DNA of 64,000 nucleotides, taken from Candidatus Rifleibacteriota bacterium. GTDB taxonomy: Bacteria > Muiribacteriota > Ozemobacteria > Ozemobacterales > Ozemobacteraceae. Location of the stretch: the NCBI GenBank assembly GCA_012517355.1, contig JAAYVD010000025.1, positions 1 through 64,000 on the forward strand, in the 5' to 3' direction. This document shows, in pieces, positions 1 through 64,000 of the stretch (its first letter is position 1; each line of letters begins with the position of its first letter). The position numbers and the translations under genes were made by a program. The notes beneath the pieces were generated by a model. That model saw only the letters and a program-made list of their open reading frames with translations, did not search any database and was not told the DNA's origin.

Positions 1-132
1 CGCCGCGATGATCGTTCCCATGCCGACCACCGCCTCCCGCCGGCCTCGGGCCCGCATCCCCACCCCCCACCTCTTGTTGGCGGGCCGGGCCTGGACCGCG
101 CGGGCCATGATCACGCGGAAGCCCCGGAGGAG
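1..132. other. left edge, open in two frames
   Basis: This stretch is open in two plus-strand frames. In the rlmB frame it reads Asp/His/Pro-rich codons ending in a Glu-Glu-Leu-Ile join that resembles the usual entry into RlmB, so it could be an N-terminal extension starting outside the window. In the next frame nearly every codon ends in G or C, and that frame stops with a TGA at 134-136 that overlaps the TTG used here as the rlmB start. That would be the tail of an upstream gene. I cannot decide between the two. Confidence 0.35.
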
Positions 133-879
133 TTGATCATCGCCGGCCGCCACGAGGTGCAGGCGGCCCTCGACAGCCCCACCGCACCCGAGACCGTCTT
201 CCTGGCCGCCTCCGCCCACGGGCCGGCCATCGAGGCGATCCGCGCCACCGCCAGCCGCCGGCAGGTCAAGGTGCAGATGCTGGAACCGGCCTTGTTCCGC
301 CGGCGGTTCGGCGAGGACGCGCAGGGCGTGGCCGCCCGGGCGGGCGCCTTCGCCTACGCCGACCTCGAAACCCTCCTCGCCGGCCTGCCCCCGACCGGGC
401 CGGTGATCCTGCTGGCCCTGCACCAGGTCGAGGACCCGCGCAACCTGGGGGCGATCGTCCGCACCGCCGAGGTGGCCGGCGTGGCGGGGCTGCTCATCCC
501 CAAGCACCGCGCCGCGGGCATGACCGGTGGGGCGCTGCGCACCGCACAGGGGGCGGCCGCCTGGCTGCCCGTGGCCCGGGTCACCAACCTGGCCCAGGCC
601 CTCGAAACCCTCAAGGGGAAAGGCTTCTGGGTCTTCGGCCTGGAGGCCGGGGTCCCGACCCGCTACGACCAGGCCTCGTACCCCGACCGCCTGGTGCTGG
701 TGGCGGGTGGCGAGGACGCGGGGCTGGGCCGGCTGGTGGCCGACCGGTGCGACCAGCTGGTCGCCATCCCCGTCCGGGGCCGCACCAGCTCGCTGAACGT
801 CTCGGTCAGTACAGCGGTGGTCCTCTTCGAAATCCTTCGTCAACAGGGATTCCCAGGAACGCCCCCGAAAATTTCTTGA
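133..879 (+). CDS. rlmB: 23S rRNA (guanosine-2'-O-)-methyltransferase RlmB
   Basis: SpoU/TrmH-family SAM-dependent methyltransferase, 248 residues, the usual RlmB length. In characterised members it 2'-O-methylates G2251 in the peptidyl-transferase loop of 23S rRNA. The N-terminal substrate-binding domain begins with the family-like IIAGRHEVQAAL. The C-terminal knotted SPOUT domain shows motif 1 (VEDPRNLGAIVRTAE, about residues 100-114), motif 2 (LVLVAGGEDAGLG) and motif 3 (IPVRGRTSSLNVSVSTAVV). The start used is TTG at 133 with GGAGG almost touching it, so an earlier start outside the window is possible. It ends just before the strong promoter of the tRNA-tuf operon and is not part of that operon. 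Confidence 0.9.
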   Translation: MIIAGRHEVQAALDSPTAPETVFLAASAHGPAIEAIRATASRRQVKVQMLEPALFRRRFGEDAQGVAARAGAFAYADLETLLAGLPPTGPVILLALHQVEDPRNLGAIVRTAEVAGVAGLLIPKHRAAGMTGGALRTAQGAAAWLPVARVTNLAQALETLKGKGFWVFGLEAGVPTRYDQASYPDRLVLVAGGEDAGLGRLVADRCDQLVAIPVRGRTSSLNVSVSTAVVLFEILRQQGFPGTPPKIS

Positions 880-887
880 ATCTCCGG

Positions 888-916
888 TTGACTTTCCCCA
901 ACCCCTGCTCTATAAT
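888..916 (+). promoter_or_regulatory. strong sigma70 promoter of tRNA-tuf operon
   Basis: TTGACT (888-893), exactly 17 bp, then a perfect TATAAT (911-916). Transcription should begin near 923, about 50 bp before the first tRNA. It is the best promoter match in the window and fits a stable-RNA/translation operon. Confidence 0.9.
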
Positions 917-975
917 GACCAAACACCGTTGGTCGGTACCGTTCTTTTGCAATTCGATCGTTTTGATGACAGGGC

Positions 976-1048
976 GCCGGCGTAGCTCAATTGGCAGAGC
1001 AGCTGATTTGTAATCAGCAGGTTGCGGGTTCGAGTCCCTTCGCCGGCT
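976..1048 (+). tRNA. tRNA-Thr (UGU)
   Basis: 73-nt cloverleaf with a perfect 7-bp acceptor stem (GCCGGCG with CGCCGGC). The anticodon stem GCTGA/TCAGC closes loop TTTGTAA, giving anticodon TGT at 1009-1011, which reads ACA. The T arm carries GGTTCGAGTCC. CCA is not encoded. First of three tRNAs ahead of tuf. Confidence 0.97.
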
Positions 1049-1062
1049 TATCCGAGAATCGC

Positions 1063-1145
1063 GGAGAGATGCCCGAGTGGCTAAAGGGGGCAGACTGTAA
1101 ATCTGTTGGCGCGAGCCTACGGTGGTTCAAATCCACCTCTCTCCA
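1063..1145 (+). tRNA. tRNA-Tyr (GUA)
   Basis: 83-nt class II tRNA with acceptor GGAGAGA/TCTCTCC. Anticodon GTA is at 1097-1099, and the long variable arm follows, as expected for bacterial tRNA-Tyr. It lies 14 bp after tRNA-Thr(UGU), in the same order as the tRNA-tufB operons of many bacteria. Confidence 0.97.
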
Positions 1146-1151
1146 CATCGT

Positions 1152-1224
1152 GCCCGTGTAGCTCAGTCGGTAGAGCACTTGCATGGTAAGCAAGAGGTCA
1201 CCGGTTCAAATCCGGTCGCGGGCT
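1152..1224 (+). tRNA. tRNA-Thr (GGU)
   Basis: 73-nt cloverleaf with acceptor GCCCGTG/CGCGGGC (one G-T pair). Anticodon stem CTTGC/GCAAG closes loop ATGGTAA, giving GGT at 1185-1187, which reads ACC. It ends 52 bp before tuf. In the well-known enterobacterial order a tRNA-Gly lies between tRNA-Tyr and this tRNA; here only 6 bp separate them. Confidence 0.97.
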
Positions 1225-1276
1225 TTGAAATCAGACCCATCCGATCTCAACATCCAATCGAGGAGGGCCTCCACAA

Positions 1277-2482
<1,206 letters not shown>

Positions 2483-2495
2483 CGTCTGGTAGCGC

Positions 2496-2528
2496 GATGG
2501 GGGCGGGCGCGTCCCGCCCCCATCGTTT
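2496..2528 (+). terminator. tuf 3' hairpin
   Basis: Perfect 12-bp stem (2496-2507 with 2513-2524) and a 5-nt loop, followed by only GTTTCC. The stem is very stable but the U-tract is poor, so it may be a partial terminator or mRNA 3'-end stabiliser separating tuf from rpmG. Confidence 0.6.
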
Positions 2529-2569
2529 CCACCGGTCATCCGTGACCGGCACGTCCTGCGAGGTGTCCC

Positions 2570-2719
2570 ATGCGAGAACAGATCACCCTGGTTTGCACCG
2601 GCTGCAAGCGCAAGAACTACACGTCCATGAAGAACAAGCGCAACGACCCCGACCGCATCGAGCTGAAGAAATACTGCCCCACCGAGCGCAAGCATCTTCC
2701 CCACAAGGAAGGCAAGTGA
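2570..2719 (+). CDS. rpmG: 50S ribosomal protein L33
   Basis: 49-residue basic protein starting [12 protein letters not shown], with the L33 core ([13 protein letters not shown], then LKKYCP). It sits in the usual place between tuf/tRNA-Trp and secE. The first zinc knuckle pair (Cys9, Cys12) is present, but the second has only one Cys (Cys36, in CPTERKH, where C+ forms have CPxC). It therefore looks like a transition between zinc-binding and zinc-free L33. The start ATG follows a GAGGTG-type ribosome site. Confidence 0.93.
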
Positions 2720-2744
2720 TTCAGGTGCCGGACAACCCGGCCGA

Positions 2745-2817
2745 AGGCCAGTAGCTCAATTGGCAGAGCACCGGTCTCCAAAACCGGGGGTTAGGGGTTC
2801 GATTCCCTTCTGGCCTG
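2745..2817 (+). tRNA. tRNA-Trp (CCA)
   Basis: 73-nt cloverleaf with acceptor AGGCCAG/CTGGCCT. Anticodon stem CCGGT/ACCGG closes loop CTCCAAA, giving anticodon CCA at 2778-2780. Discriminator G is expected for tRNA-Trp. It lies between rpmG and secE, a widely conserved position. Confidence 0.97.
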
Positions 2818-2857
2818 TTGAAAAGGCACTGCGACAAGCACAACGAACGAGGATGGC

Positions 2858-3085
2858 ATGGACAAGCTGAAAGCCTATTGGCGCGATTTCTCCCGGTATC
2901 TGATGGAAGTCTGGATCGAAGTCCGACCCCAGAAGGGCCGGGTGGTCTGGCCGACGGTCGACAACATCAAGCTGTCGACCAAGGTGGTCATCGTTTCGTC
3001 GCTCGGCATCGGTGTCTTCATCGGCGTTCTCGATATCCTGTTCGGGGAAATCCTGAAGCTCATCATCGGCAAGGGCGCGATTTAA
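2858..3085 (+). CDS. secE: preprotein translocase subunit SecE
   Basis: 75-residue single-span SecE of the short bacterial type. It has an amphipathic N-terminal helix with the conserved RPQKGRVVWPT turn (about residues 23-33), then one transmembrane helix (about 42-62). It clamps the SecY channel in the inner membrane. nusG starts 10 bp downstream, the classic secE-nusG pair. Confidence 0.95.
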   Translation: MDKLKAYWRDFSRYLMEVWIEVRPQKGRVVWPTVDNIKLSTKVVIVSSLGIGVFIGVLDILFGEILKLIIGKGAI

Positions 3086-3095
3086 GGCCGGAACC

Positions 3096-3641
3096 GTGGA
3101 CATCCAGAAAGCAAAGTGGTACGTCATCCACACTCACTCGGGGTCGGAGAACAAGGTCAAGACCAACCTCGAACACCGCACCGAGCTGCTCGGCAAACAG
3201 AACAGCATCTTCCAGGTGCTGGTCCCCACCGAGAGTGCCGAGCGCGTCCAGGATGGTGAACGGGTCACCCAGACCCGCAAGATCTACCCCGGCTACGTCC
3301 TCGTCCAGATGGACCTCGACGACGACACCTGGACGGTGGTGAAAAACACCCCGGGCGTCACCGGGTTCGTCGGCCTGGGCGACAAGCCCACCCCCCTCCA
3401 GGAAAAAGAGGTGCAGAACGTGTTGCGCGCCGCGGGCATCGGCCCCCAGCGCTCGGCCGCGATGACCCCCATCGGGTTCACCGAAGGCCAGAAGGTCAAG
3501 ATCATCGACGGTCCCTTCACCGATTTCATCGGCGAGATCAAGGAGATCAACCAGGAGAAGCGCAAAGCCAAGGTCCTGGTCTTCATTTTCGGCCGCGATA
3601 CCGCCATCGAGGTCGATCTCATCCAGTTGGAAGAAGCCTGA
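3096..3641 (+). CDS. nusG: transcription termination/antitermination factor NusG
   Basis: 181 residues, the canonical length. The NGN domain runs from WYVIHTHSGSENKV to about residue 115 and contacts RNA polymerase. A linker leads to the C-terminal KOW domain (EGQKVKIIDGPFTDFIGEI, about 128-146), which binds Rho or ribosomal S10. The start is a GTG at 3096. rplK begins 35 bp later with an AAGGAG site. Confidence 0.97.
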   Translation: MDIQKAKWYVIHTHSGSENKVKTNLEHRTELLGKQNSIFQVLVPTESAERVQDGERVTQTRKIYPGYVLVQMDLDDDTWTVVKNTPGVTGFVGLGDKPTPLQEKEVQNVLRAAGIGPQRSAAMTPIGFTEGQKVKIIDGPFTDFIGEIKEINQEKRKAKVLVFIFGRDTAIEVDLIQLEEA

Positions 3642-3676
3642 GAACGAGCGTTCTCTGATCTGAAGGAGTAGAGCAC

Positions 3677-4105
3677 ATGGCCAAGAAAATCGTAGCGTAT
3701 GTCAAGTTGCAGATTCCCGCCGGCAAGGCGAACCCCGCTCCCCCGGTCGGGCCCGCCCTTGGCCAGCATGGTGTCAACATCATGGACTTCTGCAAGACCT
3801 TCAATTCCCGCACGCAGAAGGAAGGCGACTCCATCATCCCGGTCGTCATCACCATCTTCAGCGACCGGTCCTATTCTTTCATCACCCGCACCCCGCCGGT
3901 CGCCTTCCTGCTGAAGAAGGCCGCCAAGCTCGACAAGGGCAACGCCACCCCCGGCAAGTCCCTGCAGGGCAAGGTGACCATGGCGCAGGTGACCGAGATC
4001 GCCAAGCGCAAGATGCCCGACCTCACCGCCGGCTCCATCGAGGCCGCCGTCAGCATGGTGAAGGGAACGGCCCGCAGCATGGGTCTCGAGGTCATCGAGA
4101 AGTAA
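3677..4105 (+). CDS. rplK: 50S ribosomal protein L11
   Basis: 142 residues, typical length. The N-terminal domain carries the proline-rich stretch [19 protein letters not shown] that binds translation factors and thiostrepton-class drugs. The C-terminal rRNA-binding domain includes [25 protein letters not shown]. Ribosome site AAGGAG is at 3663-3668. It is followed by rplA in the conserved nusG-rplK-rplA order. Confidence 0.98.
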
Positions 4106-4166
4106 CCCTTTGGCCGCCGGTTCCACGGCGGATCATCTTTCGAGAAAGGAGGGAAGCCAGGACAAT

Positions 4167-4886
4167 ATGCCGAGACACTCCAAACGGTTCATCAACCTGA
4201 GCAAGCAGCACGTCGAAGCGGGCAAGCAGTTTTCCATCGAGGAGGCCTTCTCCAAGGTGAAAGCCTGTTCCACCGCCAAGTTCGACGAAACCATCGACTG
4301 CGCGATCCGCACCGGGCTCGACCCCAAGTACGCCGATCAGCAGTTGCGCGGCAGCGTGGTACTCCCCCACGGGATCGGAAAAACCTCCCGCGTGGTCGTC
4401 TTCGCCGCCGGTGAAAAGGCCAAGGAGGCCGAAGCCGCTGGAGCAGACTTCGTTGGTGCCCAGGATCTGGTCACCAAGATCGAAGGAGGCTGGACGGATT
4501 TCGACGCGGCGGTCGCCACCCCCGACATGATGAAATTCGTTGGCAAGCTGGGCCGCATCCTCGGGCCCCGCAACCTGATGCCGAACCCCAAGGTCGGCAC
4601 GGTCACCAACGATATTTCGAAGGCGGTCACCGAACTGAAATCCGGCAAGGTCCAGTACCGCGTCGAGAAGGCTGGTATCATCCACGCGATCCTGGGCAAG
4701 GCTTCCTTTGGTCCCCAGAAGCTGTCCGAGAACTTCAGCATGTTCTTCCAGGCCATCCTGAAGGCCAAACCCTCGGGCGCCAAGGGCACCTACATCAAGT
4801 CCGTCACCGTCAGCTCCACCATGGGGCCCCCCTTCGACATCGACGTGAATGTCGCCCGGGCCGCGGTCGAAAAGACCTCCATCTAG
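4167..4886 (+). CDS. rplA: 50S ribosomal protein L1
   Basis: 239 residues when started at the ATG at 4167, which matches the family better than upstream in-frame codons. AAAGGAGGG lies at 4146-4154. It forms the L1 stalk at the ribosomal E site. Signature stretches are [29 protein letters not shown] and [17 protein letters not shown]. In many bacteria L1 also represses its own operon; no L1 target was examined here. Followed by a 190-bp leader before rplJ. Confidence 0.98.
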
Positions 4887-4924
4887 TCCTCTTCACGTCG
4901 TCGGTTCTTCAGTCCTCAGGTCGT

Positions 4925-5010
4925 AGACAGCAGGTCGCGACTCGCGATAATCGGTGGACCCGCCGTTCAGGCGCCGACCATCGGCCTGCCGAGATCGGAA
5001 AGACAACGGT
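4925..5010 (+). ncRNA. L10-leader-like structured RNA
   Basis: The rplA-rplJ gap contains a foldable, gene-free stretch. An outer pairing of GCAGG (4930-4934) with CCTGC (4985-4989) encloses a GC-rich inner arm. Position directly upstream of rplJ and the long-stem design match the ribosomal protein L10 leader, where free L10/L12 complex binds and represses rplJL. Assignment rests on position and hand pairing, not a covariance model. Confidence 0.5.
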
Positions 5011-5017
5011 TCGTCCG

Positions 5018-5048
5018 AAGGTTTCCGGTCTAGGCCGGAAACCTTTTT
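5018..5048 (+). terminator. attenuator ahead of rplJ
   Basis: Perfect 11-bp stem AAGGTTTCCGG (5018-5028) with CCGGAAACCTT (5035-5045), a 6-nt loop and five consecutive T at the 3' side. This is an intrinsic terminator placed 28 bp before the rplJ start, inside the ribosomal protein operon. It is most simply read as the switch of an L10-controlled attenuator. Confidence 0.8.
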
Positions 5049-5076
5049 GTATGACGAAAGGAGGTGAATCACAAGA

Positions 5077-5607
5077 GTGCGAGACATCTCGAAAAAAGAG
5101 CAATACGTCAACGAATTCAAGGCCAAGCTCGAAAAGGCGAAGGTGGTCATCCTCAGCAGCGTCGAGGGCGTCACCGTCGACCAGATGACCCTGGTGCGCA
5201 AGAACCTGCGCCAGAACGGCGACGAGATGCGCGTCGTGAAGAACACCCTGCTCCGGCGGGCGTTCCACGACATGAAAATGGAAGGCCTCGAAAAATTCAT
5301 GACCGGTTCCACGGCCGTGATCTTCGGGTATTCCGACCCCGTCGCCCCCGTCAAGACCCTGTTCGACTTCGCCGAGAAAGCCCAGAAGTTCCAGTTCAAA
5401 GCCGGTCTGCTCGGCGACTCGATGCTCACCGTCAAGCAACTGGAGAATCTCTCCAAGCTTCCCGGGCGCACCCAGCTGCTCAGCATGCTGCTCTCCACCA
5501 TGGTCGGACCCATCCGCAACATGGTGTCGGTCTGCCAGGGCCCCATCCGCAAGCTCGTCTACGCCGTCCAGGCGATCCGCGAGAAGAAGGAAAAGGCCGC
5601 CGCCTGA
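5077..5607 (+). CDS. rplJ: 50S ribosomal protein L10
   Basis: 176 residues, the normal size. It anchors the L7/L12 dimers at the base of the ribosomal stalk. The N-terminal rRNA/L11-binding domain includes FKAKLEKAKVVILSSVEGVTV and RVVKNTLLRRA. The C-terminal helix that binds L12 dimers is at the end (VYAVQAIREKKEKAAA). The GTG start at 5077 is preceded by an excellent AAAGGAGGTGA (5057-5067). Control by the leader and attenuator immediately upstream is likely. Confidence 0.97.
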   Translation: MRDISKKEQYVNEFKAKLEKAKVVILSSVEGVTVDQMTLVRKNLRQNGDEMRVVKNTLLRRAFHDMKMEGLEKFMTGSTAVIFGYSDPVAPVKTLFDFAEKAQKFQFKAGLLGDSMLTVKQLENLSKLPGRTQLLSMLLSTMVGPIRNMVSVCQGPIRKLVYAVQAIREKKEKAAA

Positions 5608-5676
5608 ACCGGGCTTCGTTTCCCGGTTGGTACAAACTCAAATACACTGACATTTTGAAGGAGTTTCAAAAAGACT

Positions 5677-6045
5677 ATGGATAAGACCCAGATCCTCGAA
5701 GCCATCGAGAAAATGACCGTCCTCGAACTGTCCGAGCTCGTCAAGGCGATGGAAGACAAGTTTGGCGTCACCGCCGCCGCCCCCATGGCCATGGCCATGC
5801 CGATGGCCGGCCCCGCCGCCGCCGCCGCCGAGAAGACCGAGTTCGACGTCGTCCTCGAAGCCGCCGGCGCCAACAAGATCAACGTCATCAAGGTCGTGCG
5901 CGAGCTGACCGGCCTGGGCCTGAAGGAAGCCAAGGACCTCGTCGAGGCCGCTCCCAAGCCCGTCAAGGAAGGCATCGCCAAGGCCGACGCCGAGGCCATG
6001 AAGAAGAAGCTCGAAGAGGCCGGCGCCAAGGCCTCCCTCAAGTAA
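5677..6045 (+). CDS. rplL: 50S ribosomal protein L7/L12
   Basis: 122 residues. The N-terminal dimerisation helices ([20 protein letters not shown]) are followed by the flexible Ala-rich hinge. The C-terminal factor-binding domain carries [20 protein letters not shown] and the [11 protein letters not shown] helix. AAGGAG at 5658-5663 precedes the ATG. A strong hairpin follows, and rpoB does not come next, unlike most bacteria. Confidence 0.98.
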
Positions 6046-6068
6046 ACCAGCTCTCCCAGCCGGTTTTC

Positions 6069-6105
6069 ACCGCCCCGCCCCGGTCCGCCGGGAGCGGGGC
6101 GGTTC
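6069..6105 (+). terminator. hairpin after rplL
   Basis: ACCGCCCCG (6069-6077) pairs with CGGGGCGGT (6095-6103), with a further small stem in the loop, followed by TTCCCTTT. It would end the tRNA-tuf-rplL unit. The next gene is on the opposite strand. Confidence 0.65.
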
Positions 6106-6119
6106 CCTTTGCCGCCCGG

Positions 6120-6854
6120 TCACCCCCGCCCCAGGCTCCTCAGCCAACGCCAGAGACGGGTCCAGACACCTGCCGGCGGGTTGACCAGGTTCTTCACCAC
6201 CCGCAGGTCCTGCCCTTCCGTCACCAGGGCGAACCCCTTCCAGCTTTCGGCCAGACCCCAGTAGGAAACCCCTTCCTGGTCCCGCTCGAACCACCGGTGG
6301 TGATGACCGAACACCCAGTGTCGCGGCCGCAGGTGGGCGGCGATCTCCCGGCCCCGCGGAAAGCCGGGGGCCCCGTAATGGCCGAACCCGGGGGCATTGG
6401 TCACCCCGATCCCGCGGGGACAATCGTGGCTGAGGATCACATCGACCGACCCCGCCGGATGGGCGAGGCAGGCCTCGATGTCCTGGGGCCTGATCTCGCA
6501 GCCCATCGGAGTGGTCATCGCGTCCATGTAGGCGGCCCCACCCAGGGCCAGGATCCGGACCCCGGCCAGGCAGTGGACGCTGGCCCGCGGCAGGTGGGTG
6601 AAACAGTCACGGTACTGGTCGACCAGGTCGGCGAAAGCGCCGAACTCCTCGTGGTTTCCCTCGAGGAAGGAGACCGGCCGCGCGAACCGCCGCCCCTGCC
6701 GCCGGAAGTAGTCTTGCAGCGTGTGGGCGAACAATCCGAAATCCCCCAGAACCACCACCTGGGTGACCGGACGACCCGTCTCCCGCTCGGCGACCGCGAC
6801 CTGCTCGTCGATGAGGTGATACTGGCAGTGGACGTCGGTGATCAGCAGGAGCAT
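6120..6854 (-). CDS. calcineurin-like metallophosphoesterase
   Basis: 244-residue cytoplasmic metallophosphoesterase. All five metal-ligand motifs are present in order: DVH near the N-terminus (LLITDVHCQYH), GDFG, GNHE (LEGNHEEFG), SHD (ILSHDCPRG) and GHHH (VFGHHHRWF). No signal peptide. The substrate cannot be told from sequence. It is the last gene of a minus-strand series and starts 16 bp after the sensor gene, so it is probably cotranscribed with the symporter genes. It converges on the rplL end. Confidence 0.88.
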   Translation of the reverse strand: MLLLITDVHCQYHLIDEQVAVAERETGRPVTQVVVLGDFGLFAHTLQDYFRRQGRRFARPVSFLEGNHEEFGAFADLVDQYRDCFTHLPRASVHCLAGVRILALGGAAYMDAMTTPMGCEIRPQDIEACLAHPAGSVDVILSHDCPRGIGVTNAPGFGHYGAPGFPRGREIAAHLRPRHWVFGHHHRWFERDQEGVSYWGLAESWKGFALVTEGQDLRVVKNLVNPPAGVWTRLWRWLRSLGRG

Positions 6855-6870
6855 GCGGAAGATCCGGGTC

Positions 6871-9522
6871 TCAGACCTGTTGCATCATGGACCCGGTGAA
6901 ATCGAAGCTCAGCTTCACCTGGAAATCCTTGATCTGGGCCAGCACCTCTTTCAGCATCTTCTGGTCCATCGAGGTCAGGGCTTGCGGCTCGACGTAGTTG
7001 TCGGGCGCCCGTTCCGCCGCCAGAGCGCGGATCTGGCCGTCGATCCGCAGCCGCATCAGGAAATCGTAGGCCTGGATCATCTCGCCGCAACTGCCCCGGC
7101 TCAGCACTCCGGCTTCGGTCAGGGCCCGCAGCCGGTCGTGGGTGTTGGTCTCGGCGAGCCCGTGCTTGAGGGCGTAGATGCGCGCGAAATCGACGATCAG
7201 GGCCATCACCCCCTTGATGTCGAACACCTGCCGGTCGGGCACCGCCGGATCGAACAGGAAGTTCCCGAACAGCCCGAGCGGGGGCTGGAACAGCAGCACG
7301 TTGCGGGCGAGCAGGAAGAAGAACCGCGGCTCGGCGGCCAGCGCGGCGGCGAGGGCCGGCCGCAACGCCTCCACCAGGCGGGCGTCGCCGGCCGCCGCCC
7401 GAAAGTCGAAGAAGATCTTGGTCTGCAACAGGTCTTCCGCTTCGGAGGTGCTGATCCACCGTCCGAAATGGGCTTTCCACCCGGCCAAGGGCTGGCACCA
7501 GTCGGGATTGCTGGCCATCACCTTCCCCTCGCAGAGCGCGTAGCCGCAGGCCGCCAGCTGCCCGCAGACCTCGCGGCCCAGGGCCAGGAAATACTCCCGC
7601 GCCGGCCCTTCCCGGTCGGCGGGCAGGTCGTCGAAAACGATGGCGTTGTCCTGGTCGGTCTTCAGCGTCTGCTCCAGCCGGCCGCTGCTGCCCAGCACCA
7701 TGAACGCCCAGGCGGCGGGCGGGGGTCCGAGCCGGGCGGTGGCCAGCCGGATGGCCTGGTGCAGAACGACATCCGCATTCCGGGTGACGAGGTGGTTGAT
7801 GCCGGCCGGCGGCAGACCGCACCCGGCCAGCACGCCGGCCATGCCGAACAGGCGACGGTTGGAGGCGGCCAGCTCCTCGCCCGTGGTGGCCCGCTCGAGG
7901 TCCTTCTGCAGAAGCACGGGCGAATACCGCTGCGCCTGCGCCAGGTGCCGCTCGGTCAACAGGCCGACCGCCCGGCCCGCCGGATCGGTCACCACCACCG
8001 GAGCGAACCCGGCCCGCTCCATCGCCAGAAACCCCTCGTAGACCGGCGCCGTATCCCGCAAGGTCGCCACGACGGGGGAGCAGATCTCCCCCGCGGGCCG
8101 GTGGAGACGGCTTTCCCAGTCAGACTGCAGGAGGTCCCCCGGCGTGACCAGTCCGATCACCCCGCCCGCCTCGTCCCGGACGAGGGCGGGAAGGGCAATC
8201 CCGACGCCAGCCGTGGCCAATCGCGGAGCCAGGGGTTCGGCCGCACCCAGAAGCCGGGACGGGGCCAGGACGGACCCCTGGTCAGGCACGGAACCTTCGC
8301 CCCCGACCTTCTGTTCCCCGCGCCCCCGCACCGCCGCGGGAGCCCTTCCGACGACCGATGGACAGGATCCTGGGGGGAACGGGCGTTCCTCCCGCAGGAG
8401 CTGGCCCACCGGCTGGTGCAGGAACTGCAACGCCGCCTGCATCTCGGCGAGCAGGCGTTCCTGGCCGACCTCCCGTTCCCGCTGCCGGGTGATGTCGGAG
8501 GCCACCGCCACCACGCCAGGCTTGTCGAACAGGGTCAGTCGCGACAGGGAGACGGTGACGTCCTTCCCGCCCCCTCCCGGCAGACGCAGCCGGGTCTCAA
8601 ACCGGGCGGGGACCGCCTCACCCTGCAGCAGGCGCCGCCAGAACGGCCCTCCGGCCGCCTTCTCCTCGGGGGCGGGCTCGAACAGGTCGTCGAGGGTGCG
8701 ACCGCGCAGGTCCTCGCTGCCGCACCCGAGCAGGGCGAGCATGGCCTGGTTGGCATACAGGGTCTCGCCGCCGATGGCCAGCACGATGCATTCCCCCGAT
8801 GCCTCGACCAGGGTGCGGTACTTCTCCTCGCTGTGGCGCAGGGCCTGTTCGGCCAGCCGGCGTTTCCGTTCGACCACCAGGCTGTCCCACAGGAAGAAGA
8901 ACAGCAGGAACGAGGCCAGCAGCAGGATGCCCAGCGACAGGATCATCAGCTGCTGCCTCGCCCCACGGATCTCCTGCTGGAGGTCCTCGAGGTAGACGCC
9001 CGTCCCGATCAGCCAGCCCCAGGGCTCGAACGCCTTGACATACGACAGTTTGGGAACGATGCGGGTCGCATCGTCCTTCCACTGCCAGCGGTAGTTGAGA
9101 TACCCCGCCCCGTGCTCCTTGACGATCTTCACGGCCTCGACGAACAGCCGCTTGCCGTCGGGGTCGGTGAAGGTGGAGAGGTCCTTGCCGTCGAGGTCGG
9201 AGCGGTAGGGGTGGACCACCATGCGCGGCTGCAGATCGTTGATCCAGAAGTAGTCCTTCATCTGCTGACCGTAATGCAGGTTGCGGATCTGCGCCACCGC
9301 CTGCGCCTGGGCGTCCGGCCGGGGGAGCAGGCCGGCCTTCTCGTCGCCGTGGAACTTGGCCAGGATGTTCCAGGCCGAGTTGGTCAGCTCGCGGATCATC
9401 TCCCGCTTCTGGTCCATGATGCTGCGTTCCAGGGTCGGGATGATGATGAAGAAGATGGAGACGAAGAACAGGGAAATGGTCAACAGGGTGATGAATACGG
9501 CCCGGACGGCAAACGAACGCAT
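6871..9522 (-). CDS. Cache-PAS-CBS-nucleotidyltransferase (DUF294) sensor protein
   Basis: 883 residues from the ATG at 9522, preceded by GGAG. An N-terminal transmembrane helix (about 7-29) leads to an extracytoplasmic Cache-type domain (about 35-190; WGWLIGTGVYLEDL is typical). A second membrane helix (about 195-215) and a PAS domain (about 235-330) follow. Next come a pair of CBS-like segments (about 430-560) and a GlnD-like nucleotidyltransferase/DUF294 module with LGSSGRLEQTLKTDQDNA, then its C-terminal helical domain. CBS-DUF294 proteins often neighbour acetate/SSS symporters. Here the symporter is directly upstream, suggesting the protein senses an external organic acid and tunes uptake. 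Fusion of a Cache/PAS sensor to this module is unusual. A longer in-frame ORF upstream is only a shadow of the symporter gene. Confidence 0.82.
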   Translation of the reverse strand: MRSFAVRAVFITLLTISLFFVSIFFIIIPTLERSIMDQKREMIRELTNSAWNILAKFHGDEKAGLLPRPDAQAQAVAQIRNLHYGQQMKDYFWINDLQPRMVVHPYRSDLDGKDLSTFTDPDGKRLFVEAVKIVKEHGAGYLNYRWQWKDDATRIVPKLSYVKAFEPWGWLIGTGVYLEDLQQEIRGARQQLMILSLGILLLASFLLFFFLWDSLVVERKRRLAEQALRHSEEKYRTLVEASGECIVLAIGGETLYANQAMLALLGCGSEDLRGRTLDDLFEPAPEEKAAGGPFWRRLLQGEAVPARFETRLRLPGGGGKDVTVSLSRLTLFDKPGVVAVASDITRQREREVGQERLLAEMQAALQFLHQPVGQLLREERPFPPGSCPSVVGRAPAAVRGRGEQKVGGEGSVPDQGSVLAPSRLLGAAEPLAPRLATAGVGIALPALVRDEAGGVIGLVTPGDLLQSDWESRLHRPAGEICSPVVATLRDTAPVYEGFLAMERAGFAPVVVTDPAGRAVGLLTERHLAQAQRYSPVLLQKDLERATTGEELAASNRRLFGMAGVLAGCGLPPAGINHLVTRNADVVLHQAIRLATARLGPPPAAWAFMVLGSSGRLEQTLKTDQDNAIVFDDLPADREGPAREYFLALGREVCGQLAACGYALCEGKVMASNPDWCQPLAGWKAHFGRWISTSEAEDLLQTKIFFDFRAAAGDARLVEALRPALAAALAAEPRFFFLLARNVLLFQPPLGLFGNFLFDPAVPDRQVFDIKGVMALIVDFARIYALKHGLAETNTHDRLRALTEAGVLSRGSCGEMIQAYDFLMRLRIDGQIRALAAERAPDNYVEPQALTSMDQKMLKEVLAQIKDFQVKLSFDFTGSMMQQV

Positions 9523-9533
9523 GCGCTCCGATG

Positions 9534-9563
9534 AGAACGGCGGCGGTTGCCCGCCGCCGTTCT
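9534..9563 (-). terminator. 13-bp GC hairpin between symporter and sensor genes
   Basis: AGAACGGCGGCGG (9534-9546) is the exact reverse complement of 9551-9563 around a TTGC loop. No U-tract follows on either strand. It may stabilise the symporter mRNA or lower downstream expression rather than terminate fully. Confidence 0.45.
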
Positions 9564-9578
9564 GCTCCTGACTTCGAT

Positions 9579-11516
9579 TTACGCGGTCTTCACGGGCTCC
9601 GCGGCGGCCGGGGCGGCAGCCGTGGGGGTCGCCGTCATCAAGGATACCACGACGAGGGCGAGGAAACTGAGGGGGATCGAGAACAGGCCGGGGTTGGAGA
9701 ACGGGAGCAGGGCGGTCTTGGGATCCCAGCCGTAGAGTTCGTACATGGTGGGCGACAACGCGATGATGCCCACCGAGCTGACGACGCCGGTGATGATCGA
9801 GGCCACGATGCCGGAGGCGGTGGTCTTCTCCCAGAACAGGAGCATGATGATCGAAGGCAGGTTGGCGGAGGCCGCCACGGCAAAGGCCAGGCCGACCAGG
9901 AAGCTGACGTTGATGCCCTGGAAGATGATGCCCAGGACCATGGCGATGAGGCCGATGACGAAGGCCGAGACCTTGCCGGCCCAGACTTTCTTCTTCTCGT
10001 CCATCTTCATGTCGAGGAAGCGGTCCATCAGGTCGTGGGCCACGGCCCCCGACCCGGCCACGATCAGCCCGCTGACGGTGCCGAGGACGGTGGCGAAGGC
10101 GATGGCGCTGATCATCGAGAACAGGAAGGTGCCGAACGACCTGGCCAGCAGCGGCGCCGACATGTTGTTGTCGGCCGGGTTGACCACCGCGTTGCCCATG
10201 GCGCCCAGGCCCATGTACAGGGTCAGGACGTAGAAGAACCCGATGGCGGCGATGGCCACGATCGTCGATTTGCGGGCGCAGGCCGGGCTCGGCACGGTGT
10301 AGTAGCGGATCAGGATGTGAGGCAGGGCCGAGGTGCCCAGGAACAACGCCAGCATCAGGGAGATGAAGTCGAGCTTGTCGGTGAATGTCCCCTCGACCTT
10401 GAACTTGACCCCGGGCCGCATGATCCTGTTGCCGGTGGCCATGGAGCCGTAGTAGGCCTTGACCGCGTCCTCGCCGTCCTTGAACTTCGCTTCCTTGAAG
10501 ATGCACATCCGAGTGCCGGGATCCGAGAACAGCCCCATCATCTCGAACGGGCCGACGCTGCCGGTCTTGGCCTCGTCGCCGGTCTTGCCGCGGATGGCGG
10601 CAAGGTGGCCCGCCTGCCGCAGCTTGTTCTCGGGCGACGCAGGGGCACCGTTGATGAGGACGCTGCCGTCGGTCCGGGTGACCACCGACTGGCATTCGTG
10701 CAGTTCCGGGTTGCCGGCCTCGTCCTTGTCGAGCTTGTAGAACAGGGTCTTGCCGTCCTTCGTCAGCTTGACGAAGGTCACGGCGCCGGCGTTGACCTGC
10801 CCCGCGAACTGGAAGGCGGGGTCGGTCACGGTCACGGCATCGCTGGCCACCGTGCAGGGAACCGTCGCATACCGGTGAAAGGGAACCGTGCCGTCCTGGT
10901 CGGGGGCGGTGGAAAAACCGCGCTGGCAGACCATGACGCTGACGACCAGCGAGAAGACCACCAGCAGGGCGCCTTTCAGGAACTGGACGTAGGTGGTCGA
11001 GGTCATGCCCGCGGTGGCCACGATGGTGATGACGATCAGGCCGACCAGGATGACGCCGGCGGCATGCGGCAGCCCGAGCAGCGGCGTGACCAGCACGCCG
11101 GCGCCGACCATCTGGGGGATCAGGTAGAAGAGGGAGACGACCAGCGTGCTGATGGCCGCGGCCAGCTGGATCCCCTTCGAGTTGAACTTGGCGTCGAGGG
11201 CGTCGGTGAACGTGTATTTTCCGAGGCGCTTCATCGGCTCGGCCACCACGAACAGGGCGACGATCCAGCCCGCCAGGTAGCCGATCGAGTACAGGAACCC
11301 GTCGTAGCCGGCGGTGGCGATCATGCCACAGATTCCCAGGAAGGAGGCGGCCGAAAGATAGTCGCCGGCGAAGGCGATGCCGTTGACCCCCCAGTGGATG
11401 GTCCCGCCGGCGGCGAAATACCCCGCCGCGGACTTGGTCTGGCGGGCGAAGTAGAACGACAGGCCGAGCACGAGGCCGACGAAAAAGACGAACAGGATGA
11501 CGGGCATCAGTTCCAT
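9579..11516 (-). CDS. sodium/solute symporter, acetate-permease (ActP/MctC) type
   Basis: 645-residue SSS-family symporter. The N-terminus (LGLSFYFARQTKSAAGYFAAGG, then GINGIAFAGDYLSAASFLGICG-like segments) and later GTSALPHILIRYYTV are typical of the acetate/pyruvate branch. About 13 transmembrane helices are expected. A soluble insertion of about 130 residues (roughly 210-370) sits between membrane helices, as in ActP relatives carrying a large loop. The ATG is 1 bp after the stop of the DUF485 gene, so the two are translationally coupled. Function is inferred to be uptake of acetate or a similar short monocarboxylate at the inner membrane. Confidence 0.88.
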   Translation of the reverse strand: MELMPVILFVFFVGLVLGLSFYFARQTKSAAGYFAAGGTIHWGVNGIAFAGDYLSAASFLGICGMIATAGYDGFLYSIGYLAGWIVALFVVAEPMKRLGKYTFTDALDAKFNSKGIQLAAAISTLVVSLFYLIPQMVGAGVLVTPLLGLPHAAGVILVGLIVITIVATAGMTSTTYVQFLKGALLVVFSLVVSVMVCQRGFSTAPDQDGTVPFHRYATVPCTVASDAVTVTDPAFQFAGQVNAGAVTFVKLTKDGKTLFYKLDKDEAGNPELHECQSVVTRTDGSVLINGAPASPENKLRQAGHLAAIRGKTGDEAKTGSVGPFEMMGLFSDPGTRMCIFKEAKFKDGEDAVKAYYGSMATGNRIMRPGVKFKVEGTFTDKLDFISLMLALFLGTSALPHILIRYYTVPSPACARKSTIVAIAAIGFFYVLTLYMGLGAMGNAVVNPADNNMSAPLLARSFGTFLFSMISAIAFATVLGTVSGLIVAGSGAVAHDLMDRFLDMKMDEKKKVWAGKVSAFVIGLIAMVLGIIFQGINVSFLVGLAFAVAASANLPSIIMLLFWEKTTASGIVASIITGVVSSVGIIALSPTMYELYGWDPKTALLPFSNPGLFSIPLSFLALVVVSLMTATPTAAAPAAAEPVKTA

Positions 11517-11517
11517 A

Positions 11518-11811
11518 TCAGTGGTTCTCCCGCTCGGGATCCGGCACGTGGAGTTCGGCTTCCTTCGAGGTGGCCAGGTGGTTGTACACGAGGGCCAGCA
11601 GGAGGGCGAACACGATCAGGAAGAACCCGTAGAACACGGCCACGTTGAGGCCCATGAACAAGGTCGCCTCCATCAGGGTGGGCTGAACGAGGTTGATGAT
11701 GACGAACCCGGCATAGATCGCCGAGTAGAACCAGAACATCCAGACGCCGATGCGCGTCTTGTAGGGGGAGGCGGGGTCTTTGCCAGATTGGGCAGCAGGT
11801 TCGTGGAGCAT
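11518..11811 (-). CDS. DUF485 small membrane protein, symporter partner
   Basis: 97 residues from the ATG at 11811, which has GGAGG 8 bp upstream; the ORF is open further but without a ribosome site. Two transmembrane helices follow a short N-terminal tail (WMFWFYSAIYAGFVIIN and VAVFYGFFLIVFALLLALVY), the YjcH/DUF485 pattern. These proteins are encoded next to ActP-type symporters and are thought to be accessory subunits. The stop is 1 bp before the symporter ATG. Confidence 0.85.
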   Translation of the reverse strand: MLHEPAAQSGKDPASPYKTRIGVWMFWFYSAIYAGFVIINLVQPTLMEATLFMGLNVAVFYGFFLIVFALLLALVYNHLATSKEAELHVPDPERENH

Positions 11812-12005
11812 GGGGGGTCCTCCGGAGAAAGATTGGGGGGAATCGCCGAAACTCGTATTCGGATATGGTATCGGACAAGGTATCAAATTCCGGATCCGGG
11901 CTCCAGCAAAAATTCACAACTCCGTGGCGGAAGGGGGAATCTTTTCGGACCTCCGGGCCGGTCGGGATCGCGGCAATGGGAAGTGGAGGACCTTGCGGCG
12001 AGGCG

Positions 12006-12794
12006 TCAGGGGTTCATCGACCCCTGGCGGTAGCCTTCCACGTCGAGCGTCACGAAGCGAAACCCCAACCGCCGCAGGGCTTCGGCGCTGGCCTGCACGA
12101 GGGGCAGGGCCCGGGCCAGGTCGGTGGCCGGCACCTCGACCCGGGCGATCTCGCCGTGATGCCGCAGCCGGGCGCCCGCCAGGCCGGCGGCCGTCAACAC
12201 AGCCTCTCCGGCGGCCACCTGGCGCAGGTTCCCGAGGGTGACTGGCGTGCCGAAGGGGATGCGGGTCGCCAGGCAGGGCATGGCCGGACGGATGAACCCG
12301 GCGGCCCCCCACTCCCGCAGGGCGTCGCGGATCATCGCCTTGGTGAACCCCGCCTCGTCGAGCGGGCTGCCAACCTGGAGTTCGGCCAGGGCCCGCTTGC
12401 CAGGGCGGTAGTCGCCACGATCGTCGAGGTTCGACCCTTCCACCAGACGCCAGCCCGGCGGCACCCGTTCGAGGATGCGGGTGAAGATCTCTCGCTTGCA
12501 GTGGTAGCACCGGTCGGGCGGGTGCTCGCGGAAGACCGGCAGCGACAGCACCTCGATCGGAAGGACCTCGCAGGGGATGCCGTAGTCCCTGGCCAACGCG
12601 ACGGCCCGGTCGGTCTCCCCGGCGGGGTTCAGTTCCGAGGCCACGAAGAACGCCCGCACCGTGTCGGCGCCACGCCAGCGGGCCGCCGCGAGGGCCAGAA
12701 ATCCGCTGTCCATCCCGCCGGAATAGGCGACGGCCACTCCCGGAGGGAGGGCAAGGATCTCCCGCAGCCGGTCAAGGGCAGGTGACAGGCTCAC
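12006..12794 (-). CDS. larE: LarE-type ATP-dependent sulfur transferase
   Basis: About 262 residues from a GTG at 12794 with AGGAAG upstream; the frame is open to 12899, so a longer form is possible. PP-loop YSGGMDSGF binds ATP. CYHCKREIF and the PCLATRIPFG segment, which holds the Cys used as sulfur donor in sacrificial LarE enzymes, are both present. LarE builds the pincer nickel cofactor of lactate racemase and relatives by adding sulfur to the pyridinium precursor. larB and larC are not in this window, so the pathway link is inferred from the family alone. Transcribed divergently from the nucleotidase gene. Confidence 0.85.
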   Translation of the reverse strand: MSLSPALDRLREILALPPGVAVAYSGGMDSGFLALAAARWRGADTVRAFFVASELNPAGETDRAVALARDYGIPCEVLPIEVLSLPVFREHPPDRCYHCKREIFTRILERVPPGWRLVEGSNLDDRGDYRPGKRALAELQVGSPLDEAGFTKAMIRDALREWGAAGFIRPAMPCLATRIPFGTPVTLGNLRQVAAGEAVLTAAGLAGARLRHHGEIARVEVPATDLARALPLVQASAEALRRLGFRFVTLDVEGYRQGSMNP

Positions 12795-13011
12795 AAGGCA
12801 GGCTTCCTGGCAGGTCCGATCCTGGGCATGGGGGAAGCATACACCGTTTCCCCCTTCGCGGACTACCTCCCGGACGGGGACCAGCGTGGCCGGTCCCACG
12901 GGGACTGTCGCCGGGAAGCCGGGGTAGGGAGCTGGAGTTTGTGCGGACGGCCAGGCCCCCGTTCGTCCTGCCTTGCCACCCTCCCTTCCTGCCGGCGATG
13001 GGAGAATCTGC

Positions 13012-13017
13012 TACACT
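13012..13017 (+). promoter_or_regulatory. extended -10 box directly before the nucleotidase ATG
   Basis: TGC followed by TACACT (13012-13017), with only 7 bp to the ATG at 13025 and no ribosome site. Transcription starting at the usual distance would begin at or next to the start codon. No convincing -35 is visible, as is allowed for an extended -10. Confidence 0.5.
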
Positions 13018-13024
13018 CTTGGGC

Positions 13025-14875
13025 ATGCCCGGTCTCCTTGCGGAACCCCTGTCGCTGGCCACGATCGTCGCTGTCTTGATCGTGCTGACCGTCCTGCCCG
13101 TGGCCGCGCAACCGACCGCGGCCCGGCCTGACGCGGCCCGGCCTGACGCGGCCCGGCCGATCGCGGCCAGGCCGATCCAGCCGGTGCGGTTCACCATCCT
13201 GCACACCGGCGACCTCCATTCGTGCCTCGCCGGCATGGGCCCCGACGGGTATTTCGACCCCGCGGGCGGGCCCGGCGACCCGGTGCGGGGCCATTACGCG
13301 CGACTCGCCCACCTGATCCGCGCCGTCCGGGCGGAGAAGGCCGCCGCCACCGAACCGGTCCTGCTCTTCGATGCCGGCGACGCCGAGTACGGAACCCTGT
13401 TCCACATCGTCACCCCCTCGGCAACCAGCACCATGGCGCCGGAATGGCAGTTCTTCGAGGATCTCGGCTACGACGCCATCGGCATGGGGAACCACTCGTT
13501 CGAGGGAACCGAACCGGGCCTGCTCAAGGCTCTCGAGAAGGCCGCATCCCTGAGCATCCGGGTGCCCCTGCTGGCCTCGAACCTCCAGTTCTTGCCGGGC
13601 AGCGAGCCGTTCCGCGCCTGGCGGTACGACCACCTCGAACCCGCCCCCTCGACCCGGTTCCGCCGCTTCCTGCTGCGCGACCTGCCGACCGGAACCGGCT
13701 CCGGCTCCCTGCGGGTGGGCATCTTCGGCCTGGTGGGCCCCAACGCCGCCCGCCTGTGCCTGGCCAACCGCCAGACCCTCGCTTTCACCGGCTACAACGA
13801 CGCCACCGGCAAAGCCGAACCGGCCGCCCTGCACGAGCGCGCCGCCGAGATGGTCCAAGAGCTGCGCCAGGCCTACGGCGCCCACGTCGTGGTCGCCCTC
13901 TTCCACGGGGGGGCCCCCGAGGACGCCGAACTGGCCGCCGCCGTGCCCGGCATCGACGTCATCATCGCCGGGCACACGCACCAGGCCTACTTCCAGCAGG
14001 CCGGGCCGACCATCATCACCCAGACCGGCTGGGGCGGCAGCAACCTCGGCCGCCTCGACCTGGAATGGACCCCCGGTCACCTCGCCCTGCGCAACGAGGG
14101 AAAGACCCTGGTGCCCGTCGATGCCTCGGTGCCCGCCGACTCCGCCACCCTGGCCTTCGTCGAAGCCTGCCGCACCGAGGTCGACCGCCTGCTCGCCCCC
14201 GCCACCCTGACCTACGCCACCCCCATCTTCGAGCTCGATCGCGACCTGCCCAAGGCCCGCTGGCCGGCCAACCTGGCCGGCACCTTCGTGGCCACCCGCC
14301 TGCGCGACGAGATCAACCGGCGCCTGACCCCCCCCGTCGACGCGTATCTCACCACCTACGGCCTGATCCGGTCGGAACTGCTCACCGTCGGCGGCCGACC
14401 CACCCGCTACCAGTATTCCGACGTCTTCAAGATCTCCCCGCTCGGCTTCGACCCGTGGGGGCGGCCGGGCGCCCCCGTCGTCACCTTCTGGCTGACCCGG
14501 GCGGAATTTGCCACCCTGCTCGAGGCCATGGTCGTATTCGCCGGCCACACCCCGGCCTACGAGGCCGTCTTCTCCGACAACGTCGCCTGGAACGTCCGCG
14601 GGTGGGGAATCCCCTTCTACAACAAGGTCACCGGCCTCACCCTGCACGGCCAGACCCTCGAGCAGGGGCCCGCCCTCGTCCACCTCGCCGCCAACGAGTT
14701 CTTCGCCCGCAACCTGAAGCGGATCCGCACCCTCACCTACGGCATGGCCGCGGTCGAGCCCCGCGACGCCTCGGGAACCCCGCTCCCCGCGCTCGCCCCC
14801 TCCGGCCTGCCCCCCGAACCGGAACTCCTCGCCGAATCGCTCCGCCGCCTCGCCTCGGAGACGGCCACCCGCTGA
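13025..14875 (+). CDS. exported 5'-nucleotidase/UshA-like metallophosphatase
   Basis: 616 residues. A signal peptide ends near PVAAQ, followed by a short Ala-Arg-Pro-Asp repeat linker (see tandem repeat). The N-terminal metallophosphatase domain shows GDLHS, DAGD, GNHS (GNHE in most members), FHGG and GHTHQAY. The C-terminal 5'-nucleotidase substrate domain runs from about residue 370 (LAGTFVATRLRDEI). The enzyme should act in the periplasm, releasing phosphate from nucleotides or related esters. The start was chosen because it alone gives a clean signal peptide. The promoter -10 abuts it and there is no Shine-Dalgarno, so the mRNA may be leaderless. Confidence 0.87.
   Translation: MPGLLAEPLSLATIVAVLIVLTVLPVAAQPTAARPDAARPDAARPIAARPIQPVRFTILHTGDLHSCLAGMGPDGYFDPAGGPGDPVRGHYARLAHLIRAVRAEKAAATEPVLLFDAGDAEYGTLFHIVTPSATSTMAPEWQFFEDLGYDAIGMGNHSFEGTEPGLLKALEKAASLSIRVPLLASNLQFLPGSEPFRAWRYDHLEPAPSTRFRRFLLRDLPTGTGSGSLRVGIFGLVGPNAARLCLANRQTLAFTGYNDATGKAEPAALHERAAEMVQELRQAYGAHVVVALFHGGAPEDAELAAAVPGIDVIIAGHTHQAYFQQAGPTIITQTGWGGSNLGRLDLEWTPGHLALRNEGKTLVPVDASVPADSATLAFVEACRTEVDRLLAPATLTYATPIFELDRDLPKARWPANLAGTFVATRLRDEINRRLTPPVDAYLTTYGLIRSELLTVGGRPTRYQYSDVFKISPLGFDPWGRPGAPVVTFWLTRAEFATLLEAMVVFAGHTPAYEAVFSDNVAWNVRGWGIPFYNKVTGLTLHGQTLEQGPALVHLAANEFFARNLKRIRTLTYGMAAVEPRDASGTPLPALAPSGLPPEPELLAESLRRLASETATR
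13118..13177 (+). repeat. 15-bp tandem repeat x4 in nucleotidase linker
   Basis: Four head-to-tail units of 15 bp: GCGGCCCGGCCTGAC twice, then a variant ending GATC, then the same with one more change. They encode an Ala-Ala-Arg-Pro-Asp/Ile linker just after the signal peptide. Units 1 and 2 are identical, which suggests recent slippage. Confidence 0.9.
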
Positions 14876-15100
14876 CCGGCCAACGCCCCCCGAGCCCGCC
14901 ACCAGCCGCCCACCCTTTCGGAAGGCAGGTCACCCGCCGCCCCGGACGCCGGGCCAGGCAGACGCAAGCGCCATCCCCTCGAAGGCCGGCCCTCCCGAGA
15001 CTGGCTTCAGAAGAAGAATGGCAGACTCACGGGACAGGTGGTCGCGACCGTTGATCGGGCCTCCCGACCGGGGAACGGCCGCCCCGGCCTGGCGTTCCGG

Positions 15101-16039
15101 TCAGCCGGCCAGGTCGTCGATGTCCGCCTGCAGGAAGGCGGCCTGCTCCAGCAGGATGCCGATGTTGGGAACCAGCAGCCGCACCAGCGGGTTCGCCGAC
15201 GACCGCACGTCGTTCCAGAAGGCGCGGGACGCCTCGGCGAACGCCCGGCGACGGGGCTGCAGGGCCACGCCCTCGTCGAAGACGGCCAGCACCTCGCCGG
15301 CCAGCTCGGGAAGCCGGCCCGCCTGCACGATCCGCTCCGCCTGCCGGCGCGCGGCGACCAGGTCGCCGCCGGTCTCGTCGGGCGAATCGAACAGGGTGGT
15401 CAGCAGGCCGGGATCGTGCCGGGCAGCCTGCAGACCTGATTCCAGCCGGCGACGCTCCCGTTGCAGAAGCCGCCGCGCATCCATGGCGGGCCGCGGCACC
15501 GCGGCGAAAAACCGGCGCACCCGCTCCTGCCAGCCGCCCGCGGCGTGATCGACGAGAAGCCCGTGGATGGAGGTGATCGCCAGGTCGTGCCGGATGGCAA
15601 AGCCCAGGGTCCCGGCGTAGAAGAAGCCGCTCGCCTCGAGATGCTGGCCGAGCCGGAAGACGGTCTCGAACCGGTCGAGGGCGTCGGGAAGGTGGCCCCG
15701 CTCCTGGGCCTGCCAGCCGGCGGCGTTCAGGCCACGGGCGAAGATCCACAACCGCCGCAAGGGCGGCGGCACATCGTCGTGGCGGTCACGGTTGTCGGGA
15801 GCGAAATCGCAGGCCGGACAATCCGCCGCCGCCATCGCCAGCCGGGTCGCCCTCTGCAGGCCGGGGTCGGCCAGCCAGGCCCGGGTTTCGGCAGGCAGCC
15901 GCCCCAGGTCCTTCGCCGACCGGCTCAGGATCAGCGCCCGCTCGGCAGGTTCCGACAGCGGCGGCAGATAGGACAACGCCAGCAGATACCGGACGGCGGC
16001 GTTTCCCCCGGTGACTTCCCTGTCTCGTGGCTTTCCCAT
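15101..16039 (-). CDS. hypothetical cytoplasmic protein
   Basis: 312 residues, not recognised. Mostly helical, rich in Ala, Arg and Leu, with no signal peptide or membrane helix. One CPAC pair near residue 74-77 (ADCPACDF) and repeated Arg/Glu-rich helices (LLQRERRRLESGLQ) are visible. The ATG at 16039 has GGGAGG upstream, and codon positions look coding throughout. It stands alone, convergent to the nucleotidase gene across a 225-bp gap that holds no clear feature. Confidence 0.7.
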   Translation of the reverse strand: MGKPRDREVTGGNAAVRYLLALSYLPPLSEPAERALILSRSAKDLGRLPAETRAWLADPGLQRATRLAMAAADCPACDFAPDNRDRHDDVPPPLRRLWIFARGLNAAGWQAQERGHLPDALDRFETVFRLGQHLEASGFFYAGTLGFAIRHDLAITSIHGLLVDHAAGGWQERVRRFFAAVPRPAMDARRLLQRERRRLESGLQAARHDPGLLTTLFDSPDETGGDLVAARRQAERIVQAGRLPELAGEVLAVFDEGVALQPRRRAFAEASRAFWNDVRSSANPLVRLLVPNIGILLEQAAFLQADIDDLAG

Positions 16040-16342
16040 ATCCTCGTTCCTCCCTTGCCGTGTTCTCCGGCGAATTCTACACCAAACGGAGATGGAGCGT
16101 TCCAGTCGCCCCGAAGGGCCGGGAAACTCTCACCGGCGATCCGGGGCAATCCTGATGGGGAGGGTTTCCGACCGACCTTTGCCTCTCAGGAAGGCGGCCC
16201 GGATCGGACCGGGTCGGACCGGGAAACCACTCCAGAGCTCAAAAGGAGAATGGCTGGGAGGAACAGGAATCCGTGACCGGAAGTGCCACCACCTTCCGCT
16301 CCTGGTGCGCCACGCAGGCCTCGACAGGGAATCGGCCGCCGG
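16040..16342. other. 303-bp gap without a gene
   Basis: Noncoding as far as I can tell. Short open frames exist on both strands, but none has a start, ribosome site and coding pattern together. The end next to 16039 holds the ribosome site of the minus-strand gene and a TAGAAT on the minus strand (16079-16074) that could be its -10, without a good -35. No hairpin with a U-tract was seen after the 98-residue gene that ends at 16343. Confidence 0.5.
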
Positions 16343-16639
16343 TCAGGGCTTCGGCGCCTCGCCCGGCCCACCCGCGCCGGGATCGGCCCCTTCCCCCACG
16401 GTCAGCCCGGCAAAGGCGGCGGTCCCCGAGAACAGCGTCAGGAGGGGGATTCCCATCGGATGGAAGTCCGTGGTGACCGCTGAGACACCGCACCCACCGA
16501 CCGCGACGAGGGTGCCCACGAGGACGACGATGACCGTTCCGCCCCGCTCACCGGGAGGATGGTGGCGGGCGAAGCGCCCGATGAGAAACCCGGCCAGCCA
16601 GAACAGGCCGACCTGGGCCAGCGGCAGCAGCCACGTCAT
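16343..16639 (-). CDS. small hypothetical membrane protein
   Basis: 98 residues with about three hydrophobic segments (LLPLAQVGLFWLAGFLIG, TVIVVLVGTLVAVGG, IPLLTLFSGTAAFAGL) and a Gly/Pro-rich tail. It begins 21 bp after the rdgB stop on the same strand and is probably the last gene of the rph-rdgB operon. The family is not recognised. A small inner-membrane protein is the only supportable statement. Confidence 0.6.
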   Translation of the reverse strand: MTWLLPLAQVGLFWLAGFLIGRFARHHPPGERGGTVIVVLVGTLVAVGGCGVSAVTTDFHPMGIPLLTLFSGTAAFAGLTVGEGADPGAGGPGEAPKP

Positions 16640-16660
16640 CGCCCGGTGCCGGCCGCGGCC

Positions 16661-17260
16661 TCAGGCGGCGGCGGGAGGATTCTTCTCCAGGTGCCGGCGC
16701 AGGGCCAGCACCGCCCGGCCGCGGTGGCTGATCTGGTTCTTCTCCTCGGCCGACATCTGCGCCACCGTGAGGCCCCGTTCGGGAAGGATGAACACCGGGT
16801 CGAACCCGAATCCGCCCTCCCCCTGCACCGCGAACCCGATCACGCCCTCGACGACCCCTTCGAAGACCTGCTCGTTCCCCTCGGCATCCCGGTGGACGAG
16901 AGTGCAGCGGAACCGCGCCGTCCGCTGCAACAGCGGCACGCCCTGCAGTTCGCCCAGCAGCTTTTCGATGTTCTTGGCATGCGTGGGGTCGGGGGCGGAA
17001 TACCGCATCGAATGCACGCCGGGGCGGCCGCCCAGGGCATCGACTTCCAGCCCGGAGTCGTCGGCGAAGACCGGCGCCTTCACCCGCTCCCAGAGGACCC
17101 GCGCTTTCTTCGCCGCGTTCTCGCGGTAGGTGGCGCCGTCCTCCTCGACCTCAGGGAAATCGGGCAGGTCGAGCAGCGATTTCAGCTCGTATCCCGGCCC
17201 GAGGATCCCGCCGATCTCCTCGACCTTGTGCCGGTTGCGGGTGGCGACCCACAGGATCAT
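16661..17260 (-). CDS. rdgB: XTP/dITP pyrophosphatase (Ham1/RdgB)
   Basis: 199 residues. It hydrolyses non-canonical purine triphosphates (dITP, XTP) to monophosphates, keeping them out of DNA and RNA. Family motifs are WVATRNRHKVEEI at the N-terminus, FADDSGLEVDALGGRPGVHS in the middle, GFGFDPVF and SHRGRAV near the C-terminus. Its start overlaps the rph stop by 4 bp, giving a coupled rph-rdgB pair, a frequent bacterial arrangement. Confidence 0.96.
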   Translation of the reverse strand: MILWVATRNRHKVEEIGGILGPGYELKSLLDLPDFPEVEEDGATYRENAAKKARVLWERVKAPVFADDSGLEVDALGGRPGVHSMRYSAPDPTHAKNIEKLLGELQGVPLLQRTARFRCTLVHRDAEGNEQVFEGVVEGVIGFAVQGEGGFGFDPVFILPERGLTVAQMSAEEKNQISHRGRAVLALRRHLEKNPPAAA

Positions 17261-17991
17261 GACATCGGCCCCAGGATGCGGGTCTGCAGCTCGAGCAGCT
17301 CCCGCACCCCGGCCTCCCCGACGCGCAGCATCTCGTCCAGGTGGGCCCGGGTGAAGATGCCCTTCTCGGCGGTTCCCTGCACCTCGATGTAGTTGCCCTT
17401 GTGGTCCATGACCAGGTTGAGGTCGGTCTCGGCCGAAGAATCCTCCTTGTAGTCGAGGTCAAGGGCCACCTTGCCCTTGATGACCCCGACGCTCACGGCC
17501 GCCACCCGCGCCACGATCGGGTTCTGGGTGATCCGGCCGTCGGCCATCAGCTTCTTGACGGCCAGCTCGAGGGCCACCATCGCCCCCGTCACCGCCGCCG
17601 TGCGGGTGCCACCATCGGCCTGCAGCACGTCGCAGTCGATCTGCAGCGTGCGCGGGCCGACCTTCTTCAGGTCGATGGCGGCCCGCAGGGCCCGGCCGAT
17701 CAGGCGCTGGATCTCGTGCACCCGCCCCTTGACCGTGGTGTTGCCGTAGCCCGCCCGCGGGTTGCGCGAAACGGCGCAGCCCGGCAGCAGGGCGTATTCG
17801 GCGGTGATCCACCCTTGCGGTTCCGGTCGCGACTCCAGAAAGGACGGCACCTTCTCGTCGACGCTCACCGTGCAGATCACTTTCGTATCCCCGCAGGTGA
17901 TCAGGGCGGAACCGTGGGGAAACTTGACGAACCCGGGTTCGATGCTCACCGGGCGAAGCCGGTCGGCGGCCCGTCCGTAACTGCGTTCCAT
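17257..17991 (-). CDS. rph: ribonuclease PH
   Basis: 244 residues, the normal length. A phosphorolytic 3'-5' exoribonuclease that trims tRNA 3' ends. It starts RPVSIEPGFVKFPHGSALI and contains the phosphate-binding and catalytic stretches (LQADGGTRTAAVTGA, LDLDYKEDSSAETDLN). A cytosolic hexamer is expected. It lies 29 bp after a small membrane protein gene and overlaps rdgB by 4 bp. Confidence 0.97.
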   Translation of the reverse strand: MERSYGRAADRLRPVSIEPGFVKFPHGSALITCGDTKVICTVSVDEKVPSFLESRPEPQGWITAEYALLPGCAVSRNPRAGYGNTTVKGRVHEIQRLIGRALRAAIDLKKVGPRTLQIDCDVLQADGGTRTAAVTGAMVALELAVKKLMADGRITQNPIVARVAAVSVGVIKGKVALDLDYKEDSSAETDLNLVMDHKGNYIEVQGTAEKGIFTRAHLDEMLRVGEAGVRELLELQTRILGPMS

Positions 17992-18020
17992 CGTTGGCTG
18001 CTCCTTTCGCGGTCCCGTGG

Positions 18021-18254
18021 TCAGATGCCGCCGTCCACGGAGAAATCCATGAACTCGTTGAACACGATCATCAGGATGAGCGCCAGCAGGAACAGCCCGA
18101 CCATGATCGCCACGAACTTCTTGTGGGCCCCCTCGGGGTCGGGAAGGCTGGGCCGGGGCCGCTCATCGGCCTCCCGCTCGGCCTCCTTGCGGAGGGCCCG
18201 CTTCGTCTTGCGCGGCAACTCGGGTTGGGGTTGTTCGAAATCCTGTTCGTCCAT
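18021..18254 (-). CDS. small single-span membrane protein
   Basis: 77 residues. A charged, Glu/Arg-rich cytoplasmic half (about 1-45) is followed by one transmembrane helix (about 47-66) and a short acidic tail. The ATG at 18254 has GGGAG suitably placed. It is the first gene of the rph-rdgB operon and ends 29 bp before rph. No family recognised. The open frame continues upstream through repeats, but that part is not gene-like. Confidence 0.6.
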   Translation of the reverse strand: MDEQDFEQPQPELPRKTKRALRKEAEREADERPRPSLPDPEGAHKKFVAIMVGLFLLALILMIVFNEFMDFSVDGGI

Positions 18255-18295
18255 GTCCTCGCTCCCTGGGTTGATTGTCGCGGCCCAGCATATCA

Positions 18296-18383
18296 CGACC
18301 GGCACGATGTCGGAAGGGCTCCCCGTGGGGCCACGCCTGGCGGCACCACACGCCCGTTTCGGGCATCGCCAGGGCTGACCGGG
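18296..18383 (-). repeat. palindromic repeat R1, copy A
   Basis: Diverged copy of the R1 element (definition under copy G). On the minus strand it keeps the CCCGAAACGGGCG arm, a CCGCC-GGCG-like arm and a final CCGACATCGTGCCGG arm. It lies in the divergent gap between the small membrane protein gene and the unknown gene at 18774. Confidence 0.75.
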
Positions 18384-18430
18384 CGCCGAGGGAGAAGCCC
18401 CCGCGCCTCCGGAGAAAACCGACGCATTTC

Positions 18431-18676
18431 GAGACTTCAGCACACCAACGGAACTTTTGGAAACGACAGGGGAAGGGGAGAAATGGGGGGAAGTGGCGAG
18501 GGGTGACGGCAACCAGCATCGGCGAAGGAAAAATCGCTGGGTGGATGAGAAAAGAAGCAGGAAGGAAGATAGATGCTGATGGCGCAGATCGTGCTGGCGA
18601 CTCCCTTCGCCAATCCCCCCCCTTTCTCCCTTCCCCCTGCCGACCTCGAGGTTTCTGTCGACATGCTGAAGTCTCT
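18431..18676. repeat. repeat R2, inverted pair
   Basis: Two related arms of about 100 bp face each other: 18431-18524 on plus, and 18573-18676 on minus. Both begin GAGACTTCAGCA and run through purine-rich GGCAGGGG-GGGAGAAA-type sequence. A third copy lies at 35505-35608. Arm 2 and that copy share GAAGGGAGTCGCCAGCACGA almost exactly. About 50 bp of unrelated DNA lies between the arms. No transposase is encoded, so this looks like a MITE-like or fold-back element just upstream of the 18774 gene. Confidence 0.7.
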
Positions 18677-18687
18677 CCTTCCCTTGT

Positions 18688-18716
18688 TTGCCGTGCGGGG
18701 AAAAAATCTGTACACT
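18688..18716 (+). promoter_or_regulatory. promoter of the 18774 gene
   Basis: TTGCCG (18688-18693), 17 bp, TACACT (18711-18716). Predicted transcription start near 18723, about 50 bp before the ATG. An A-run in the spacer may aid opening. Confidence 0.7.
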
Positions 18717-18773
18717 GGGGGGAAAATCCGAACGGGGCCCGGGCCCCGCCGTATCGCATGGAGGCTCTCTCAC

Positions 18774-19238
18774 ATGGGCGTCAAGATCCAGGGCCGGATC
18801 CAGAAGGGGCTCGGCGAATCGCAGAACACCGTCAAGGAACAGATGCCCTTCTTCCGCGACTGTTTCCCCGAGGTGAAGGACTGCAAACCGGCCACCATCA
18901 ACATCCTGCTCGACAAGCCCCTCGTGGTGATCACTCCCGACTTCACCACCCCCCCGCTGCCGTGGCACCCGGCCTTCAAGATCGTCAAGGGCGGCGAGAT
19001 CTTCCGTTTCCTGCGCATCTCCCTCACCGTCGAAGGCCATGCCCCGGTCAGGGCCTGGGTCTACAAGGCCCAGTTCTCTCCCTACCGCGACAACCCGTTC
19101 TACCTCGAGGTCATCGCCCCCCCCCTCGACTTCCGCGGCACCCCCGGCTGCACCATCGAGGTGGAGAGCAAGAGCTTCGAAGGCGTGGTGGTCATCGGAG
19201 CGGCCCAGCGCGGCGCCCCCGCCGACCCCGCCGCCTGA
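18774..19238 (+). CDS. unknown 154-residue protein, possible DUF120-like barrel
   Basis: 154 residues from the ATG at 18774, with GGAGG 10 bp upstream and its own promoter. Not confidently assigned. The order of features (an early GRIQKGLGE loop, PATINILLDKP, then FYLEVIAPPLDF and a closing GCTIEVES strand) recalls archaeal CTP-dependent riboflavin kinases (DUF120: G-L-G-E-G, PGTLN, IEVIAP). That is a by-eye resemblance at best. No signal peptide or membrane helix. The metallo-beta-lactamase gene starts 31 bp later, so the two are probably cotranscribed. Confidence 0.6.
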   Translation: MGVKIQGRIQKGLGESQNTVKEQMPFFRDCFPEVKDCKPATINILLDKPLVVITPDFTTPPLPWHPAFKIVKGGEIFRFLRISLTVEGHAPVRAWVYKAQFSPYRDNPFYLEVIAPPLDFRGTPGCTIEVESKSFEGVVVIGAAQRGAPADPAA

Positions 19239-19269
19239 CCCGGCCGGCTCCCCCCCGCACCCGCGTCCG

Positions 19270-20202
19270 ATGCAACTGAAGGCCCTGTCCGGACGGGTCC
19301 AGTTCTTCCCCGGGTTCGTCAACATCGGCCTGATCCTGCTCGCCGACGACCGCGTGGCCCTCGTCGACGCCGGCCTCGACCGCCGCCAGGCCCGGCAGGT
19401 CCTCGAGATCCTCACCGATTACCGCTACCGGCTCGAGGCCATCCTGGTCACCCACGCCCACGGCGACCATTCCGGCGGCTGCGCCTTCCTGCAGGAGGCC
19501 ACCGGCTGCCGGATCCTGACCGGGCCTCGCGAGGCCCCGGCCATCGAGAACCCCATGATCCAGGCCATCGTCCTGTTCGGCGGTTCCCCGCCCCCCGAAC
19601 TGGTCACCCCCCACCTGGTGGCCGAACCGGCCAGGGCCACCGTCATCACCGGACCGACCCTGACGCTCGACGACCTCACCATCGAAGTCCTCGACCTGCC
19701 CGGCCATTCCATCGGCCAGGTGGGGTTCCTCGCCGACGGGGTGGCCTTCATCGGCGACGCCCTGTTCCCCGAAGCCGCCATCCGCCGCAACCAGTTGCTG
19801 TATGTCTTCGACCCGCCCGCCCACCTCGACTCCCTTCACCGCCTGGGGTCCGTGCCAGCCGCCACGTTCGTCGGCGGACATTTCCCCCCCGTCACCGATC
19901 TCCGCCCCCTGCTCGAGGCCAACCAGCGGCATATCGACCAGGTGTTCCAGCTCGTCCGTTCCATCCTGACCGGGCCCCAGACCTTCGAACGGATCCTCAA
20001 GGAGGTGCTGGGCCGGTTCCACCTGCGCAAGTCAGGATGGGAATACTTCCTCTACCGCTCCACCCTCAGCGGCTACCTGTCGGCCCTCAAACGCCGGGGG
20101 GAAGCCGATTTCCGCGTGATGGACAACCTCCTTTTGTGGGTCGGCGGCACCCCGCCCGCCTCCCCCGCGACGCCGCCCACCCCGGCCGAAGACCAACCGT
20201 GA
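19270..20202 (+). CDS. metallo-beta-lactamase-fold hydrolase
   Basis: 310 residues. The MBL metal site is clear: THAHGDHSGG, a mid-protein DLPGHSIGQVGF histidine and the FIGDALF aspartate. A C-terminal helical segment of about 80 residues follows the fold, as in glyoxalase II/RNase Z-type relatives. No signal peptide, so cytosolic. Substrate unknown. Its stop overlaps the GTG of the next gene, indicating translational coupling within a run from 18774 to 23319. Confidence 0.88.
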   Translation: MQLKALSGRVQFFPGFVNIGLILLADDRVALVDAGLDRRQARQVLEILTDYRYRLEAILVTHAHGDHSGGCAFLQEATGCRILTGPREAPAIENPMIQAIVLFGGSPPPELVTPHLVAEPARATVITGPTLTLDDLTIEVLDLPGHSIGQVGFLADGVAFIGDALFPEAAIRRNQLLYVFDPPAHLDSLHRLGSVPAATFVGGHFPPVTDLRPLLEANQRHIDQVFQLVRSILTGPQTFERILKEVLGRFHLRKSGWEYFLYRSTLSGYLSALKRRGEADFRVMDNLLLWVGGTPPASPATPPTPAEDQP

Positions 20203-20849
20203 CCCGCCTCCCCCACCCCCGGCCGGCCGATCCCGGACAGGCTCCACGGCTCCTGCCCCTCGCGCTCGCCGTCCTGATGGCCACCGCCGCGGGACCGGCC
20301 ACGCCACCGCTGGCCGCCCAGACCATCGACCGCTGGCTGTACCAGCCCTACGGCCAGCCGCCCCGCCTCGACCGGGACCGCACCGACCACCTGCCCGCCG
20401 GGTATGCCGAAGGCCGTTTCTCCTTCGAAGGGCGCCCCAACGGCAACGCCCGCTTCGGACGCAGGCTGCTCCAGGACTGGCCACTCCCGCCGGCGACCGG
20501 CTCGGAGCCCGCCCCTGACCTGGGAATGCCGACCATCAGCGAGGTCAACCGGCTCATGGAGACCTTCCAACAGGCGGCCGTGGAGGCCGAACTCGCGGCA
20601 TCGCTGGCCTCCTCACCCACCGGCGAGTCAACGTCCGCCCCTGAGACCGCCTCGCCCGCCAGCCCGCTGGCTTCCGGTTCCAGCCCCCTGGGCCCGCCTC
20701 CGGAATGGCCACCCGGGGTCGTCGCCTCCCCGGCCGGCGAACCGCCCCCCCTGAACCTGGGTCCCTCCTCCCCCGCCGCTCCGGTTCCCCCGGCCGCTTC
20801 CGCCCCCGCCGCCGGCAGCGACCGTCCGGCCAGCTCCCCGGCGTTCTGA
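20199..20849 (+). CDS. exported proline/alanine-rich protein
   Basis: 216 residues from a GTG at 20199 that overlaps the preceding TGA. The N-terminus has a signal peptide (hydrophobic LLPLALAVLMATAAG, cleavage near LAAQ). A short region with aromatic and charged residues follows (TIDRWLYQPYGQPPRL, FSFEGRPNGNARFGRRLL). The last 90 residues are Pro/Ser/Ala-rich and probably disordered. No known domain. Position between an MBL protein and a YfhO-like membrane protein suggests a cell-envelope role, without specifics. Confidence 0.65.
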   Translation: MTRLPHPRPADPGQAPRLLPLALAVLMATAAGPATPPLAAQTIDRWLYQPYGQPPRLDRDRTDHLPAGYAEGRFSFEGRPNGNARFGRRLLQDWPLPPATGSEPAPDLGMPTISEVNRLMETFQQAAVEAELAASLASSPTGESTSAPETASPASPLASGSSPLGPPPEWPPGVVASPAGEPPPLNLGPSSPAAPVPPAASAPAAGSDRPASSPAF

Positions 20850-20856
20850 CCGACGG

Positions 20857-23319
20857 ATGGCCGACGCCCTCCCCGAAACCCGCCCGGCCACAGGCCGGCC
20901 ACCTCCCCCTTCGGCCACGGATGGCGGCCCGCAACCGCCCCGCGCGGAACCGGGGGGCCGCCCACCGACCACCGGCCCGTGGGCCCTCGCGGGCCTGGCC
21001 GTCTGCCTCCTCGCCTGGAGTCTGGCCGCCTCTTCCAGCCTGTGGCAGGCCGGGGAAGAGGCCCTGCCCCGCGACATCGCGAGGATGCAGATTCCCAACC
21101 TCGCCTTCCTGGGCGAATGCCTGGCCGGTGGACACCTGCCGTTCATCCACCCGCGACGCGGGGCGGGAACCCCATTCATGGCCGACCCCCAGACCGGCTG
21201 CGGCTACCCCCCCACCTGGCTCGCCGCCCGTTTCGAACCCCGGACGGGATTTCTCGGGTTCCAGGTCGCCCATCTCTGGTGGGGGGCCCTGGGCTGGCTG
21301 GCCCTGCTCCTCGCCCTGGGGTCGGCCTGGCCGGCCGCGCTGGCTGGGGCCCTCACCGCCACGGCCGCCAGCCATTCCCTGGTGATCCTCGAATGGATGC
21401 CCCTGACGGCGGGAACCTCCTGGGTGCCCTGGATCCTGGGGGCGGCCCGCACCGGTTCCCCCTTCCTCTGCCTGGGCGCCATCGCCCTGGCCATTCTCAC
21501 CGGCCACGCCTACCTGTGGGTGATGATGACCGTCCTGGTCCCGGCCGCCTGGTGGCTGCTGCCGGCGGGCCGCCGGCCACGGTTCGCCCTGGGGGTGCTG
21601 CTGGTCCCGCTGCTGACCGCGCCGATCTGGATGGGCTACCTGAGCCTGTCGGGCGAGGTCCTTCCCCACGGCATCGAAGGGCCGCCCCCGGTCACCGGGT
21701 TCGGGGTCAGGAACCTGGCCCATCTCGTGTTTCCCGGGCTGTACGAAGACCTGGCGTTCGTCACCCGGGGGGGCCGCATCCTGAAGGTGACCGGGTATGA
21801 AAACTTCTCGTGGGCCGGGTTCTGCTACGTCGGTCTGCTGCCGCTGCTCCTGGTCGCGGTGGGATGGCGGGCCGCCCCGGCGTCGGTGCGCAGACTGGCG
21901 CTCTGGTTCGGCGGGTGCGGCGTCTTCCTGGCGATGGGCCTGCCCTGGCTGGGCGAAGTCTTCCCCGCCGCTTTCCGCCACATGCACCACCCGGCGAGCT
22001 TCTTCCAGATGACGACCTGGGGGCTGCTCCTGCTGTTCCCCTGGGCCGTGGAAACCCTCTGGCCCCGCCCCTCCGACCCGCTTCCGGTCGAAGATGAGGG
22101 AAGGGGGCAAACCCGCCGGAAACGCACCCGTGCCGACCACCAGAAGGATCCTCCCCCGCCCGCGGCCCTGCCGCCGGAACCCGGCGGCACGATCGGGGAA
22201 CCGGGCGACCGCCCCGCCGCCGCCCCGCCCTCCGCCAGCCCGGGACCGCGCGCCTTCCAGGGGCTCGGCATCGTCTTCGTCCTGTTCGGTCTCGCCCACT
22301 TCCGGGCTTCCTGGCTGGCCCTCCACGACCAGGCAAACCCGTTCTGGTTCGCCTTGTTCACCCACGACTGGGAAACCTACCTCTTCGGAGCCGCCTTCGC
22401 CTTCCTCCTCGCCGGGCGGTTCGCCCGCCCCGCCCCCCGCCCGGCCGTGGCGATCGGCTTGGCCGTCCTCCTTCTCCTGTTGCACGCAGGGGACCTCGTC
22501 CTGCGCGGGTTCCGGGCCGCCCCGCAGCCGGCCGTCGTCCCCTCCGCCGACGCGTTCTGGTCACGGGTCCCGCCCACCACCATGCGCCTGAAGTGGATGG
22601 ACGTGCACGCCGCAGGCAGCGCCCCCTCGCGCGCCAACACCCCTGCCCGCCTCGGCTGGTGGCAGTTCGACGATTACAACCCGCCCTTCTACCACCCGGC
22701 CCTCACCGACTGGTCGTTCCGGGTGATCCGGTCGGTGGCGTCGGACACCTTCGAAGGCATGCTGGCCTGGGCCGGCATCGGCCTGGTGGGCGGCGCCGAC
22801 ACCTTCTTCCAGGCCCCCGCCTCCTGGACCCTCCTGTCGGACTACTCCCTCGGCGAACACAAGCCGACGGTCAGGCTGTACCGGGCGGGGGCCGCCCCCG
22901 CCGCGATGCTCACCACCCCCAGCACCCTCGCCCGCCTCGATGACGGCGAGGTGCCGGCCCCGGAAGCGCCCCTGCCTCCTGGAGCGCTCGATTGGCAGGG
23001 GAACGAGATCCTCGTCGACCTTCCCCCGCCCGGCGGGGCTTCGGCCCCCGTGCTGTTCGTGCCCATCACCCCCTACCGCGACTGGCAGGCCATGGTGGAC
23101 GGCACGCCCGCCATCCCGCTGGAGCGTCGTGGCTTCGGCCTGGCCATCCCCCTGCCGCCCCAGGCCAGGCAGGTGGTCCTCCGGTACCGGCCCCGGTTCT
23201 TCGTCTGGGGGGTGGCCACGGCCCTGTTCGGCTGGGCCGCCCTGTTCGGGCTCGCCTTGTACAACAGACGAAATTCTGTCATCGGCGAAGAGGTCGGGCC
23301 GTCCCCCCACGTTTCCTGA
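20857..23319 (+). CDS. YfhO-like multi-spanning membrane protein
   Basis: 820 residues with roughly a dozen transmembrane helices, a large C-terminal soluble part and a final helix (FFVWGVATALFGWAALFGLALY) ending in a basic tail. This is the arrangement of YfhO/GT-C-type membrane glycosyltransferase-like proteins, which modify cell-wall glycopolymers from the outer face of the membrane. The first 40 residues, before the first helix, carry a decayed R1 repeat (20890-20962) in frame. A second Pro/Arg-rich insert of about 60 residues (around 22070-22260) splits the membrane region. The ATG is 7 bp after the previous stop. Confidence 0.75.
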   Translation: MADALPETRPATGRPPPPSATDGGPQPPRAEPGGRPPTTGPWALAGLAVCLLAWSLAASSSLWQAGEEALPRDIARMQIPNLAFLGECLAGGHLPFIHPRRGAGTPFMADPQTGCGYPPTWLAARFEPRTGFLGFQVAHLWWGALGWLALLLALGSAWPAALAGALTATAASHSLVILEWMPLTAGTSWVPWILGAARTGSPFLCLGAIALAILTGHAYLWVMMTVLVPAAWWLLPAGRRPRFALGVLLVPLLTAPIWMGYLSLSGEVLPHGIEGPPPVTGFGVRNLAHLVFPGLYEDLAFVTRGGRILKVTGYENFSWAGFCYVGLLPLLLVAVGWRAAPASVRRLALWFGGCGVFLAMGLPWLGEVFPAAFRHMHHPASFFQMTTWGLLLLFPWAVETLWPRPSDPLPVEDEGRGQTRRKRTRADHQKDPPPPAALPPEPGGTIGEPGDRPAAAPPSASPGPRAFQGLGIVFVLFGLAHFRASWLALHDQANPFWFALFTHDWETYLFGAAFAFLLAGRFARPAPRPAVAIGLAVLLLLLHAGDLVLRGFRAAPQPAVVPSADAFWSRVPPTTMRLKWMDVHAAGSAPSRANTPARLGWWQFDDYNPPFYHPALTDWSFRVIRSVASDTFEGMLAWAGIGLVGGADTFFQAPASWTLLSDYSLGEHKPTVRLYRAGAAPAAMLTTPSTLARLDDGEVPAPEAPLPPGALDWQGNEILVDLPPPGGASAPVLFVPITPYRDWQAMVDGTPAIPLERRGFGLAIPLPPQARQVVLRYRPRFFVWGVATALFGWAALFGLALYNRRNSVIGEEVGPSPHVS
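20890..20962 (+). repeat. palindromic repeat R1, copy H (decayed, in frame)
   Basis: GCCACGGATGGCGGC and a following CGCAACCGCCC-GCGCGGAA match the core of R1 with losses at the arms. The peptide here (SATDGG...RAEPGGRP) parallels a reading of intact copies (AATDGGAKR...RASPGGRP). It lies inside the N-terminus of the YfhO-like gene. The homology is weaker than for the other seven copies. Confidence 0.6.
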
Positions 23320-23546
23320 GGCCCTGGGCCGCCGGCGCCGACCTGTCCGGCGGACCGGGTGGCGCGAGGCGCCGGGACCGCTTCTCAGGGGATTTTTTTC
23401 CTGCCGGGGCGAAAACCGGCGTTCCGTTCGAAGGCTCCCGACCACCGCGCCGCGGGCTTCCCGCGAGGGGAACGCCGGAGGGTTGCCCTCGCCGGGAAAA
23501 CGGGTGAAGGGGCGAAGCCCCTTCGGAAAGCCTGAAAGCGGATCAC

Positions 23547-23573
23547 AAAAAAACGCCCGGGTTTCCCCGGGCG
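23547..23573 (-). terminator. intrinsic terminator of the zinc-ribbon gene
   Basis: On the minus strand an 8-bp stem (CGCCCGGG at 23566-23573 complement, with its partner at 23554-23561) closes a GAAA-type tetraloop and is followed by seven U. It lies 33 bp after the stop of the gene at 23606. The remaining DNA from 23320 shows nothing else I can name. Confidence 0.9.
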
Positions 23574-23605
23574 CCTTGATTTGGTCTGTTGGTGAACCGC
23601 TCGGC

Positions 23606-23893
23606 TCAGCGATCCTTGTTCTTGTTGAAGCAGTCCCGGCAGAAGACGGGTTTGCCGGTCGTGGGCTTGAAGGGAACCTGGGTTTCCTGCCCACACTCGG
23701 AACAGGTCACGGTATGCATCTGCCGAGGACCGTTGCCGCCGCCACCGGAGCGACCGGTCTTGCGCTGATCCCGACAGCCTTTGCAGCGGACCGGCTCGTG
23801 CTCGAACCCTTTTTCCTTGTAGAACTGCTGTTCGGAAACGGTGAACGTGAAGGGCTTGCCACAATTACGACAGGTGATGGTCTTGTCTTCCAT
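23606..23893 (-). CDS. zinc-ribbon protein (zf-ribbon/CxxC type)
   Basis: 95 residues with four CxxC pairs: TCRNCGKPF, RCKGCRDQR, TCSECGQET and FCRDCFNK. The N-terminal half (EDKTITCRNCGKPFTFTVSEQQFY) matches the probable zinc-ribbon family often annotated zf-Tbcl. The C-terminal half (VPFKP...KPVFCRDCF) is a second ribbon common in Chloroflexi and Deltaproteobacteria homologs. Two structural zinc sites are expected, separated by a Gly-rich linker. Possibly a nucleic-acid-associated protein; exact role unknown. Monocistronic, with a clear terminator. Confidence 0.85.
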   Translation of the reverse strand: MEDKTITCRNCGKPFTFTVSEQQFYKEKGFEHEPVRCKGCRDQRKTGRSGGGGNGPRQMHTVTCSECGQETQVPFKPTTGKPVFCRDCFNKNKDR

Positions 23894-24082
23894 GAGAAAC
23901 TTCCTTGGATACTCCCGGCAGATGATTTGTCCGCGAACCTCACGGCACTAGGATCGAGGCGCCTGTCCGCCGACGATCTGGCACTGGCTTGAGCCGAAAC
24001 CACTTCCGGACCGACCGTCAGACGATTGCAAAGATCCGAATGTACCATACCAGACTTCGAGGACCTTGTCAACTCCGATGTA

Positions 24083-24111
24083 TTGTCGGCCGGGAGGGAA
24101 TCTGGTAGCAT
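24083..24111 (+). promoter_or_regulatory. promoter before the HEAT-repeat gene
   Basis: TTGTCG (24083-24088), 17 bp, then TGG-TAGCAT (24106-24111), an extended -10. It lies in the divergent gap between the zinc-ribbon and HEAT-repeat genes. If used, it favours the ATG at 24131, because the ATG at 24110 is inside the -10. Confidence 0.6.
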
Positions 24112-24130
24112 GGATCACGGATTTGCCAGC

Positions 24131-25285
24131 ATGCCACCCGCCAAACCTCTCCAGACCTACAAGGTCATCGTTCCCTACTCCGAATCGGCACATCTGCAGA
24201 AGCGGTTCAAGATCGAGTACACGATCGAGGCCCCCGACCGCGAAACCGCCCTGCAGAAGGCCGAACGCGAGTTCTTCGCCTACACCCAATACAACAGTGC
24301 CTCCTGGGTACGGGTCATCGAGCGGGAAGGCATCCGCATCTGGCGCGTCCTGCCCGACCACCCCCAGACCCCGCAGACCATCGACGAATTGGCCACCCGC
24401 CTGACCTCCGGCGACGAAGACGTCCTCTACAACACCCTGACCTCGCTCGGCGCCCTCGAGGACGCCTCGGCCGGCAAGCTCATCATCCCCCTCCTGCGCC
24501 ATCCCAACGAAGACCTCCGCACCCTGGCCGCCGACACCCTCGGCCGTCTCGGCGATCCCGCCAACCTGCCGGTGCTCCTCGATCATTACCGACCGGAGGC
24601 CCCACCCCACCTGAAAGCCTCCATCCTGTCCGCCGTCGCCCGCCTGGGACGCGCCGGTGACCCGGTCTCCGACGTCATCGCCGCCGCCCTCGGCGACCGC
24701 GACCCCCGCGTCCGCGCCAACGCCGTCGAGGCGGTGGAGCGCCTCAAACTGCCCACCACCACCCGCATGCTGGCCCCCCTCCTGGAGGACGAGGACAACC
24801 GCGTCCGGGCCAATGTCCTCAAGGCCCTCTGGGACACCCACGACCGCGCCCGTCTGGCCGCCACCCTGCGCGAAATGGCCACCCACCCCAGCCACTGGAT
24901 GCGGGCCTCCGCTGCCTTCGTCCTCCGCCACGTCCGGGTCGAGGACCACCTGCGGCTGGTCGAGACCCTCCTCAGCGACAGGGTTCCCGAGGTCCACGCC
25001 AACGCCTGGAAGGCCCTGCTCGAGATGAACGACCTCGACTGCGTCCCCCTCTGGTTCGAACATCTCAATCCCCTCCACGTGGCCGACCTCCCCCGCATCC
25101 AGGCCAGGATCGAGGAGATCGGCCCCGCCGCCTTCGAGCGCGTGCTGGCCGTCAAACCCCGCTCCCGCGAAGAGTTCCGGCAGGTCCAGGAGATCCTCGA
25201 CACCATGGAGCGCCGCGCCTACGAGCAGCAGGGCTGGTTCGCCTGGCTGAAAGCGAAGCACAACCGCTTCTTCGGCCGCCGTTGA
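24131..25285 (+). CDS. HEAT-repeat protein
   Basis: 384 residues. An N-terminal domain of about 85 residues (KVIVPYSESAHLQKRFKIEYTIEA) leads into about seven HEAT/PBS-lyase-type repeats with periodic DPRVRANAVEA, EDNRVRANVLKAL and SDRVPEVHANAWKALLE motifs. It is a helical solenoid, most likely a scaffold for protein binding. No signal peptide. The start is uncertain: ATG 24110 has GGGAGGG 11 bp upstream, while ATG 24131 fits the promoter. The two forms differ by 7 residues. Confidence 0.82.
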   Translation: MPPAKPLQTYKVIVPYSESAHLQKRFKIEYTIEAPDRETALQKAEREFFAYTQYNSASWVRVIEREGIRIWRVLPDHPQTPQTIDELATRLTSGDEDVLYNTLTSLGALEDASAGKLIIPLLRHPNEDLRTLAADTLGRLGDPANLPVLLDHYRPEAPPHLKASILSAVARLGRAGDPVSDVIAAALGDRDPRVRANAVEAVERLKLPTTTRMLAPLLEDEDNRVRANVLKALWDTHDRARLAATLREMATHPSHWMRASAAFVLRHVRVEDHLRLVETLLSDRVPEVHANAWKALLEMNDLDCVPLWFEHLNPLHVADLPRIQARIEEIGPAAFERVLAVKPRSREEFRQVQEILDTMERRAYEQQGWFAWLKAKHNRFFGRR

Positions 25286-25441
25286 GACATGGCCCGGCGC
25301 CACCCGGGGAGCCGATCCTGGCCCCGAAGCCTGTGACCGCGAGGACCTGTTCGGGCCATCGGCCTGCCCCCCCCCTCAGGGTCGTCCCGCCTGGCCGGGG
25401 CGACAGCCTCCCATCCCTGGCCTGTTTCCCCGCCCGCAGGT

Positions 25442-25470
25442 CTCGACCTGATCCAGTCGTGTGATAGGAT
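25442..25470 (+). promoter_or_regulatory. promoter of the STAS-phosphatase pair
   Basis: CTCGAC (25442-25447), 17 bp, then TGA-TAGGAT (25465-25470), an extended -10. The start codon of the STAS gene is at 25503 behind AAGGAG. Confidence 0.5.
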
Positions 25471-25502
25471 CAGGAATATCCACGCACCAAGGAGATTTCC
25501 CA

Positions 25503-25847
25503 ATGACCTTCCAGGAACAGGAACGGAATGGGGTGATGGTCATCCAGCTTGGTGGAGCGCTCGATCTCCTGACAGCCCGGGATTTCCGGCTCATGTGGGA
25601 GAGACTGCAGGAACGTGACTGCCACCGGATCGTCCTCGACCTGGCCGGCGTGGATTTCATCGACAGCCAGTCATTGGCCATCATCATCAGCCAGGCCATC
25701 CACTGCCGGAAGCTAGGGGGGGATGTGAAGGTGGCCGCGGTTCAACCGCAGATCCTGCGCGTGTTCGAACTGGTGCGCATGAAGGACGTTCTCGATTTCC
25801 ACGATGATCCGGAGCTGGCGGTGCAATCCTTTTCCCCGTCTGCCTGA
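25503..25847 (+). CDS. STAS-domain anti-anti-sigma-factor-like protein
   Basis: 114-residue single STAS domain. The N-terminal strand VMVIQLGGALDLLTARDF and the phospho-site region LDLAGVDFIDSQSLAIIISQ are typical; the SQS serine occupies the usual regulatory position. AAGGAG lies 8 bp before the ATG. A SpoIIE-type phosphatase follows after 19 bp, so this protein is the likely substrate, dephosphorylated to release a partner such as a sigma factor or cyclase. No matching anti-sigma kinase is present here. Confidence 0.88.
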   Translation: MTFQEQERNGVMVIQLGGALDLLTARDFRLMWERLQERDCHRIVLDLAGVDFIDSQSLAIIISQAIHCRKLGGDVKVAAVQPQILRVFELVRMKDVLDFHDDPELAVQSFSPSA

Positions 25848-25866
25848 CCGGCAACCATAGGGTGGC

Positions 25867-28482
25867 ATGGCTTTCCCGCTGAAGCGGATCCTGACTGCAC
25901 TCCTGGTGGGTATCCTGACGTTCCTTCTCTTCTTCCTGGTGTTGAGTGTCTGGTCTTTCCGTTCGTTCAGCCGGTTCATCGAGGTGGACCAGCGGGATAG
26001 CCTGGTGCTGGGTCGCCAATACGAGCGGCTGATGGACCGGTGGGCGGAACTGAGCCAACTACGGGCCGAGGCGGTTCTCGAAGCCAAGCCCCTGGCGGCG
26101 GAACCCAAGCAGAAGATCCTCCAGGACGTTGCAGAGATTCAGCTGGCCCTTGATCAGACCTCGAGAGGGGGGCCGCATGAAGCACCGTGGATAGCCGCCC
26201 GGGGAATCCTCGGGGAGTATCTGAAAGGCCTGGAGCGATTCGACACGCTGCTGGCCTCCTGGGTGGCGGGGGTGGCCTCGCGCCGGCAGGAGGGGGAGAC
26301 CTTCGCGGCGAGCTTTGGCCCGCGTTTGGAGGCCGTGGTTGGCATGCTCGCCTCGTCCCAGGCCATGTTGCAAATCGAGAGCGTCCGCGCGTTTCCCTCC
26401 TCCCAGCGGCTGGCCGAGGCGGTGGCCGACCTCCAAGACCGGCTCCAGGCCATGCGAGGCTTCTTCGGGCCCGGTCAGTGGTCAAAACTCAACCAGCCAG
26501 AAATCGCCCGGTTGGATGCCCTCATCGAAAGTCGTCTGCTCGCTTTCCTGAGAACCTTTCCCGAGGATCCCGGCGGAGGACAGGTCCGCCTTCATCCCCT
26601 GCTGGAACCCGTGGCGAGGGAGATCCGTGCGTTCGCCAGGGAGTTCCAGACCGTCCAGGTTTCGGTATGGCCTCAGAACGACACCCTTCTGACCATGGAG
26701 GAGGAGATCCATGACCTCGACCAGGACTTGCGGAAGCTGCGCAACCGCGGTCTGGACATCTGCCTGAAAGAATCCGACCTCGTTTGGGGGGAGATCGAAA
26801 GGGATTCCACCCTGCTCCTCGAGGAGATTCGCGGAAAATTCTACGTCCGGTTCCTGTTCCTGGCCCTGGCCATTCTCCTGTCCTTTTTCGCCATCCTCCG
26901 CATCCCCAGCCTGATTGCCGATCCCCTGGCCAATCTCCGTCGACGCCTCGAACAGGTGACCCCGGGACAGGGGATCGAAGCCTCCCCGCCCATGCTGGTG
27001 GCAGAGTTTCAAGCCCTCGAACAGTCCTTCCAGAGGATGGTTCGGCACGTCAACGAGAGCACCGCCCTGCAGACCCGCTATTTCGAAACTCTGACCCGTA
27101 TTCCCGCCGTGTTCAGCGCTCTGTACGACACCCGGACCCCTGACCTCGGAGCCCGGGCCCTGCCCGAACAGGCTCTGGACCGCCTGTTCCCCTTGCTGGC
27201 CTGCCAGATGCAGGCCGTGGTCTTCGGGCAGGTGCTCTGGCAGGAGAAGGGGGAATGGCATCGAGGAGCTCCCCACCCCGCGAGGGATGTCACACCTCCG
27301 AGCCGGTCGACCGGGGAAAACCCGGCGAGCCATCCGTTGCTGACCCGCTGGCAGGAGGTTGGCGGAAGGATCTCCACGATCGATTGGCTCTGGAAACAGG
27401 CGGTGGTCGATCCCGTCGTCATCACTCCCGACCTGGATGGCCCCGAGATCGAATGGCGGCCGGTTCCCTGGTCCGCCCTGCCGTTCGTGGGCCCAGGGGA
27501 TCAGGTGCCTTCGATCGGGTTCCTCGGTGTGCGATGTTCCATGGCCCGACGGGAAGCGGCAGGGCCCCCCTCACCCGGATGCCTTCTCCTTGCTTTTGCG
27601 GGGGATCCTCCGATCCCGCTGTCCCGGGCCGACCGCGTCTTCCTTTCCCTGTTGACGCATCAGATGACCGCCATGATCGAGGGTCTCGAGTTGTGGAGGG
27701 TCTTCCGGCGCGACCAGGCCCGCTCGGTCCAACTCGCAATGGCACGGGACATCCAGTCCCGGGCTTTGCCCACCACGATTCCGGCCACCCCCTGGTTCGA
27801 GTGTGAGGCCGACATCCGGATGGCCAACGAGGTCGGTGGCGACTATTTCGAATTTTTCCCATTTCCGGACGGGCGATTGGGCGTCCTCATCGCGGATGTC
27901 AGCGGCAAGAACGTGCCCGCCGCCCTCCTCACCATGGCCCTCAAGGCTGCCCTGCATTCCTTCCCGATCGACCGGTTGCCGGCCCATGAAGTGGTGGAAC
28001 GCTTGAATCGGGTCATGCTCGACATCGTGGGCGGAGAGCATTTCGTCACCCTGGTCTTCGTGGTGGTGGCCCCCGAACGCCAGGAATACCTTCTTTGCAA
28101 CGCCGGTCATGTGCCGGTCCTGCACCGCACCCTCGACGAGACCGGGCAGACGGTGTGGGTCTCCCGGGAGTATTCCGATTTCCCTCTGGGGCTGTTCCCC
28201 CACTCCTACCAGGAACATTCCCACCCCTGCCGGCCAGGGGACCGGCTCATCCTGTACACGGACGGGGTTCTCGACTGTCAGAACGAGCTGGGGAGGCGGT
28301 TGGGGGAGGACGGGTTCCTCGAGCTTCTCCGGTCGGAACCTGCTGGTTCCGTGGCCTCCATGCAGAAACGGGTCGAGGCGTTCTGCGGGACGGTCCCCCC
28401 CGCCGATGACCTGACCCTCGTCTCGGTCACCTTCCGGTCCGAGGAGCGGCCCCCGGCACCTTCGACCAACTCCCGGGGGTGA
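25867..28482 (+). CDS. membrane sensor with SpoIIE-type PP2C phosphatase domain
   Basis: 871 residues. Membrane helix 1 (about 9-33) is followed by a helical extracytoplasmic sensor region (about 35-315) and membrane helix 2 (FLFLALAILLSFFAIL, about 323-338). A HAMP-like segment (IADPLANLRRRLEQV) and an approximately 200-residue GAF-like region come next. The C-terminal PP2C/RsbU-SpoIIE domain (about 625-865) shows GGDYFEFF, DVSGKNVPAALLTM and the metal motifs GVLD and PPADDLTLV. It should dephosphorylate the STAS protein encoded just upstream in response to a periplasmic or membrane signal. Confidence 0.87.
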   Translation: MAFPLKRILTALLVGILTFLLFFLVLSVWSFRSFSRFIEVDQRDSLVLGRQYERLMDRWAELSQLRAEAVLEAKPLAAEPKQKILQDVAEIQLALDQTSRGGPHEAPWIAARGILGEYLKGLERFDTLLASWVAGVASRRQEGETFAASFGPRLEAVVGMLASSQAMLQIESVRAFPSSQRLAEAVADLQDRLQAMRGFFGPGQWSKLNQPEIARLDALIESRLLAFLRTFPEDPGGGQVRLHPLLEPVAREIRAFAREFQTVQVSVWPQNDTLLTMEEEIHDLDQDLRKLRNRGLDICLKESDLVWGEIERDSTLLLEEIRGKFYVRFLFLALAILLSFFAILRIPSLIADPLANLRRRLEQVTPGQGIEASPPMLVAEFQALEQSFQRMVRHVNESTALQTRYFETLTRIPAVFSALYDTRTPDLGARALPEQALDRLFPLLACQMQAVVFGQVLWQEKGEWHRGAPHPARDVTPPSRSTGENPASHPLLTRWQEVGGRISTIDWLWKQAVVDPVVITPDLDGPEIEWRPVPWSALPFVGPGDQVPSIGFLGVRCSMARREAAGPPSPGCLLLAFAGDPPIPLSRADRVFLSLLTHQMTAMIEGLELWRVFRRDQARSVQLAMARDIQSRALPTTIPATPWFECEADIRMANEVGGDYFEFFPFPDGRLGVLIADVSGKNVPAALLTMALKAALHSFPIDRLPAHEVVERLNRVMLDIVGGEHFVTLVFVVVAPERQEYLLCNAGHVPVLHRTLDETGQTVWVSREYSDFPLGLFPHSYQEHSHPCRPGDRLILYTDGVLDCQNELGRRLGEDGFLELLRSEPAGSVASMQKRVEAFCGTVPPADDLTLVSVTFRSEERPPAPSTNSRG

Positions 28483-28656
28483 GAAAAGGAAGCCGGAATC
28501 GGATCCCAGGCACCAACCACGTTCACCCGCAGCCTCCCGTTTGGAATCCTCACCGAGCCGTTCATTCCATTCTCACCTTCCCGACATTCCGTCTCTCCGT
28601 AACATTTTCCCCCAACGGGGTAACATGGGGATAAAAGGATGATTGGAGCGACCACC

Positions 28657-29814
28657 ATGCATACCCACCTTCGTCACGCATTGCTGGCCCTGCTGTTGTC
28701 ACTTCTCCTGGTCACCGGCGGGAACCTTCCCGCCCAGGACCTGGGCGAGGCCCTGCGGGACCACGACCCGAGCGGGGATGTCGTCGGCGACTCGCCGGCC
28801 CTGCTCCAGTCGGTCGCCCCGGAAAAGGCCACGGCAACGGCCACCACGGTCAGGCCGTTCCTCATCGCGGTGGCCGCCGACCTGCACGTGTGCCCGGGCA
28901 ACCTCGACGGCCTCGAGCGGATGGTTTCGCGCCTCAACGGCATGAAAGGGCTCGACGCGGTGGCCATCTGCGGCGACCTGAACAAGAAGGTCGCGACGGA
29001 CGACGAGCGGGATCTGGCCGCCAGCCTGGTCGGCAAGCTCAAGAAACCGGTCTGGGCGATCGTCGGCAACCACGACTTCATGTACAAGGACAAGACGGGC
29101 CCCGACGACAAGAAGTATCGCGGTTCCCCGGCCGAGAAGAGGGCCAAGCTCAAGAAGTTTCTGGAAGCCTTCAAGCAGAAGGCCATCCGGTTCTCCAAGC
29201 TGGAGGGCGGCCACCTGCTCGTCTTCCTTCCCACCGACGAGTTGTCCCACAAGAACCTGGTCCGATTTTCCGACAAGACCCTCGAGTATCTGAAGAACAC
29301 CCTGGCCGCCCATCCCAATCTGCCCACCATCATCTTCTGCCATGCCCCCCTGCTGGGGAGCACCGTCAAGGAAGGCGGACTCGGGCCCGTGAACGGCAAC
29401 GCCCAGCCGGCCGAAAAAATCCGTTCCATCCTGCATGACAACCCCCAGGTGTTCCTCTGGTTCGCCGGCCACAAGCACATCGGCCCGTCTTCCGACAGTT
29501 TCCACCACCCGTGCAACAAGGTCGATGGCGTGACCGTCGTCCACGTGCCGGGCAACTCCACCGGCCGCGGCATCGTCCGGATGCTCGAACTCACCCCCGA
29601 CTCCGCCGTCGTCCGCACCTACGACACCCACGAAAAGAAATACCTGAAGAAGTTCGAGCGGGTATTCCGGCACGCCGGCCACAAGCCCGTCATCAACCCG
29701 CCCTCCAAGCCGGACAAGGACAAGAACGACGGCAAGAAGACCCTCCAGCAGCTCCTCGCCGAACTGCAGGCGGCGGTCAAGGCCCTCAAGGAACTGGTGG
29801 CCAGGCTCTTCTGA
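28657..29814 (+). CDS. exported calcineurin-like metallophosphoesterase
   Basis: 385 residues from ATG 28657 (GGAG 10 bp upstream); ATG 28639 in the same frame adds six residues. The signal peptide (LLALLLSLLLVTGG) is cleaved near LPAQ. The metal motifs are complete: ADLHV, CGDLN, GNHDF, FCHAP and AGHKH. The C-terminal 40 residues are Lys/Asp-rich then helical. A periplasmic phosphoesterase distinct from the cytosolic one at 6120. Followed by a strong terminator, so monocistronic. Confidence 0.88.
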   Translation: MHTHLRHALLALLLSLLLVTGGNLPAQDLGEALRDHDPSGDVVGDSPALLQSVAPEKATATATTVRPFLIAVAADLHVCPGNLDGLERMVSRLNGMKGLDAVAICGDLNKKVATDDERDLAASLVGKLKKPVWAIVGNHDFMYKDKTGPDDKKYRGSPAEKRAKLKKFLEAFKQKAIRFSKLEGGHLLVFLPTDELSHKNLVRFSDKTLEYLKNTLAAHPNLPTIIFCHAPLLGSTVKEGGLGPVNGNAQPAEKIRSILHDNPQVFLWFAGHKHIGPSSDSFHHPCNKVDGVTVVHVPGNSTGRGIVRMLELTPDSAVVRTYDTHEKKYLKKFERVFRHAGHKPVINPPSKPDKDKNDGKKTLQQLLAELQAAVKALKELVARLF

Positions 29815-29872
29815 ACGAGGGAACGCCGGCCGGCTCCTTGCGGCCGCCACCCGCGGCACCGCTTCTCCCGCG

Positions 29873-29899
29873 AAAACCCAGGCCCCGGCCTGGGTTTTT
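29873..29899 (+). terminator. intrinsic terminator after the phosphoesterase gene
   Basis: 12-bp stem (29873-29884 with 29887-29898) ending in five T, 58 bp after the stop codon. The A-run on the 5' side means it could also work on the opposite strand. Confidence 0.93.
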
Positions 29900-29931
29900 C
29901 CTTCCGCGGCGATCAGATCCCATCGCTGCGC

Positions 29932-30118
29932 GGGAATTGTTGCTGGAGGTGCAGCAATTCTCACGATGGGCTCTGGAGCGGTTTTCCGGGCAACTTCGGT
30001 CTGACTTGTTGATGGGGCCGGTGCCTGCGGCAATCCCTGTTCATCAGGAGAGCTTCGGAACGATCAATGGGAATTCCTGCTGGAGGCGGCCACGGGTTGC
30101 ACGATGGGTTCGGATCGG
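29932..30118 (+). repeat. imperfect 50-bp direct repeat upstream of EamA gene
   Basis: Copies at 29932-29981 and 30069-30118 share GGGAATT, TGCTGGAGG, CACGATGGG and a final CGG at identical spacing. The 88 bp between them are unrelated. The whole 325-bp gap between the terminator and the transporter gene holds no gene. The pair could be a duplicated regulator-binding region. Confidence 0.6.
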
Positions 30119-30139
30119 CTACCGTGAGGGCCCGTCGTC

Positions 30140-31366
30140 ATGACCGATCATACCCGCGGACTCCTGATGGTCCTCACCGCCGCCACGTTGTGGAGCAGTT
30201 CGGGCATCTGCGTCAAGCTGCTGCCCGAGGTCGGCCCCATGCTGATCACCGGCTGGCGGAGCGTGTTCACGCTGGCCTGGCTGGTCGCCCTGTTCGTCTG
30301 GCTCCATGGCAGCCCCGTGGCAGCCGGCGCGGCTTTCCGCGGGCGACTGCTCCGGCCGGCCATCTGGGGGTCGGCGGTGGCCTACGCCCTGATGCTCGTC
30401 TTCTTCATCGCGGCCACCCGTCTGACCACCGCCGCCAACGCCATCTTCCTGCAGTACACCGCCCCGCTCCACGTCGCCCTGCTGTCCTGGCCGATCCTCG
30501 GCGAACGCCTGCGACCGCGGGATTGGCTGCCGCTGGGCGGCTGCATCCTCGGCATGGTGCTGTTTTTCGGGGAGAAGCTCGAGGGCAGCGGGTTGCTGGG
30601 CAACGTCCTGGGCATCGTCTCGGGCGTCGCCTGCGGCGCGAACGCCGTCTTCCTCCGCCTGCTGTCCCGCGCCGAACCGCCCGTCCCCACCGCCCCATCC
30701 ATCGGGCATACCCAGCCCACGGAACCGTCGGGACAGCCGGCGGCATTTCCCAAGGCACCAGCCGGTCCGGCCAGACCCACACCCGCCCCGGATGCGGCTG
30801 GGACGATGGTTCCGCCCCTGGCTGACCAGGGCGACATCGCGCCGGACGGCGGGTGGGAGGCTTGCGGCCTCCCACCCGGCCCGCCGACGCGGACCACGAC
30901 CCGGACGACGGGCTCCGGCCCCGGGCCGGCTGGGGATTCCCTCTCCCACCCTCCCCGGGATCACTTCTCCGGCCTCCGCCGGGCTCTCCCGGCCATCCTG
31001 CTGGGCAATGCGCTGACGGTGCTCATCTGCCTGCCCTGGATGGCGGCCAGCCTCCCCACGCCGTTCGTCCTGCTGGTGCTGGCGGGCATGGGGTTCTTCC
31101 AGCTCGGCATCCCCTACTCGCTGTTCATGGTCGGCCTGACCCACGTCACCGCCCTGGAAGCGATGGTCCTGGGCATGGTCGAGGCCGTCCTCAACCCCGT
31201 CTGGACAGCCCTGGGCACCTCCGAACGGCCGTCCCTGCCGGCCGTGGCGGGAGGCCTGTTGATCCTGGCCTCGATCCTGGTGTTCACCCTGTTCCGATCC
31301 CGTGGAGGTGGGGCGGGTACCCCCGATGAGACCTCTCGAATTGAGGAAAACTCCTCTCTATGCTAG
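30140..31366 (+). CDS. EamA/DMT-family transporter with a long internal linker
   Basis: 408 residues; ordinary EamA transporters have about 290-310. The first repeat of helices runs to about residue 178 (ANAVFLRLLSRAEPP) and the second begins near 285 (AILLGNALTVLICLPWM). Between them is a Pro/Thr/Gly-rich insert of about 100 residues. Its DNA includes an 11-bp palindrome near 30851-30877 (GGGTGGGAGGC with its complement). Drug/metabolite exporter function is inferred from the fold only. The stop codon lies within the ftsH -10 box. A GAGGG ribosome site precedes the ATG. Confidence 0.82.
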   Translation: MTDHTRGLLMVLTAATLWSSSGICVKLLPEVGPMLITGWRSVFTLAWLVALFVWLHGSPVAAGAAFRGRLLRPAIWGSAVAYALMLVFFIAATRLTTAANAIFLQYTAPLHVALLSWPILGERLRPRDWLPLGGCILGMVLFFGEKLEGSGLLGNVLGIVSGVACGANAVFLRLLSRAEPPVPTAPSIGHTQPTEPSGQPAAFPKAPAGPARPTPAPDAAGTMVPPLADQGDIAPDGGWEACGLPPGPPTRTTTRTTGSGPGPAGDSLSHPPRDHFSGLRRALPAILLGNALTVLICLPWMAASLPTPFVLLVLAGMGFFQLGIPYSLFMVGLTHVTALEAMVLGMVEAVLNPVWTALGTSERPSLPAVAGGLLILASILVFTLFRSRGGGAGTPDETSRIEENSSLC

Positions 31367-31369
31367 AAT
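31341..31369 (+). promoter_or_regulatory. ftsH promoter
   Basis: TTGAGG (31341-31346), 17 bp, then TGC-TAGAAT (31364-31369), an extended -10. It sits in the last codons of the upstream transporter gene; the TAG of the -10 is that gene's stop. Start of transcription is expected near 31376, 25 bp before the ATG. Confidence 0.8.
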
Positions 31370-31400
31370 GGGCCGACCACCATCGCTTTTCCGGGATTGA

Positions 31401-33374
<1,974 letters not shown>

Positions 33375-33381
33375 CGCAGCC

Positions 33382-34500
33382 ATGGCCAAGCGCCTCCTGT
33401 TCGTCCTCGGCACCCGCCCCGAAATCATCAAGCTCGCCCCCGTCATCCGGCAGGCGAAAGCCCACGGCGGCCTCGCCCCCGTGCTGGTGCACACCGGGCA
33501 GCACCGCGAACTGGCCGACGAAATGTTCGCCGTTTTCGGCCTCCGTCCCGACATCGACCTGGCGGTGATGGAGCCCAACCAGACCCTGTTCACCGTCTCG
33601 GCCCGCATCCTCGAAGGTCTGGCCGGCGTGTTCAGGAAGGAAGCCATCGACCTGGTCGTCGTGCAGGGCGACACCACCTCCGCCTTCCTGGGCGCCCTGG
33701 CCGGATACTATTCCCGCGTGCCCGTCGCCCACGTCGAGGCCGGACTGCGTACCAACGACAAGTTCAGCCCCTACCCGGAAGAGATGAACCGCCGCCTGGC
33801 CGGAACCCTGGCCGACCTCCATTTCCCCCCCACCGCCCGGGCCCGGCAGAACCTGCTGCGGGAAGGGGTGGCCGACCGCCGCATCCTGGTGACCGGCAAC
33901 ACCGTGATCGATGCCCTGCTGTGGGCCCTCGACCTGCCCCACACCCCGTCGCCCACCATCCCCACCCTCGGAGAAGGGGAGCGCCTGGCCCTGGTCACCA
34001 CCCACCGCCGCGAGAGCTTTGGCGAGCCGCAGATCCGGGTCTTCACCGCCCTGCGCGAACTGGCCGACCGGTTCCCCGACCTGCGGCTGCTGTTCCCCGT
34101 GCACCCCAACCCCAACGTCCGGGAGCAGGTGGGCAAACACCTCGGCAACCACCCCCGCATCCATCTGTGCGCCCCCCTGGGCTATCTCGACTTCCTGCAC
34201 GCCATGAAACGGTCGTTCCTCATCCTGTCCGACAGCGGCGGCGTCCAGGAGGAGGCCCCCACCCTGAAGAAGCCGGTCCTGGTGCTGCGTGACGTCACCG
34301 AGCGGCCCGAAGGCCTGGAGAGCGGAGCCCTGAAGCTGGTCGGCACGGACGAGCAGAAGATCCTTACCGAGGCCACCGCCCTGCTTTCCGACCCCGCCGC
34401 CTACGCGGCCATGACCAGGAATCCCAACCCCTACGGGGATGGCAAGGCATCCGAACTCATCATCGACCGCATCCTGACCTTCCTGGGCCCCACCGCCTGA
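33382..34500 (+). CDS. wecB: UDP-N-acetylglucosamine 2-epimerase (non-hydrolysing)
   Basis: 372 residues, normal length. Starts LFVLGTRPEIIKLAPVI and continues with HTGQHRE, VVQGDTTSAFLGALAGYY, HVEAGLRTND (active-site region), TTHRRESFG and SDSGGVQEEAP. Converts UDP-GlcNAc to UDP-ManNAc for surface polysaccharide. Starts 7 bp after ftsH and is probably cotranscribed. No other polysaccharide genes are adjacent, so the product's fate is unknown. Confidence 0.95.
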   Translation: MAKRLLFVLGTRPEIIKLAPVIRQAKAHGGLAPVLVHTGQHRELADEMFAVFGLRPDIDLAVMEPNQTLFTVSARILEGLAGVFRKEAIDLVVVQGDTTSAFLGALAGYYSRVPVAHVEAGLRTNDKFSPYPEEMNRRLAGTLADLHFPPTARARQNLLREGVADRRILVTGNTVIDALLWALDLPHTPSPTIPTLGEGERLALVTTHRRESFGEPQIRVFTALRELADRFPDLRLLFPVHPNPNVREQVGKHLGNHPRIHLCAPLGYLDFLHAMKRSFLILSDSGGVQEEAPTLKKPVLVLRDVTERPEGLESGALKLVGTDEQKILTEATALLSDPAAYAAMTRNPNPYGDGKASELIIDRILTFLGPTA

Positions 34501-34534
34501 ATCCCTGACCCCCACCGCACGAGGAGGAACCGCC

Positions 34535-35203
34535 ATGCGTCGCTCCCACGTCGTTCTCGGCACCCTTTTGGCCGCCGCCCTGAGCCTGCCCGCCCTGGCC
34601 GGCCAGGAACCGATCCCCCCCGTGGCCGCTCCCGCCGGGGATTGCACGGCCGCCACCGCCCCCACCGACACCCTCACCGACGCCGCGGCCACCAATCCGG
34701 CCCTCCTGGCCACCGCCCCGACCGCCGTGGCCGCCACGCACCCGAAGGCCCACGAAGCCCCCCCCCTCCTCCCGACGAAGGTGACCACCGGCTGGACCCT
34801 GGCCGACCTGGCATCCTCGGCGAAACCCATTCCCTTCATCGATGCCTCCGGATACCGGGCGATCTACCGCTCTGCGGAACACGAAGGGAATACCCAGGAA
34901 TTCGCCGTCGATATCCTGCAGGTGGCCAGCGAAACCGAGGCGATCGCCATCTACGGTCAGCTGTCCACCCTCGACTCCCTGGCCTCGACCACCGAAACCC
35001 TCGAGATGACGGGGCTGAAGAAAATCGTTTTCCGGTCGGGACAACAGGATTCCCCGGCCGCCACCGCCCAGGCCATGCCTCTCCAGGTCATCCGCGTCGT
35101 GGCCTGGTTCCCGCCGTTCGTGGTTCGCTTCGAATCCCAGAACTCCCCGTTTGGGGCCGACGAAGTGAAATCGGTGTTGTCGAGCCTCGCCTGGCGGGAG
35201 TAG
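34535..35203 (+). CDS. exported hypothetical protein
   Basis: 222 residues. Signal peptide (VLGTLLAAALSLPALA) with cleavage near LAGQE, then about 55 Ala/Thr/Pro-rich residues and a C-terminal domain of about 135 residues (GWTLADLASSAKPIPFIDASG to the end). The domain layout, a self-contained alpha/beta unit with periodic hydrophobic strands, is faintly like the DUF6599-type protein at 61386, but this is not secure. GAGGAGGAA precedes the ATG. It may end the ftsH-wecB unit. A CCCTGAG/CTCAGGG hairpin without a U-tract follows at 35218-35234. Confidence 0.7.
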   Translation: MRRSHVVLGTLLAAALSLPALAGQEPIPPVAAPAGDCTAATAPTDTLTDAAATNPALLATAPTAVAATHPKAHEAPPLLPTKVTTGWTLADLASSAKPIPFIDASGYRAIYRSAEHEGNTQEFAVDILQVASETEAIAIYGQLSTLDSLASTTETLEMTGLKKIVFRSGQQDSPAATAQAMPLQVIRVVAWFPPFVVRFESQNSPFGADEVKSVLSSLAWRE

Positions 35204-35504
35204 CTCTCCCCGACAGTCCCTGAGAAACTCAGGGAGGCTTCCATCGACCCAACCCCGCCTCCCAGGGGGGTCCATTTACAACCCCGTTTCCCCCTCCCGA
35301 TAGAAGGCAGAGCGACCTCTGCGGGTTTCCAGCATCGGCTTACCCGCCCCCCCTCAACGTCCGAACTGCCCACCCACTTCTTCCGCACTCCTCTTGTGCG
35401 GACGGCGCCCATCGTCGGGAAAAGCCACCCCGAGGCTGGTCGAATTTTCCAGGGCAGCGCGCGGGGTCACGCTCCCCCCCACGTTGCCCTGCCTCAGATG
35501 AATT

Positions 35505-35608
35505 GAGACTCCAGCATTCCGCCAGGAATCTTGAGGGCGGCAGGGGAAAGAGAGAATGAGGGGGAAATGTCGAAGGGAGTCGCCAGCACGAGCTGCGCAA
35601 TCCGCATC
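35505..35608 (+). repeat. repeat R2, third copy
   Basis: Single copy of the element found as an inverted pair at 18431-18676. It starts GAGACTCCAGCATTCC and ends in GTCGCCAGCACGAGCTGCGC. It lies in a 774-bp gap without genes (35204-35977). The rest of that gap is an unremarkable mixed stretch up to 35807 and then an AT-rich island. Confidence 0.7.
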
Positions 35609-35807
35609 GATGGGTGAGTGAAGAACGTGGATTGATGCGTCAGCCAAAATGCTGGAGTGTCGGGGGAACCCCGATAATGGAAACAGCCATCCCTGGCCGG
35701 TTTCCCCTGGAGATTTTTCAAAATGATGACGATGGGGGAGTGAGTTCCTTTTGGGGCGCAGAAGATCGGGAAGAATTGTGACCTCCCTGCAGAAGAGCGC
35801 CCACACA

Positions 35808-35893
35808 CAGCTATTTATATTCTAATGATAGTGATAATTTTTTATTGATAATAGAATTTTTCTGTTTTTCTCATCGTTTTTTTGATATAATCA
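35808..35893 (+). promoter_or_regulatory. AT-rich island with extended -10 promoter
   Basis: About 85 bp that is roughly three-quarters A+T in an otherwise GC-rich region, including runs of T. It ends in TTTGATATAAT, that is TGA plus a perfect TATAAT (35886-35891). No good -35 is seen, but the upstream A/T tracts could act as an UP element. The target is the exported protein at 35978. An IHF- or H-NS-type binding region is another reading. Confidence 0.65.
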
Positions 35894-35977
35894 GGAAGAC
35901 TTAGACGTCGGATTGCCCGTTGACTCCGCCTGGGAAAACAGCTACTCTGGCTCCATCGAGGGTCCCAGGAGGGTCAG

Positions 35978-36853
35978 ATGCAATCCGCGATTCGGGTCTT
36001 TTCTGTGTTTTGGGCGTTGTTCATCGGCATTCTTGGCTTCGCCCCGGCGTGCACAGCCGCGGCCCACGAGCCATCCCACGTGACCCCCTCGCAGCAGGAA
36101 GGAGAGGGCGCGGCCGTCCTCGAAGCTCGCCTGAACCGCATCCTGAACCGCCTGGAGAGCCGGCGGGGCCTCCGGCAGGCCGATGCCAGGCGTATGGGAA
36201 CCCGACTTCCCAGCCATTCCCGGGCCATTCCTCTCGTGGCCATCCCGGATTCCACGCTCGAGCCCTCGAGCCGATCTGGCCTTCCGGCTCAGGAAGAACC
36301 GCCCATTCCCGTCCTCGACGCCTCGCAACCAACATCCTACCTGGCTGAACCATCTTCTTCTGACGGCTCCGGGCAGCTTCGCCCTACCCAGAACGTCCCA
36401 CAGAGACCCACCAGAAAGAATCCTCCTTCCATTCATTCCCTGATGGGGAAGCAGGGGAGGCGATCAGCTGGCGGCCCCGCCCCGGACTCCGCCACCCTCG
36501 ACCCCGCCCCTTCAACCTCAGGGCCGGATGACCTGGCCGGGAAGCAGGCACCGCTCCCGCCCACCCTCGACAAGGGTGCCGGAACGTCATCCGAGGGGCC
36601 CGGCGGGCATCCATTGCACCTGGAGGGGTCTGCCGCCACCTCTTCCCTTTTCGCCGAGCCCCTTCGCCGCATGATGAGAACGAGAGAACGCCGGCTCGCG
36701 GAAGCCGTCAGACTGGGGGTCACCCTGCCCAGCCAATCGGGAACCAGCGCCTACGCCTCGGAACCCCTCAAGAAAATCGCCGTCACCCTCACCGGGATGA
36801 TCGAACGGGCTCCCGCGGACAGCCCGATCAATTTCGGCGTCTATCCAGGCTGA
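35978..36853 (+). CDS. exported low-complexity protein with internal duplication
   Basis: 291 residues. Signal peptide (VFSVFWALFIGILGFAPACTA), then Pro/Ser/Thr-rich sequence with little predicted structure. Two segments resemble each other: an early LNRILNRLESRRG...RMGTRLPSHS and a late LRRMMRTRERRLAEAVRLG...TLPSQS. This suggests a repeated helical motif of about 40 residues separated by a disordered linker. AGGAGGG precedes the ATG. Third codon positions are less GC-biased than in neighbours, and the flanks are AT-rich, so it may be a more recently acquired or fast-evolving gene. No family recognised. Confidence 0.6.
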   Translation: MQSAIRVFSVFWALFIGILGFAPACTAAAHEPSHVTPSQQEGEGAAVLEARLNRILNRLESRRGLRQADARRMGTRLPSHSRAIPLVAIPDSTLEPSSRSGLPAQEEPPIPVLDASQPTSYLAEPSSSDGSGQLRPTQNVPQRPTRKNPPSIHSLMGKQGRRSAGGPAPDSATLDPAPSTSGPDDLAGKQAPLPPTLDKGAGTSSEGPGGHPLHLEGSAATSSLFAEPLRRMMRTRERRLAEAVRLGVTLPSQSGTSAYASEPLKKIAVTLTGMIERAPADSPINFGVYPG

Positions 36854-37038
36854 CCGATTTCCTCAGCCTTAGAACCTGGCATTTGGTAAAACCCAAGGCT
36901 CCGGGGGTCTAATTTCTCTCTGGGACCTTGCCCTAGGGCTCTTTAAGGAATGACTTTCGAGGCAGGTAGAGCGGGCTCCGGACGAGCCGAGGGAACCGCG
37001 CGCGGGGACGTAGTGCAACCATAATTATCAGAAAAGAA

Positions 37039-38304
37039 TTAACAAGAACGAGTTTTTGATAACATAATCATTCTGTAGACATAGTAAGCTGCCGATCCCA
37101 GGAAACAGAGGCTCCCGGTTAGAGAGAGAGTTGAGGTCAGCCCGATTTTGTGGGAGAGGTAGCCCTGCAGGAGACTTCCCAGAGGAGCCATCCCCATGAA
37201 TGTCATGGTATAGAGGCTCATGATCCGGGCCCGCTTGCTTTCTTCAACCTCCGTCTGCAGCAAGGTGTTGCTCGCCGACCAGCCGGAGATCATCCAGAAC
37301 CCATTGAATACGAGCATGGCCGACGCCAGGAACAGGGATCGCATGTGACAGAAAAGCGCCACTCCGATGCCGAAAGCGCCGAAAGAAAGCGGGATCTTCT
37401 CCTCGAGGCCCCGGGCATCCTTCCGTGACGCCAGGAACAAAGCCCCCATCAGGGCACCGAGGCCATTGGCCCCCATCAGGATTCCCAGCGCTTCGGGGCC
37501 ACCGTGCAAAACCTCCGCGGCCACCACCGGGAGCAGCACGATGTAGGACATGCCGATGAAACTGGCCAGAGAGCACAGAATCAGCACTGGGCGGATGATC
37601 TCATGCCCATAAGCGTAGGCAATGCCCTCCTTCAGACCTTCGAGAATAGGCTGCGAGGTGTCTGAGGGGGGGTGCGGGACGCCGCTGATCCGCAAGAGAA
37701 CCACGATGATCGGCAGGAAGGACAACGCGTTCAAAAAAAAGCAGGTCTGCTCCCCCACCAGTCCGACGATGATCCCCGCCACGGCCGGACCGATCAGGCG
37801 GGCCGAATTGAACAGGGAGGAGTTGAGGGCGATGGCGTTCATCAAATCCTCCCGCTTCTCCACCAACTGGACCGTGAAAGCGTGCCGCCCCGGCATGTCG
37901 AACGCGTTGATGACCCCCAGGAACACGCTCATGACGACCAGGTGGCCGAACCCCACCGTCCCGGTCGCGGTCAGGACCCCCAGCAAAAGGGCCTGCAGGG
38001 CACCGAACGCCTGGGTGGCGACCAACAGGCGCCGAATGTCGATCCCATCGAGCCAGACTCCGGCGAACGGCATCAACAGGAACGCCGAGAATTGGGAGGC
38101 GAAATCGACCGTGCCGAGGAGGATGGCCGAACCCGTCAGCTTGTAGACGAGCCAACTGATGGCCATCCGTTGCATCCAGGTGCCCATCAGGGAAACCCCG
38201 TTCCCGACAAAATACCACCGGTAGTTGCGGGAATGGAGGGACCGGAAGACGAAATCCACCCGGCCGGCATGGATCTGGACCCATTCCGCAAACCGGTGGA
38301 ACAT
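37039..38304 (-). CDS. MFS transporter (MFS_3/EntS-like)
   Basis: 421 residues from ATG 38304, which has AGGAGG 9 bp upstream; the longer frame lacks a ribosome site. Twelve hydrophobic helices are expected. SLHSRNYRWYFVGNGVSLMGTWMQRMA and FDMPGRHAFTVQLV are typical of the enterobactin-exporter-like MFS_3 family. Substrate unknown. The C-terminal codons and the following noncoding DNA (36854-37038) are unusually AT-rich. That gap holds no gene; short hairpins occur but none I can classify. Confidence 0.85.
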   Translation of the reverse strand: MFHRFAEWVQIHAGRVDFVFRSLHSRNYRWYFVGNGVSLMGTWMQRMAISWLVYKLTGSAILLGTVDFASQFSAFLLMPFAGVWLDGIDIRRLLVATQAFGALQALLLGVLTATGTVGFGHLVVMSVFLGVINAFDMPGRHAFTVQLVEKREDLMNAIALNSSLFNSARLIGPAVAGIIVGLVGEQTCFFLNALSFLPIIVVLLRISGVPHPPSDTSQPILEGLKEGIAYAYGHEIIRPVLILCSLASFIGMSYIVLLPVVAAEVLHGGPEALGILMGANGLGALMGALFLASRKDARGLEEKIPLSFGAFGIGVALFCHMRSLFLASAMLVFNGFWMISGWSASNTLLQTEVEESKRARIMSLYTMTFMGMAPLGSLLQGYLSHKIGLTSTLSLTGSLCFLGSAAYYVYRMIMLSKTRSC

Positions 38305-38601
38305 CCGGGGTGGCCTCCTGTCCTTCGCCTGAAGGGATGAAGGAAGATACCCCTTCCGCCTGGCCGACGGCAACCCGCCTGAGCCTTCCGGGGTCCGCGA
38401 TGAGACAGGTCGGCAATCGCCGGGGGAGGCTCAGCCCCTGACCGCTGCGTGCAGCATCGGGGAGACCTTCTGGACCATGCGCCACGGGCAAGGCCCCCGT
38501 CTCCGTCCCCCCCCCGGGAATTGGCTGACCGGTTGTCCCAACCCCATCGCGGATCGTTGCCACCCCAGGCCACCCGCGGATCGGCCAGGGGAAGGGGAGG
38601 A

Positions 38602-41600
38602 TCAGACCACCTTGAAAACCTGAACCTCCAGGCTTTTGCCCTTGATGGCCACCTCTCCCAGGGCCTGGAGGGCAATCCCCTGGCCCCGGGCCCACCCTTC
38701 CACGGCGGCCCGGGTCGGGGCATCCACCAGGATGCCGCCGCCCCTCTCCTTGCCGGCCAGGTCGCACAGGCGGGAGGCCAGGTTGACCGGGTCGCCGATC
38801 ACGGTCTGTTCGAGCCGCACCTCGGGCACGCCAAGGATGCCCGACAGGACAGCCCCCTCCACTACGCCTATTCCCAGAGGTCCTGGCAGTACCGTCGCCG
38901 CTTTCTTCTCCGGCTGAAGGCCGGCCGGCCCCCCGACCGACGTGGCGGGTTCCATGGCCTGAGAGGGGTCCGGGGGCGAAGCCTCCCTCTCCCTCATCCA
39001 TCGGACCATGGCACGGGCGGCGGCCAGGGCTCCGGCCACCGCCCGGTCGCCTCCGGACTCTCCGGGTGCGGGGAAAAAGACCGCCAGGACCCGGTCGCCG
39101 ATGAATTTGTCGATTTCCCCGCCTTCCCGGCGGACGATTCTCGACATCGCCTCGAGATAGCGGTTCAGGTCGTCCACCAGGGATTCGGCGGGGCGGGTCG
39201 CCAGGGCATTCTTGAACCCTGCCAGCCCGGCGAACAGGATGACCGCCTGACGGCGCTCGCCCGCCCCGGACCGACGACGACGGGTTCCGTCGCGCACCGC
39301 CTCCCGCACCGACTCCGACACGAACCGCCGCAGGAGCCGGCCTTCCTGCACGCCCTGCACCATGGTATTGAAGGCCTGGGCGAGGAACCCGAACTCATCA
39401 TACCGGTCGATCCGGACCCGCACCTGGAAATTCCCGCGCATGACCTCCCGCGCCCCTTCCGACAGCGATTCCAACGGGTCGAGCACCCGCCGTGCCACCC
39501 CCAGGCCCAGCACCAGGGCCGCCCCCACCAGCAGGGCAAGGAAATCGAGGCGCCCGCGGATCTCCGCCATGGCCTGCGTCCGCGCCTTTCCCAGAGACGC
39601 CCCGACCTGGAAGATGAAGTTCCTGATCCGTTCCCCGGTCGCCGCCACCCGGAGTTCCTGCGATTCGCCCCGGCCCACGACCTCCCACCAGGTTCCGCCC
39701 GCGGCCAGGGCCAGGGCGGCCAGTTCGCCATGGCGCGGAGTGCCATAGGCGTAGGTCTCGTTGATCTTGAAGTCACTGCCGTCGTAGCGGATGACCCAGA
39801 ACGGCGGCGAGAGAAACACCGACGGCCGGTCGAGAAAGGAGACCCGGAACCGGGCCTCGTGCGTACCGGCCGCCTCACCCACCTTCCTCCACAGGGTGAA
39901 CAGGTGGAAGGCTTCGCTTTCCCGTTCCCAGTTGGCCTGCAGGATCGCCCGGGGGGTGCCCTGGATCCAGACGTGGTCCCGATAGATGGCGTTCTGCCGG
40001 GCGCCCAGCACCTGGATCTGGAGGGCCCGGGGGGCATACATCAGGTTGGCATAGTAGGCGGGCGGAGCCAGTTGCAGGAGGAAATCCCGCAGCTCCTCCT
40101 CCTGGTATCTCCGGGTGATGAGGAGGGCCTCGTCCCTGGGCGCGGATGCCCCCCCGCCGGAAGGGAGCAAGGGCTCGAGATCGGCCATCATGGCCCCCGT
40201 CAACAACCGCCAGAACGTCGCCGCCCGGGCCTGGCCCTCGGGGAGGGACGGGTAGGAACACCACCAGTCGCCGACCCCGAACAGGTTCACTCCGCCCACA
40301 TCCACTCCATGCCGGAACGCTGCGGCCAGGGCCATCTGCAGGGCCGACACCCCTTCCGCCCCGTCCGGGCGGGCCGGCCCCGACACCCGGGCGATGACCT
40401 GGCGCAGCACCGGGTGATGGGAAAGGGTATCCAGGCACCTTCCCATCCAGCCCGTGTAGAGCTCCCCGCCTTCGTCGATCCGCCGCACCAGGGAACGCAG
40501 GCGGTTCCTCTCCTCGACCAGCAGCCGGACCTGGTTTTCCTGCAACCGGCGGCCCAGGCCGGCCACCGCGACCAGCGAGGCGGGCAGGAACAACAGGAGG
40601 AAACCGCCCACCAACTGCCCACGCAGGGAGGGCACCGGCACCGTTCGGAAGATCACGAGGTGGGCCAGCAGCAGGATGGTCAGGCATACCCAGGCCTGCG
40701 TCACCACCTGGAGAAGCAGCCGGGGCAGCCGGGCCGGGCCCGCCGCCCGCGTCAGGCGCCGGATGATCCGGAACGGTCGGGAAACCTCCCCTGCCAGCAT
40801 CCCCTGCGCCTCCAGCCGGGTTTCCGGCCCCGGCCCGGCACCCCGCACCGACCCGCCTGCGGCCGGTGAAGGCCCCCCTGCCGTACGCCGATCGGAAGTT
40901 CCACCCAACCCTCTGCGGCGGGGAGGGGGCATGGTCGACATCGGCCTGGTCGGGGTCATCCCTTTCCCCAGGAAAATCTCGGCCCCGCGCCGGCGGAAAT
41001 TCCGCCGCAGGCTCGTCATTCCCTGGTCGAAGGTGAGATCGGTCTGGGGAAGGGCCACCACCACGTGGCCCAGCAGGTGGTTCCAATGCCCCCGCAGGTC
41101 GGCGTTCCAGTCGGTCTCGTCCATCCGGTCCCGTGCCCCCGACTGGTCGAACCCGGCCTCGAAGAACGGCTCCCAGAACAAAACCCCTCCCAGGCCGGCC
41201 AGGGCCGAATCGGCGAATCGTGCATACCGGCCGCGGACGAACTCGTCCCAGTTTCCTGCCAGCACCCCGGCCTGGATCAGGACCCGGGCCTTCCAGTCCC
41301 CTTCGTTACCCATCGTGACCCGGCACAAAGTCCCGGTGAAGTGGGAAATGACCGCCTCGACCCCCCTTGCCTGGAGGGGCCCGACCGCCGCGATGCCGGA
41401 AGGGCTTCCCCTTTGCCGCCACGGATGGCGGCGCGAAACGCCCGCTTCGCGCATCGCCAGGGGGCCGTCCTCGGCGAACAGGCGGGCGGCCCAACAGTCG
41501 GGGCCGACCTGCTGGGGATCGAGGTAGGGCTGGTGCTCGAGCACCGCCCAATGCAACCGGGGAAACCTCCTCTGCCAGGCCTGCAGGGTGCGGGCCAGGG

Positions 41601-44600
41601 CGGCCAGCAGCATCGTCGTATCGGCCGAGGCGGGAAGGCGGAGGCGCGTTTCCTGCAGGGACCGGCGCAGATCGAGGGCGATCTCGGCATCGGGAACCAG
41701 GCCGGCGCCGGCCAGCATCAGATCACGCGACAGGCGGCCCCGCTCCAGCAGGATCTCCTTTTCCCTCCAGTCGTCCTGGAGATGCCGGCCGCCCCCGGCG
41801 GCCAGGCCGAACACCCCCAACCACACCCCCCCCGCCAGAACGGCCGCCACCCACTTCCCCCACCGCGTCTCCCCATAACCTGCCACCACGGTCCGGGGGA
41901 CGGAGCCGACCGACACGATGTCGGCCATACCCCTTTGCCGCCACGGATGGCGGTGCGAAACGCCAGTTTCGCGCACCGCAAAGGGGCCCTCCCCCGGACC
42001 GTCCTGATCGGCAGGGCCTGTCGTCGGGAGGGACCCGACCGCCCCCCCTCCCGCCGCGGCCGCCAACGCCCCCGACGATGGCGGATCGACGGTGGTCACC
42101 CCGGCTTCCCAGGCGTCCGGTTCCCCCGCCACCGGGGTCCAGGCGGCCACCGCTTCGCCCAGGGCCCCCCGGACCCGGCCGGACACGACGATGGGAACCT
42201 GGCGGGCCTTCTTCGAGGCCCCTTCCAGGGCCGCCGCCTCGGCGATCGGGTCGCCCAGCAGAGAGAAGTCGAGCCGCACCTCGGGATCCCCCAGCACGCC
42301 GGTCAGGGCCTCCCCTGCCTGGATGCCGATGCCGATGCGGTAGGGGAAGACCCCCGCCCCCCGACGTTCCTCCTGGATCCCCTCGTGGGCCGCCAGCATG
42401 GCCCGGGCGGCCCCCAGGGCGGCCAGGGTCGGGGAAGGCGGGGTCCCCTCGAGGAAGACGGCCTGGATGGCATCGCCGATGAACCGGTCGACCACCCCCC
42501 CGTGGGCGTGGATGGCGGCGGTCATCGCCTGGAGATGGCGGTTGAGGGCCAGGAACACCCGTTCGGGCGGATGCGCCTCGCTGATCGTCGTGAACTCCCG
42601 GATGTCCGACACCAGCACCACCACCGGCCGCCGGCTGCCGCGCACGGCCTGGTCGAGTTCCCCGGCCCGCAAGGCCTTCCGCAGCTGCGGGGAGACGAAA
42701 TCCTGCAGACGGACCTTCTCCCGCAGCCAGGCGGTCATGGCGTCGAGCGTGCGCATCGTCTGGCCCAGTTCGTCGCCCCGGTCGCTGGCCAGGCGGAAAT
42801 CCAGATCCTGCATGATGATCCGCTGCAATCCCGCCGTCATCGCCCCGACCGGCCGGACCAGGCGCCGGATCAGCCACCAGCCGAGACCGGCCATCATGCC
42901 CAGGATTCCCCCGAGGAGGGCCAGCAGGGCCAGACGCTCGGCCTGCAGGCGATCCCGGACGGCCCGCAGACTGAGACGCGCGACCACCGTCATGTCGGGA
43001 AGGGCGGGAGTGGAGGACACCATGACGAGATGCCGGCCGCCAGGCGGGGAGAGGAAACGGGTGGTTCCCGTGTAGATCCGGTTCAGGCGTGCCAGTTCGT
43101 CGGCGCCGGCGACCGTGGTGGCCAGGCACCGCTGGAGGCGGCCGTGGGCCCGGAAAACGGCGAGGTCGCAGCCGTATTCCCGGGCCAGGCGGGGGACCGT
43201 CCGGCGCAGATCCTCGGCGAACGAGGGGATGGGATCCCAGATGGCACCGAGCAGGAAGCGGACGCGGGTGCCGATGTGCACCCGCCGCAGTGAGACCGAA
43301 AACCGCTCATCCCCCACCTCGAGGGTGTTCAGCTGGGTCTCCTGCTCAACCCGCGCGAAGGCGTGGGGTGGCATCAGGGAGTTCAACAGGGCCCGGGTGG
43401 CGTTGGAAAAAGAGGCGACCGGGAACTCACGACCCAGCGCAGGGTCGTTCCTGACCAGGTTTTCCTCCCCCTGGTGGCCGATCAGCTCGAGCATCGGCTC
43501 CACCAGTTCGTGGGGGAGACCGAGCGAATCGACCTTCCGTCGGAACCCGCCCGGCCCCATGACCAGTACCCCCCCCTTGTCCCCGCGCCGCGGGAACAGC
43601 TGCCGGTGGGCGGCGGCCAACGGCCCGGTCCCCGGGTCGTCGAGCCGCTGCATGGTCGAGAACTCCTCCCCGAGGCCCGGCCGGGCCGCGAGCGCACCCA
43701 GGTTCGCCGCGAACTCCCCCAGGCCGGCCGACCATTTCCCCTCGATCGCCTGGCCGACCCGGGTCAACTCCTGCCGGGCCTGTTCGAGGAGGTTCGCTTC
43801 GAGATCGGCCCGGATCCGTTCGCCCCCTTCCAGGAGGAGGAGACAGGGAATGGCCGCCAGCAGGGCGAGCCACAGGGCCATCTGCACCCGGAAGCCGGGC
43901 GTGGGAAGGTCGCCGAACCACCAGGTGCGCACCAGGACCAGGACCCAGAACGCAAGCCAGACCCCCCTGGCCACGGCCGCCAGCGCGGCGGCCAGGGACG
44001 CGGGGGCCCGGGGGGCCGGGCCGACCAGCATCCCGACCGTCCCCAGGGAGGGTGGCAGGCGGACCAGGCGCCCCCATGTTCCGGCGGCCAGCTCCAGGCG
44101 TTCATCCAGGCGGTCGGCCAGCAGACGGGGATGGCCGAAGAACCAGGAGCTGCTGGCGTCCGGATAGATCGGGGCCTGGGAAGCCCCCCCCCTGAGGGAG
44201 CGGGGCGCTGGAACGGAGCCCATCTCACGGGACAGGAACCGGAGGACCTCCTGGCGACGTCCCCCCTGGATGTCCGGGTGAAGCCAGGCCCGGCGCCGGA
44301 CCGGCGGCAGGCCGGGCAGGTCGACGAAGAGCGGCCGGAGGCCCGGGGTGGGTCCGCGGCGCGACCAGCCGGCGAGGCAGAATCGAAGCCCCTGCCAGCG
44401 ATCGGTGGCCCGGATCGGCTGCACCAGCAGGAACATCCGGGTCAGCCCGCCCGGGGGCCCGATCAGTCCCCAGCTCATCAGGGCATAGGTCCCCTGGAAG
44501 ATGACGGAAAGGACCTTCCCCTCCTGGTCGGGTGCCAGCAGCGACAGGGTGAATCCCGGGCCGAAGAAGGCCCGGGCCCGGTTCCGCCAGAGGGGCCCCA

Positions 44601-45144
44601 GCAGGTCGTTGGTCTGCCGGCCGGCGCATCGCCCCACCTCGCGGAACAGGCGCGAGAAGAAGGAACCGAGCGAACGTTCCAGGCCCGGGCCCGTCAGCAG
44701 GACCGGGGGCCCCTCCAGCGAGGGGTCGGGGCAGGTGAAGACCCAGATCCGGGGCGCGGGAAGCCCCGGCAGGGCGGCCGCCCGCACCGCCCGCGCGAGG
44801 GTTTCCTCCTCGGCCGCGGGGTGACCGGGCCGGGGCGAGAGGGCCCGCCGCAACCGGTCGGCGGCCCGGGCGACCCAGAACTCCGGTTCCGCCTCGCGGC
44901 GCAGCCGGATTCCCAGCGGTTCGGTGCGGGCCTGCCAGTCGCGGACCTGCTCCCCGACCGCCCGCTGGGCCTGCTCGCGGGCGATCCCCTCCAGGAGCAC
45001 CAGGGGGATCAGGGACAGCAGCAGAGGCAGCAGCAGCCCGCGCACCCCGGCCCAGCCGGGCCGGGCGGGGCCCGCCGCGGCGGCATGGTGTTCCGTGGAC
45101 AGGCCCAGACCCTCCCTTCGTGGCGTGGTCTCCCACTGTAGCAC
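38602..45144 (-). CDS. giant two-headed class III nucleotidyl cyclase, M1-C1-M2-C2 layout
   Basis: 2180 codons without a stop. Half 1: membrane helix (about 35-54), large outer region, more helices (about 385-445), outer domain, helix plus HAMP (about 738-802), cyclase domain C1 (about 835-1010). Half 2: helix (about 1095-1117), helix pair (about 1478-1532), outer domain, helix plus HAMP (about 1865-1930), cyclase domain C2 (about 1962-2180). C1 keeps both metal aspartates, D847 (VSDIREFT) and D891 (FIGDAIQ), but the transition-state Asn and Arg are A968 and A972. C2 has G1973 for the first aspartate, keeps D2017, and has substrate Lys K2013, T2114, N2121 and R2125. The 44-residue spacing is the same in both. 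Together they would form one composite active site, probably making cAMP. Two R1 repeats lie in frame. The start (GTG 45144) is uncertain because no ribosome site is visible. Confidence 0.85.
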   Translation of the reverse strand: MLQWETTPRREGLGLSTEHHAAAAGPARPGWAGVRGLLLPLLLSLIPLVLLEGIAREQAQRAVGEQVRDWQARTEPLGIRLRREAEPEFWVARAADRLRRALSPRPGHPAAEEETLARAVRAAALPGLPAPRIWVFTCPDPSLEGPPVLLTGPGLERSLGSFFSRLFREVGRCAGRQTNDLLGPLWRNRARAFFGPGFTLSLLAPDQEGKVLSVIFQGTYALMSWGLIGPPGGLTRMFLLVQPIRATDRWQGLRFCLAGWSRRGPTPGLRPLFVDLPGLPPVRRRAWLHPDIQGGRRQEVLRFLSREMGSVPAPRSLRGGASQAPIYPDASSSWFFGHPRLLADRLDERLELAAGTWGRLVRLPPSLGTVGMLVGPAPRAPASLAAALAAVARGVWLAFWVLVLVRTWWFGDLPTPGFRVQMALWLALLAAIPCLLLLEGGERIRADLEANLLEQARQELTRVGQAIEGKWSAGLGEFAANLGALAARPGLGEEFSTMQRLDDPGTGPLAAAHRQLFPRRGDKGGVLVMGPGGFRRKVDSLGLPHELVEPMLELIGHQGEENLVRNDPALGREFPVASFSNATRALLNSLMPPHAFARVEQETQLNTLEVGDERFSVSLRRVHIGTRVRFLLGAIWDPIPSFAEDLRRTVPRLAREYGCDLAVFRAHGRLQRCLATTVAGADELARLNRIYTGTTRFLSPPGGRHLVMVSSTPALPDMTVVARLSLRAVRDRLQAERLALLALLGGILGMMAGLGWWLIRRLVRPVGAMTAGLQRIIMQDLDFRLASDRGDELGQTMRTLDAMTAWLREKVRLQDFVSPQLRKALRAGELDQAVRGSRRPVVVLVSDIREFTTISEAHPPERVFLALNRHLQAMTAAIHAHGGVVDRFIGDAIQAVFLEGTPPSPTLAALGAARAMLAAHEGIQEERRGAGVFPYRIGIGIQAGEALTGVLGDPEVRLDFSLLGDPIAEAAALEGASKKARQVPIVVSGRVRGALGEAVAAWTPVAGEPDAWEAGVTTVDPPSSGALAAAAGGGAVGSLPTTGPADQDGPGEGPFAVRETGVSHRHPWRQRGMADIVSVGSVPRTVVAGYGETRWGKWVAAVLAGGVWLGVFGLAAGGGRHLQDDWREKEILLERGRLSRDLMLAGAGLVPDAEIALDLRRSLQETRLRLPASADTTMLLAALARTLQAWQRRFPRLHWAVLEHQPYLDPQQVGPDCWAARLFAEDGPLAMREAGVSRRHPWRQRGSPSGIAAVGPLQARGVEAVISHFTGTLCRVTMGNEGDWKARVLIQAGVLAGNWDEFVRGRYARFADSALAGLGGVLFWEPFFEAGFDQSGARDRMDETDWNADLRGHWNHLLGHVVVALPQTDLTFDQGMTSLRRNFRRRGAEIFLGKGMTPTRPMSTMPPPRRRGLGGTSDRRTAGGPSPAAGGSVRGAGPGPETRLEAQGMLAGEVSRPFRIIRRLTRAAGPARLPRLLLQVVTQAWVCLTILLLAHLVIFRTVPVPSLRGQLVGGFLLLFLPASLVAVAGLGRRLQENQVRLLVEERNRLRSLVRRIDEGGELYTGWMGRCLDTLSHHPVLRQVIARVSGPARPDGAEGVSALQMALAAAFRHGVDVGGVNLFGVGDWWCSYPSLPEGQARAATFWRLLTGAMMADLEPLLPSGGGASAPRDEALLITRRYQEEELRDFLLQLAPPAYYANLMYAPRALQIQVLGARQNAIYRDHVWIQGTPRAILQANWERESEAFHLFTLWRKVGEAAGTHEARFRVSFLDRPSVFLSPPFWVIRYDGSDFKINETYAYGTPRHGELAALALAAGGTWWEVVGRGESQELRVAATGERIRNFIFQVGASLGKARTQAMAEIRGRLDFLALLVGAALVLGLGVARRVLDPLESLSEGAREVMRGNFQVRVRIDRYDEFGFLAQAFNTMVQGVQEGRLLRRFVSESVREAVRDGTRRRRSGAGERRQAVILFAGLAGFKNALATRPAESLVDDLNRYLEAMSRIVRREGGEIDKFIGDRVLAVFFPAPGESGGDRAVAGALAAARAMVRWMREREASPPDPSQAMEPATSVGGPAGLQPEKKAATVLPGPLGIGVVEGAVLSGILGVPEVRLEQTVIGDPVNLASRLCDLAGKERGGGILVDAPTRAAVEGWARGQGIALQALGEVAIKGKSLEVQVFKVV
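41381..41467 (-). repeat. palindromic repeat R1, copy B (in frame in cyclase gene)
   Basis: Intact R1 on the coding strand: GGCCCCCTGGCGATGCGCG, the GAAGCGGGCGTTTCGC arm, the CCGCCATCCGTGGCGG arm and CAAAGGGG. It adds about 29 residues (about 1227-1255) containing MREAGVSRRHPWRQRG to the outer loop of cyclase half 2 without breaking the frame. Confidence 0.88.
41905..41989 (-). repeat. palindromic repeat R1, copy C (in frame in cyclase gene)
   Basis: Intact R1, same orientation and reading frame as copy B. It encodes about 29 residues (about 1053-1081) containing VRETGVSHRHPWRQRG followed by ADIVSVGS, in the linker between cyclase domain C1 and the next membrane helix. The arms GCGAAAC-GTTTCGC, CCGCCATCCGTGGCGG and CCGACATCGTGTCGG are all present. 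Confidence 0.9.
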
Positions 45145-45176
45145 AGACGGACGGAGGCGGCCGACAGTGGGTGTTA

Positions 45177-45185
45177 TGGTAGAAT
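45177..45185 (+). promoter_or_regulatory. extended -10 before the Cys-repeat protein gene
   Basis: TGG followed by TAGAAT (45180-45185), 40 bp before the ATG at 45225. No recognisable -35. It sits in the short divergent gap with the cyclase gene. Confidence 0.5.
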
Positions 45186-45224
45186 GAAAGGGAAAGACGG
45201 CATCGCCGTCCGTGGGAGGAAACC

Positions 45225-45923
45225 ATGCTCACCCCGGTGCGAACCACCCCGCCCCCCGCCTACCCGGGAGCCGCCCCGCAACGCCGGTTCTTCCACACCC
45301 TGGCGCTGTTCCTGCATGGGAAGGTCACCCTGCCCGTCTGCGTCTTCCTGGTGCTGTCCGCCGCCCAGGTCTTCGCCGAGTCGCCCCGGCCGGCCGGCCC
45401 CGCCGGGGGCGATGGCGGGAACCTGGTCGTCGCCCAGGTGCAGGAACCCGCCTGCCGCGGCAAGATCGCCCTCGACCCGCCACCCTGCAAGGGCGACGTG
45501 GCCATGCCCGAACCCCCACCCTGCTCGGGGGAGATCGCCCTGCCCGATCCCCCACCCTGCGCGGGGGTTCCGCGGCCCGACCCGTTCCCGCCCCAGCCCG
45601 AACCGGCTCCCGAGATCTCCCTGCGCGCCCTGATCGCCCGGCCACGCGACTTCGTCGACCGCCGGGTGCTGGTGCGGGGCATCCTGGGCCGGGCCGGCGA
45701 CGGCAGCCTGTTCGAGAATGGATATTACCTCTACATCGACCGCCCGCGCACCGCCGCCGGGGAGTTCTTCGGCTGCCCGCTGGTGGGCGGCTTCCCCGCC
45801 CCCGCCGAAGGCACCCCGGTCACCGTGACCGGCCGCGTCGTCCGGCGCCACGAAGGGCCGGGCGGGCGACGCCGGCCGGGCACCTACTACGTGCTGCAGA
45901 TCGAGAGCGTCTCCCGCCAGTGA
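45225..45923 (+). CDS. exported Cys-repeat protein with C-terminal OB-like domain
   Basis: 232 residues. A long N-terminus with one hydrophobic segment (VTLPVCVFLVLSAAQVFA) serves as signal peptide. Residues about 74-120 hold four cysteines spaced 11-12 apart in a repeat of the form PPC-x-G-(D/E)-(V/I)-A-(M/L)-P-(E/D)-P. The C-terminal 100 residues (ISLRALIARPRDFVDRRVLVRG... to YYVLQIESVS) look like an OB-type beta barrel. A radical SAM/SPASM gene follows after 7 bp, which makes the Cys repeats a candidate modification substrate, perhaps Cys-to-Asp/Glu thioethers. That link is inferred from adjacency only. The repeat is also visible in DNA as a 36-bp tandem. Confidence 0.7.
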   Translation: MLTPVRTTPPPAYPGAAPQRRFFHTLALFLHGKVTLPVCVFLVLSAAQVFAESPRPAGPAGGDGGNLVVAQVQEPACRGKIALDPPPCKGDVAMPEPPPCSGEIALPDPPPCAGVPRPDPFPPQPEPAPEISLRALIARPRDFVDRRVLVRGILGRAGDGSLFENGYYLYIDRPRTAAGEFFGCPLVGGFPAPAEGTPVTVTGRVVRRHEGPGGRRRPGTYYVLQIESVSRQ

Positions 45924-45930
45924 GGCCGCC

Positions 45931-47025
45931 ATCAAGCTCGCCATCCACCTGACCCACGACTGCAACCTGCGTTGCACCTACTGCTACGTGGGCCGCAAGT
46001 ACGGCCGGGCCATGGACCGCGCCACCGCCGAGGCCGCCGTGCGGTTCGGGTTCGCCCACAGCACCCGCACCGTCGACCTGTCGTTCTTCGGCGGGGAACC
46101 GCTGCTGGAAAAGGACCTGCTGCTCCACACCGCCGACTACGCCCTGGCCTGGCAGCGCGACCAGGCACCCGGCAAGCCGCTCCGGCTGTTCGTCACCACC
46201 AACGGCCTCGGTCTCGACGAGGCGTTCCTGCAGGAGGCCCGCCGCCGCGGCCTGATCGTCTCGCTCAGCCTCGACGGCCACGGCCGCGGGCACGACCTGA
46301 CCCGCACCCTGCCCGAGGGGGGAGGGTCGTTCGCCGCCCTCGAGCCGAAGTTTCCGGCCATCCTGGCCGTCTTTCCCTGGATCGAAGTGCTGGTCACCGT
46401 CACCCCCCGCAACCTGCCGTTCCTCGGCGAGGGGGTGGAAAAGCTCTACGCCTGCGGGTTCCGCAACTTCATCGTCGGCCCCAACTACGAGGAAGCCTGG
46501 GAAGAACCCGCCCTGCAGCGGCTGGAAGAGGAATACCGGCGGCTGGCCTCCTTTTACGAGGCCCGTTTCCGCGACGGACACTACATCTACCTCAGCCTGT
46601 TCGACACCAAGATCGCCGCCCACACCCGCACCCGGGGCGAGATCTGCTCCTGCTGCGACAAGAACGACGGCGAGATCGCGGTGGCCCCCTCGGGCAACAT
46701 CTACCCCTGCCTGCGGTTCGTCAAGGAGGACGCCGACCACGCCCTGGTGCTGGGCACCCTGGCCACCGGCCTCGACCGGAAGAAGCGGGCGAAGCTGATG
46801 CTCGAGGCCGGCCGGGAATGGCCCGAGTGCCTGGAATGCGCCTTCCGCGGCCGGTGTTTCCATTACTGCACCGCGGTCAACTTCAAGGTGACCGGGCGGT
46901 TCAACCAGCCCCCGGCCGTGCTGTGCCGCCAGGAGCAGGCGGCCATCCGGTGCGCCGACGAGGTGGCCGCCCGGCTGCACGCGGCCGGCAACCCGCTGTT
47001 CCACGAACGCTTCTACCGGAAGTGA
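45931..47025 (+). CDS. radical SAM/SPASM protein, non-standard start
   Basis: About 364 residues. Radical SAM cluster CNLRCTYCY lies at about residues 11-19; FFGGEPLL and SLDGHGRGHDL are the expected core motifs. The SPASM auxiliary-cluster region has CSCCDKNDGEIAVAPSGNIYPC and later ECLECAFRGRCFHYC. Such enzymes modify peptides or proteins. No ATG, GTG or TTG exists in frame between the upstream stop (45826-45828) and a GTG at 45988, which lies after the Cys motif. Homologs begin about where ATC 45931 is (ATC-Lys-Leu-Ala-Ile-His), with GAGG just before, so initiation at ATC is the simplest reading. A mutated ATG or base error is the alternative. It follows the Cys-repeat protein gene after 7 bp. 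Confidence 0.8.
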   Translation: MKLAIHLTHDCNLRCTYCYVGRKYGRAMDRATAEAAVRFGFAHSTRTVDLSFFGGEPLLEKDLLLHTADYALAWQRDQAPGKPLRLFVTTNGLGLDEAFLQEARRRGLIVSLSLDGHGRGHDLTRTLPEGGGSFAALEPKFPAILAVFPWIEVLVTVTPRNLPFLGEGVEKLYACGFRNFIVGPNYEEAWEEPALQRLEEEYRRLASFYEARFRDGHYIYLSLFDTKIAAHTRTRGEICSCCDKNDGEIAVAPSGNIYPCLRFVKEDADHALVLGTLATGLDRKKRAKLMLEAGREWPECLECAFRGRCFHYCTAVNFKVTGRFNQPPAVLCRQEQAAIRCADEVAARLHAAGNPLFHERFYRK

Positions 47026-47070
47026 CCCGGGCCCCGCGCCGAAGGCCAGGTCACCCCAGGCCGCCAGCCG

Positions 47071-47155
47071 GCCCGACCGACAGGATGTCGGCCACACCCC
47101 GTTGCCGCCACGAAGGGCGGCGCGAAACGCCCGTTTCGCGCACGGCAAAGGGGCT
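47071..47155 (-). repeat. palindromic repeat R1, copy D
   Basis: Intact R1 on the minus strand: CCCCTTTGCCGTGCGCG, then GCGAAACGGGCGTTTCGC, a slightly changed CCGCCCTTCGTGGCGG and CCGACATCCTGTCGG. It lies downstream of the radical SAM gene, just before the terminator-like hairpin. Confidence 0.92.
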
Positions 47156-47171
47156 GACCGGCCCGGAATGA

Positions 47172-47215
47172 CGAAGGGCCCCGCCCGGCCTGGTCAGGCC
47201 GGAGGGACCCTTCGC
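47172..47215. terminator. bidirectional hairpin between convergent genes
   Basis: Long imperfect stem: CGAAGGG at the left pairs with CCCTTCG at the right, and an inner CCGGCCTG/CAGGCCGG arm. It lies between the radical SAM gene (+) and the exported protein gene (-). No strong U-tract. Confidence 0.6.
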
Positions 47216-47229
47216 GAGGAGGGACGGGA

Positions 47230-47787
47230 TCAGTGGACGAGGACGGGGTTGCCGACGGCCGGGGTCGGGCGGATCTGGTGGCCGATGCCGGAGACCTGGC
47301 CCCAGTTGAAGTGGCTGAAGACGCCCCACAGCAGGGCGCCCAGGCCGGCAAAGACCGGGGCGGCGACCAGGGCGCCGGTGCCGGAGGAGGAGCGGCGGAC
47401 ATGGGCGTTGGGATTGGCCAGGGCCCGGTCGACGGTGCCAAGCAGGCGGTTGATGATCTCGAGGGCGTCGCCCTCGTCGTTCCACAGGATCTGGACCTTG
47501 GCCTTCTCGACGCCGCGCCGCAGCTCGGCGGCGAGATCACGGTAGCAGGTGGCGAAGGAATGGTCGTTCACCAGCCTCTTGGCCTGATCGAGGTAGGGGT
47601 TGGCGCCCTGCAGGGCCGCCCAGCTCCCGTCGTGGGCCACGATGCACCGGGCCCGCTCGAGATTGAACCGGACACCGTTCAGGACGGCGTAGACGTCACA
47701 CCCGCTGGCAAAAGCCATCGGCACGACCTGCAACACCAACGAAGCCACCAGGGCCAGACACCACATCTTGCGAACCATCGCTTTCAT
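47230..47787 (-). CDS. exported hypothetical protein
   Basis: 185 residues from ATG 47787, which has GGAGG 7 bp upstream. Signal peptide (MWCLALVASLVLQVVPMAFA) cleaved near AFASG. The mature part begins CDVYAVLNGVRFNLERARC, with two Cys about 20 apart, continues with helices, and near the C-terminus has a hydrophobic, Gly-rich segment (ALVAAPVFAGLGALLWGVF) that may be a second membrane anchor. No family recognised. It lies between the radical SAM module and the MscS-cNMP channel; no evidence ties it to either. Confidence 0.65.
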   Translation of the reverse strand: MKAMVRKMWCLALVASLVLQVVPMAFASGCDVYAVLNGVRFNLERARCIVAHDGSWAALQGANPYLDQAKRLVNDHSFATCYRDLAAELRRGVEKAKVQILWNDEGDALEIINRLLGTVDRALANPNAHVRRSSSGTGALVAAPVFAGLGALLWGVFSHFNWGQVSGIGHQIRPTPAVGNPVLVH

Positions 47788-48016
47788 GGGAACCTCCACA
47801 TTCATTGTTCTTCCTGATTTGACGAAAGCGGATGGATAGCAAAAGTGGTGCCAACGCACGGACACGCTCACAGAGACACATTCTGCGGGATCCCGGGCGG
47901 GATGGGCAGAAATCCGGCACGACCTGCCCGATCTCCACCATCCCGCGGAGGGCGGACAGGGAAGGCAGCTCCGGGCACTGGCCCGCGGGAAAGTTGGGCC
48001 GGACCGGTGATCCCGG

Positions 48017-49543
48017 TCAGCCGGCGGGCTCGTCCAGGCCGAAGAAACCGCGGATCTTGCTCATGATCGAGGATTTGCTCGCCACCAGGCGGGTGGCCCG
48101 GGTGGTGGCGTCGAGCTTTTCGAGAACGCTGTCGGTCTCGCTGCGCCGGCGGGCCAGGATGCCCGAGATCTCCTCGGTCAGGGCCGGGCGCATCTCGAGC
48201 ACCTGCCGAAAGATCTCCCGGTCGAGGCGGTAGGCCAGCACCGGGGTGGTGGCCACGACCGTGGCATGGCGCGGTTCCCCGGTCAACAGGCTCCATTCGC
48301 CAAAGAAGTTGCCCGGCCCCAGTTCGGCCACCTTGACCGGCTCGCCGTCCTTCGAGGCGACCGACACGTCGGCCCGCCCATCGGCCAGGATGTAGAGCCA
48401 GTGCGCCTCGGCGCCCTGCCGGGTCATGACCTCTCCGGCCATGAAGGGCGATTCGACGAGGTTGCCGGCGAGATGGGCGAGTTCCTCCTCCTGGAGGTTC
48501 TGGAACAGGTCGATCCGCTTCAGCATCTTGTGCCGCTCCCGCTGCGTCTGGCCCGCCAGGTTGGCCTTCCGCTCCTCGGTCAGCTTGGTCATGAACACGG
48601 CGTGCGCGGGGATCGACAGGGAGATCCCGTTGCGGTGCAGGGCGGCGGCGACCACCGTCCGCACCGCCGAGTCGGTGGGGTCGTCCACCGCCAGGTCGGT
48701 CAGCCAATAGCGGACCGCGTATCGGCACCAGCTTTCCTGGAAGTCCATGAGCAGGACGTTGGGGGCGGGGGTGCGGGCCACCCGGGGGAGATTGGCCCCG
48801 CCGAGGGCGGCGGTGACGACCTCGAGAACCCGGGTGGGGGGAAACCGGAAATCGACGTTGAACCAGACCCAACGGCGCCATTGCACCGGTTCCCCCTGCC
48901 GTTGCCCGAGAAGCATGACCCGGTTCTTGACCAACTGGCTGTTGGGCACCAGGATGGTCTCCCAGTTGCGGGTCTCGATGGCGGTGTAACGCCAGGTCGT
49001 CTCGAGGACCCGGCCGGACAGGTCGTCGACCTTGACCCAGTCGCCCACCCGCACCGAGCCGTCGATCTCGAGGGCGAGCCCGGCCAGGACGTTGCCGAGC
49101 GTGTCCTGCATGGCAAACCCGATGACGCCGGTCAGCACGGCCGAAGTGGCGATGATGCCGGTGAGGTTCACCCCGTTGGCCTGCAGGTGGTACATCCCCC
49201 AGATCACGGTCAGGACGGCCACGCAGACGTCGTGCAGGATGCGTGGGGGGTGCAGTCCCAACGCGGGGATGATGCTGCGCAGCATGGCCTGGCCGACCAG
49301 GGTGATGAAGGCAACCCCTTCCAGGAAGATCGAGACGCCGGCGACCGCGTCGGCCAGACGGTCGTATCCATACAAGGTCGGAAGATCGGCCAAGCACTGG
49401 CCGACGATGCCGGCCGTGAACGCTTTCAGGGAGAAGGCCAGGGGTTCGGGGGGCACCTGCCGCCGGAAGCGCAGGAGAAGGTAGATCACGACGAACACGG
49501 AGATGGACTGGGCGGCGGCGGAATGGAGATGCTGGAAACCCAT
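48017..49543 (-). CDS. MscS-type channel with cyclic-nucleotide-binding domain
   Basis: 508 residues. About four N-terminal membrane helices lead to the MscS pore helix and beta domain (GVIGFAMQDTLGNVLAGLALEIDGSVRVGDWVKV, about 130-165). After about residue 345 a cNMP-binding domain follows, with the phosphate-binding cassette FFGEWSLLTGEPRHATVVA retaining the conserved Glu and Arg, so it should bind cAMP or cGMP. This is the known family of bacterial cyclic-nucleotide-gated MscS relatives. The nearby two-headed cyclase could supply the ligand. The coiled, charged C-terminus ends in DEPAG. Confidence 0.92.
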   Translation of the reverse strand: MGFQHLHSAAAQSISVFVVIYLLLRFRRQVPPEPLAFSLKAFTAGIVGQCLADLPTLYGYDRLADAVAGVSIFLEGVAFITLVGQAMLRSIIPALGLHPPRILHDVCVAVLTVIWGMYHLQANGVNLTGIIATSAVLTGVIGFAMQDTLGNVLAGLALEIDGSVRVGDWVKVDDLSGRVLETTWRYTAIETRNWETILVPNSQLVKNRVMLLGQRQGEPVQWRRWVWFNVDFRFPPTRVLEVVTAALGGANLPRVARTPAPNVLLMDFQESWCRYAVRYWLTDLAVDDPTDSAVRTVVAAALHRNGISLSIPAHAVFMTKLTEERKANLAGQTQRERHKMLKRIDLFQNLQEEELAHLAGNLVESPFMAGEVMTRQGAEAHWLYILADGRADVSVASKDGEPVKVAELGPGNFFGEWSLLTGEPRHATVVATTPVLAYRLDREIFRQVLEMRPALTEEISGILARRRSETDSVLEKLDATTRATRLVASKSSIMSKIRGFFGLDEPAG

Positions 49544-49573
49544 GGCGGTCGTCCCCCTTTGGCGGTCTCTGGT

Positions 49574-51937
49574 CTAGGGCTGCAGGATGGCCTTGCGATG
49601 GACCCGGCGGGCCAGCTGCGAAAGGGTCAGCGGCCGCTCGCGGAACTGGAAGGACTGGAACGCCCCCAACTGATCGATGGCGTGGGGGCCGCACGCATCG
49701 TTGCCGGGGGGAAGGACCCCCCAGACCCTGATGCCTTCCGGGGTGAGCGAGATGATCTGAACGTCGCTGCCCCGGTTCTGGAACGGCGTGAAGGCGGCGG
49801 GGCCGGTCTGGGTCGGCGCCCCGACGTGGTTCACGGGCAAAAACTCCATGCGCGGACAGGGTTGGGCGGGCAAAGCCCTGCCGCCGGAAGCCAACTCCTG
49901 CACCGTGTCGAGGAAGACGCCGGTGACCACCCCGGTGGGCGACCCGCCCTCGAGCCAGTCGAAGGAACTCGTCTGGCGGAGGGCGCGAGTGAGAAGGCTC
50001 GACTGGGTCCAGGTGGGGTCGGAGGAGACCATCCAGGCGAAGGGGCCCAGCACCTTGCCGAACAGGCGGGTGTTGAGGTTGGCCCAGAACCGGTCGAACA
50101 GGCCGGCGCCGGGGTCGTCGAGGAGGCCGTCGGCGTTGCGGTCGGTGCGGCGCCCGTTCCACCGGGCCATGGCCACCAGCGCCTGCTGGGCCGCGACGGG
50201 CAGGGCGGCCGGATCGATCAGGCGGGACAGCTCCTCGCGAAAGAACCAGGCGCGCAGGTCGGTACCGGCGATGGCGCGATCGAGATCACGGAAGAACTCG
50301 GGCGACAGCCGCTCGCGGTTGCGCCCGAGCTGGTCGTCCAGGAAGGCGCTGCGCTGGTCGGCGCCCCAGGCGGTCTGCAGGTCCCCGTCGCGAAAGCCGG
50401 CGACGGGCGGGCAGTTCCAGTTGACGAACCAGCCGTTGGGCGGGTTGAAGCCGGCCAGCCGCACGTCCGGATAGGGGAAGTGCGCGGGCCGCCGCACGGG
50501 CAGGCGGTCATCGCCGAAGCTCTTGCGGCTCTTGCCAAGGCCGGCGTAGGCGTAGGCGATGTTGCCCGCCCGGTCGGCGCCCAGCCAGTTGATCGACAGG
50601 GCCATGCCGTCGGAGGCCCCCACCCACTCGGTCAGGGTCGGCGCGAAATTGGAGGCGAACCAGGCGGCGTAGGAGTCGATGACCCGGCCTTTCCAGCCGC
50701 GGGTTTTGACGTACCGGACCTTCCCTTCCGCCGCGATGACCGGCCCCAGGTCGGTTTCTTCGATGATCCGTTCGACGGGGCGGGGCCGGCCCTTGACCAT
50801 GAACCGTTCGGTCCGCTGCCGCAGGGGAAGGGTCAGGCCGTCCCCCAGGAGCAGTCCCGGGTTGGCCGGGTCGGGCACCAATGCCAGCAGGTCGACGAGG
50901 TTGGCCACGCCGGCGGTGGCGGTGAAGGCGAGATGCCGGTTGGCCCCGAACAGGAGGGCGAAATACCCGACCGGGGTGGTGCCGACCAGGTCGAACTCGG
51001 GGCAGTGCAGGCCGATCTCGAAGAGGGCCGAAGGCTTGAAGTAGCCCATCTGAGGCCCGCCGAACAGTACCGATCCCTTCCCGCCGAAGGGGCGCATGGA
51101 CAACGCCACGGCATAACTGCCGGACTTCTCGGGAATGCCGATGCTCTTGAGCAGGGAGTTCCGCTTGCGGCTCCGGAGGGTCGGCGATTCCAGGGTCCCT
51201 TCGGGGATCGCGTCGGGGAGGAAGTTCGGCAGGTGCCGCAGTTGGACAGGCAGGGGGGAACGGCCCTTGAGGGTGGTGTAGACGCCGGGATCATGGTGGA
51301 AGATCACGTCTTCGAACGCCTGCGAGGCCCGCCTGGCCCCAAGGCCCCTGACCAGGTGGTTCAGCAGGTGGAGGTTGTCGAGCTCCTGGGTGAAATCGTT
51401 GTAGCGGGCCGCCATGGTCCCGGCGAAGATGTCGAGCACGTCCGTTTCCGAGAAGGGGGAAGGGGCGATGCCGAGGGTGTCGAAGCCCGGGTCGGGCGGC
51501 AGACGCCTTGCCTGCACGGCGGCCACGGCGGCGTTGAGCCCGGCGGTGAAGGCCGCCAGGGCGGTGCGGAACCGGTCGGCGGCCCGCTCCGGCCCCTTGA
51601 CCAGTTCGGCGGGATCGACCCGGTCGCGGCGGGCCAGGACGTCCGCCTCGAGGAAGGCCTCCCCGTAGATCTCCGCCAGGGTGCCCCGGACCGACCGGCG
51701 CAACAACTCCATCTGGAGGAGGCGGGCCCGGCCCACGCTGTATCCGAACCCCCAGTAGACCCCGGCGGTGGAGCTGGCGACCACGTGCGGCACCCCGGCC
51801 CCGTCGAACAGGATCTGGACGGTGCGGGTGGCGAACGGTCCGATGCCGATGGTCGAAGCTGGGGCCGACGGAACCAGGAGGGACAGGGCGAGAGCCAGAA
51901 GGACCAAAAGCTGTGACGAGAGCCGTGGGTGCGACAT
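49574..51937 (-). CDS. peptidase S45 (penicillin acylase-type) Ntn-hydrolase, exported
   Basis: 787 residues from ATG 51937, with AGGGAGG upstream; the longer open frame is not used. Signal peptide (LLVLLALALSLLVPSAPAS) is followed by the alpha-chain region. The likely autocatalytic Ser is residue 274 in EKSGSYAVALS, corresponding to the GSNAW motif. The beta-chain continues with GSVLFGGPQMGY and GANRHLAFTAT, as in S45 enzymes. It should cleave itself into two chains and hydrolyse an acyl-amide, such as an acyl-homoserine lactone, lipid amide or peptide, in the periplasm. The usual GSN is GSY here. Substrate unknown. Confidence 0.83.
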   Translation of the reverse strand: MSHPRLSSQLLVLLALALSLLVPSAPASTIGIGPFATRTVQILFDGAGVPHVVASSTAGVYWGFGYSVGRARLLQMELLRRSVRGTLAEIYGEAFLEADVLARRDRVDPAELVKGPERAADRFRTALAAFTAGLNAAVAAVQARRLPPDPGFDTLGIAPSPFSETDVLDIFAGTMAARYNDFTQELDNLHLLNHLVRGLGARRASQAFEDVIFHHDPGVYTTLKGRSPLPVQLRHLPNFLPDAIPEGTLESPTLRSRKRNSLLKSIGIPEKSGSYAVALSMRPFGGKGSVLFGGPQMGYFKPSALFEIGLHCPEFDLVGTTPVGYFALLFGANRHLAFTATAGVANLVDLLALVPDPANPGLLLGDGLTLPLRQRTERFMVKGRPRPVERIIEETDLGPVIAAEGKVRYVKTRGWKGRVIDSYAAWFASNFAPTLTEWVGASDGMALSINWLGADRAGNIAYAYAGLGKSRKSFGDDRLPVRRPAHFPYPDVRLAGFNPPNGWFVNWNCPPVAGFRDGDLQTAWGADQRSAFLDDQLGRNRERLSPEFFRDLDRAIAGTDLRAWFFREELSRLIDPAALPVAAQQALVAMARWNGRRTDRNADGLLDDPGAGLFDRFWANLNTRLFGKVLGPFAWMVSSDPTWTQSSLLTRALRQTSSFDWLEGGSPTGVVTGVFLDTVQELASGGRALPAQPCPRMEFLPVNHVGAPTQTGPAAFTPFQNRGSDVQIISLTPEGIRVWGVLPPGNDACGPHAIDQLGAFQSFQFRERPLTLSQLARRVHRKAILQP

Positions 51938-52060
51938 GCGGGTACCTCCCTGCAGGGTGGCAGACGGTGGAATTTGTACAAGGACCGTTCCACGATACTC
52001 CGCCGTTCCCCCTCTTTCAACAACCCCGGGGGTCGGAGGGAGGGAGCGATTTTCCACCAT

Positions 52061-52089
52061 TTGCCAAGGTCAGGGGTTCGTGGTATCCT
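52061..52089 (+). promoter_or_regulatory. promoter of the PIN-TRAM/CBS/gltX unit
   Basis: TTGCCA (52061-52066), 17 bp, then TGG-TATCCT (52084-52089), an extended -10. The start codon at 52127 follows GGAGAGG. One of the clearest promoters in the window. Confidence 0.8.
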
Positions 52090-52126
52090 GCCGTGCCCCG
52101 GAGCGGTTGAGACCGGAGAGGTAGAA

Positions 52127-53227
52127 ATGGTATTCCAGTTCCTGCGGTTCCTGCTGGTCATCACGGGAACCATCGTCGGGGTGACCCTGGCCTACGGGAT
52201 CACCTCCCAATACGAGAACTTCCTCGATACCGAGAACGCCGAGCTGAAGCTCGCTGCGTTGCTCGGTTGCATCGGCTACCTGCTCTGCTCGATGGCCGGG
52301 CGCGAACTCCAGGACTGGCTCGAGAGCAAGATCGAGAACACCAACAGCTACGACCTGGCCTGGGGCGCGGTGGGGCTCCTGATGGGCCTGGTGGCGGCCA
52401 ACCTGCTGTTCATTCCCCTGTACTTCCTCATGTACCGGGGATTCGGAGACGTCCACCTGTCCAACAAGTTCTTCCAGTCCCTGGTTCCCCTGTTCCACCT
52501 CGTCATCCCGTTCTTCTTCAACCTGCTGTTCGCCTTCCTGGGCATCCGGATCGTGGGCCGCTACCGGTCGTCCCAGGAACGGATGGTCGACGGCAACCTG
52601 GGGGTTCCCCCCAAGGTGATCGACACCAGCGCGATCATCGACGGCCGGTTCGCCGACCTGCTGCGCATCGGGTTCATCGAGGGACAGGTGATGATCCCGC
52701 GGTTCGTGGTCAACGAACTGCAGTTCCTGGCCGACTCGGCCGACGGCACCAAGCGGGGTAAAGGGCGGCAGGGCCTCGACCTGCTGAACAAGCTGACCAG
52801 GGAGTTCCCCGACCACGTGATCCTGTCCAACCAGGACTTCCCCGAGGTCCAGGAGGTCGATGCCAAGCTGGTCCAGCATGCCAAGGCCAACGGGGCCACC
52901 CTGATCACCCAGGACTTCAACCTGAAACGGGTGGCCGAACTCGAGAAGATCAAGGTCCTGAACCTGAACGACCTGATGAACGCCCTCAAGCCGATCTTCA
53001 TGAGCGGCGAGGAGATCGAGGTGCAGGTGATCAAGCCAGGGAAGGAACAGGGCCAGGGGGTGGGTTTTTTGACTGACGGCACGATGATCGTCATCGAGGA
53101 CGGCGGAAACAGCATCGGCAAGAAAGTGACCACCACCGTCACCAACATTCTGCAGACCACGGCGGGCCGCATGATCTTCGCACGGATCCATCCGTTGCCC
53201 CCCGGCCAGCCGACCAAACGAAAATAA
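52127..53227 (+). CDS. membrane PIN-TRAM domain protein (YacL type)
   Basis: 366 residues. Four N-terminal membrane helices (about 5-145) are followed by a PIN nuclease domain (VIDTSAIIDGRFADL with acidic metal ligands; later TLITQDFNLKRVAEL). A C-terminal TRAM domain follows (GEEIEVQVIKPGKEQGQGVGFL). YacL proteins are widespread, often next to disA, ispD or gltX; the biological role is not settled but RNA cleavage or binding at the membrane is expected. Here gltX lies two genes downstream. The start was chosen for its ribosome site and helix 1. Confidence 0.92.
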   Translation: MVFQFLRFLLVITGTIVGVTLAYGITSQYENFLDTENAELKLAALLGCIGYLLCSMAGRELQDWLESKIENTNSYDLAWGAVGLLMGLVAANLLFIPLYFLMYRGFGDVHLSNKFFQSLVPLFHLVIPFFFNLLFAFLGIRIVGRYRSSQERMVDGNLGVPPKVIDTSAIIDGRFADLLRIGFIEGQVMIPRFVVNELQFLADSADGTKRGKGRQGLDLLNKLTREFPDHVILSNQDFPEVQEVDAKLVQHAKANGATLITQDFNLKRVAELEKIKVLNLNDLMNALKPIFMSGEEIEVQVIKPGKEQGQGVGFLTDGTMIVIEDGGNSIGKKVTTTVTNILQTTAGRMIFARIHPLPPGQPTKRK

Positions 53228-53261
53228 CCGGACGAAGGTTCCGGAGGGAGGATTCATCCAC

Positions 53262-54047
53262 ATGGGCATCCGCGTCAAAGACATCATGGATTCGAAGCCG
53301 GTCACGGTCGACGATTCGCAGACCGTGTTCAGCCTGCGGGAATTGATGATCCTGCGCCAGCCGGAGGCGATCCTGGTCCAGGACCAGAGCAAGAAGCTGG
53401 TCGGCATCCTGACCACCTCGCACCTGGCCACCGTCTCCAACGTCGAGGCCGACGAACCGATCGGCAAGGTGATGATCCGGCACTTCAAGCGGATCAACGA
53501 GAACATGACGATCCGCGAGGCCGCCTCGCTGCTGTCGGCCAGCGACCTCGAAGCCCTGCCGGTGATCGACAACGCCGACAACCTCGTCGGGGTGGTGACC
53601 TACAAGGACATCGTGAAGGATCTCGTCGAGGACCGCTCCGACCAGCGGCTGACCCCCGAGAGCGCGGTCGTCTACCTGGCCATGACCAAGGACCCCGAGT
53701 CCGAGGAATACTGGCTGCAGAAGGTGCAGACGAACGGGTTCCGGGCCGCCATCACGCAGGTCGGCGCCACCGCCGAGAAGCTGCCGATCAAGCTGCGCGA
53801 AGCCACCATCGTGGCCGCCATCGCCCGTTCGGTCATCCGCGAGGACCCCCGCGAGAAGTTCTCGGTCAGCAACGCGGTGCGCGACATCTATTCCCAGCTG
53901 AGCATCATCAACCCAGGCCTGGGCGGCGGGTTCAAGGTCGCCATCGTGCGCGGCGAGGGCCGCATCGCGGTGGCCGCTTTCGGCCGCTGCGGCCACGCGC
54001 TGGCCAATGGCAACGAACAGATCTTCATGGGAGGGAACATCATCTGA
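53262..54047 (+). CDS. CBS-domain pair protein with unknown C-terminal domain
   Basis: 261 residues. Two CBS domains (about 5-60 and 67-125; KDIMDSKPVTVDDSQTVFSL, then LEALPVIDNADNLVGVVTYKDIV) form a Bateman module likely to bind adenine nucleotides. The C-terminal 130 residues (ESAVVYLAMTKDPESEEYWL to the end, with a Gly-rich PGLGGGFKVAIV strand) are not recognised. GGAGGGAGG precedes the ATG. The stop is 2 bp before gltX, so expression is coupled to glutamyl-tRNA synthetase; a regulatory role there is conjecture. Confidence 0.82.
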   Translation: MGIRVKDIMDSKPVTVDDSQTVFSLRELMILRQPEAILVQDQSKKLVGILTTSHLATVSNVEADEPIGKVMIRHFKRINENMTIREAASLLSASDLEALPVIDNADNLVGVVTYKDIVKDLVEDRSDQRLTPESAVVYLAMTKDPESEEYWLQKVQTNGFRAAITQVGATAEKLPIKLREATIVAAIARSVIREDPREKFSVSNAVRDIYSQLSIINPGLGGGFKVAIVRGEGRIAVAAFGRCGHALANGNEQIFMGGNII

Positions 54048-54049
54048 CC

Positions 54050-55480
54050 ATGGGAGACCGCGTCCGCGTCCGTTTCGCCCCTTCCCCCACCGGCTACCTG
54101 CACGTCGGCGGGGCCCGCACCGCCCTGTTCAACTGGCTGTATGCCCGCCAGCAGGGCGGGGTGTTCGTGCTGCGCATCGAGGACACCGACCTCGACCGCT
54201 CGACGGCCGAGTCCGAGGAGGGGCTGCTGCGCGACCTGCGCTGGCTGGGCCTCGACTGGGACGAAGGCCCCGGCGTCGGCGGCCCGCACGGGCCCTACCG
54301 GCAGTCCGAGCGGCGCGAGATCTACCAGAAGGCGGCGCGGTCGCTGCTCGAGTCCGGCAAGGCCTACCCCTGCTTCTGCCCCGAGGAGCTGCTCGAGGCC
54401 AAGCGGCAGCAGGCCGAGGCGGCAGGGGCGCCGCACCATTACGACGGCACCTGCCGCCGGCTGGCCCCCGACGAGGCGAAGCGCCGCATGGCAGCCGGCG
54501 AGCCGTATGCCATCCGCATGGCGGTGCCCCAGAAGGACATGAAGCTCGACGACCTCGTGCGCGGGCGGGTCGAGTGGAAGGCCGAGACCCTCGGGGATTT
54601 CATCATCCTGCGCTCCAACGGCATGCCGGTCTACAACTTCTGCGTGGTGGTCGACGACGCCGACATGCAGATCACCCACGTCATCCGCGGCGACGACCAC
54701 CTGACCAACACGCACCGGCAGCTGATCATCTACGAGGCGCTCGGCAAGCCCCTGCCCGTCTTCGGCCACGTCTCCATGATCCTCGGCCCCGACAAGACCA
54801 AACTGTCGAAGCGGCACGGCACCACCTCGGTCGGCCAGTATGCGCTCGACGGCTACCTGCCCGAGGGCATGGTCAACTTCCTGGCGCTGCTGGGCTGGAG
54901 CGAAGGCGTCGACCAGGAGTTCTACTGTCGCGCCGACCTGATCGAGAAATTCTCGCTCGACCGCATCGGGAAGTCGGCCGCCGTCTTCGACCAGACCAAG
55001 CTGGCCTGGATGAACGGCCTGCACATCCGTGCCCTCCCCCCCGAACGGCTCGGCGAGCTGGTGGCGCCGGTACTGCGCCAGGTCTGGCCGGCTGACGCCC
55101 GCCTGCACGACCCTGCTTTCCTGCGCAAGGCCGCGCTGCTGCTGCAGAACCACCTGCAGGTGTTGAAGGACGCCCCCGGCCTGCTGAAACCGGTCCTGGA
55201 AGGTGCCCCGCCCGAGAACGAAGAGGCCGCCGCCGCCCTCGCCGTGCCTGGCGCCGCCGGCCTCTACAGCGCCTTCGTCGAGGAACTCGGCCGCATCGAC
55301 TGGAAGCGCGAGACGATCAACGAGGCGCTGAAGGCGGCCGGCAAGAAGACATGCCTGAAGGGGAAGAACCTGTTCATGCCGATCCGGGTCAGGCTGACCG
55401 GCCAGTGCCACGGCCCCGACCTCGGCCTGGTCATCGACCTGCTCGGCCTCGACGAGGTCCGCCGCCGCCTGCTGGGCTAA
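54050..55480 (+). CDS. gltX: glutamyl-tRNA synthetase
   Basis: 476 residues, normal for GluRS/GlnRS-like class I enzymes. The HIGH-type motif is in FAPSPTGYLHVGGARTALFN and the KMSKS equivalent is KLSKRHGT near residue 250. Charges tRNA-Glu with glutamate. No Gln-specific features are visible, so discriminating versus non-discriminating charging cannot be told. Begins 2 bp after the CBS gene in the same operon. Confidence 0.97.
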   Translation: MGDRVRVRFAPSPTGYLHVGGARTALFNWLYARQQGGVFVLRIEDTDLDRSTAESEEGLLRDLRWLGLDWDEGPGVGGPHGPYRQSERREIYQKAARSLLESGKAYPCFCPEELLEAKRQQAEAAGAPHHYDGTCRRLAPDEAKRRMAAGEPYAIRMAVPQKDMKLDDLVRGRVEWKAETLGDFIILRSNGMPVYNFCVVVDDADMQITHVIRGDDHLTNTHRQLIIYEALGKPLPVFGHVSMILGPDKTKLSKRHGTTSVGQYALDGYLPEGMVNFLALLGWSEGVDQEFYCRADLIEKFSLDRIGKSAAVFDQTKLAWMNGLHIRALPPERLGELVAPVLRQVWPADARLHDPAFLRKAALLLQNHLQVLKDAPGLLKPVLEGAPPENEEAAAALAVPGAAGLYSAFVEELGRIDWKRETINEALKAAGKKTCLKGKNLFMPIRVRLTGQCHGPDLGLVIDLLGLDEVRRRLLG

Positions 55481-55532
55481 GGCTTTCCCCGGTCCCTTCC
55501 CTCCCCGACCCAGGGCCCGTGATGCCCCGGAC

Positions 55533-55616
55533 GGCCTCCTTTGCGATGCGCGAACCTCACGTTTCGCCCCGCCATCCGTGGCGGCAATGGGGCACTTCCG
55601 ACATCCTGTCGGTCGA
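55533..55616 (+). repeat. palindromic repeat R1, copy E
   Basis: Plus-strand R1: TCCTTTGCGATGCGCGAA, a weakened GCGAACCTCACGTTTCGC arm, an intact CCGCCATCCGTGGCGG and CCGACATCCTGTCGG. It lies 52 bp after gltX, where it could act as a 3'-end structure. Confidence 0.9.
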
Positions 55617-55746
55617 AACCGTTCTGGGACGGTCTCCGCGGTCCCTGCGAACGCGGTAGGGGCGGCCCCCCGTGGCCGCCCCCTGCCTGGAGGGGGCTCT
55701 CCGGGTTTCCCCGAACCATCGCGGATCTTGGGTTCCCACCCCCGCG

Positions 55747-55775
55747 TTGACGTCCCCCCCACCCCAGGGTAGACT
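55747..55775 (+). promoter_or_regulatory. promoter abutting the first pseudopilin gene
   Basis: TTGACG (55747-55752), 17 bp, TAGACT (55770-55775). The ATG at 55783 is 7 bp after the -10, where transcription would be expected to start, so the mRNA would be leaderless or nearly so. A GAAGG lies in the short interval but would not be transcribed. Confidence 0.8.
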
Positions 55776-55782
55776 GAAGGAA

Positions 55783-56244
55783 ATGGGCAGCACCGTACGG
55801 TTCCCTTTTGCTGGAAGGGTCCTTCGGCCTCCCCGGCGGGATGTCTCTCTGATCGAGGTGCTGCTGGGCATCACCTTGTTCGTGCTGCTCTTCTCCCATG
55901 TCATGACCGCGTTCGCGCCGACCGCCACCGACTACCACCGGCTGGTGCGCGGGTACTCGCTGGCCATCACGATCGCCAACTGGTACATCAATCTCCAGGA
56001 GGGGGCGATCTTCTACCACGGCAAGCTCGACGCCGACGAGCTGGGCCTGAAGAAGGACGTCACCGCCCTGATCCGGCGCAACTTCCCGCAGTGCGAACGG
56101 GAACTCCCCAAGCTGAAGGTCCTGGTGAACCAGTCCCTGGTCGGCACCAACCTCTACCAGATCGAGCTTTCCCTGACCTGGGAAGCGGGTTCCAAGCAGC
56201 ACCAGTATGCCATCAACCGGCTGAAGGCCGCCCCGACCTACTGA
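55783..56244 (+). CDS. type IV pilin-like/pseudopilin, atypical leader
   Basis: 153 residues from ATG 55783. After a basic leader (about 22 residues) comes the pilin signature VSLIEVLLGITLFVLLFSHV with the conserved Glu at +5. The residue before it is Asp (RRDVSL) instead of the usual Gly at -1, so processing by PilD may be altered. A soluble domain of about 100 residues follows. Minor pilin or type II secretion pseudopilin is likely. Its TGA overlaps the ATG of the next gene (TGATG). Confidence 0.72.
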   Translation: MGSTVRFPFAGRVLRPPRRDVSLIEVLLGITLFVLLFSHVMTAFAPTATDYHRLVRGYSLAITIANWYINLQEGAIFYHGKLDADELGLKKDVTALIRRNFPQCERELPKLKVLVNQSLVGTNLYQIELSLTWEAGSKQHQYAINRLKAAPTY

Positions 56245-56966
56245 TGATTCCTGCCGGTCCGACCCTCGCGGGACGAAGGACGGCGCCGGAGATTCCAACG
56301 GAGGCTGAGCACAACGTGGACCAGAGCGGATGGACCCGGCAATGGGCGCTGACGCCCGAAGGGCCCCCTGGCGGGGCGCGAAACGGGCGTTTCGCGCCGC
56401 CATCCCCGACGGCAAGGGAGCCCTTCCGACATGGTGTCGGTCGGCGCTGCCCTCCCTCCGGGACGAGGATCCCGCGGGCGGGCATGACCATCATCGAGGT
56501 TTTGATGGCCATCGCCCTGATCACCATGCTGCTGGCGATGGTCGTCTACGTGTTCTACTTCTCGGGCAAGACGAAGGGCATGACCGAGCAGCTCGACGCC
56601 TTCCACGAAGCGCGGGTGGTCGACTACTTCCTGTCCTCGGAACTGAAGTTCAGCACCGGCATCATCTACCCCATCCTGCCTGAAAACGGCGTCGGGGCTT
56701 CACCCACCGTCAACCAGGTCATCTTCCGTGACGCGCTCAACCAGGTGAAGGCCGTCTTCCTCACGCCCGGCCACGACCTGGTTCTGCTCAACTACGACCG
56801 GATCGTCGGCCGGCAGGTGGCCGCCCCGCAGGTGCTGGGCCGCAACGTGCAGCGGTTCGAGGTGACCCTGTACCCGACACGGGTGGTCGAATACCGGGCC
56901 CTGTTCAAGCTCGGCGACCAGGAACACGAGATCGTCAACCAGCTTCTTCCCGTCAATCAGCTCTGA
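56244..56966 (+). CDS. pseudopilin with repeat-expanded leader
   Basis: 240 residues if started at ATG 56244, which overlaps the previous stop. The prepilin cleavage motif RAG-MTIIEVLMAIALI comes only after about 80 residues, whereas leaders are usually 5-30. An R1 repeat (56361-56445) accounts for about 28 of them and is in frame (PPGGARNGRFAPPS). No ATG, GTG or TTG lies close before the cleavage site except a GTG at 56316. The mature part has a pilin helix and a beta-rich domain, similar in size to PilW/GspJ-like minor pilins. Confidence 0.68.
   Translation: MIPAGPTLAGRRTAPEIPTEAEHNVDQSGWTRQWALTPEGPPGGARNGRFAPPSPTAREPFRHGVGRRCPPSGTRIPRAGMTIIEVLMAIALITMLLAMVVYVFYFSGKTKGMTEQLDAFHEARVVDYFLSSELKFSTGIIYPILPENGVGASPTVNQVIFRDALNQVKAVFLTPGHDLVLLNYDRIVGRQVAAPQVLGRNVQRFEVTLYPTRVVEYRALFKLGDQEHEIVNQLLPVNQL
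56361..56445 (+). repeat. palindromic repeat R1, copy F (in frame in pseudopilin leader)
   Basis: GCGCGAAACGGGCGTTTCGC is perfect. The next arm is altered (CCGCCATCCCCGACGG) and the last, CCGACATGGTGTCGG, is intact. Read in a different frame from copies B and C, it remains open. Confidence 0.88.
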
Positions 56967-57001
56967 ATGCACCGGCCCGCCCGGGCCGAGGGAGGTGCCA
57001 C

Positions 57002-59734
57002 ATGGATCGGAATCGCCAGGGGCTCGGAAAGGCAGGCGGCGCGGCCGGCCGGCGGGGTTCGGCCATCTTCATGGCCATCATCATGGGGATCATCTTCTTC
57101 ATGGTGGTGTCGTCGCTGCTGCACTACCTCTCGGGGGAACGGCGGCAGGTCAAGCACGTCATCGGCAAGAAACAGGCCGAGCTGCTCGCCATCTCCGGCA
57201 TCGACTGGGCGGAACAGGAGCTGCGGCAGAAGCGCTGGTACCAGGACCCCTGGGGCACCTCGGTGACCGGCGGCGGGCGGCCCTCGTCCGGCCTGTCCGA
57301 GCTGACCCCGTTCGGGCCCGGCATGGGGAAGGTGACGGTCGTCTGCGAGGACGTGCCCGCCCGGACCCCGGTGACCAACATCCGGAACATGCAGCAGTTG
57401 TGGCTGCTGCACCACATCAACGTCTTCTCGCTCGGCGAGTTCGGCGACTCGCGCTGCCTGCTCTACGGACGGTTCATCATGTCGCCCGAGCCGGCGCTGA
57501 ACGACGATTCCACCGACGCGGTGATCTTCGCCGACGAGGGGACGAACCCCGGCCAGGTGGCGGTCAAGCTTCCCGACAGCGGCGGTGAGCGGTTCAAGGT
57601 GACCCAGATCCTGTGCCAGACCGGCAGCAAGGTGGACATCAACCAGGTGCTGGTCCGGATGGCCGCCGTCAGCGACCCCTCCCGCACCGTCGAGGTGCGG
57701 CCGCCGGCCCACGGCACGGTCCGCAGCGTGCGGTGCGCGGTGGGCGACACCGTCTCCAGCCGCGACACCCTGGTGGTCCTGGGCAAGGAGGGCAGCGGCG
57801 GGGCGGGACGGACGCTCAAGCGCATGGTGCGCGTCACCCGCATCGATGCCCAGCCCTGGGCCGACTTCGACATCACCGACTTCGAGGACCGGCACGCCCT
57901 GTCGGAATACATCGGCGTGCTGTCGGAGGTCTACCTGTTGAACTACGGCGCCCGGCCCGACCTGCAGAAGGCCGCCGAGGCCAACCGCAGCGGCGGCCTG
58001 CCCAAGGAGATGACGCCGGAGGAGTTCCTGCAGCGGTTCCCGGCCGGAGTGCGCAACACCACCCAGGACCGGGCCGAGAACGAGTTTTTGGCCGACCTGC
58101 TGCGGCGGTTCACGCTGACCCCGGCGAAGAACTGGCCCGAGGCGGTGAAGAAGCTCGCCCTGCAGCTCGACCACCCGCGCATGGACGTGCCGCCCGACCT
58201 GCGGCAGACCTTGCAGGAACTGGGGTTGTTGAACCTGCGCGACAGCGCGCCGCGCCGCGATCCCCGCCTCTACCAGCCCCGCATTCCGATGGACGAGTAT
58301 CTCGACCTGTTGCGGCCGGTCTTCAACGACGACCCCGAGAACTTCATCCAAAAGCTGTCCGAGCTGCCCGACGCCTCTCGCTGGATCGAGGTTTTGAAAG
58401 ACCCCAAGTACGGCAAGCGGCCCGCCTCCAAGAAGGAGACGAGCAAGGGCATCCAGATCGTCAAGCCCGAGAACGAGTCGCGCATCACGGTGAGCAAGGT
58501 GCCCAAGCCCTACGACTTCATCGACCCCACCAGCGGATACCAGGGGCGGGTCGAGCACGTGCTCGGCTTCATCCGGAAATACTATTCCGACGTCGGGTCG
58601 GTGTTGCCACGGGAACCCGTGCGCAACCTCGAGTTCCTCGACTGGCCCCTGCCCAACCCGCCGCCCGCGCCACCCCCGCCCCGGGAAGGAGGCGAGTGGG
58701 TCTGGTGTCCCGGCGAACCCGGCGTTCCGCCCGGCCTCCCGACCTGGAGCTACAAGGGCGGCAAGGTGATCGAGGTCCCCTTCCCCAGCGGCGGCCGGCG
58801 TGACCACGAACCCGCCGGCGGCCCGCCCGACGGGGGCCAGCGGTCCTACGAGATCAAGGGCGTCGCCCCCACCCGCGGCGGTGGTGGCGCCGGCGACGGG
58901 GCCCGGGCCCCCGACGGCAGCGGCCGGATGAACGACGACGGCGCCGGGGCCCCCGTGAGCGGGGGCAGCGGCGATACCCAGGGCGCCGGCGCCCCCGTTT
59001 CGGACGGCGGCCAGAACACCTCGGGCGGCCGGTCGCCCGACCCGGCCGGCTCGATCTTTTCCACCAACCATCCGGCCTCCAAGATCCCGACCGGGGGCAC
59101 CTTCACCGGCACCGCGGGCCCGGCCGGCATTCCGCCCAAACAGGGCGATTACGCCTGGGTCGAGCCCTGTCCCTCGGGCGGGTCGCCGGCGGGCGGCGGG
59201 GGGCAGAACGCCTGGGCCAATGACGGTGACCTGCCCGGCGCCGGCCAGACCGACGGCAACAAGCTCGGCGGCGAGACCCCGGGCGGGCCAGGCACCGCCG
59301 ACGGCCATGGCCAGGACATGGACGGCAAACCCGCCGGGGTCGACGGCAACGGCCTCGGCCAGACCGGAAAGCCGGGTCAGTCAGACGGCAGCGGCTACAA
59401 CCAGGACGGCAAGCCGGGTCAGGCCGACGGCGACGGCACCGGGCTCGACGGCAAGCCGGGGCAGGCCAACGACGGCGGGTCGGCGACCACCGGCCGCCCG
59501 GGCGGGGCCACCGCCGGGCAGGCCAATTCCCCTGGCGGATCGAACGGCACGGCCGGGCAGGCAGGCTCCCCGGGGTCGGGCGGCCGGACGACGGTGACGG
59601 GCCCGGTGGATTCCACGAGCCCGGTCATCAAGTGTCCCAAGTGCGGCAAGCTGCACAAGAATCCGAACTACAAGAGCCCCGGCGGCAAGAGCGGCGGCGG
59701 GGGCGGCAGCGGTGCCGTGCGCGGCGGCTGCTGA
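57002..59734 (+). CDS. large PilX/GspK-like pseudopilin with Gly-rich repeat tail
   Basis: 910 residues. The N-terminus (GRRGSAIFMAIIMGIIFFMVVSSL) is a pilin-type helix without Glu5, as in PilX/GspK minor pilins. A region around 230-265 (VRPPAHGTVRSVRCAVGDTV) resembles a biotinyl/lipoyl-like barrel turn. A long helical middle follows (about 300-560). From about 580 the protein is Gly/Pro/Asp-rich with a 14-residue tandem repeat, and it ends in a CPKCGK zinc-knuckle-like half and Lys/Gly-rich tail. It starts 35 bp after the second pseudopilin and is probably the large tip subunit of that pilus-like assembly. The Gly-rich tail is unusual for the family. Confidence 0.7.
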   Translation: MDRNRQGLGKAGGAAGRRGSAIFMAIIMGIIFFMVVSSLLHYLSGERRQVKHVIGKKQAELLAISGIDWAEQELRQKRWYQDPWGTSVTGGGRPSSGLSELTPFGPGMGKVTVVCEDVPARTPVTNIRNMQQLWLLHHINVFSLGEFGDSRCLLYGRFIMSPEPALNDDSTDAVIFADEGTNPGQVAVKLPDSGGERFKVTQILCQTGSKVDINQVLVRMAAVSDPSRTVEVRPPAHGTVRSVRCAVGDTVSSRDTLVVLGKEGSGGAGRTLKRMVRVTRIDAQPWADFDITDFEDRHALSEYIGVLSEVYLLNYGARPDLQKAAEANRSGGLPKEMTPEEFLQRFPAGVRNTTQDRAENEFLADLLRRFTLTPAKNWPEAVKKLALQLDHPRMDVPPDLRQTLQELGLLNLRDSAPRRDPRLYQPRIPMDEYLDLLRPVFNDDPENFIQKLSELPDASRWIEVLKDPKYGKRPASKKETSKGIQIVKPENESRITVSKVPKPYDFIDPTSGYQGRVEHVLGFIRKYYSDVGSVLPREPVRNLEFLDWPLPNPPPAPPPPREGGEWVWCPGEPGVPPGLPTWSYKGGKVIEVPFPSGGRRDHEPAGGPPDGGQRSYEIKGVAPTRGGGGAGDGARAPDGSGRMNDDGAGAPVSGGSGDTQGAGAPVSDGGQNTSGGRSPDPAGSIFSTNHPASKIPTGGTFTGTAGPAGIPPKQGDYAWVEPCPSGGSPAGGGGQNAWANDGDLPGAGQTDGNKLGGETPGGPGTADGHGQDMDGKPAGVDGNGLGQTGKPGQSDGSGYNQDGKPGQADGDGTGLDGKPGQANDGGSATTGRPGGATAGQANSPGGSNGTAGQAGSPGSGGRTTVTGPVDSTSPVIKCPKCGKLHKNPNYKSPGGKSGGGGGSGAVRGGC
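59300..59467 (+). repeat. 42-bp tandem repeat x4 in pseudopilin tail
   Basis: Four units of 14 codons with consensus DG-x-G-x-x-x-(D/T)-GKPGQ-(A/S). Collagen-like composition but not strict Gly-x-y. Likely an extended surface-exposed spacer prone to copy-number change. Confidence 0.8.
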
Positions 59735-59760
59735 CCCGGCCCCCACGTTTCGATGCCCTG

Positions 59761-59792
59761 ACATCCCCGCCTCCGGGCGGGGATGTTCTTTT
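59761..59792 (+). terminator. intrinsic terminator after the pseudopilin operon
   Basis: Perfect 11-bp stem (59761-59771 with 59776-59786), loop TCCG, then TCTTTT. Lies 26 bp after the stop of the large pseudopilin gene. The following gap to 60226 holds R1 copy G and otherwise no gene. Confidence 0.9.
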
Positions 59793-59910
59793 CCGCCGGA
59801 AAGGCCACCAAGCCCTCGACCGCAGCGTTTTCCCTGCCTCGCACCGGTTGGGACGGGCCAGGCCACCCTCTCCTGCCGGATTCCCCCTCCTCCTTCGGCG
59901 GCGGGCGGGC

Positions 59911-60022
59911 GGCCCCTGTGCGATGCGCGAAACGGGCGTTTCGCGCCGCCATCCGTGGCGGCAAAGGGGCACGCTCGACATCGTGTCGGCAAAGGGGCAC
60001 TTTCGACATCGTGTCGGTCGGG
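59911..60022 (+). repeat. palindromic repeat R1, copy G (reference copy, duplicated tail)
   Basis: Definition of R1: GGCCCCTTTGCGATGC, hairpin GCGAAACGGGCGTTTCGC, hairpin CCGCCATCCGTGGCGG, then GCAAAGGGGC, which pairs back to the first arm, then hairpin CCGACATCGTGTCGG; about 85 bp in all. In this copy the last part (GGCAAAGGGGCAC plus CGACATCGTGTCGG) is repeated in tandem. It lies between the pseudopilin terminator and the aldo-keto reductase gene. Confidence 0.92.
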
Positions 60023-60226
60023 GCCACTCTCCCGTTGGCAGGTCCCGAATCCGATCAGCCTCATCTGCACCCATCCGCGTTCATTGGCGGCGGGTTCCTT
60101 CCGGGCATTTCCCTGCAAGATTCGTTGATCGGGGGACTCTTCCCCCCGCCGGCGCCTGACGGTATCATGGAGAAGGTCCGGGTGATCCGCCGGCCCGAAT
60201 CTCCCCCCGAAAGGACCCCCGCAGCC

Positions 60227-61375
60227 ATGAAACGACGCGATTTTCTGAGATGGACCCTGGCGGGCACAGCCGCCGCCGGGCTGGGCGGCACCCGCGCCCT
60301 GCTTCCCGCGAGTGCCGAGGAGGCGCAGTTCCCCCCCGTGCCCGTCTATCGAACGCTGGGCCGCACGGGGCTGAAAGTCACCATCGTCGGGTTCGGGGCC
60401 ATGCTCACGCCCGAGGCGGAAGTGATCGAGGCCGCGCTCGAGGCCGGGGTCAACTACGTCGACACGGCCCGCAAGTACATGGACGGCCGCAACGAGGAGA
60501 TCGTGGGCCGGGCCATCCGGGGCCGGCGCGACAAGATCTTCCTGGCCACCAAGACCCGGCCGAAGTCGGTCACGAAAGCGGAGATCTTCGAGGACGTCGA
60601 GACCAGCCTGGCGAAGCTGGGGACCGACCACATCGACGTCATCCAGCTCCACAACCTCGACCTCGGGAACAAGGACCGGATCTTCAACCCCGAGACGCGG
60701 GCCGCTCTGAAGGAGCTGCAGCAGCAGGGGAAGGTGCGCTTCCTCGGCGTGACCACCCACACCAACCAGGCCGAGATCCTCGACGCGGTCGCCACCGACC
60801 CTGAACGCTTCTTCGACACGGTTCTCGTCTCGTACAACTTCAAGAACAGTGGTGACGTGCGGGAGGCGGTCGCCCGGGCGGCCAAGGCCGGCGTGGGCAT
60901 CATCGGCATGAAGACGCAGGCGGGGGGCTACCCCACCGGCGACCTGGGGAGCGCCACCCCGCACCAGGCCGCGCTGAAGTGGGTGCTGAGCGACACCAAC
61001 GTGGCGACCACGATCCCCGGCATGAAGGACATGGCGATGCTGCGCGAGGACCTGTCGGTGATGGGCATGAAGTTCTCGGCCGCCGACGCCGAGGCCCTCG
61101 AGCGGTACGGGCGGGTCATCGACAAGACCTTCTGCCGCCTGTGCGCGAAGTGCGAACCCGGCTGCCCGCGGGGCGTGCCCATCAGCGTCGTCAACCGCAG
61201 CCTGATGTATGCCGAGGCCTACGGCCAGGCGACCCTGGCCCGGGAGACCTACGGCGAGATCCCCGCCGGCCGGTCGGCCGCGGCCTGTGGGCAGTGCCCC
61301 ACCTGTGTGGCCCATTGCCCCAACGGCCTCGACATCGCCGCCAAGATGCGGACGGCGCGGGGCCTTTTCGCCTAG
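60227..61375 (+). CDS. Tat-exported aldo/keto reductase with C-terminal ferredoxin domain
   Basis: 382 residues. Twin-arginine signal (KRRDFLRWTLAGTAAAGLGG). The aldo/keto reductase barrel (about 45-310) contains YVDTARKYMDGRNEE and IDVIQLHNLD, with the usual Asp/Tyr/Lys/His positions largely recognisable. After it, CRLCAKCEPGCPRGV and CGQCPTCVAHCPNG give two Cys-rich motifs for [4Fe-4S] clusters. Such AKR-ferredoxin fusions are common in anaerobes; substrate unknown. Export as a folded enzyme fits the Tat signal. AAAGGA precedes the ATG. Followed after 10 bp by the DUF6599-type gene. Confidence 0.87.
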   Translation: MKRRDFLRWTLAGTAAAGLGGTRALLPASAEEAQFPPVPVYRTLGRTGLKVTIVGFGAMLTPEAEVIEAALEAGVNYVDTARKYMDGRNEEIVGRAIRGRRDKIFLATKTRPKSVTKAEIFEDVETSLAKLGTDHIDVIQLHNLDLGNKDRIFNPETRAALKELQQQGKVRFLGVTTHTNQAEILDAVATDPERFFDTVLVSYNFKNSGDVREAVARAAKAGVGIIGMKTQAGGYPTGDLGSATPHQAALKWVLSDTNVATTIPGMKDMAMLREDLSVMGMKFSAADAEALERYGRVIDKTFCRLCAKCEPGCPRGVPISVVNRSLMYAEAYGQATLARETYGEIPAGRSAAACGQCPTCVAHCPNGLDIAAKMRTARGLFA

Positions 61376-61385
61376 GAAGCCGGAG

Positions 61386-62357
61386 ATGACCGGGAACCGC
61401 AGGCTTCGCCCGATCGTCCTCCTGTTCGCCGTGGCCACGATCCTGGCCGGCTGGTCGGCTCCCGCGGGCGGCGGCGAGGCCGGCCCGGATGCCGGCTTCC
61501 TGCCCACCGCCGGGTTCGCCCCGGGGTGGGTGGCCGACGGCGCGGTCGAGACGTTCGATCGCGACACCCTCTACGAGCACATCAACGGAGAGGCCGAGCT
61601 GTACCTTCCCTACGGTTTCGAACGCCTCACCGCGGCCTACTTCAAACCGGCCGACGGCCCGAAGACGGGCCTGGGGGTCGACCTCTACCGCATGGGTTCC
61701 CCCCTCGACGCCTTCGGCATCTTCTCGAACTACCGTTCCCCGGAAGGCGAGGAAGCGGGCATCGGCGCGGGGTCAGAGATCTCGGACTACCACCTGTTGT
61801 TCTGGCAGGACCGGTTCTTTGTGCGGCTGTCGGCCTCGGGCGGCCAGCCGGGCCGGCCGGTGCTGCGGGCCGCGGCCGAGGCAGTGGCGAAAGCCCTGCC
61901 CGGGCCGGCGACCACCCCGGCGGAACTGGATCTGCTGGCCATCCCGGAACGGACCCCCCGCTCCGAGAAGTTCGTGGCCACCAGCCTGCTCGGCTACTCC
62001 TTTTTCCCGCGAGGGCTGACGGCCGACGCCACGCTCGACGGCCGGCCGGTGAGACTGTTCGTGGTCGTGACGCCGTCGGCCGCCAGCGCCGGCGCCGCCC
62101 TCGACGCCTACGTGTCCGAACTGGCCAGGGCGGGGAGTCCGCCGCCCACGCGCCCCACCGGCAACGCTTCCTCGTCGACAACGCCGGGGGAAGATCCGGG
62201 CGCCTCGCGGGAACCGGCCCTGCTGGCCCGCGACCCGCTCTACAAGGGGGTCGCGCTGCAACCGTCGGGCCCCCTGCTGTTCGGCATCGCCCGGCTGGAG
62301 GACCCCACGGCGGGGGTCGCCCTGCTCGAACGATGGGTGGGCGGCCAGCCGCACTGA
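61386..62357 (+). CDS. exported DUF6599-type protein
   Basis: 323 residues. Signal peptide (IVLLFAVATILAGWSAPAGG), then TFDRDTLYEHINGEAELYLPYGFERLTAAYF and DLYRMGSPLDAFGIFSNYRS, which are the signature of the DUF6599 family. Function of the family is unknown. The second half is a duplicated-looking alpha/beta region. GGAAG precedes the ATG and only 10 bp separate it from the Tat-exported reductase, so the two proteins may work together in the periplasm. Confidence 0.83.
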   Translation: MTGNRRLRPIVLLFAVATILAGWSAPAGGGEAGPDAGFLPTAGFAPGWVADGAVETFDRDTLYEHINGEAELYLPYGFERLTAAYFKPADGPKTGLGVDLYRMGSPLDAFGIFSNYRSPEGEEAGIGAGSEISDYHLLFWQDRFFVRLSASGGQPGRPVLRAAAEAVAKALPGPATTPAELDLLAIPERTPRSEKFVATSLLGYSFFPRGLTADATLDGRPVRLFVVVTPSAASAGAALDAYVSELARAGSPPPTRPTGNASSSTTPGEDPGASREPALLARDPLYKGVALQPSGPLLFGIARLEDPTAGVALLERWVGGQPH

Positions 62358-62699
62358 GCTCCGCTTCACCCCACCCCTCCTGGTCCCTCGTCACGGGGGG
62401 ATTTTCCGGCTGGTCGATGGTGTGGCCGCTTCACCCCGGAAGCCGGAAAAGCGGTTGTTTCCGCTGATGAACGCTGATCCCCGCTGATACCCACCGGCCA
62501 TCCTCCGCGGCCATCGGCGTCCATCCCCGGCGACCCTTTTCCCGACCGGTCCCTCCAAGGTCAAAGCCGACCATGGACGAGCCACGCACCCCCGGATGGA
62601 GGTCCGGCCGCCAGGCTGTTCATCCGGCAAGACGGCGGGAGGCGGGCATGCTATCATTTTCCCGGCACCCCCATCATCATGTGAAACGGAGCACCGATC
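62358..62699. other. gene-free gap with CGCTGAT repeats
   Basis: 342 bp without a supportable gene. At 62462-62487 the heptamer CGCTGAT occurs three times (spacers of 3 and 4 bp). TGC-TATCAT at 62649-62657 is a possible extended -10 for the glutamine synthetase gene 43 bp downstream, without a clear -35. Nothing else stands out. Confidence 0.5.
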
Positions 62700-64000
62700 A
62701 TGGCTGAGCAGACCGCGCTGAATCCCAACAGGCTGGTGGCCTTCCTCGACAAGAAGGCCGACGAGTTCACCAAGAAGGACATCATCACCTTCGTCGAGAA
62801 GAACGACATCCGGATGGTCAACTTCCGCTACGTGGGCGGAGACGGGAAACTCAAGCTCCTCAACTTCGTCATCAACGACCGGCAGTATCTCGACCGCATC
62901 CTGTCGGCCGGCGAACGGGTCGACGGGTCGAGCCTGTTCTCCTATATCGATCCCAGCGCGAGCGACCTCTACGTCGTCCCCCGCTACCGCACCGCCTTCG
63001 TCAACCCCTTCTGCGCCCTGCCGGCCGTCGACCTGCTGTGCTCCTTCTACGACAAGCACGGCAAGCCGCTCGACATCGCCCCGGAAAACATCCTGCGCAA
63101 GGCCCACGCCTCGCTGCAGGAGAAGACCGGCATGCAGCTCGAGGCCCTCGGCGAGCTCGAGTTCTACCTGTCCTCCGAACTCGACAAGATCTACACGATC
63201 ACCCCGCAGAAGGGCTACCACGAGTCCCACCCCTTCGCGAAATGGGAACTGGTGCGGGTCGAGGCCATGAAGACGATCTCCGAGATGGGGGGCCGCATCA
63301 AGTACGGCCATTCCGAGGTGGGGAACATCGTGTCGGGTGACTGGGAATACGTCCAGCACGAGATCGAGTTCCTGCCCGTCAACGTCGAGGACGCCGCCGA
63401 CCAGCTCGTCGTCGCCAAGTGGGCCATCCGCGAGGTGGCCTACAAGCACAACCTGGAAGTCAGCTTCGCGCCGAAGATCATCGTCGGCCACGCCGGCAGC
63501 GGCATGCACATCCATTCGCGCCTGGTGAAGGACGGCCGGAACATGATGGTCGACGCGCAGGGGGCCCTCAACGAGACCGCCCGCAAGATGATCGGCGGCC
63601 TGCTCGAACTCGCCCCCTCGATCACCGCCTTCGGCAACCAGGTGCCCACCTCCTTCCTGCGCCTCGTCCCGCACCAGGAAGCGCCCACCAACATCTGCTG
63701 GGGCGACAGCAACCGTTCCGTGCTGGTGCGCGTCCCGCTGGGGTGGAAGAGCGGCGTCAGCAACATGGTCTACGACGCCAACCCCCGCGAGAAGGAACCC
63801 TTCAGCGACCCGATGAGCAACCAGACCGTCGAACTGCGCAGCGCCGACGGCTCGGCCAACATCTACCTGCTGCTGGCCGGCATCACGGTCGCCGCGCGGC
63901 ACGGCCTGGAAAGCCCCGACTCGCTGAAACTGGCCGAACGGCTCTACGTCAGCGTCGACGTGGGCAAGAACCAGGAGCACCTGAACCTGCCGCAGCTGCC
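62700..64000 (+). CDS. glnA: glutamine synthetase, cut by the right edge
   Basis: 433 residues visible from ATG 62700, with GGAG 9 bp upstream; the C-terminal end is outside the window. ATP-dependent ammonia assimilation (glutamate to glutamine) is the family reaction. Visible motifs are ELEFYL (metal ligands), GSGMHIHSRL, and FLRLVPHQEAPTNICWGDSNRS with the substrate-binding Arg. Subtle departures from standard GlnA (HQEAP for GYEAP; WGDSNRS) place it in a divergent GS-I branch, so a GS-like amide ligase cannot be ruled out. No adenylylation-site information is visible because the tail is missing. Confidence 0.85.
   Translation, partial: MAEQTALNPNRLVAFLDKKADEFTKKDIITFVEKNDIRMVNFRYVGGDGKLKLLNFVINDRQYLDRILSAGERVDGSSLFSYIDPSASDLYVVPRYRTAFVNPFCALPAVDLLCSFYDKHGKPLDIAPENILRKAHASLQEKTGMQLEALGELEFYLSSELDKIYTITPQKGYHESHPFAKWELVRVEAMKTISEMGGRIKYGHSEVGNIVSGDWEYVQHEIEFLPVNVEDAADQLVVAKWAIREVAYKHNLEVSFAPKIIVGHAGSGMHIHSRLVKDGRNMMVDAQGALNETARKMIGGLLELAPSITAFGNQVPTSFLRLVPHQEAPTNICWGDSNRSVLVRVPLGWKSGVSNMVYDANPREKEPFSDPMSNQTVELRSADGSANIYLLLAGITVAARHGLESPDSLKLAERLYVSVDVGKNQEHLNLPQL

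Follow-up and report, generated by a model that had tools for sequence, protein, structure and literature searches.

A fused two-headed class III cyclase of Riflebacteria with a predicted composite active site, and the family of complementary C1/C2 pairs to which it belongs

Descriptions of a class III cyclase site that is split between two unlike halves have so far been confined to animals and other eukaryotes. According to the prevailing view, class III cyclases work as homodimers in bacteria, and duplication and fusion to a pseudo-heterodimer took place in early eukaryotes. A 2022 review regarded fused dimeric class III adenylyl cyclases (ACs) as unknown in bacteria, and a 2025 paper described the bacterial enzymes as typically monomers that dimerise. 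Here we describe a 2180-residue protein with two cyclase domains (C1 and C2), encoded in a 64,000-nucleotide stretch of Candidatus Rifleibacteriota DNA (the whole of which is termed the window), and the pairs of related domains found in other genomes. Fused or split C1-C2 cyclases of Riflebacteria were not reported in the open-access literature that we searched.

Several described systems resemble the window protein in part. The mammalian transmembrane ACs (tmACs, AC1-AC9) share with it the order membrane-C1-membrane-C2 in one chain, metal aspartates in C1, base and transition-state residues in C2 and, as predicted for the window protein, one dead site. By contrast, the tmACs are class IIIa enzymes with 6+6 transmembrane (TM) helices, no HAMP domain and an aspartate in the base pocket, whereas the window protein is of class IIIb, with 4+4 predicted TM helices, outside domains, two HAMP domains and a threonine at the base position of C2. 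Soluble AC (sAC, ADCY10) likewise carries C1 and C2 in a single chain with one active site and a dead pseudo-symmetric site, the latter serving as the bicarbonate site (PMC4506562), but is cytosolic and without the membrane and HAMP parts found in the window protein. The bacterial class IIIb homodimers (CyaC, CyaB, OaPAC, bPAC and HAMP-linked cyclases) are nearest in the sequence and fold of their catalytic domains and share the HAMP coupling, yet they bear the full residue set in each monomer and thus two identical sites, unlike the window protein. Rv1625c/Cya of Mycobacterium, from which the tmACs have been proposed to derive, is also a membrane-anchored class III cyclase that needs to dimerise (PMC9433096), but it is a homodimer of single halves with six TM helices. 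Soluble guanylyl cyclase alpha/beta (PMC3591389) and the fungal NeoR rhodopsin-cyclases (PMC7655827) are obligatory heterodimers from separate genes, as would be the split riflebacterial and spirochaete pairs described below; they differ in being eukaryotic, in using GTP and in their sensors.

The reading frame of the window gene was open for 2180 codons (2208 from stop to stop). Its GC content at third codon positions was 87%, against a window value of 67%, which is what a real gene should show here, and we regard it as one. The true start may lie some tens of codons away from the GTG at 45144. Pfam searches matched two HAMP and two Guanylate_cyc domains, and profile PF00211 scored 57.6 bits in two stretches of the whole protein (curated cut-off 21.9) and 35.8 and 32.0 bits on the single catalytic domains. 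By a simple hydropathy scan, TM helices were predicted at residues 37-55, 387-405, 420-438 and 738-756 of the first half and at 1099-1117, 1480-1498, 1512-1530 and 1866-1884 of the second. Each half is thus predicted to have its own membrane helices, outer part and HAMP, as a preliminary description of this DNA had claimed, in the order TM, outside domain, TM, TM, outside domain, TM, HAMP and cyclase. The membrane parts (M1 and M2) showed weak colinear similarity to one another (25% over 156 residues, E 0.013), and the interval of about 900 residues from C1 to C2 held four TM helices. The sensor domains of M1 and M2 had no Pfam match, and their AlphaFold model was of low confidence.

Features of the window gene and of the repeat copies within it (coordinates in the window)
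Feature	Coordinates	Strand	Basis or remark
Whole gene, 2180 aa, M1-HAMP-C1-M2-HAMP-C2	38602..45144	-	Open frame, coding GC3, Pfam domains
M1: four predicted TM helices and two outside domains, residues ~30-756	42877..45057	-	Hydropathy scan; low-confidence AlphaFold model
First HAMP and linker, residues ~757-815	42700..42876	-	Pfam HAMP, two stretches
C1 catalytic domain, residues ~836-1028	42060..42640	-	Pfam Guanylate_cyc 839-981; residue table
M2: four predicted TM helices and two outside domains, residues ~1099-1884	39490..41850	-	Hydropathy scan; weak colinear similarity to M1
Second HAMP, residues 1883-1933	39340..39500	-	Pfam HAMP
C2 catalytic domain, residues ~1963-2180	38605..39260	-	Residue table and direct check
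Dispersed 63-nt repeat, in frame inside M2	41408..41470		
Second in-frame repeat copy, C1-M2 linker	41930..41992		89% identical

The catalytic residues of the two domains were tabulated and checked directly. C1 was found to keep both metal aspartates (D847 and D891) and to have alanines (A968 and A972) where Asn and Arg would stand, arginine (R887) instead of the base-contact lysine, serine (S961) instead of the threonine and no C-terminal phosphate lysine. C2 was found to have glycine (G1973) at the first metal position and to retain K2013, T2114, N2121, R2125 and the phosphate lysine K2168. The second metal aspartate of C2 (D2017) was still present, and its metal face is therefore half, not wholly, lost. 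All residues named in the preliminary description, and the spacing of 44 residues between the metal positions of both domains (847-891 and 1973-2017), were thereby borne out; R887, S961, D2017, K2168 and the missing phosphate lysine of C1 are additions to it. The full residue set of the homodimeric bacterial class III cyclases was complete in neither domain; a composite site would have all of it available (D847 and D891 with K2013, T2114, N2121, R2125 and K2168).

The window protein is very probably a membrane receptor-type class III AC that works as an obligate C1/C2 pseudo-heterodimer, with one active site that would convert ATP to cAMP and one dead site. By analogy to class III enzymology, C1 and C2, from one chain or from two neighbouring chains, would pack head to tail. 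C1 would bring the two metal-binding aspartates, and C2 would bring the phosphate lysine, a lysine and a threonine for reading adenine, and an asparagine and an arginine for stabilising the transition state. The one composite site so formed would cyclise ATP, the substrate suggested by the Lys/Thr of C2, and the symmetry-related site would be dead. Either of the HAMP-linked sensor halves could shift the C1-C2 geometry and, as M1 and M2 differ, one enzyme may integrate two inputs.

The preliminary description had proposed a survey of homologs for co-conservation of the two residue sets. Relatives were sampled by genome search, from stretches of genomes and by one scan of a named collection. A pair was defined by script as two domains in one open reading frame (ORF) or in adjacent ORFs of the same strand; domains were classed by their metal and Asn/Arg positions, and the Lys and Thr positions played no part. 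By this approach, 84 of the 88 fused or adjacent riflebacterial pairs were found to be strictly complementary, and a plain C1+C1, C2+C2 or full+full pair was found nowhere among the 88. The complementary pairs comprised 44 fused genes, in all of which C1 preceded C2, and split genes in the order C1 to C2 (24 pairs) or C2 to C1 (16 pairs), the reading frames of split partners mostly overlapping. In one of the 84 (L262) the script had combined domains of two successive fused genes, C2 from the first and C1 from the second, although a C1 and a C2 are also present within the fused ORF at that locus. The remaining four were two near misses (L248 and L263), one pair truncated where its stretch ended (L237) and a triple of order C1-C1-C2 (L041). 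In L041 three consecutive cyclase genes were of types C1, C1 and C2, and the two C1 partners may share the single C2. Of the 173 domains without a partner, 148 had the full set, and many of the others lay at the edge of the fetched stretch or contig. At L020 a C2-type gene had no partner within the fetched stretch; its C2 may need a partner from elsewhere.

Within the 84 pairs, both metal aspartates were present in every C1, and threonine, asparagine and arginine in every C2, with the lysine in 83. The first metal aspartate was missing from C2 in all pairs; the second was still there in 48. The C1 domains were without the Asn and/or the Arg and mostly without the phosphate lysine, their K and T positions being free to vary. 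Conservation of the two sets was thus near-perfect and supports a single active site formed by the metals of C1 and the base and transition-state residues of C2, and homologs in which both domains had regained the full set, which would undo the split site, were found in none of the 88 pairs. The pairs are related by descent and so are not 84 independent trials, but their recurrence in related genomes indicates that the division of residues in the window gene is not due to chance. Distances among C1 and among C2 domains were correlated across the 84 pairs (r 0.815; at most 0.145 after shuffling) and within the window's own genome (r 0.721; at most 0.363 after shuffling), and this divergence in step is as expected of partners inherited together. 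The order M1-C1-M2-C2, with metals in C1 and base and transition-state residues in C2, was common to the window gene and the 44 fused genes. Taken together, the two-headed cyclase of the preliminary description was confirmed in its residue split, but it is not one lone protein and belongs to a large family that includes split-gene versions.

The window's own 7.1 Mb genome was found to encode 87 class III cyclase domains, and most of the cyclase loci were tabulated at seven catalytic positions. About a dozen ORFs of 2100-2700 residues were fused like the window gene, and some 15 further loci consisted of two neighbouring ORFs of about 1000 residues each. In each complete fused or tandem pair, the two metal aspartates lay in one domain and the Lys/Thr/Asn/Arg in the other; the full-set cyclases were all unpaired. 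With dozens of similar cyclases per cell, fusion would guarantee the right partner and was plausibly selected for that reason. The 87 cyclase domains stand against 24 cyclic-nucleotide-binding domain matches in this genome, such that makers far outnumber readers of known type.

Fused genes were detected in many genomes of the window's family, including Ozemobacter sibiricus BY5 (L097) and Riflebacteria nHGRbin4 (L098), and were not found in the other riflebacterial families sampled, where split pairs were present instead. That the fusion might be an assembly artefact or a frameshift was rejected, as fused ORFs recur in many separate genomes. 'Cloacimonadota BROCD023' (L150) was considered as a case in another phylum and rejected, since it proved identical to G023, an entry assigned to the phylum of the window. 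To place the domains, a quick tree was built with the catalytic columns left out and with SH-aLRT values as support, some branches being long. In this tree, C1 and C2 of the short pair L277, from another riflebacterial family (G026), were sisters among full-set enzymes (SH-aLRT 97), and the Spirochaetaceae pairs L304 and L308, together with the C1/C2 genes L303 and L293, fell inside a clade of spirochaete full-set enzymes (SH-aLRT 99). These separate placements indicate that the C1/C2 split arose at least three times. The Spirochaetaceae C1/C2 genes were in tandem in L304 and L308; in G037 (L303 and L293) they stood at the ends of separate contigs. At L267, in another riflebacterial family, three C2-C1 gene pairs were arranged in tandem, with both C2 metal positions lost (G and K).

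The alternative to be taken most seriously, though unlikely, is that C1 and C2 do pair but make cGMP or some other cyclic nucleotide, or bind the nucleotide without cyclising it. Base choice of class III enzymes is not provable from sequence, and Cya2, a PDB relative of similar sequence, is a guanylyl cyclase. Against this stand the lysine and threonine of C2, near-invariant in the survey, as class IIIb adenylyl cyclases, CyaC among them, combine Lys with Thr. It is less probable still that both domains are decaying and that the protein is a degenerate pseudoenzyme, a receptor scaffold that makes no cyclic nucleotide. Each domain alone does lack essential residues, and the Pfam scores of the catalytic domains are low; decay, however, would not strike opposite faces in every pair while sparing the almost invariant residues of the composite site, and at least three lineages arrived at the split. 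We give very little credence to a dimer of chains that has two active sites and in which each domain can also homodimerise like the ordinary bacterial enzymes: although D2017 is kept in the window C2, and K, T or R in some C1 domains, neither homodimer would have a complete site, C2 being without the first metal aspartate and C1 without the Asn and/or Arg and mostly without the phosphate lysine. The obligate C1/C2 pseudo-heterodimer with one active site is the reading retained.

The 63-nt repeat of the window gene had at least 57 matches in the genome and enters the coding frames of several genes, much as the Rickettsia palindromic elements do. In L048 an in-frame copy (1663-1725) was found to replace the first metal strand of C2 while Lys, Thr, Asn and Arg remained intact, and this strand of C2 thus seems dispensable there.

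The relationship to known cyclases was examined by profile and structure comparison. The C1 and C2 profiles best matched bacterial class IIIb cyclases (CyaC, Cya2, CyaB and photoactivated cyclases), with E-values of 1e-29 to 1e-35 compared to about 1e-7 for isolated tmAC domains; C2 of ADCY10 was matched by the C2 profile at 1.8e-22, between the two. Folding alignments were made from sequences of the window and related loci and were hence shallow. For the homolog L098, AlphaFold gave confident cyclase folds of C1 and C2, while the model of the C1-M2-C2 span (pTM 0.47) did not fix the arrangement of C1 and C2. When this span was used with Foldseek, AC5 and AC9 ranked first and were aligned along the whole span at an rmsd of about 27 Å, which speaks for domain order only. 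A descent link to the eukaryotic tmACs was not supported by the profile searches. The likeness to tmACs in the preliminary description thus held for domain order and residue division and failed for descent, class IIIb being nearest and the layout being 4+4 TM helices with HAMP. That the bacterial fusion is the ancestor of the eukaryotic tmACs, or was acquired from a eukaryotic enzyme, is accordingly most improbable: the shared order and residue division and the Foldseek ranking are outweighed by the far better class IIIb scores of both domains, the helix number and HAMP domains, and threonine instead of aspartate at the base position. Our best reading is that the window protein would work like the mammalian tmACs and sAC but is of separate, bacterial class IIIb origin and a member of neither family.

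Other genes of the neighbourhood were noted. An MscS-type channel with a cyclic-nucleotide-binding domain (48017-49543, minus strand) lies 3 kb from the cyclase gene and is a possible cAMP effector of the cyclase. A radical SAM/SPASM protein (45829-47025, plus strand) resembles ranthipeptide and CXXX-repeat maturases, with scores below their cut-offs, and its neighbour (45225-45923, plus strand) has Cys-containing 12-residue repeats, PPPC.G..A.P; the two are possibly a maturase and its peptide precursor.

In wider terms, bacteria probably gave rise on at least three occasions to obligate pseudo-heterodimeric ACs with one active and one dead site, through duplication followed by the loss of opposite active-site faces. 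In the relatives of Ozemobacter this would have led to tmAC-like fusion and to dozens of two-sensor receptors per genome, whose dead site could turn into a regulatory pocket. The riflebacterial pairs offer new two-component cyclase parts for engineering. The Riflebacteria also provide dozens of natural replicates, with unpaired full-set, split complementary and fused cyclases in the same genomes and separate origins besides, and this makes it testable whether the asymmetry permits two inputs and whether the dead site binds a ligand.

Follow-up and report, generated by a model that had tools for sequence, protein, structure and literature searches.

A radical SAM/SPASM enzyme gene paired with an exported Cys-repeat protein in Riflebacteria: a candidate protein-sized substrate

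Most known cases of radical SAM cross-linking concern small peptides. In the 64,000-nucleotide stretch of a Candidatus Rifleibacteriota genome analysed here (the window; contig JAAYVD010000025.1, positions 1 to 64,000), the gene for a signal-bearing protein with regularly spaced cysteines is followed by that of a radical SAM/SPASM enzyme, which raises the question of whether the enzyme modifies its neighbor's product and, if so, at which residues. A sequence-only reading of the locus had proposed that the cysteines of C-x-G-(D/E) repeats are joined by thioether bonds to the acidic residue that follows.

The exported protein and the adjoining enzyme

The first protein of the pair was read as an exported protein with four cysteines at intervals of 11–12 residues, and its Cys residues, which lie in a Pro-rich region downstream of a signal-like segment, are indeed spaced by 11, 12 and 12 residues (Table 1). 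Alignment of the five homologous Riflebacteria proteins, which range from 232 to 329 aa, shows a shared N-terminal P-V...Y-P-G..P(R/K)(R/K) stretch (QRR in the window protein). Next come a hydrophobic signal segment and a Pro-rich linker, which differs in length among the homologs and has four or five C-x-G motifs; a C-terminal domain completes each protein. The signal helix is preceded by RR in 4 of the 5 homologs and by KK in copy a of genome G014, and 3 out of 26 partner proteins match the Tat model of NCBIfam. The signal of the window protein, which has no lipobox Cys at its end, is likely cleaved after VFA-51, judging by its sequence and the alignment. An AlphaFold2 model of the C-terminal domain, built from a three-sequence alignment, has the OB folds of SSB, the MCM N-domain and AspRS as its top PDB matches (Foldseek, E ~1e-3), which supports the OB-like domain that had been proposed to follow the repeats.

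The second gene encodes a radical SAM/SPASM enzyme, as had been proposed: the CxxxCxxC motif and the full seven-Cys SPASM motif are present and conserved, with all seven SPASM cysteines invariant in a 21-sequence alignment, C313 and C332 kept at at least 90% across 43 homologs, and a Pfam Radical_SAM match of 45.5 bits. The proposed gap of 7 bp between the two ORFs holds only if translation starts at ATC 45931. The frame is open from 45829, after a stop at 45826, and contains no ATG, GTG or TTG before CxxxCxxC; its first GTG, at 45988, lies downstream of this motif. ATC 45931 agrees with the start of all orthologs and has GAGG 5 nt ahead. ATC is likewise the start codon of the G003 ortholog (L021, 10420), where GGAG stands 7 nt before it, and the orthologs in G007 and G014 start at ATG. 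Among loci with a placeable motif, a common start codon is absent only in the window and in the G003 copy L028. A degenerate or mis-called enzyme gene, considered for want of an ATG, was rejected given the ATC and GGAG of the G003 ortholog and the retention of all catalytic cysteines. AUC is a rarely used start codon; it is found here in two Riflebacteria genera, each time with a good Shine-Dalgarno site, and may act as a limit on expression.

The window also contains a dispersed element of ~60–75 nt with several inverted repeats (GCGCGAAACG..CGTTTCGCGC, CGACATC.GTGTCG). One copy follows the radical SAM gene, and two others lie in frame within a 2180-aa ORF, where they encode a peptide like RE(T/A)GVSRRHPWRQRG. 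This ORF is possibly two or three cyclase genes fused in one frame across repeat elements.

Table 1. Features of the gene pair and its surroundings, in window coordinates
Feature	Position	Strand	Basis
2180-aa ORF with two HAMP and two guanylate-cyclase stretches	38602-45144	-	
Dispersed element copies	41408-41470, 41930-41992, 47097-47159		
Dispersed element copies, degenerate	55538, 56366, 59915	reverse	
GGGAGG, Shine-Dalgarno-like, of exported-protein gene	45214..45219	+	sequence
Exported Cys-repeat/OB protein, 232 aa, presumed substrate	45225..45923	+	homologs in G003, G007, G014
Pre-signal Y-P-G segment, residues 13-15, presumed recognition motif	45261..45269	+	invariant in 5/5 Riflebacteria homologs
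RR and hydrophobic signal segment, residues 20-51	45282..45377	+	sequence, alignment
Pro-rich linker with four C-x-G motifs, Cys 77, 88, 100, 112	45450..45590	+	
C-terminal domain, predicted OB fold	45612..45920	+	AlphaFold2 pLDDT 77.5, Foldseek
GAGG, Shine-Dalgarno-like, of enzyme gene, overlapping stop of first ORF	45922..45925	+	sequence
Radical SAM/SPASM enzyme, 364 aa, AUC start	45931..47025	+	AlphaFold2 pLDDT 88.2
CxxxCxxC SAM-cluster motif, Cys 11, 15, 18	45961..45984	+	invariant in 43 homologs
SPASM seven-Cys motif C242-x12-G-x4-C260, C300-x2-C303-x5-C309-x3-C313-x18-C332	46654..46926	+	

Co-inheritance and the Cys motif in Riflebacteria

A search for the same gene pair, suggested with the sequence-only reading, found both genes together in 4 of 39 genomes of the phylum (the window genome G000, G003, G007 and G014) and neither gene alone, with the enzyme counted at ≥57% identity (Fisher p = 1.2e-5, a descriptive value as the genomes are related). 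The two genes are adjacent in G000, G003 and G007, which represent three genera, and the genes flanking them vary. Chance adjacency was rejected on the basis of this co-occurrence. In G014, the enzyme gene is preceded by a remnant of the partner gene's 3′ part (15/29 identical, E = 1e-6) and two intact partner copies lie on other contigs, an arrangement compatible with one enzyme serving substrates in trans. More distant enzyme homologs within the phylum, in G037 (36%) and on contig C112 of G003 (31%), have no visible Cys-repeat partner; another, in G051 of a different phylum (31%), is part of a SCIFF-type system and was used as a positive control.

The window Cys sites read ACRGK, PCKGD, PCSGE and PCAGV, so that the C-x-G part of the proposed repeat is present at all four and the acidic residue after Gly at two. 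Across the five homologous proteins, C-x-G is kept at 21/21 linker cysteines, a conservation that exceeds chance, and Pro directly precedes Cys in 20 of these. C-x-G-(D/E) was rejected as a general rule, with Asp/Glu after Gly (Cys+3) in only 7/21 sites. More common is Asp/Glu at Cys-4 (13/21); at Cys+4 it is found in 0/21, and positions +4 to +6 are mainly hydrophobic. In 20,000 trials of random placement within the same linkers, 13 acidic residues were never reached at any upstream position, the repeats within a protein being non-independent. The resulting consensus is (D/E)-P-x-P-C-x-G-x-(V/I/M)-A-x-P. Because of the co-inheritance, the G014 remnant and this motif conservation, an enzyme–substrate relation between the two genes is very likely. 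The earlier suggestion that the SPASM enzyme acts on an exported substrate of protein size, not on a small RiPP, gains support from the co-occurrence, the adjacency and the remnant.

Enzyme relatives and their partners in other phyla

Scanning the contigs of GTDB genomes yielded 80 loci, including enzyme homologs at ~29–39% in Sumerlaeota, Myxococcota-type Deltaproteobacteria, Chitinivibrionia, Saprospiraceae, Latescibacterota, Planctomycetota, Spirochaetota, Kiritimatiellae and Fibrobacter. In the class to which G058 belongs, 43 of the 192 genomes contain it, and viral contigs yielded nothing beyond one weak match. In the enzyme tree, the four Riflebacteria sequences come together as a single clade (100/100), set off by a long branch (1.0); their grouping with a Myxococcota-rich clade is tentative, at a support of only 92/86.

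The genes adjoining these relatives repeatedly encode signal-bearing proteins of 100–560 aa, many with x-Y-P or x-F-P before the signal, as in PADYPTLDQVETDRRGFL (L031), HHPGYPALSDVTCGRRQFL (L039), NTPAYPSYLDKNP (L034), EEPTYPSVEDAGIDRRRFL (L130) and SARYPAGRW (L032). With crude gene calls, YP ahead of a hydrophobic segment was found in 16/33 enzyme neighbors vs. 9/145 distant ORFs (p = 4e-8). Several Cys-poor partners contain counterparts of the window motifs CKGDVAMPE and CSGEIALPD, namely VDGDMAIPE, IDGDIAEPE, IAGDMRAPE and LSGDVAEPE (L033), LAGDVEQPD and LAGAVQAPD (L031), LAGGMAIP (L030), LDGDVAIP (L134), LDGEIGVP (L130) and LAGDVAEP (L145). The pattern (C/L/I/V/M)-x-G-x-(V/I/M)-x-x-P occurs 2.18 times per 1000 aa in 36 non-Riflebacteria partners vs. 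0.095 in 667 background ORFs, making it ~20 times commoner in the partners; it restricts the residues after Gly and was framed with some partners already known. The first regex preceded loci L130–L147 and changed regexes gave the final rate, so its p-value is descriptive. The motif is present in only 9 of the 36 partners, and is absent from Saprospiraceae and several other groups.

The sequence-only reading implied that enzyme homologs should lie beside Cys-repeat proteins. This holds in part: outside Riflebacteria, exported neighbors are often present, and the Cys of their motif is mostly missing, which led us to reject a Cys-repeat partner as a universal feature and means that a thioether cannot be the shared chemistry of the enzyme group. 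Because several partners elsewhere have Leu/Ile/Val at the Cys position, Cys is a lineage variant of the motif, its Riflebacteria form. NCBIfam and Pfam contain no family for the partners and gave no convincing curated match beyond Tat signals, and a literature search found no earlier description.

Other types of neighbor were also observed. In Fibrobacter (L053, L057), related enzymes follow genes for lipoproteins, another type of exported partner, which begin with MKIEKKKISG, contain Ser-rich linkers and have C-termini like GASMVTTFERDDIEA. At L133, the gene after that of a related enzyme encodes an exported protein that has 17 Cys in its mature part along with a VPRYPTTC segment, a possible second Cys-based branch. 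The Myxococcota partner at L119/L048 contains a Gly-rich stretch in which (A/N)-x-PY(G/D/E) motifs recur, which may point to a separate type of modification. In the Spirochaetes locus L052 (positions 5837-7997), several exported proteins stand in a row before the enzyme, with the variants LLGEPVAMP, LAGKPAIP and LGGDIAYFP.

Candidate chemistry and known systems

Somewhat favored among the readings considered is that the cytosolic enzyme modifies the linker repeats of the exported protein before export, with one thioether per Cys the likeliest outcome in Riflebacteria. In the cytoplasm, the SPASM enzyme would recognize the P-x-Y-P-G segment that precedes the signal at the N-terminus and modify every repeat of the Pro-rich linker. 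Export and signal cleavage would then yield an envelope protein whose OB domain is preceded by a rigid stalk with local cross-links. A Cys thioether is probable, favored because of the strict Cys in Riflebacteria and the kinship of the enzyme with CteB and PapB. By positional conservation, the candidate acceptors are Asp/Glu at Cys-4 and Gly at Cys+2. PapB works on Cys-Xn-Asp with n = 0–6 and refuses the reversed order D-X3-C (PMC9413430), which counts against Asp/Glu at Cys-4 if the window enzyme is PapB-like; in CteA, the link joins Cys32 to Thr34, from i to i+2 (review PMC8326336).

More tentatively, the relatives may constitute an RRE-less, PapB/CteB-like SPASM class in several phyla, which would read Y/F-P before the signal and modify Phi-x-G-x-Phi-x-x-P, forming a Cys thioether in Riflebacteria and acting by Cys-free chemistry in the others. 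If so, several phyla would use radical SAM cross-linking in the making of envelope proteins, the substrate being recognized by a pre-signal segment, and the natural Cys and Cys-free versions of the motif would offer a direct test of how a SPASM enzyme switches between thioethers and other bonds.

The Leu, Ile and Val at the Cys position of the Myxococcota and Sumerlaeota partners could instead mean that the enzyme acts on residues common to the Cys-less partners, the Gly or aliphatic residues of Phi-x-G-x-Phi-x-x-P, by C–C bond formation, epimerization or desaturation, for example, with Cys secondary. The radical SAM enzyme TvgB, which makes cyclopropylglycine from the Val of TVGG repeats (PMC9062424), provides a precedent. 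We consider this unlikely, though not far-fetched, for the closest characterized enzymes form thioethers, and the strict retention of Cys in all 21 Riflebacteria repeats indicates a role for the thiol.

A thioether to the acceptor named in the sequence-only reading, the Asp/Glu following C-x-G as in PapB or QhpD, is improbable. The PapB model is the best NCBIfam match, and an acidic residue lies within PapB's range of n = 0–6 (PMC9413430) at 11/21 sites. However, the positions after C-x-G are mostly non-acidic, C-X3-D/E (the PapB rule) is found at none of the 21 sites, and some orthologous repeats have no reachable downstream acidic residue.

We give slightly less credence still to a role of the cysteines as envelope disulfides or metal ligands, with another substrate for the enzyme: there are several linker Cys per protein and envelope Cys often form disulfides, but the pair strictly co-occurs and is adjacent, and cytosolic SPASM enzymes usually adjoin their substrate gene. 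Excision of the linker as a small peptide, with the OB domain as follower of a RiPP precursor, is hardly credible, since the repeat core does come after an N-terminal segment but a Sec/Tat-type signal lies ahead of the repeats, the OB domain is conserved, and no protease or RiPP exporter adjoins the pair among the ORFs examined.

Several known systems bear comparison with the pair and with the preferred reading, modification of the linker before export. The rSAM/lipoprotein system (TIGR04133/TIGR04134 lipo_with_rSAM) pairs a radical SAM enzyme with an exported lipoprotein; TIGR04134 had 0 matches among 26 partners and 0 in the window genome, the latter in a search whose control matched nowhere. 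No PqqD/RRE domain is fused or adjacent to the window enzyme. The sole PqqD-type (RRE-like) match of the genome lies far from the pair, on contig C181 (L149, G000:C181:16555-16740), and perhaps belongs to another RiPP system.

The anaerobic sulfatase-maturating enzyme (TIGR03942, PDB 4K37), a SPASM enzyme with a protein-sized substrate, is the second-best fold match, but the window enzyme scores 74 bits against a cut-off of 349 and has no sulfatase partner. QhpD (TIGR03906), the quinohemoprotein amine dehydrogenase maturase, likewise has a protein subunit, not a RiPP, as its substrate and forms Cys-Asp/Glu thioethers in it; here the score is 95.6 bits against 453, and the partner has no match to QhpC-type subunits.

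The best NCBIfam model, PapB NF047865, gives 190.2 bits, far below its cut-off of 340, followed by CXXX-repeat maturase (132.6), nif11-type (129.9) and SCIFF (128.6 bits) models, all sub-cut-off. PapB and PapA (freyrasin, a ranthipeptide) resemble the window pair in combining a SPASM radical SAM enzyme with repeated Cys motifs in the substrate. Unlike PapA, the window substrate is a signal-bearing protein with an OB domain, and the small leader/core precursor of ranthipeptides is not seen among the Riflebacteria partners.

The SCIFF maturase CteB (TIGR03974, cut-off 425 bits) differs in its N-terminal ~98 residues, which the window enzyme lacks; the alignment begins only at CteB chain residue 99, so RiPP-type leader binding is not evident, and adjacent ORFs of ≥60 aa include no six-Cys SCIFF peptide. 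It is nevertheless CteB, which makes Cys thioethers, that comes closest to the window enzyme in both sequence and fold, being its closest solved structure (5WGG/5WHY; phmmer E = 1e-28, profile E = 2e-74) and matching its model with a Foldseek TM of 0.82.
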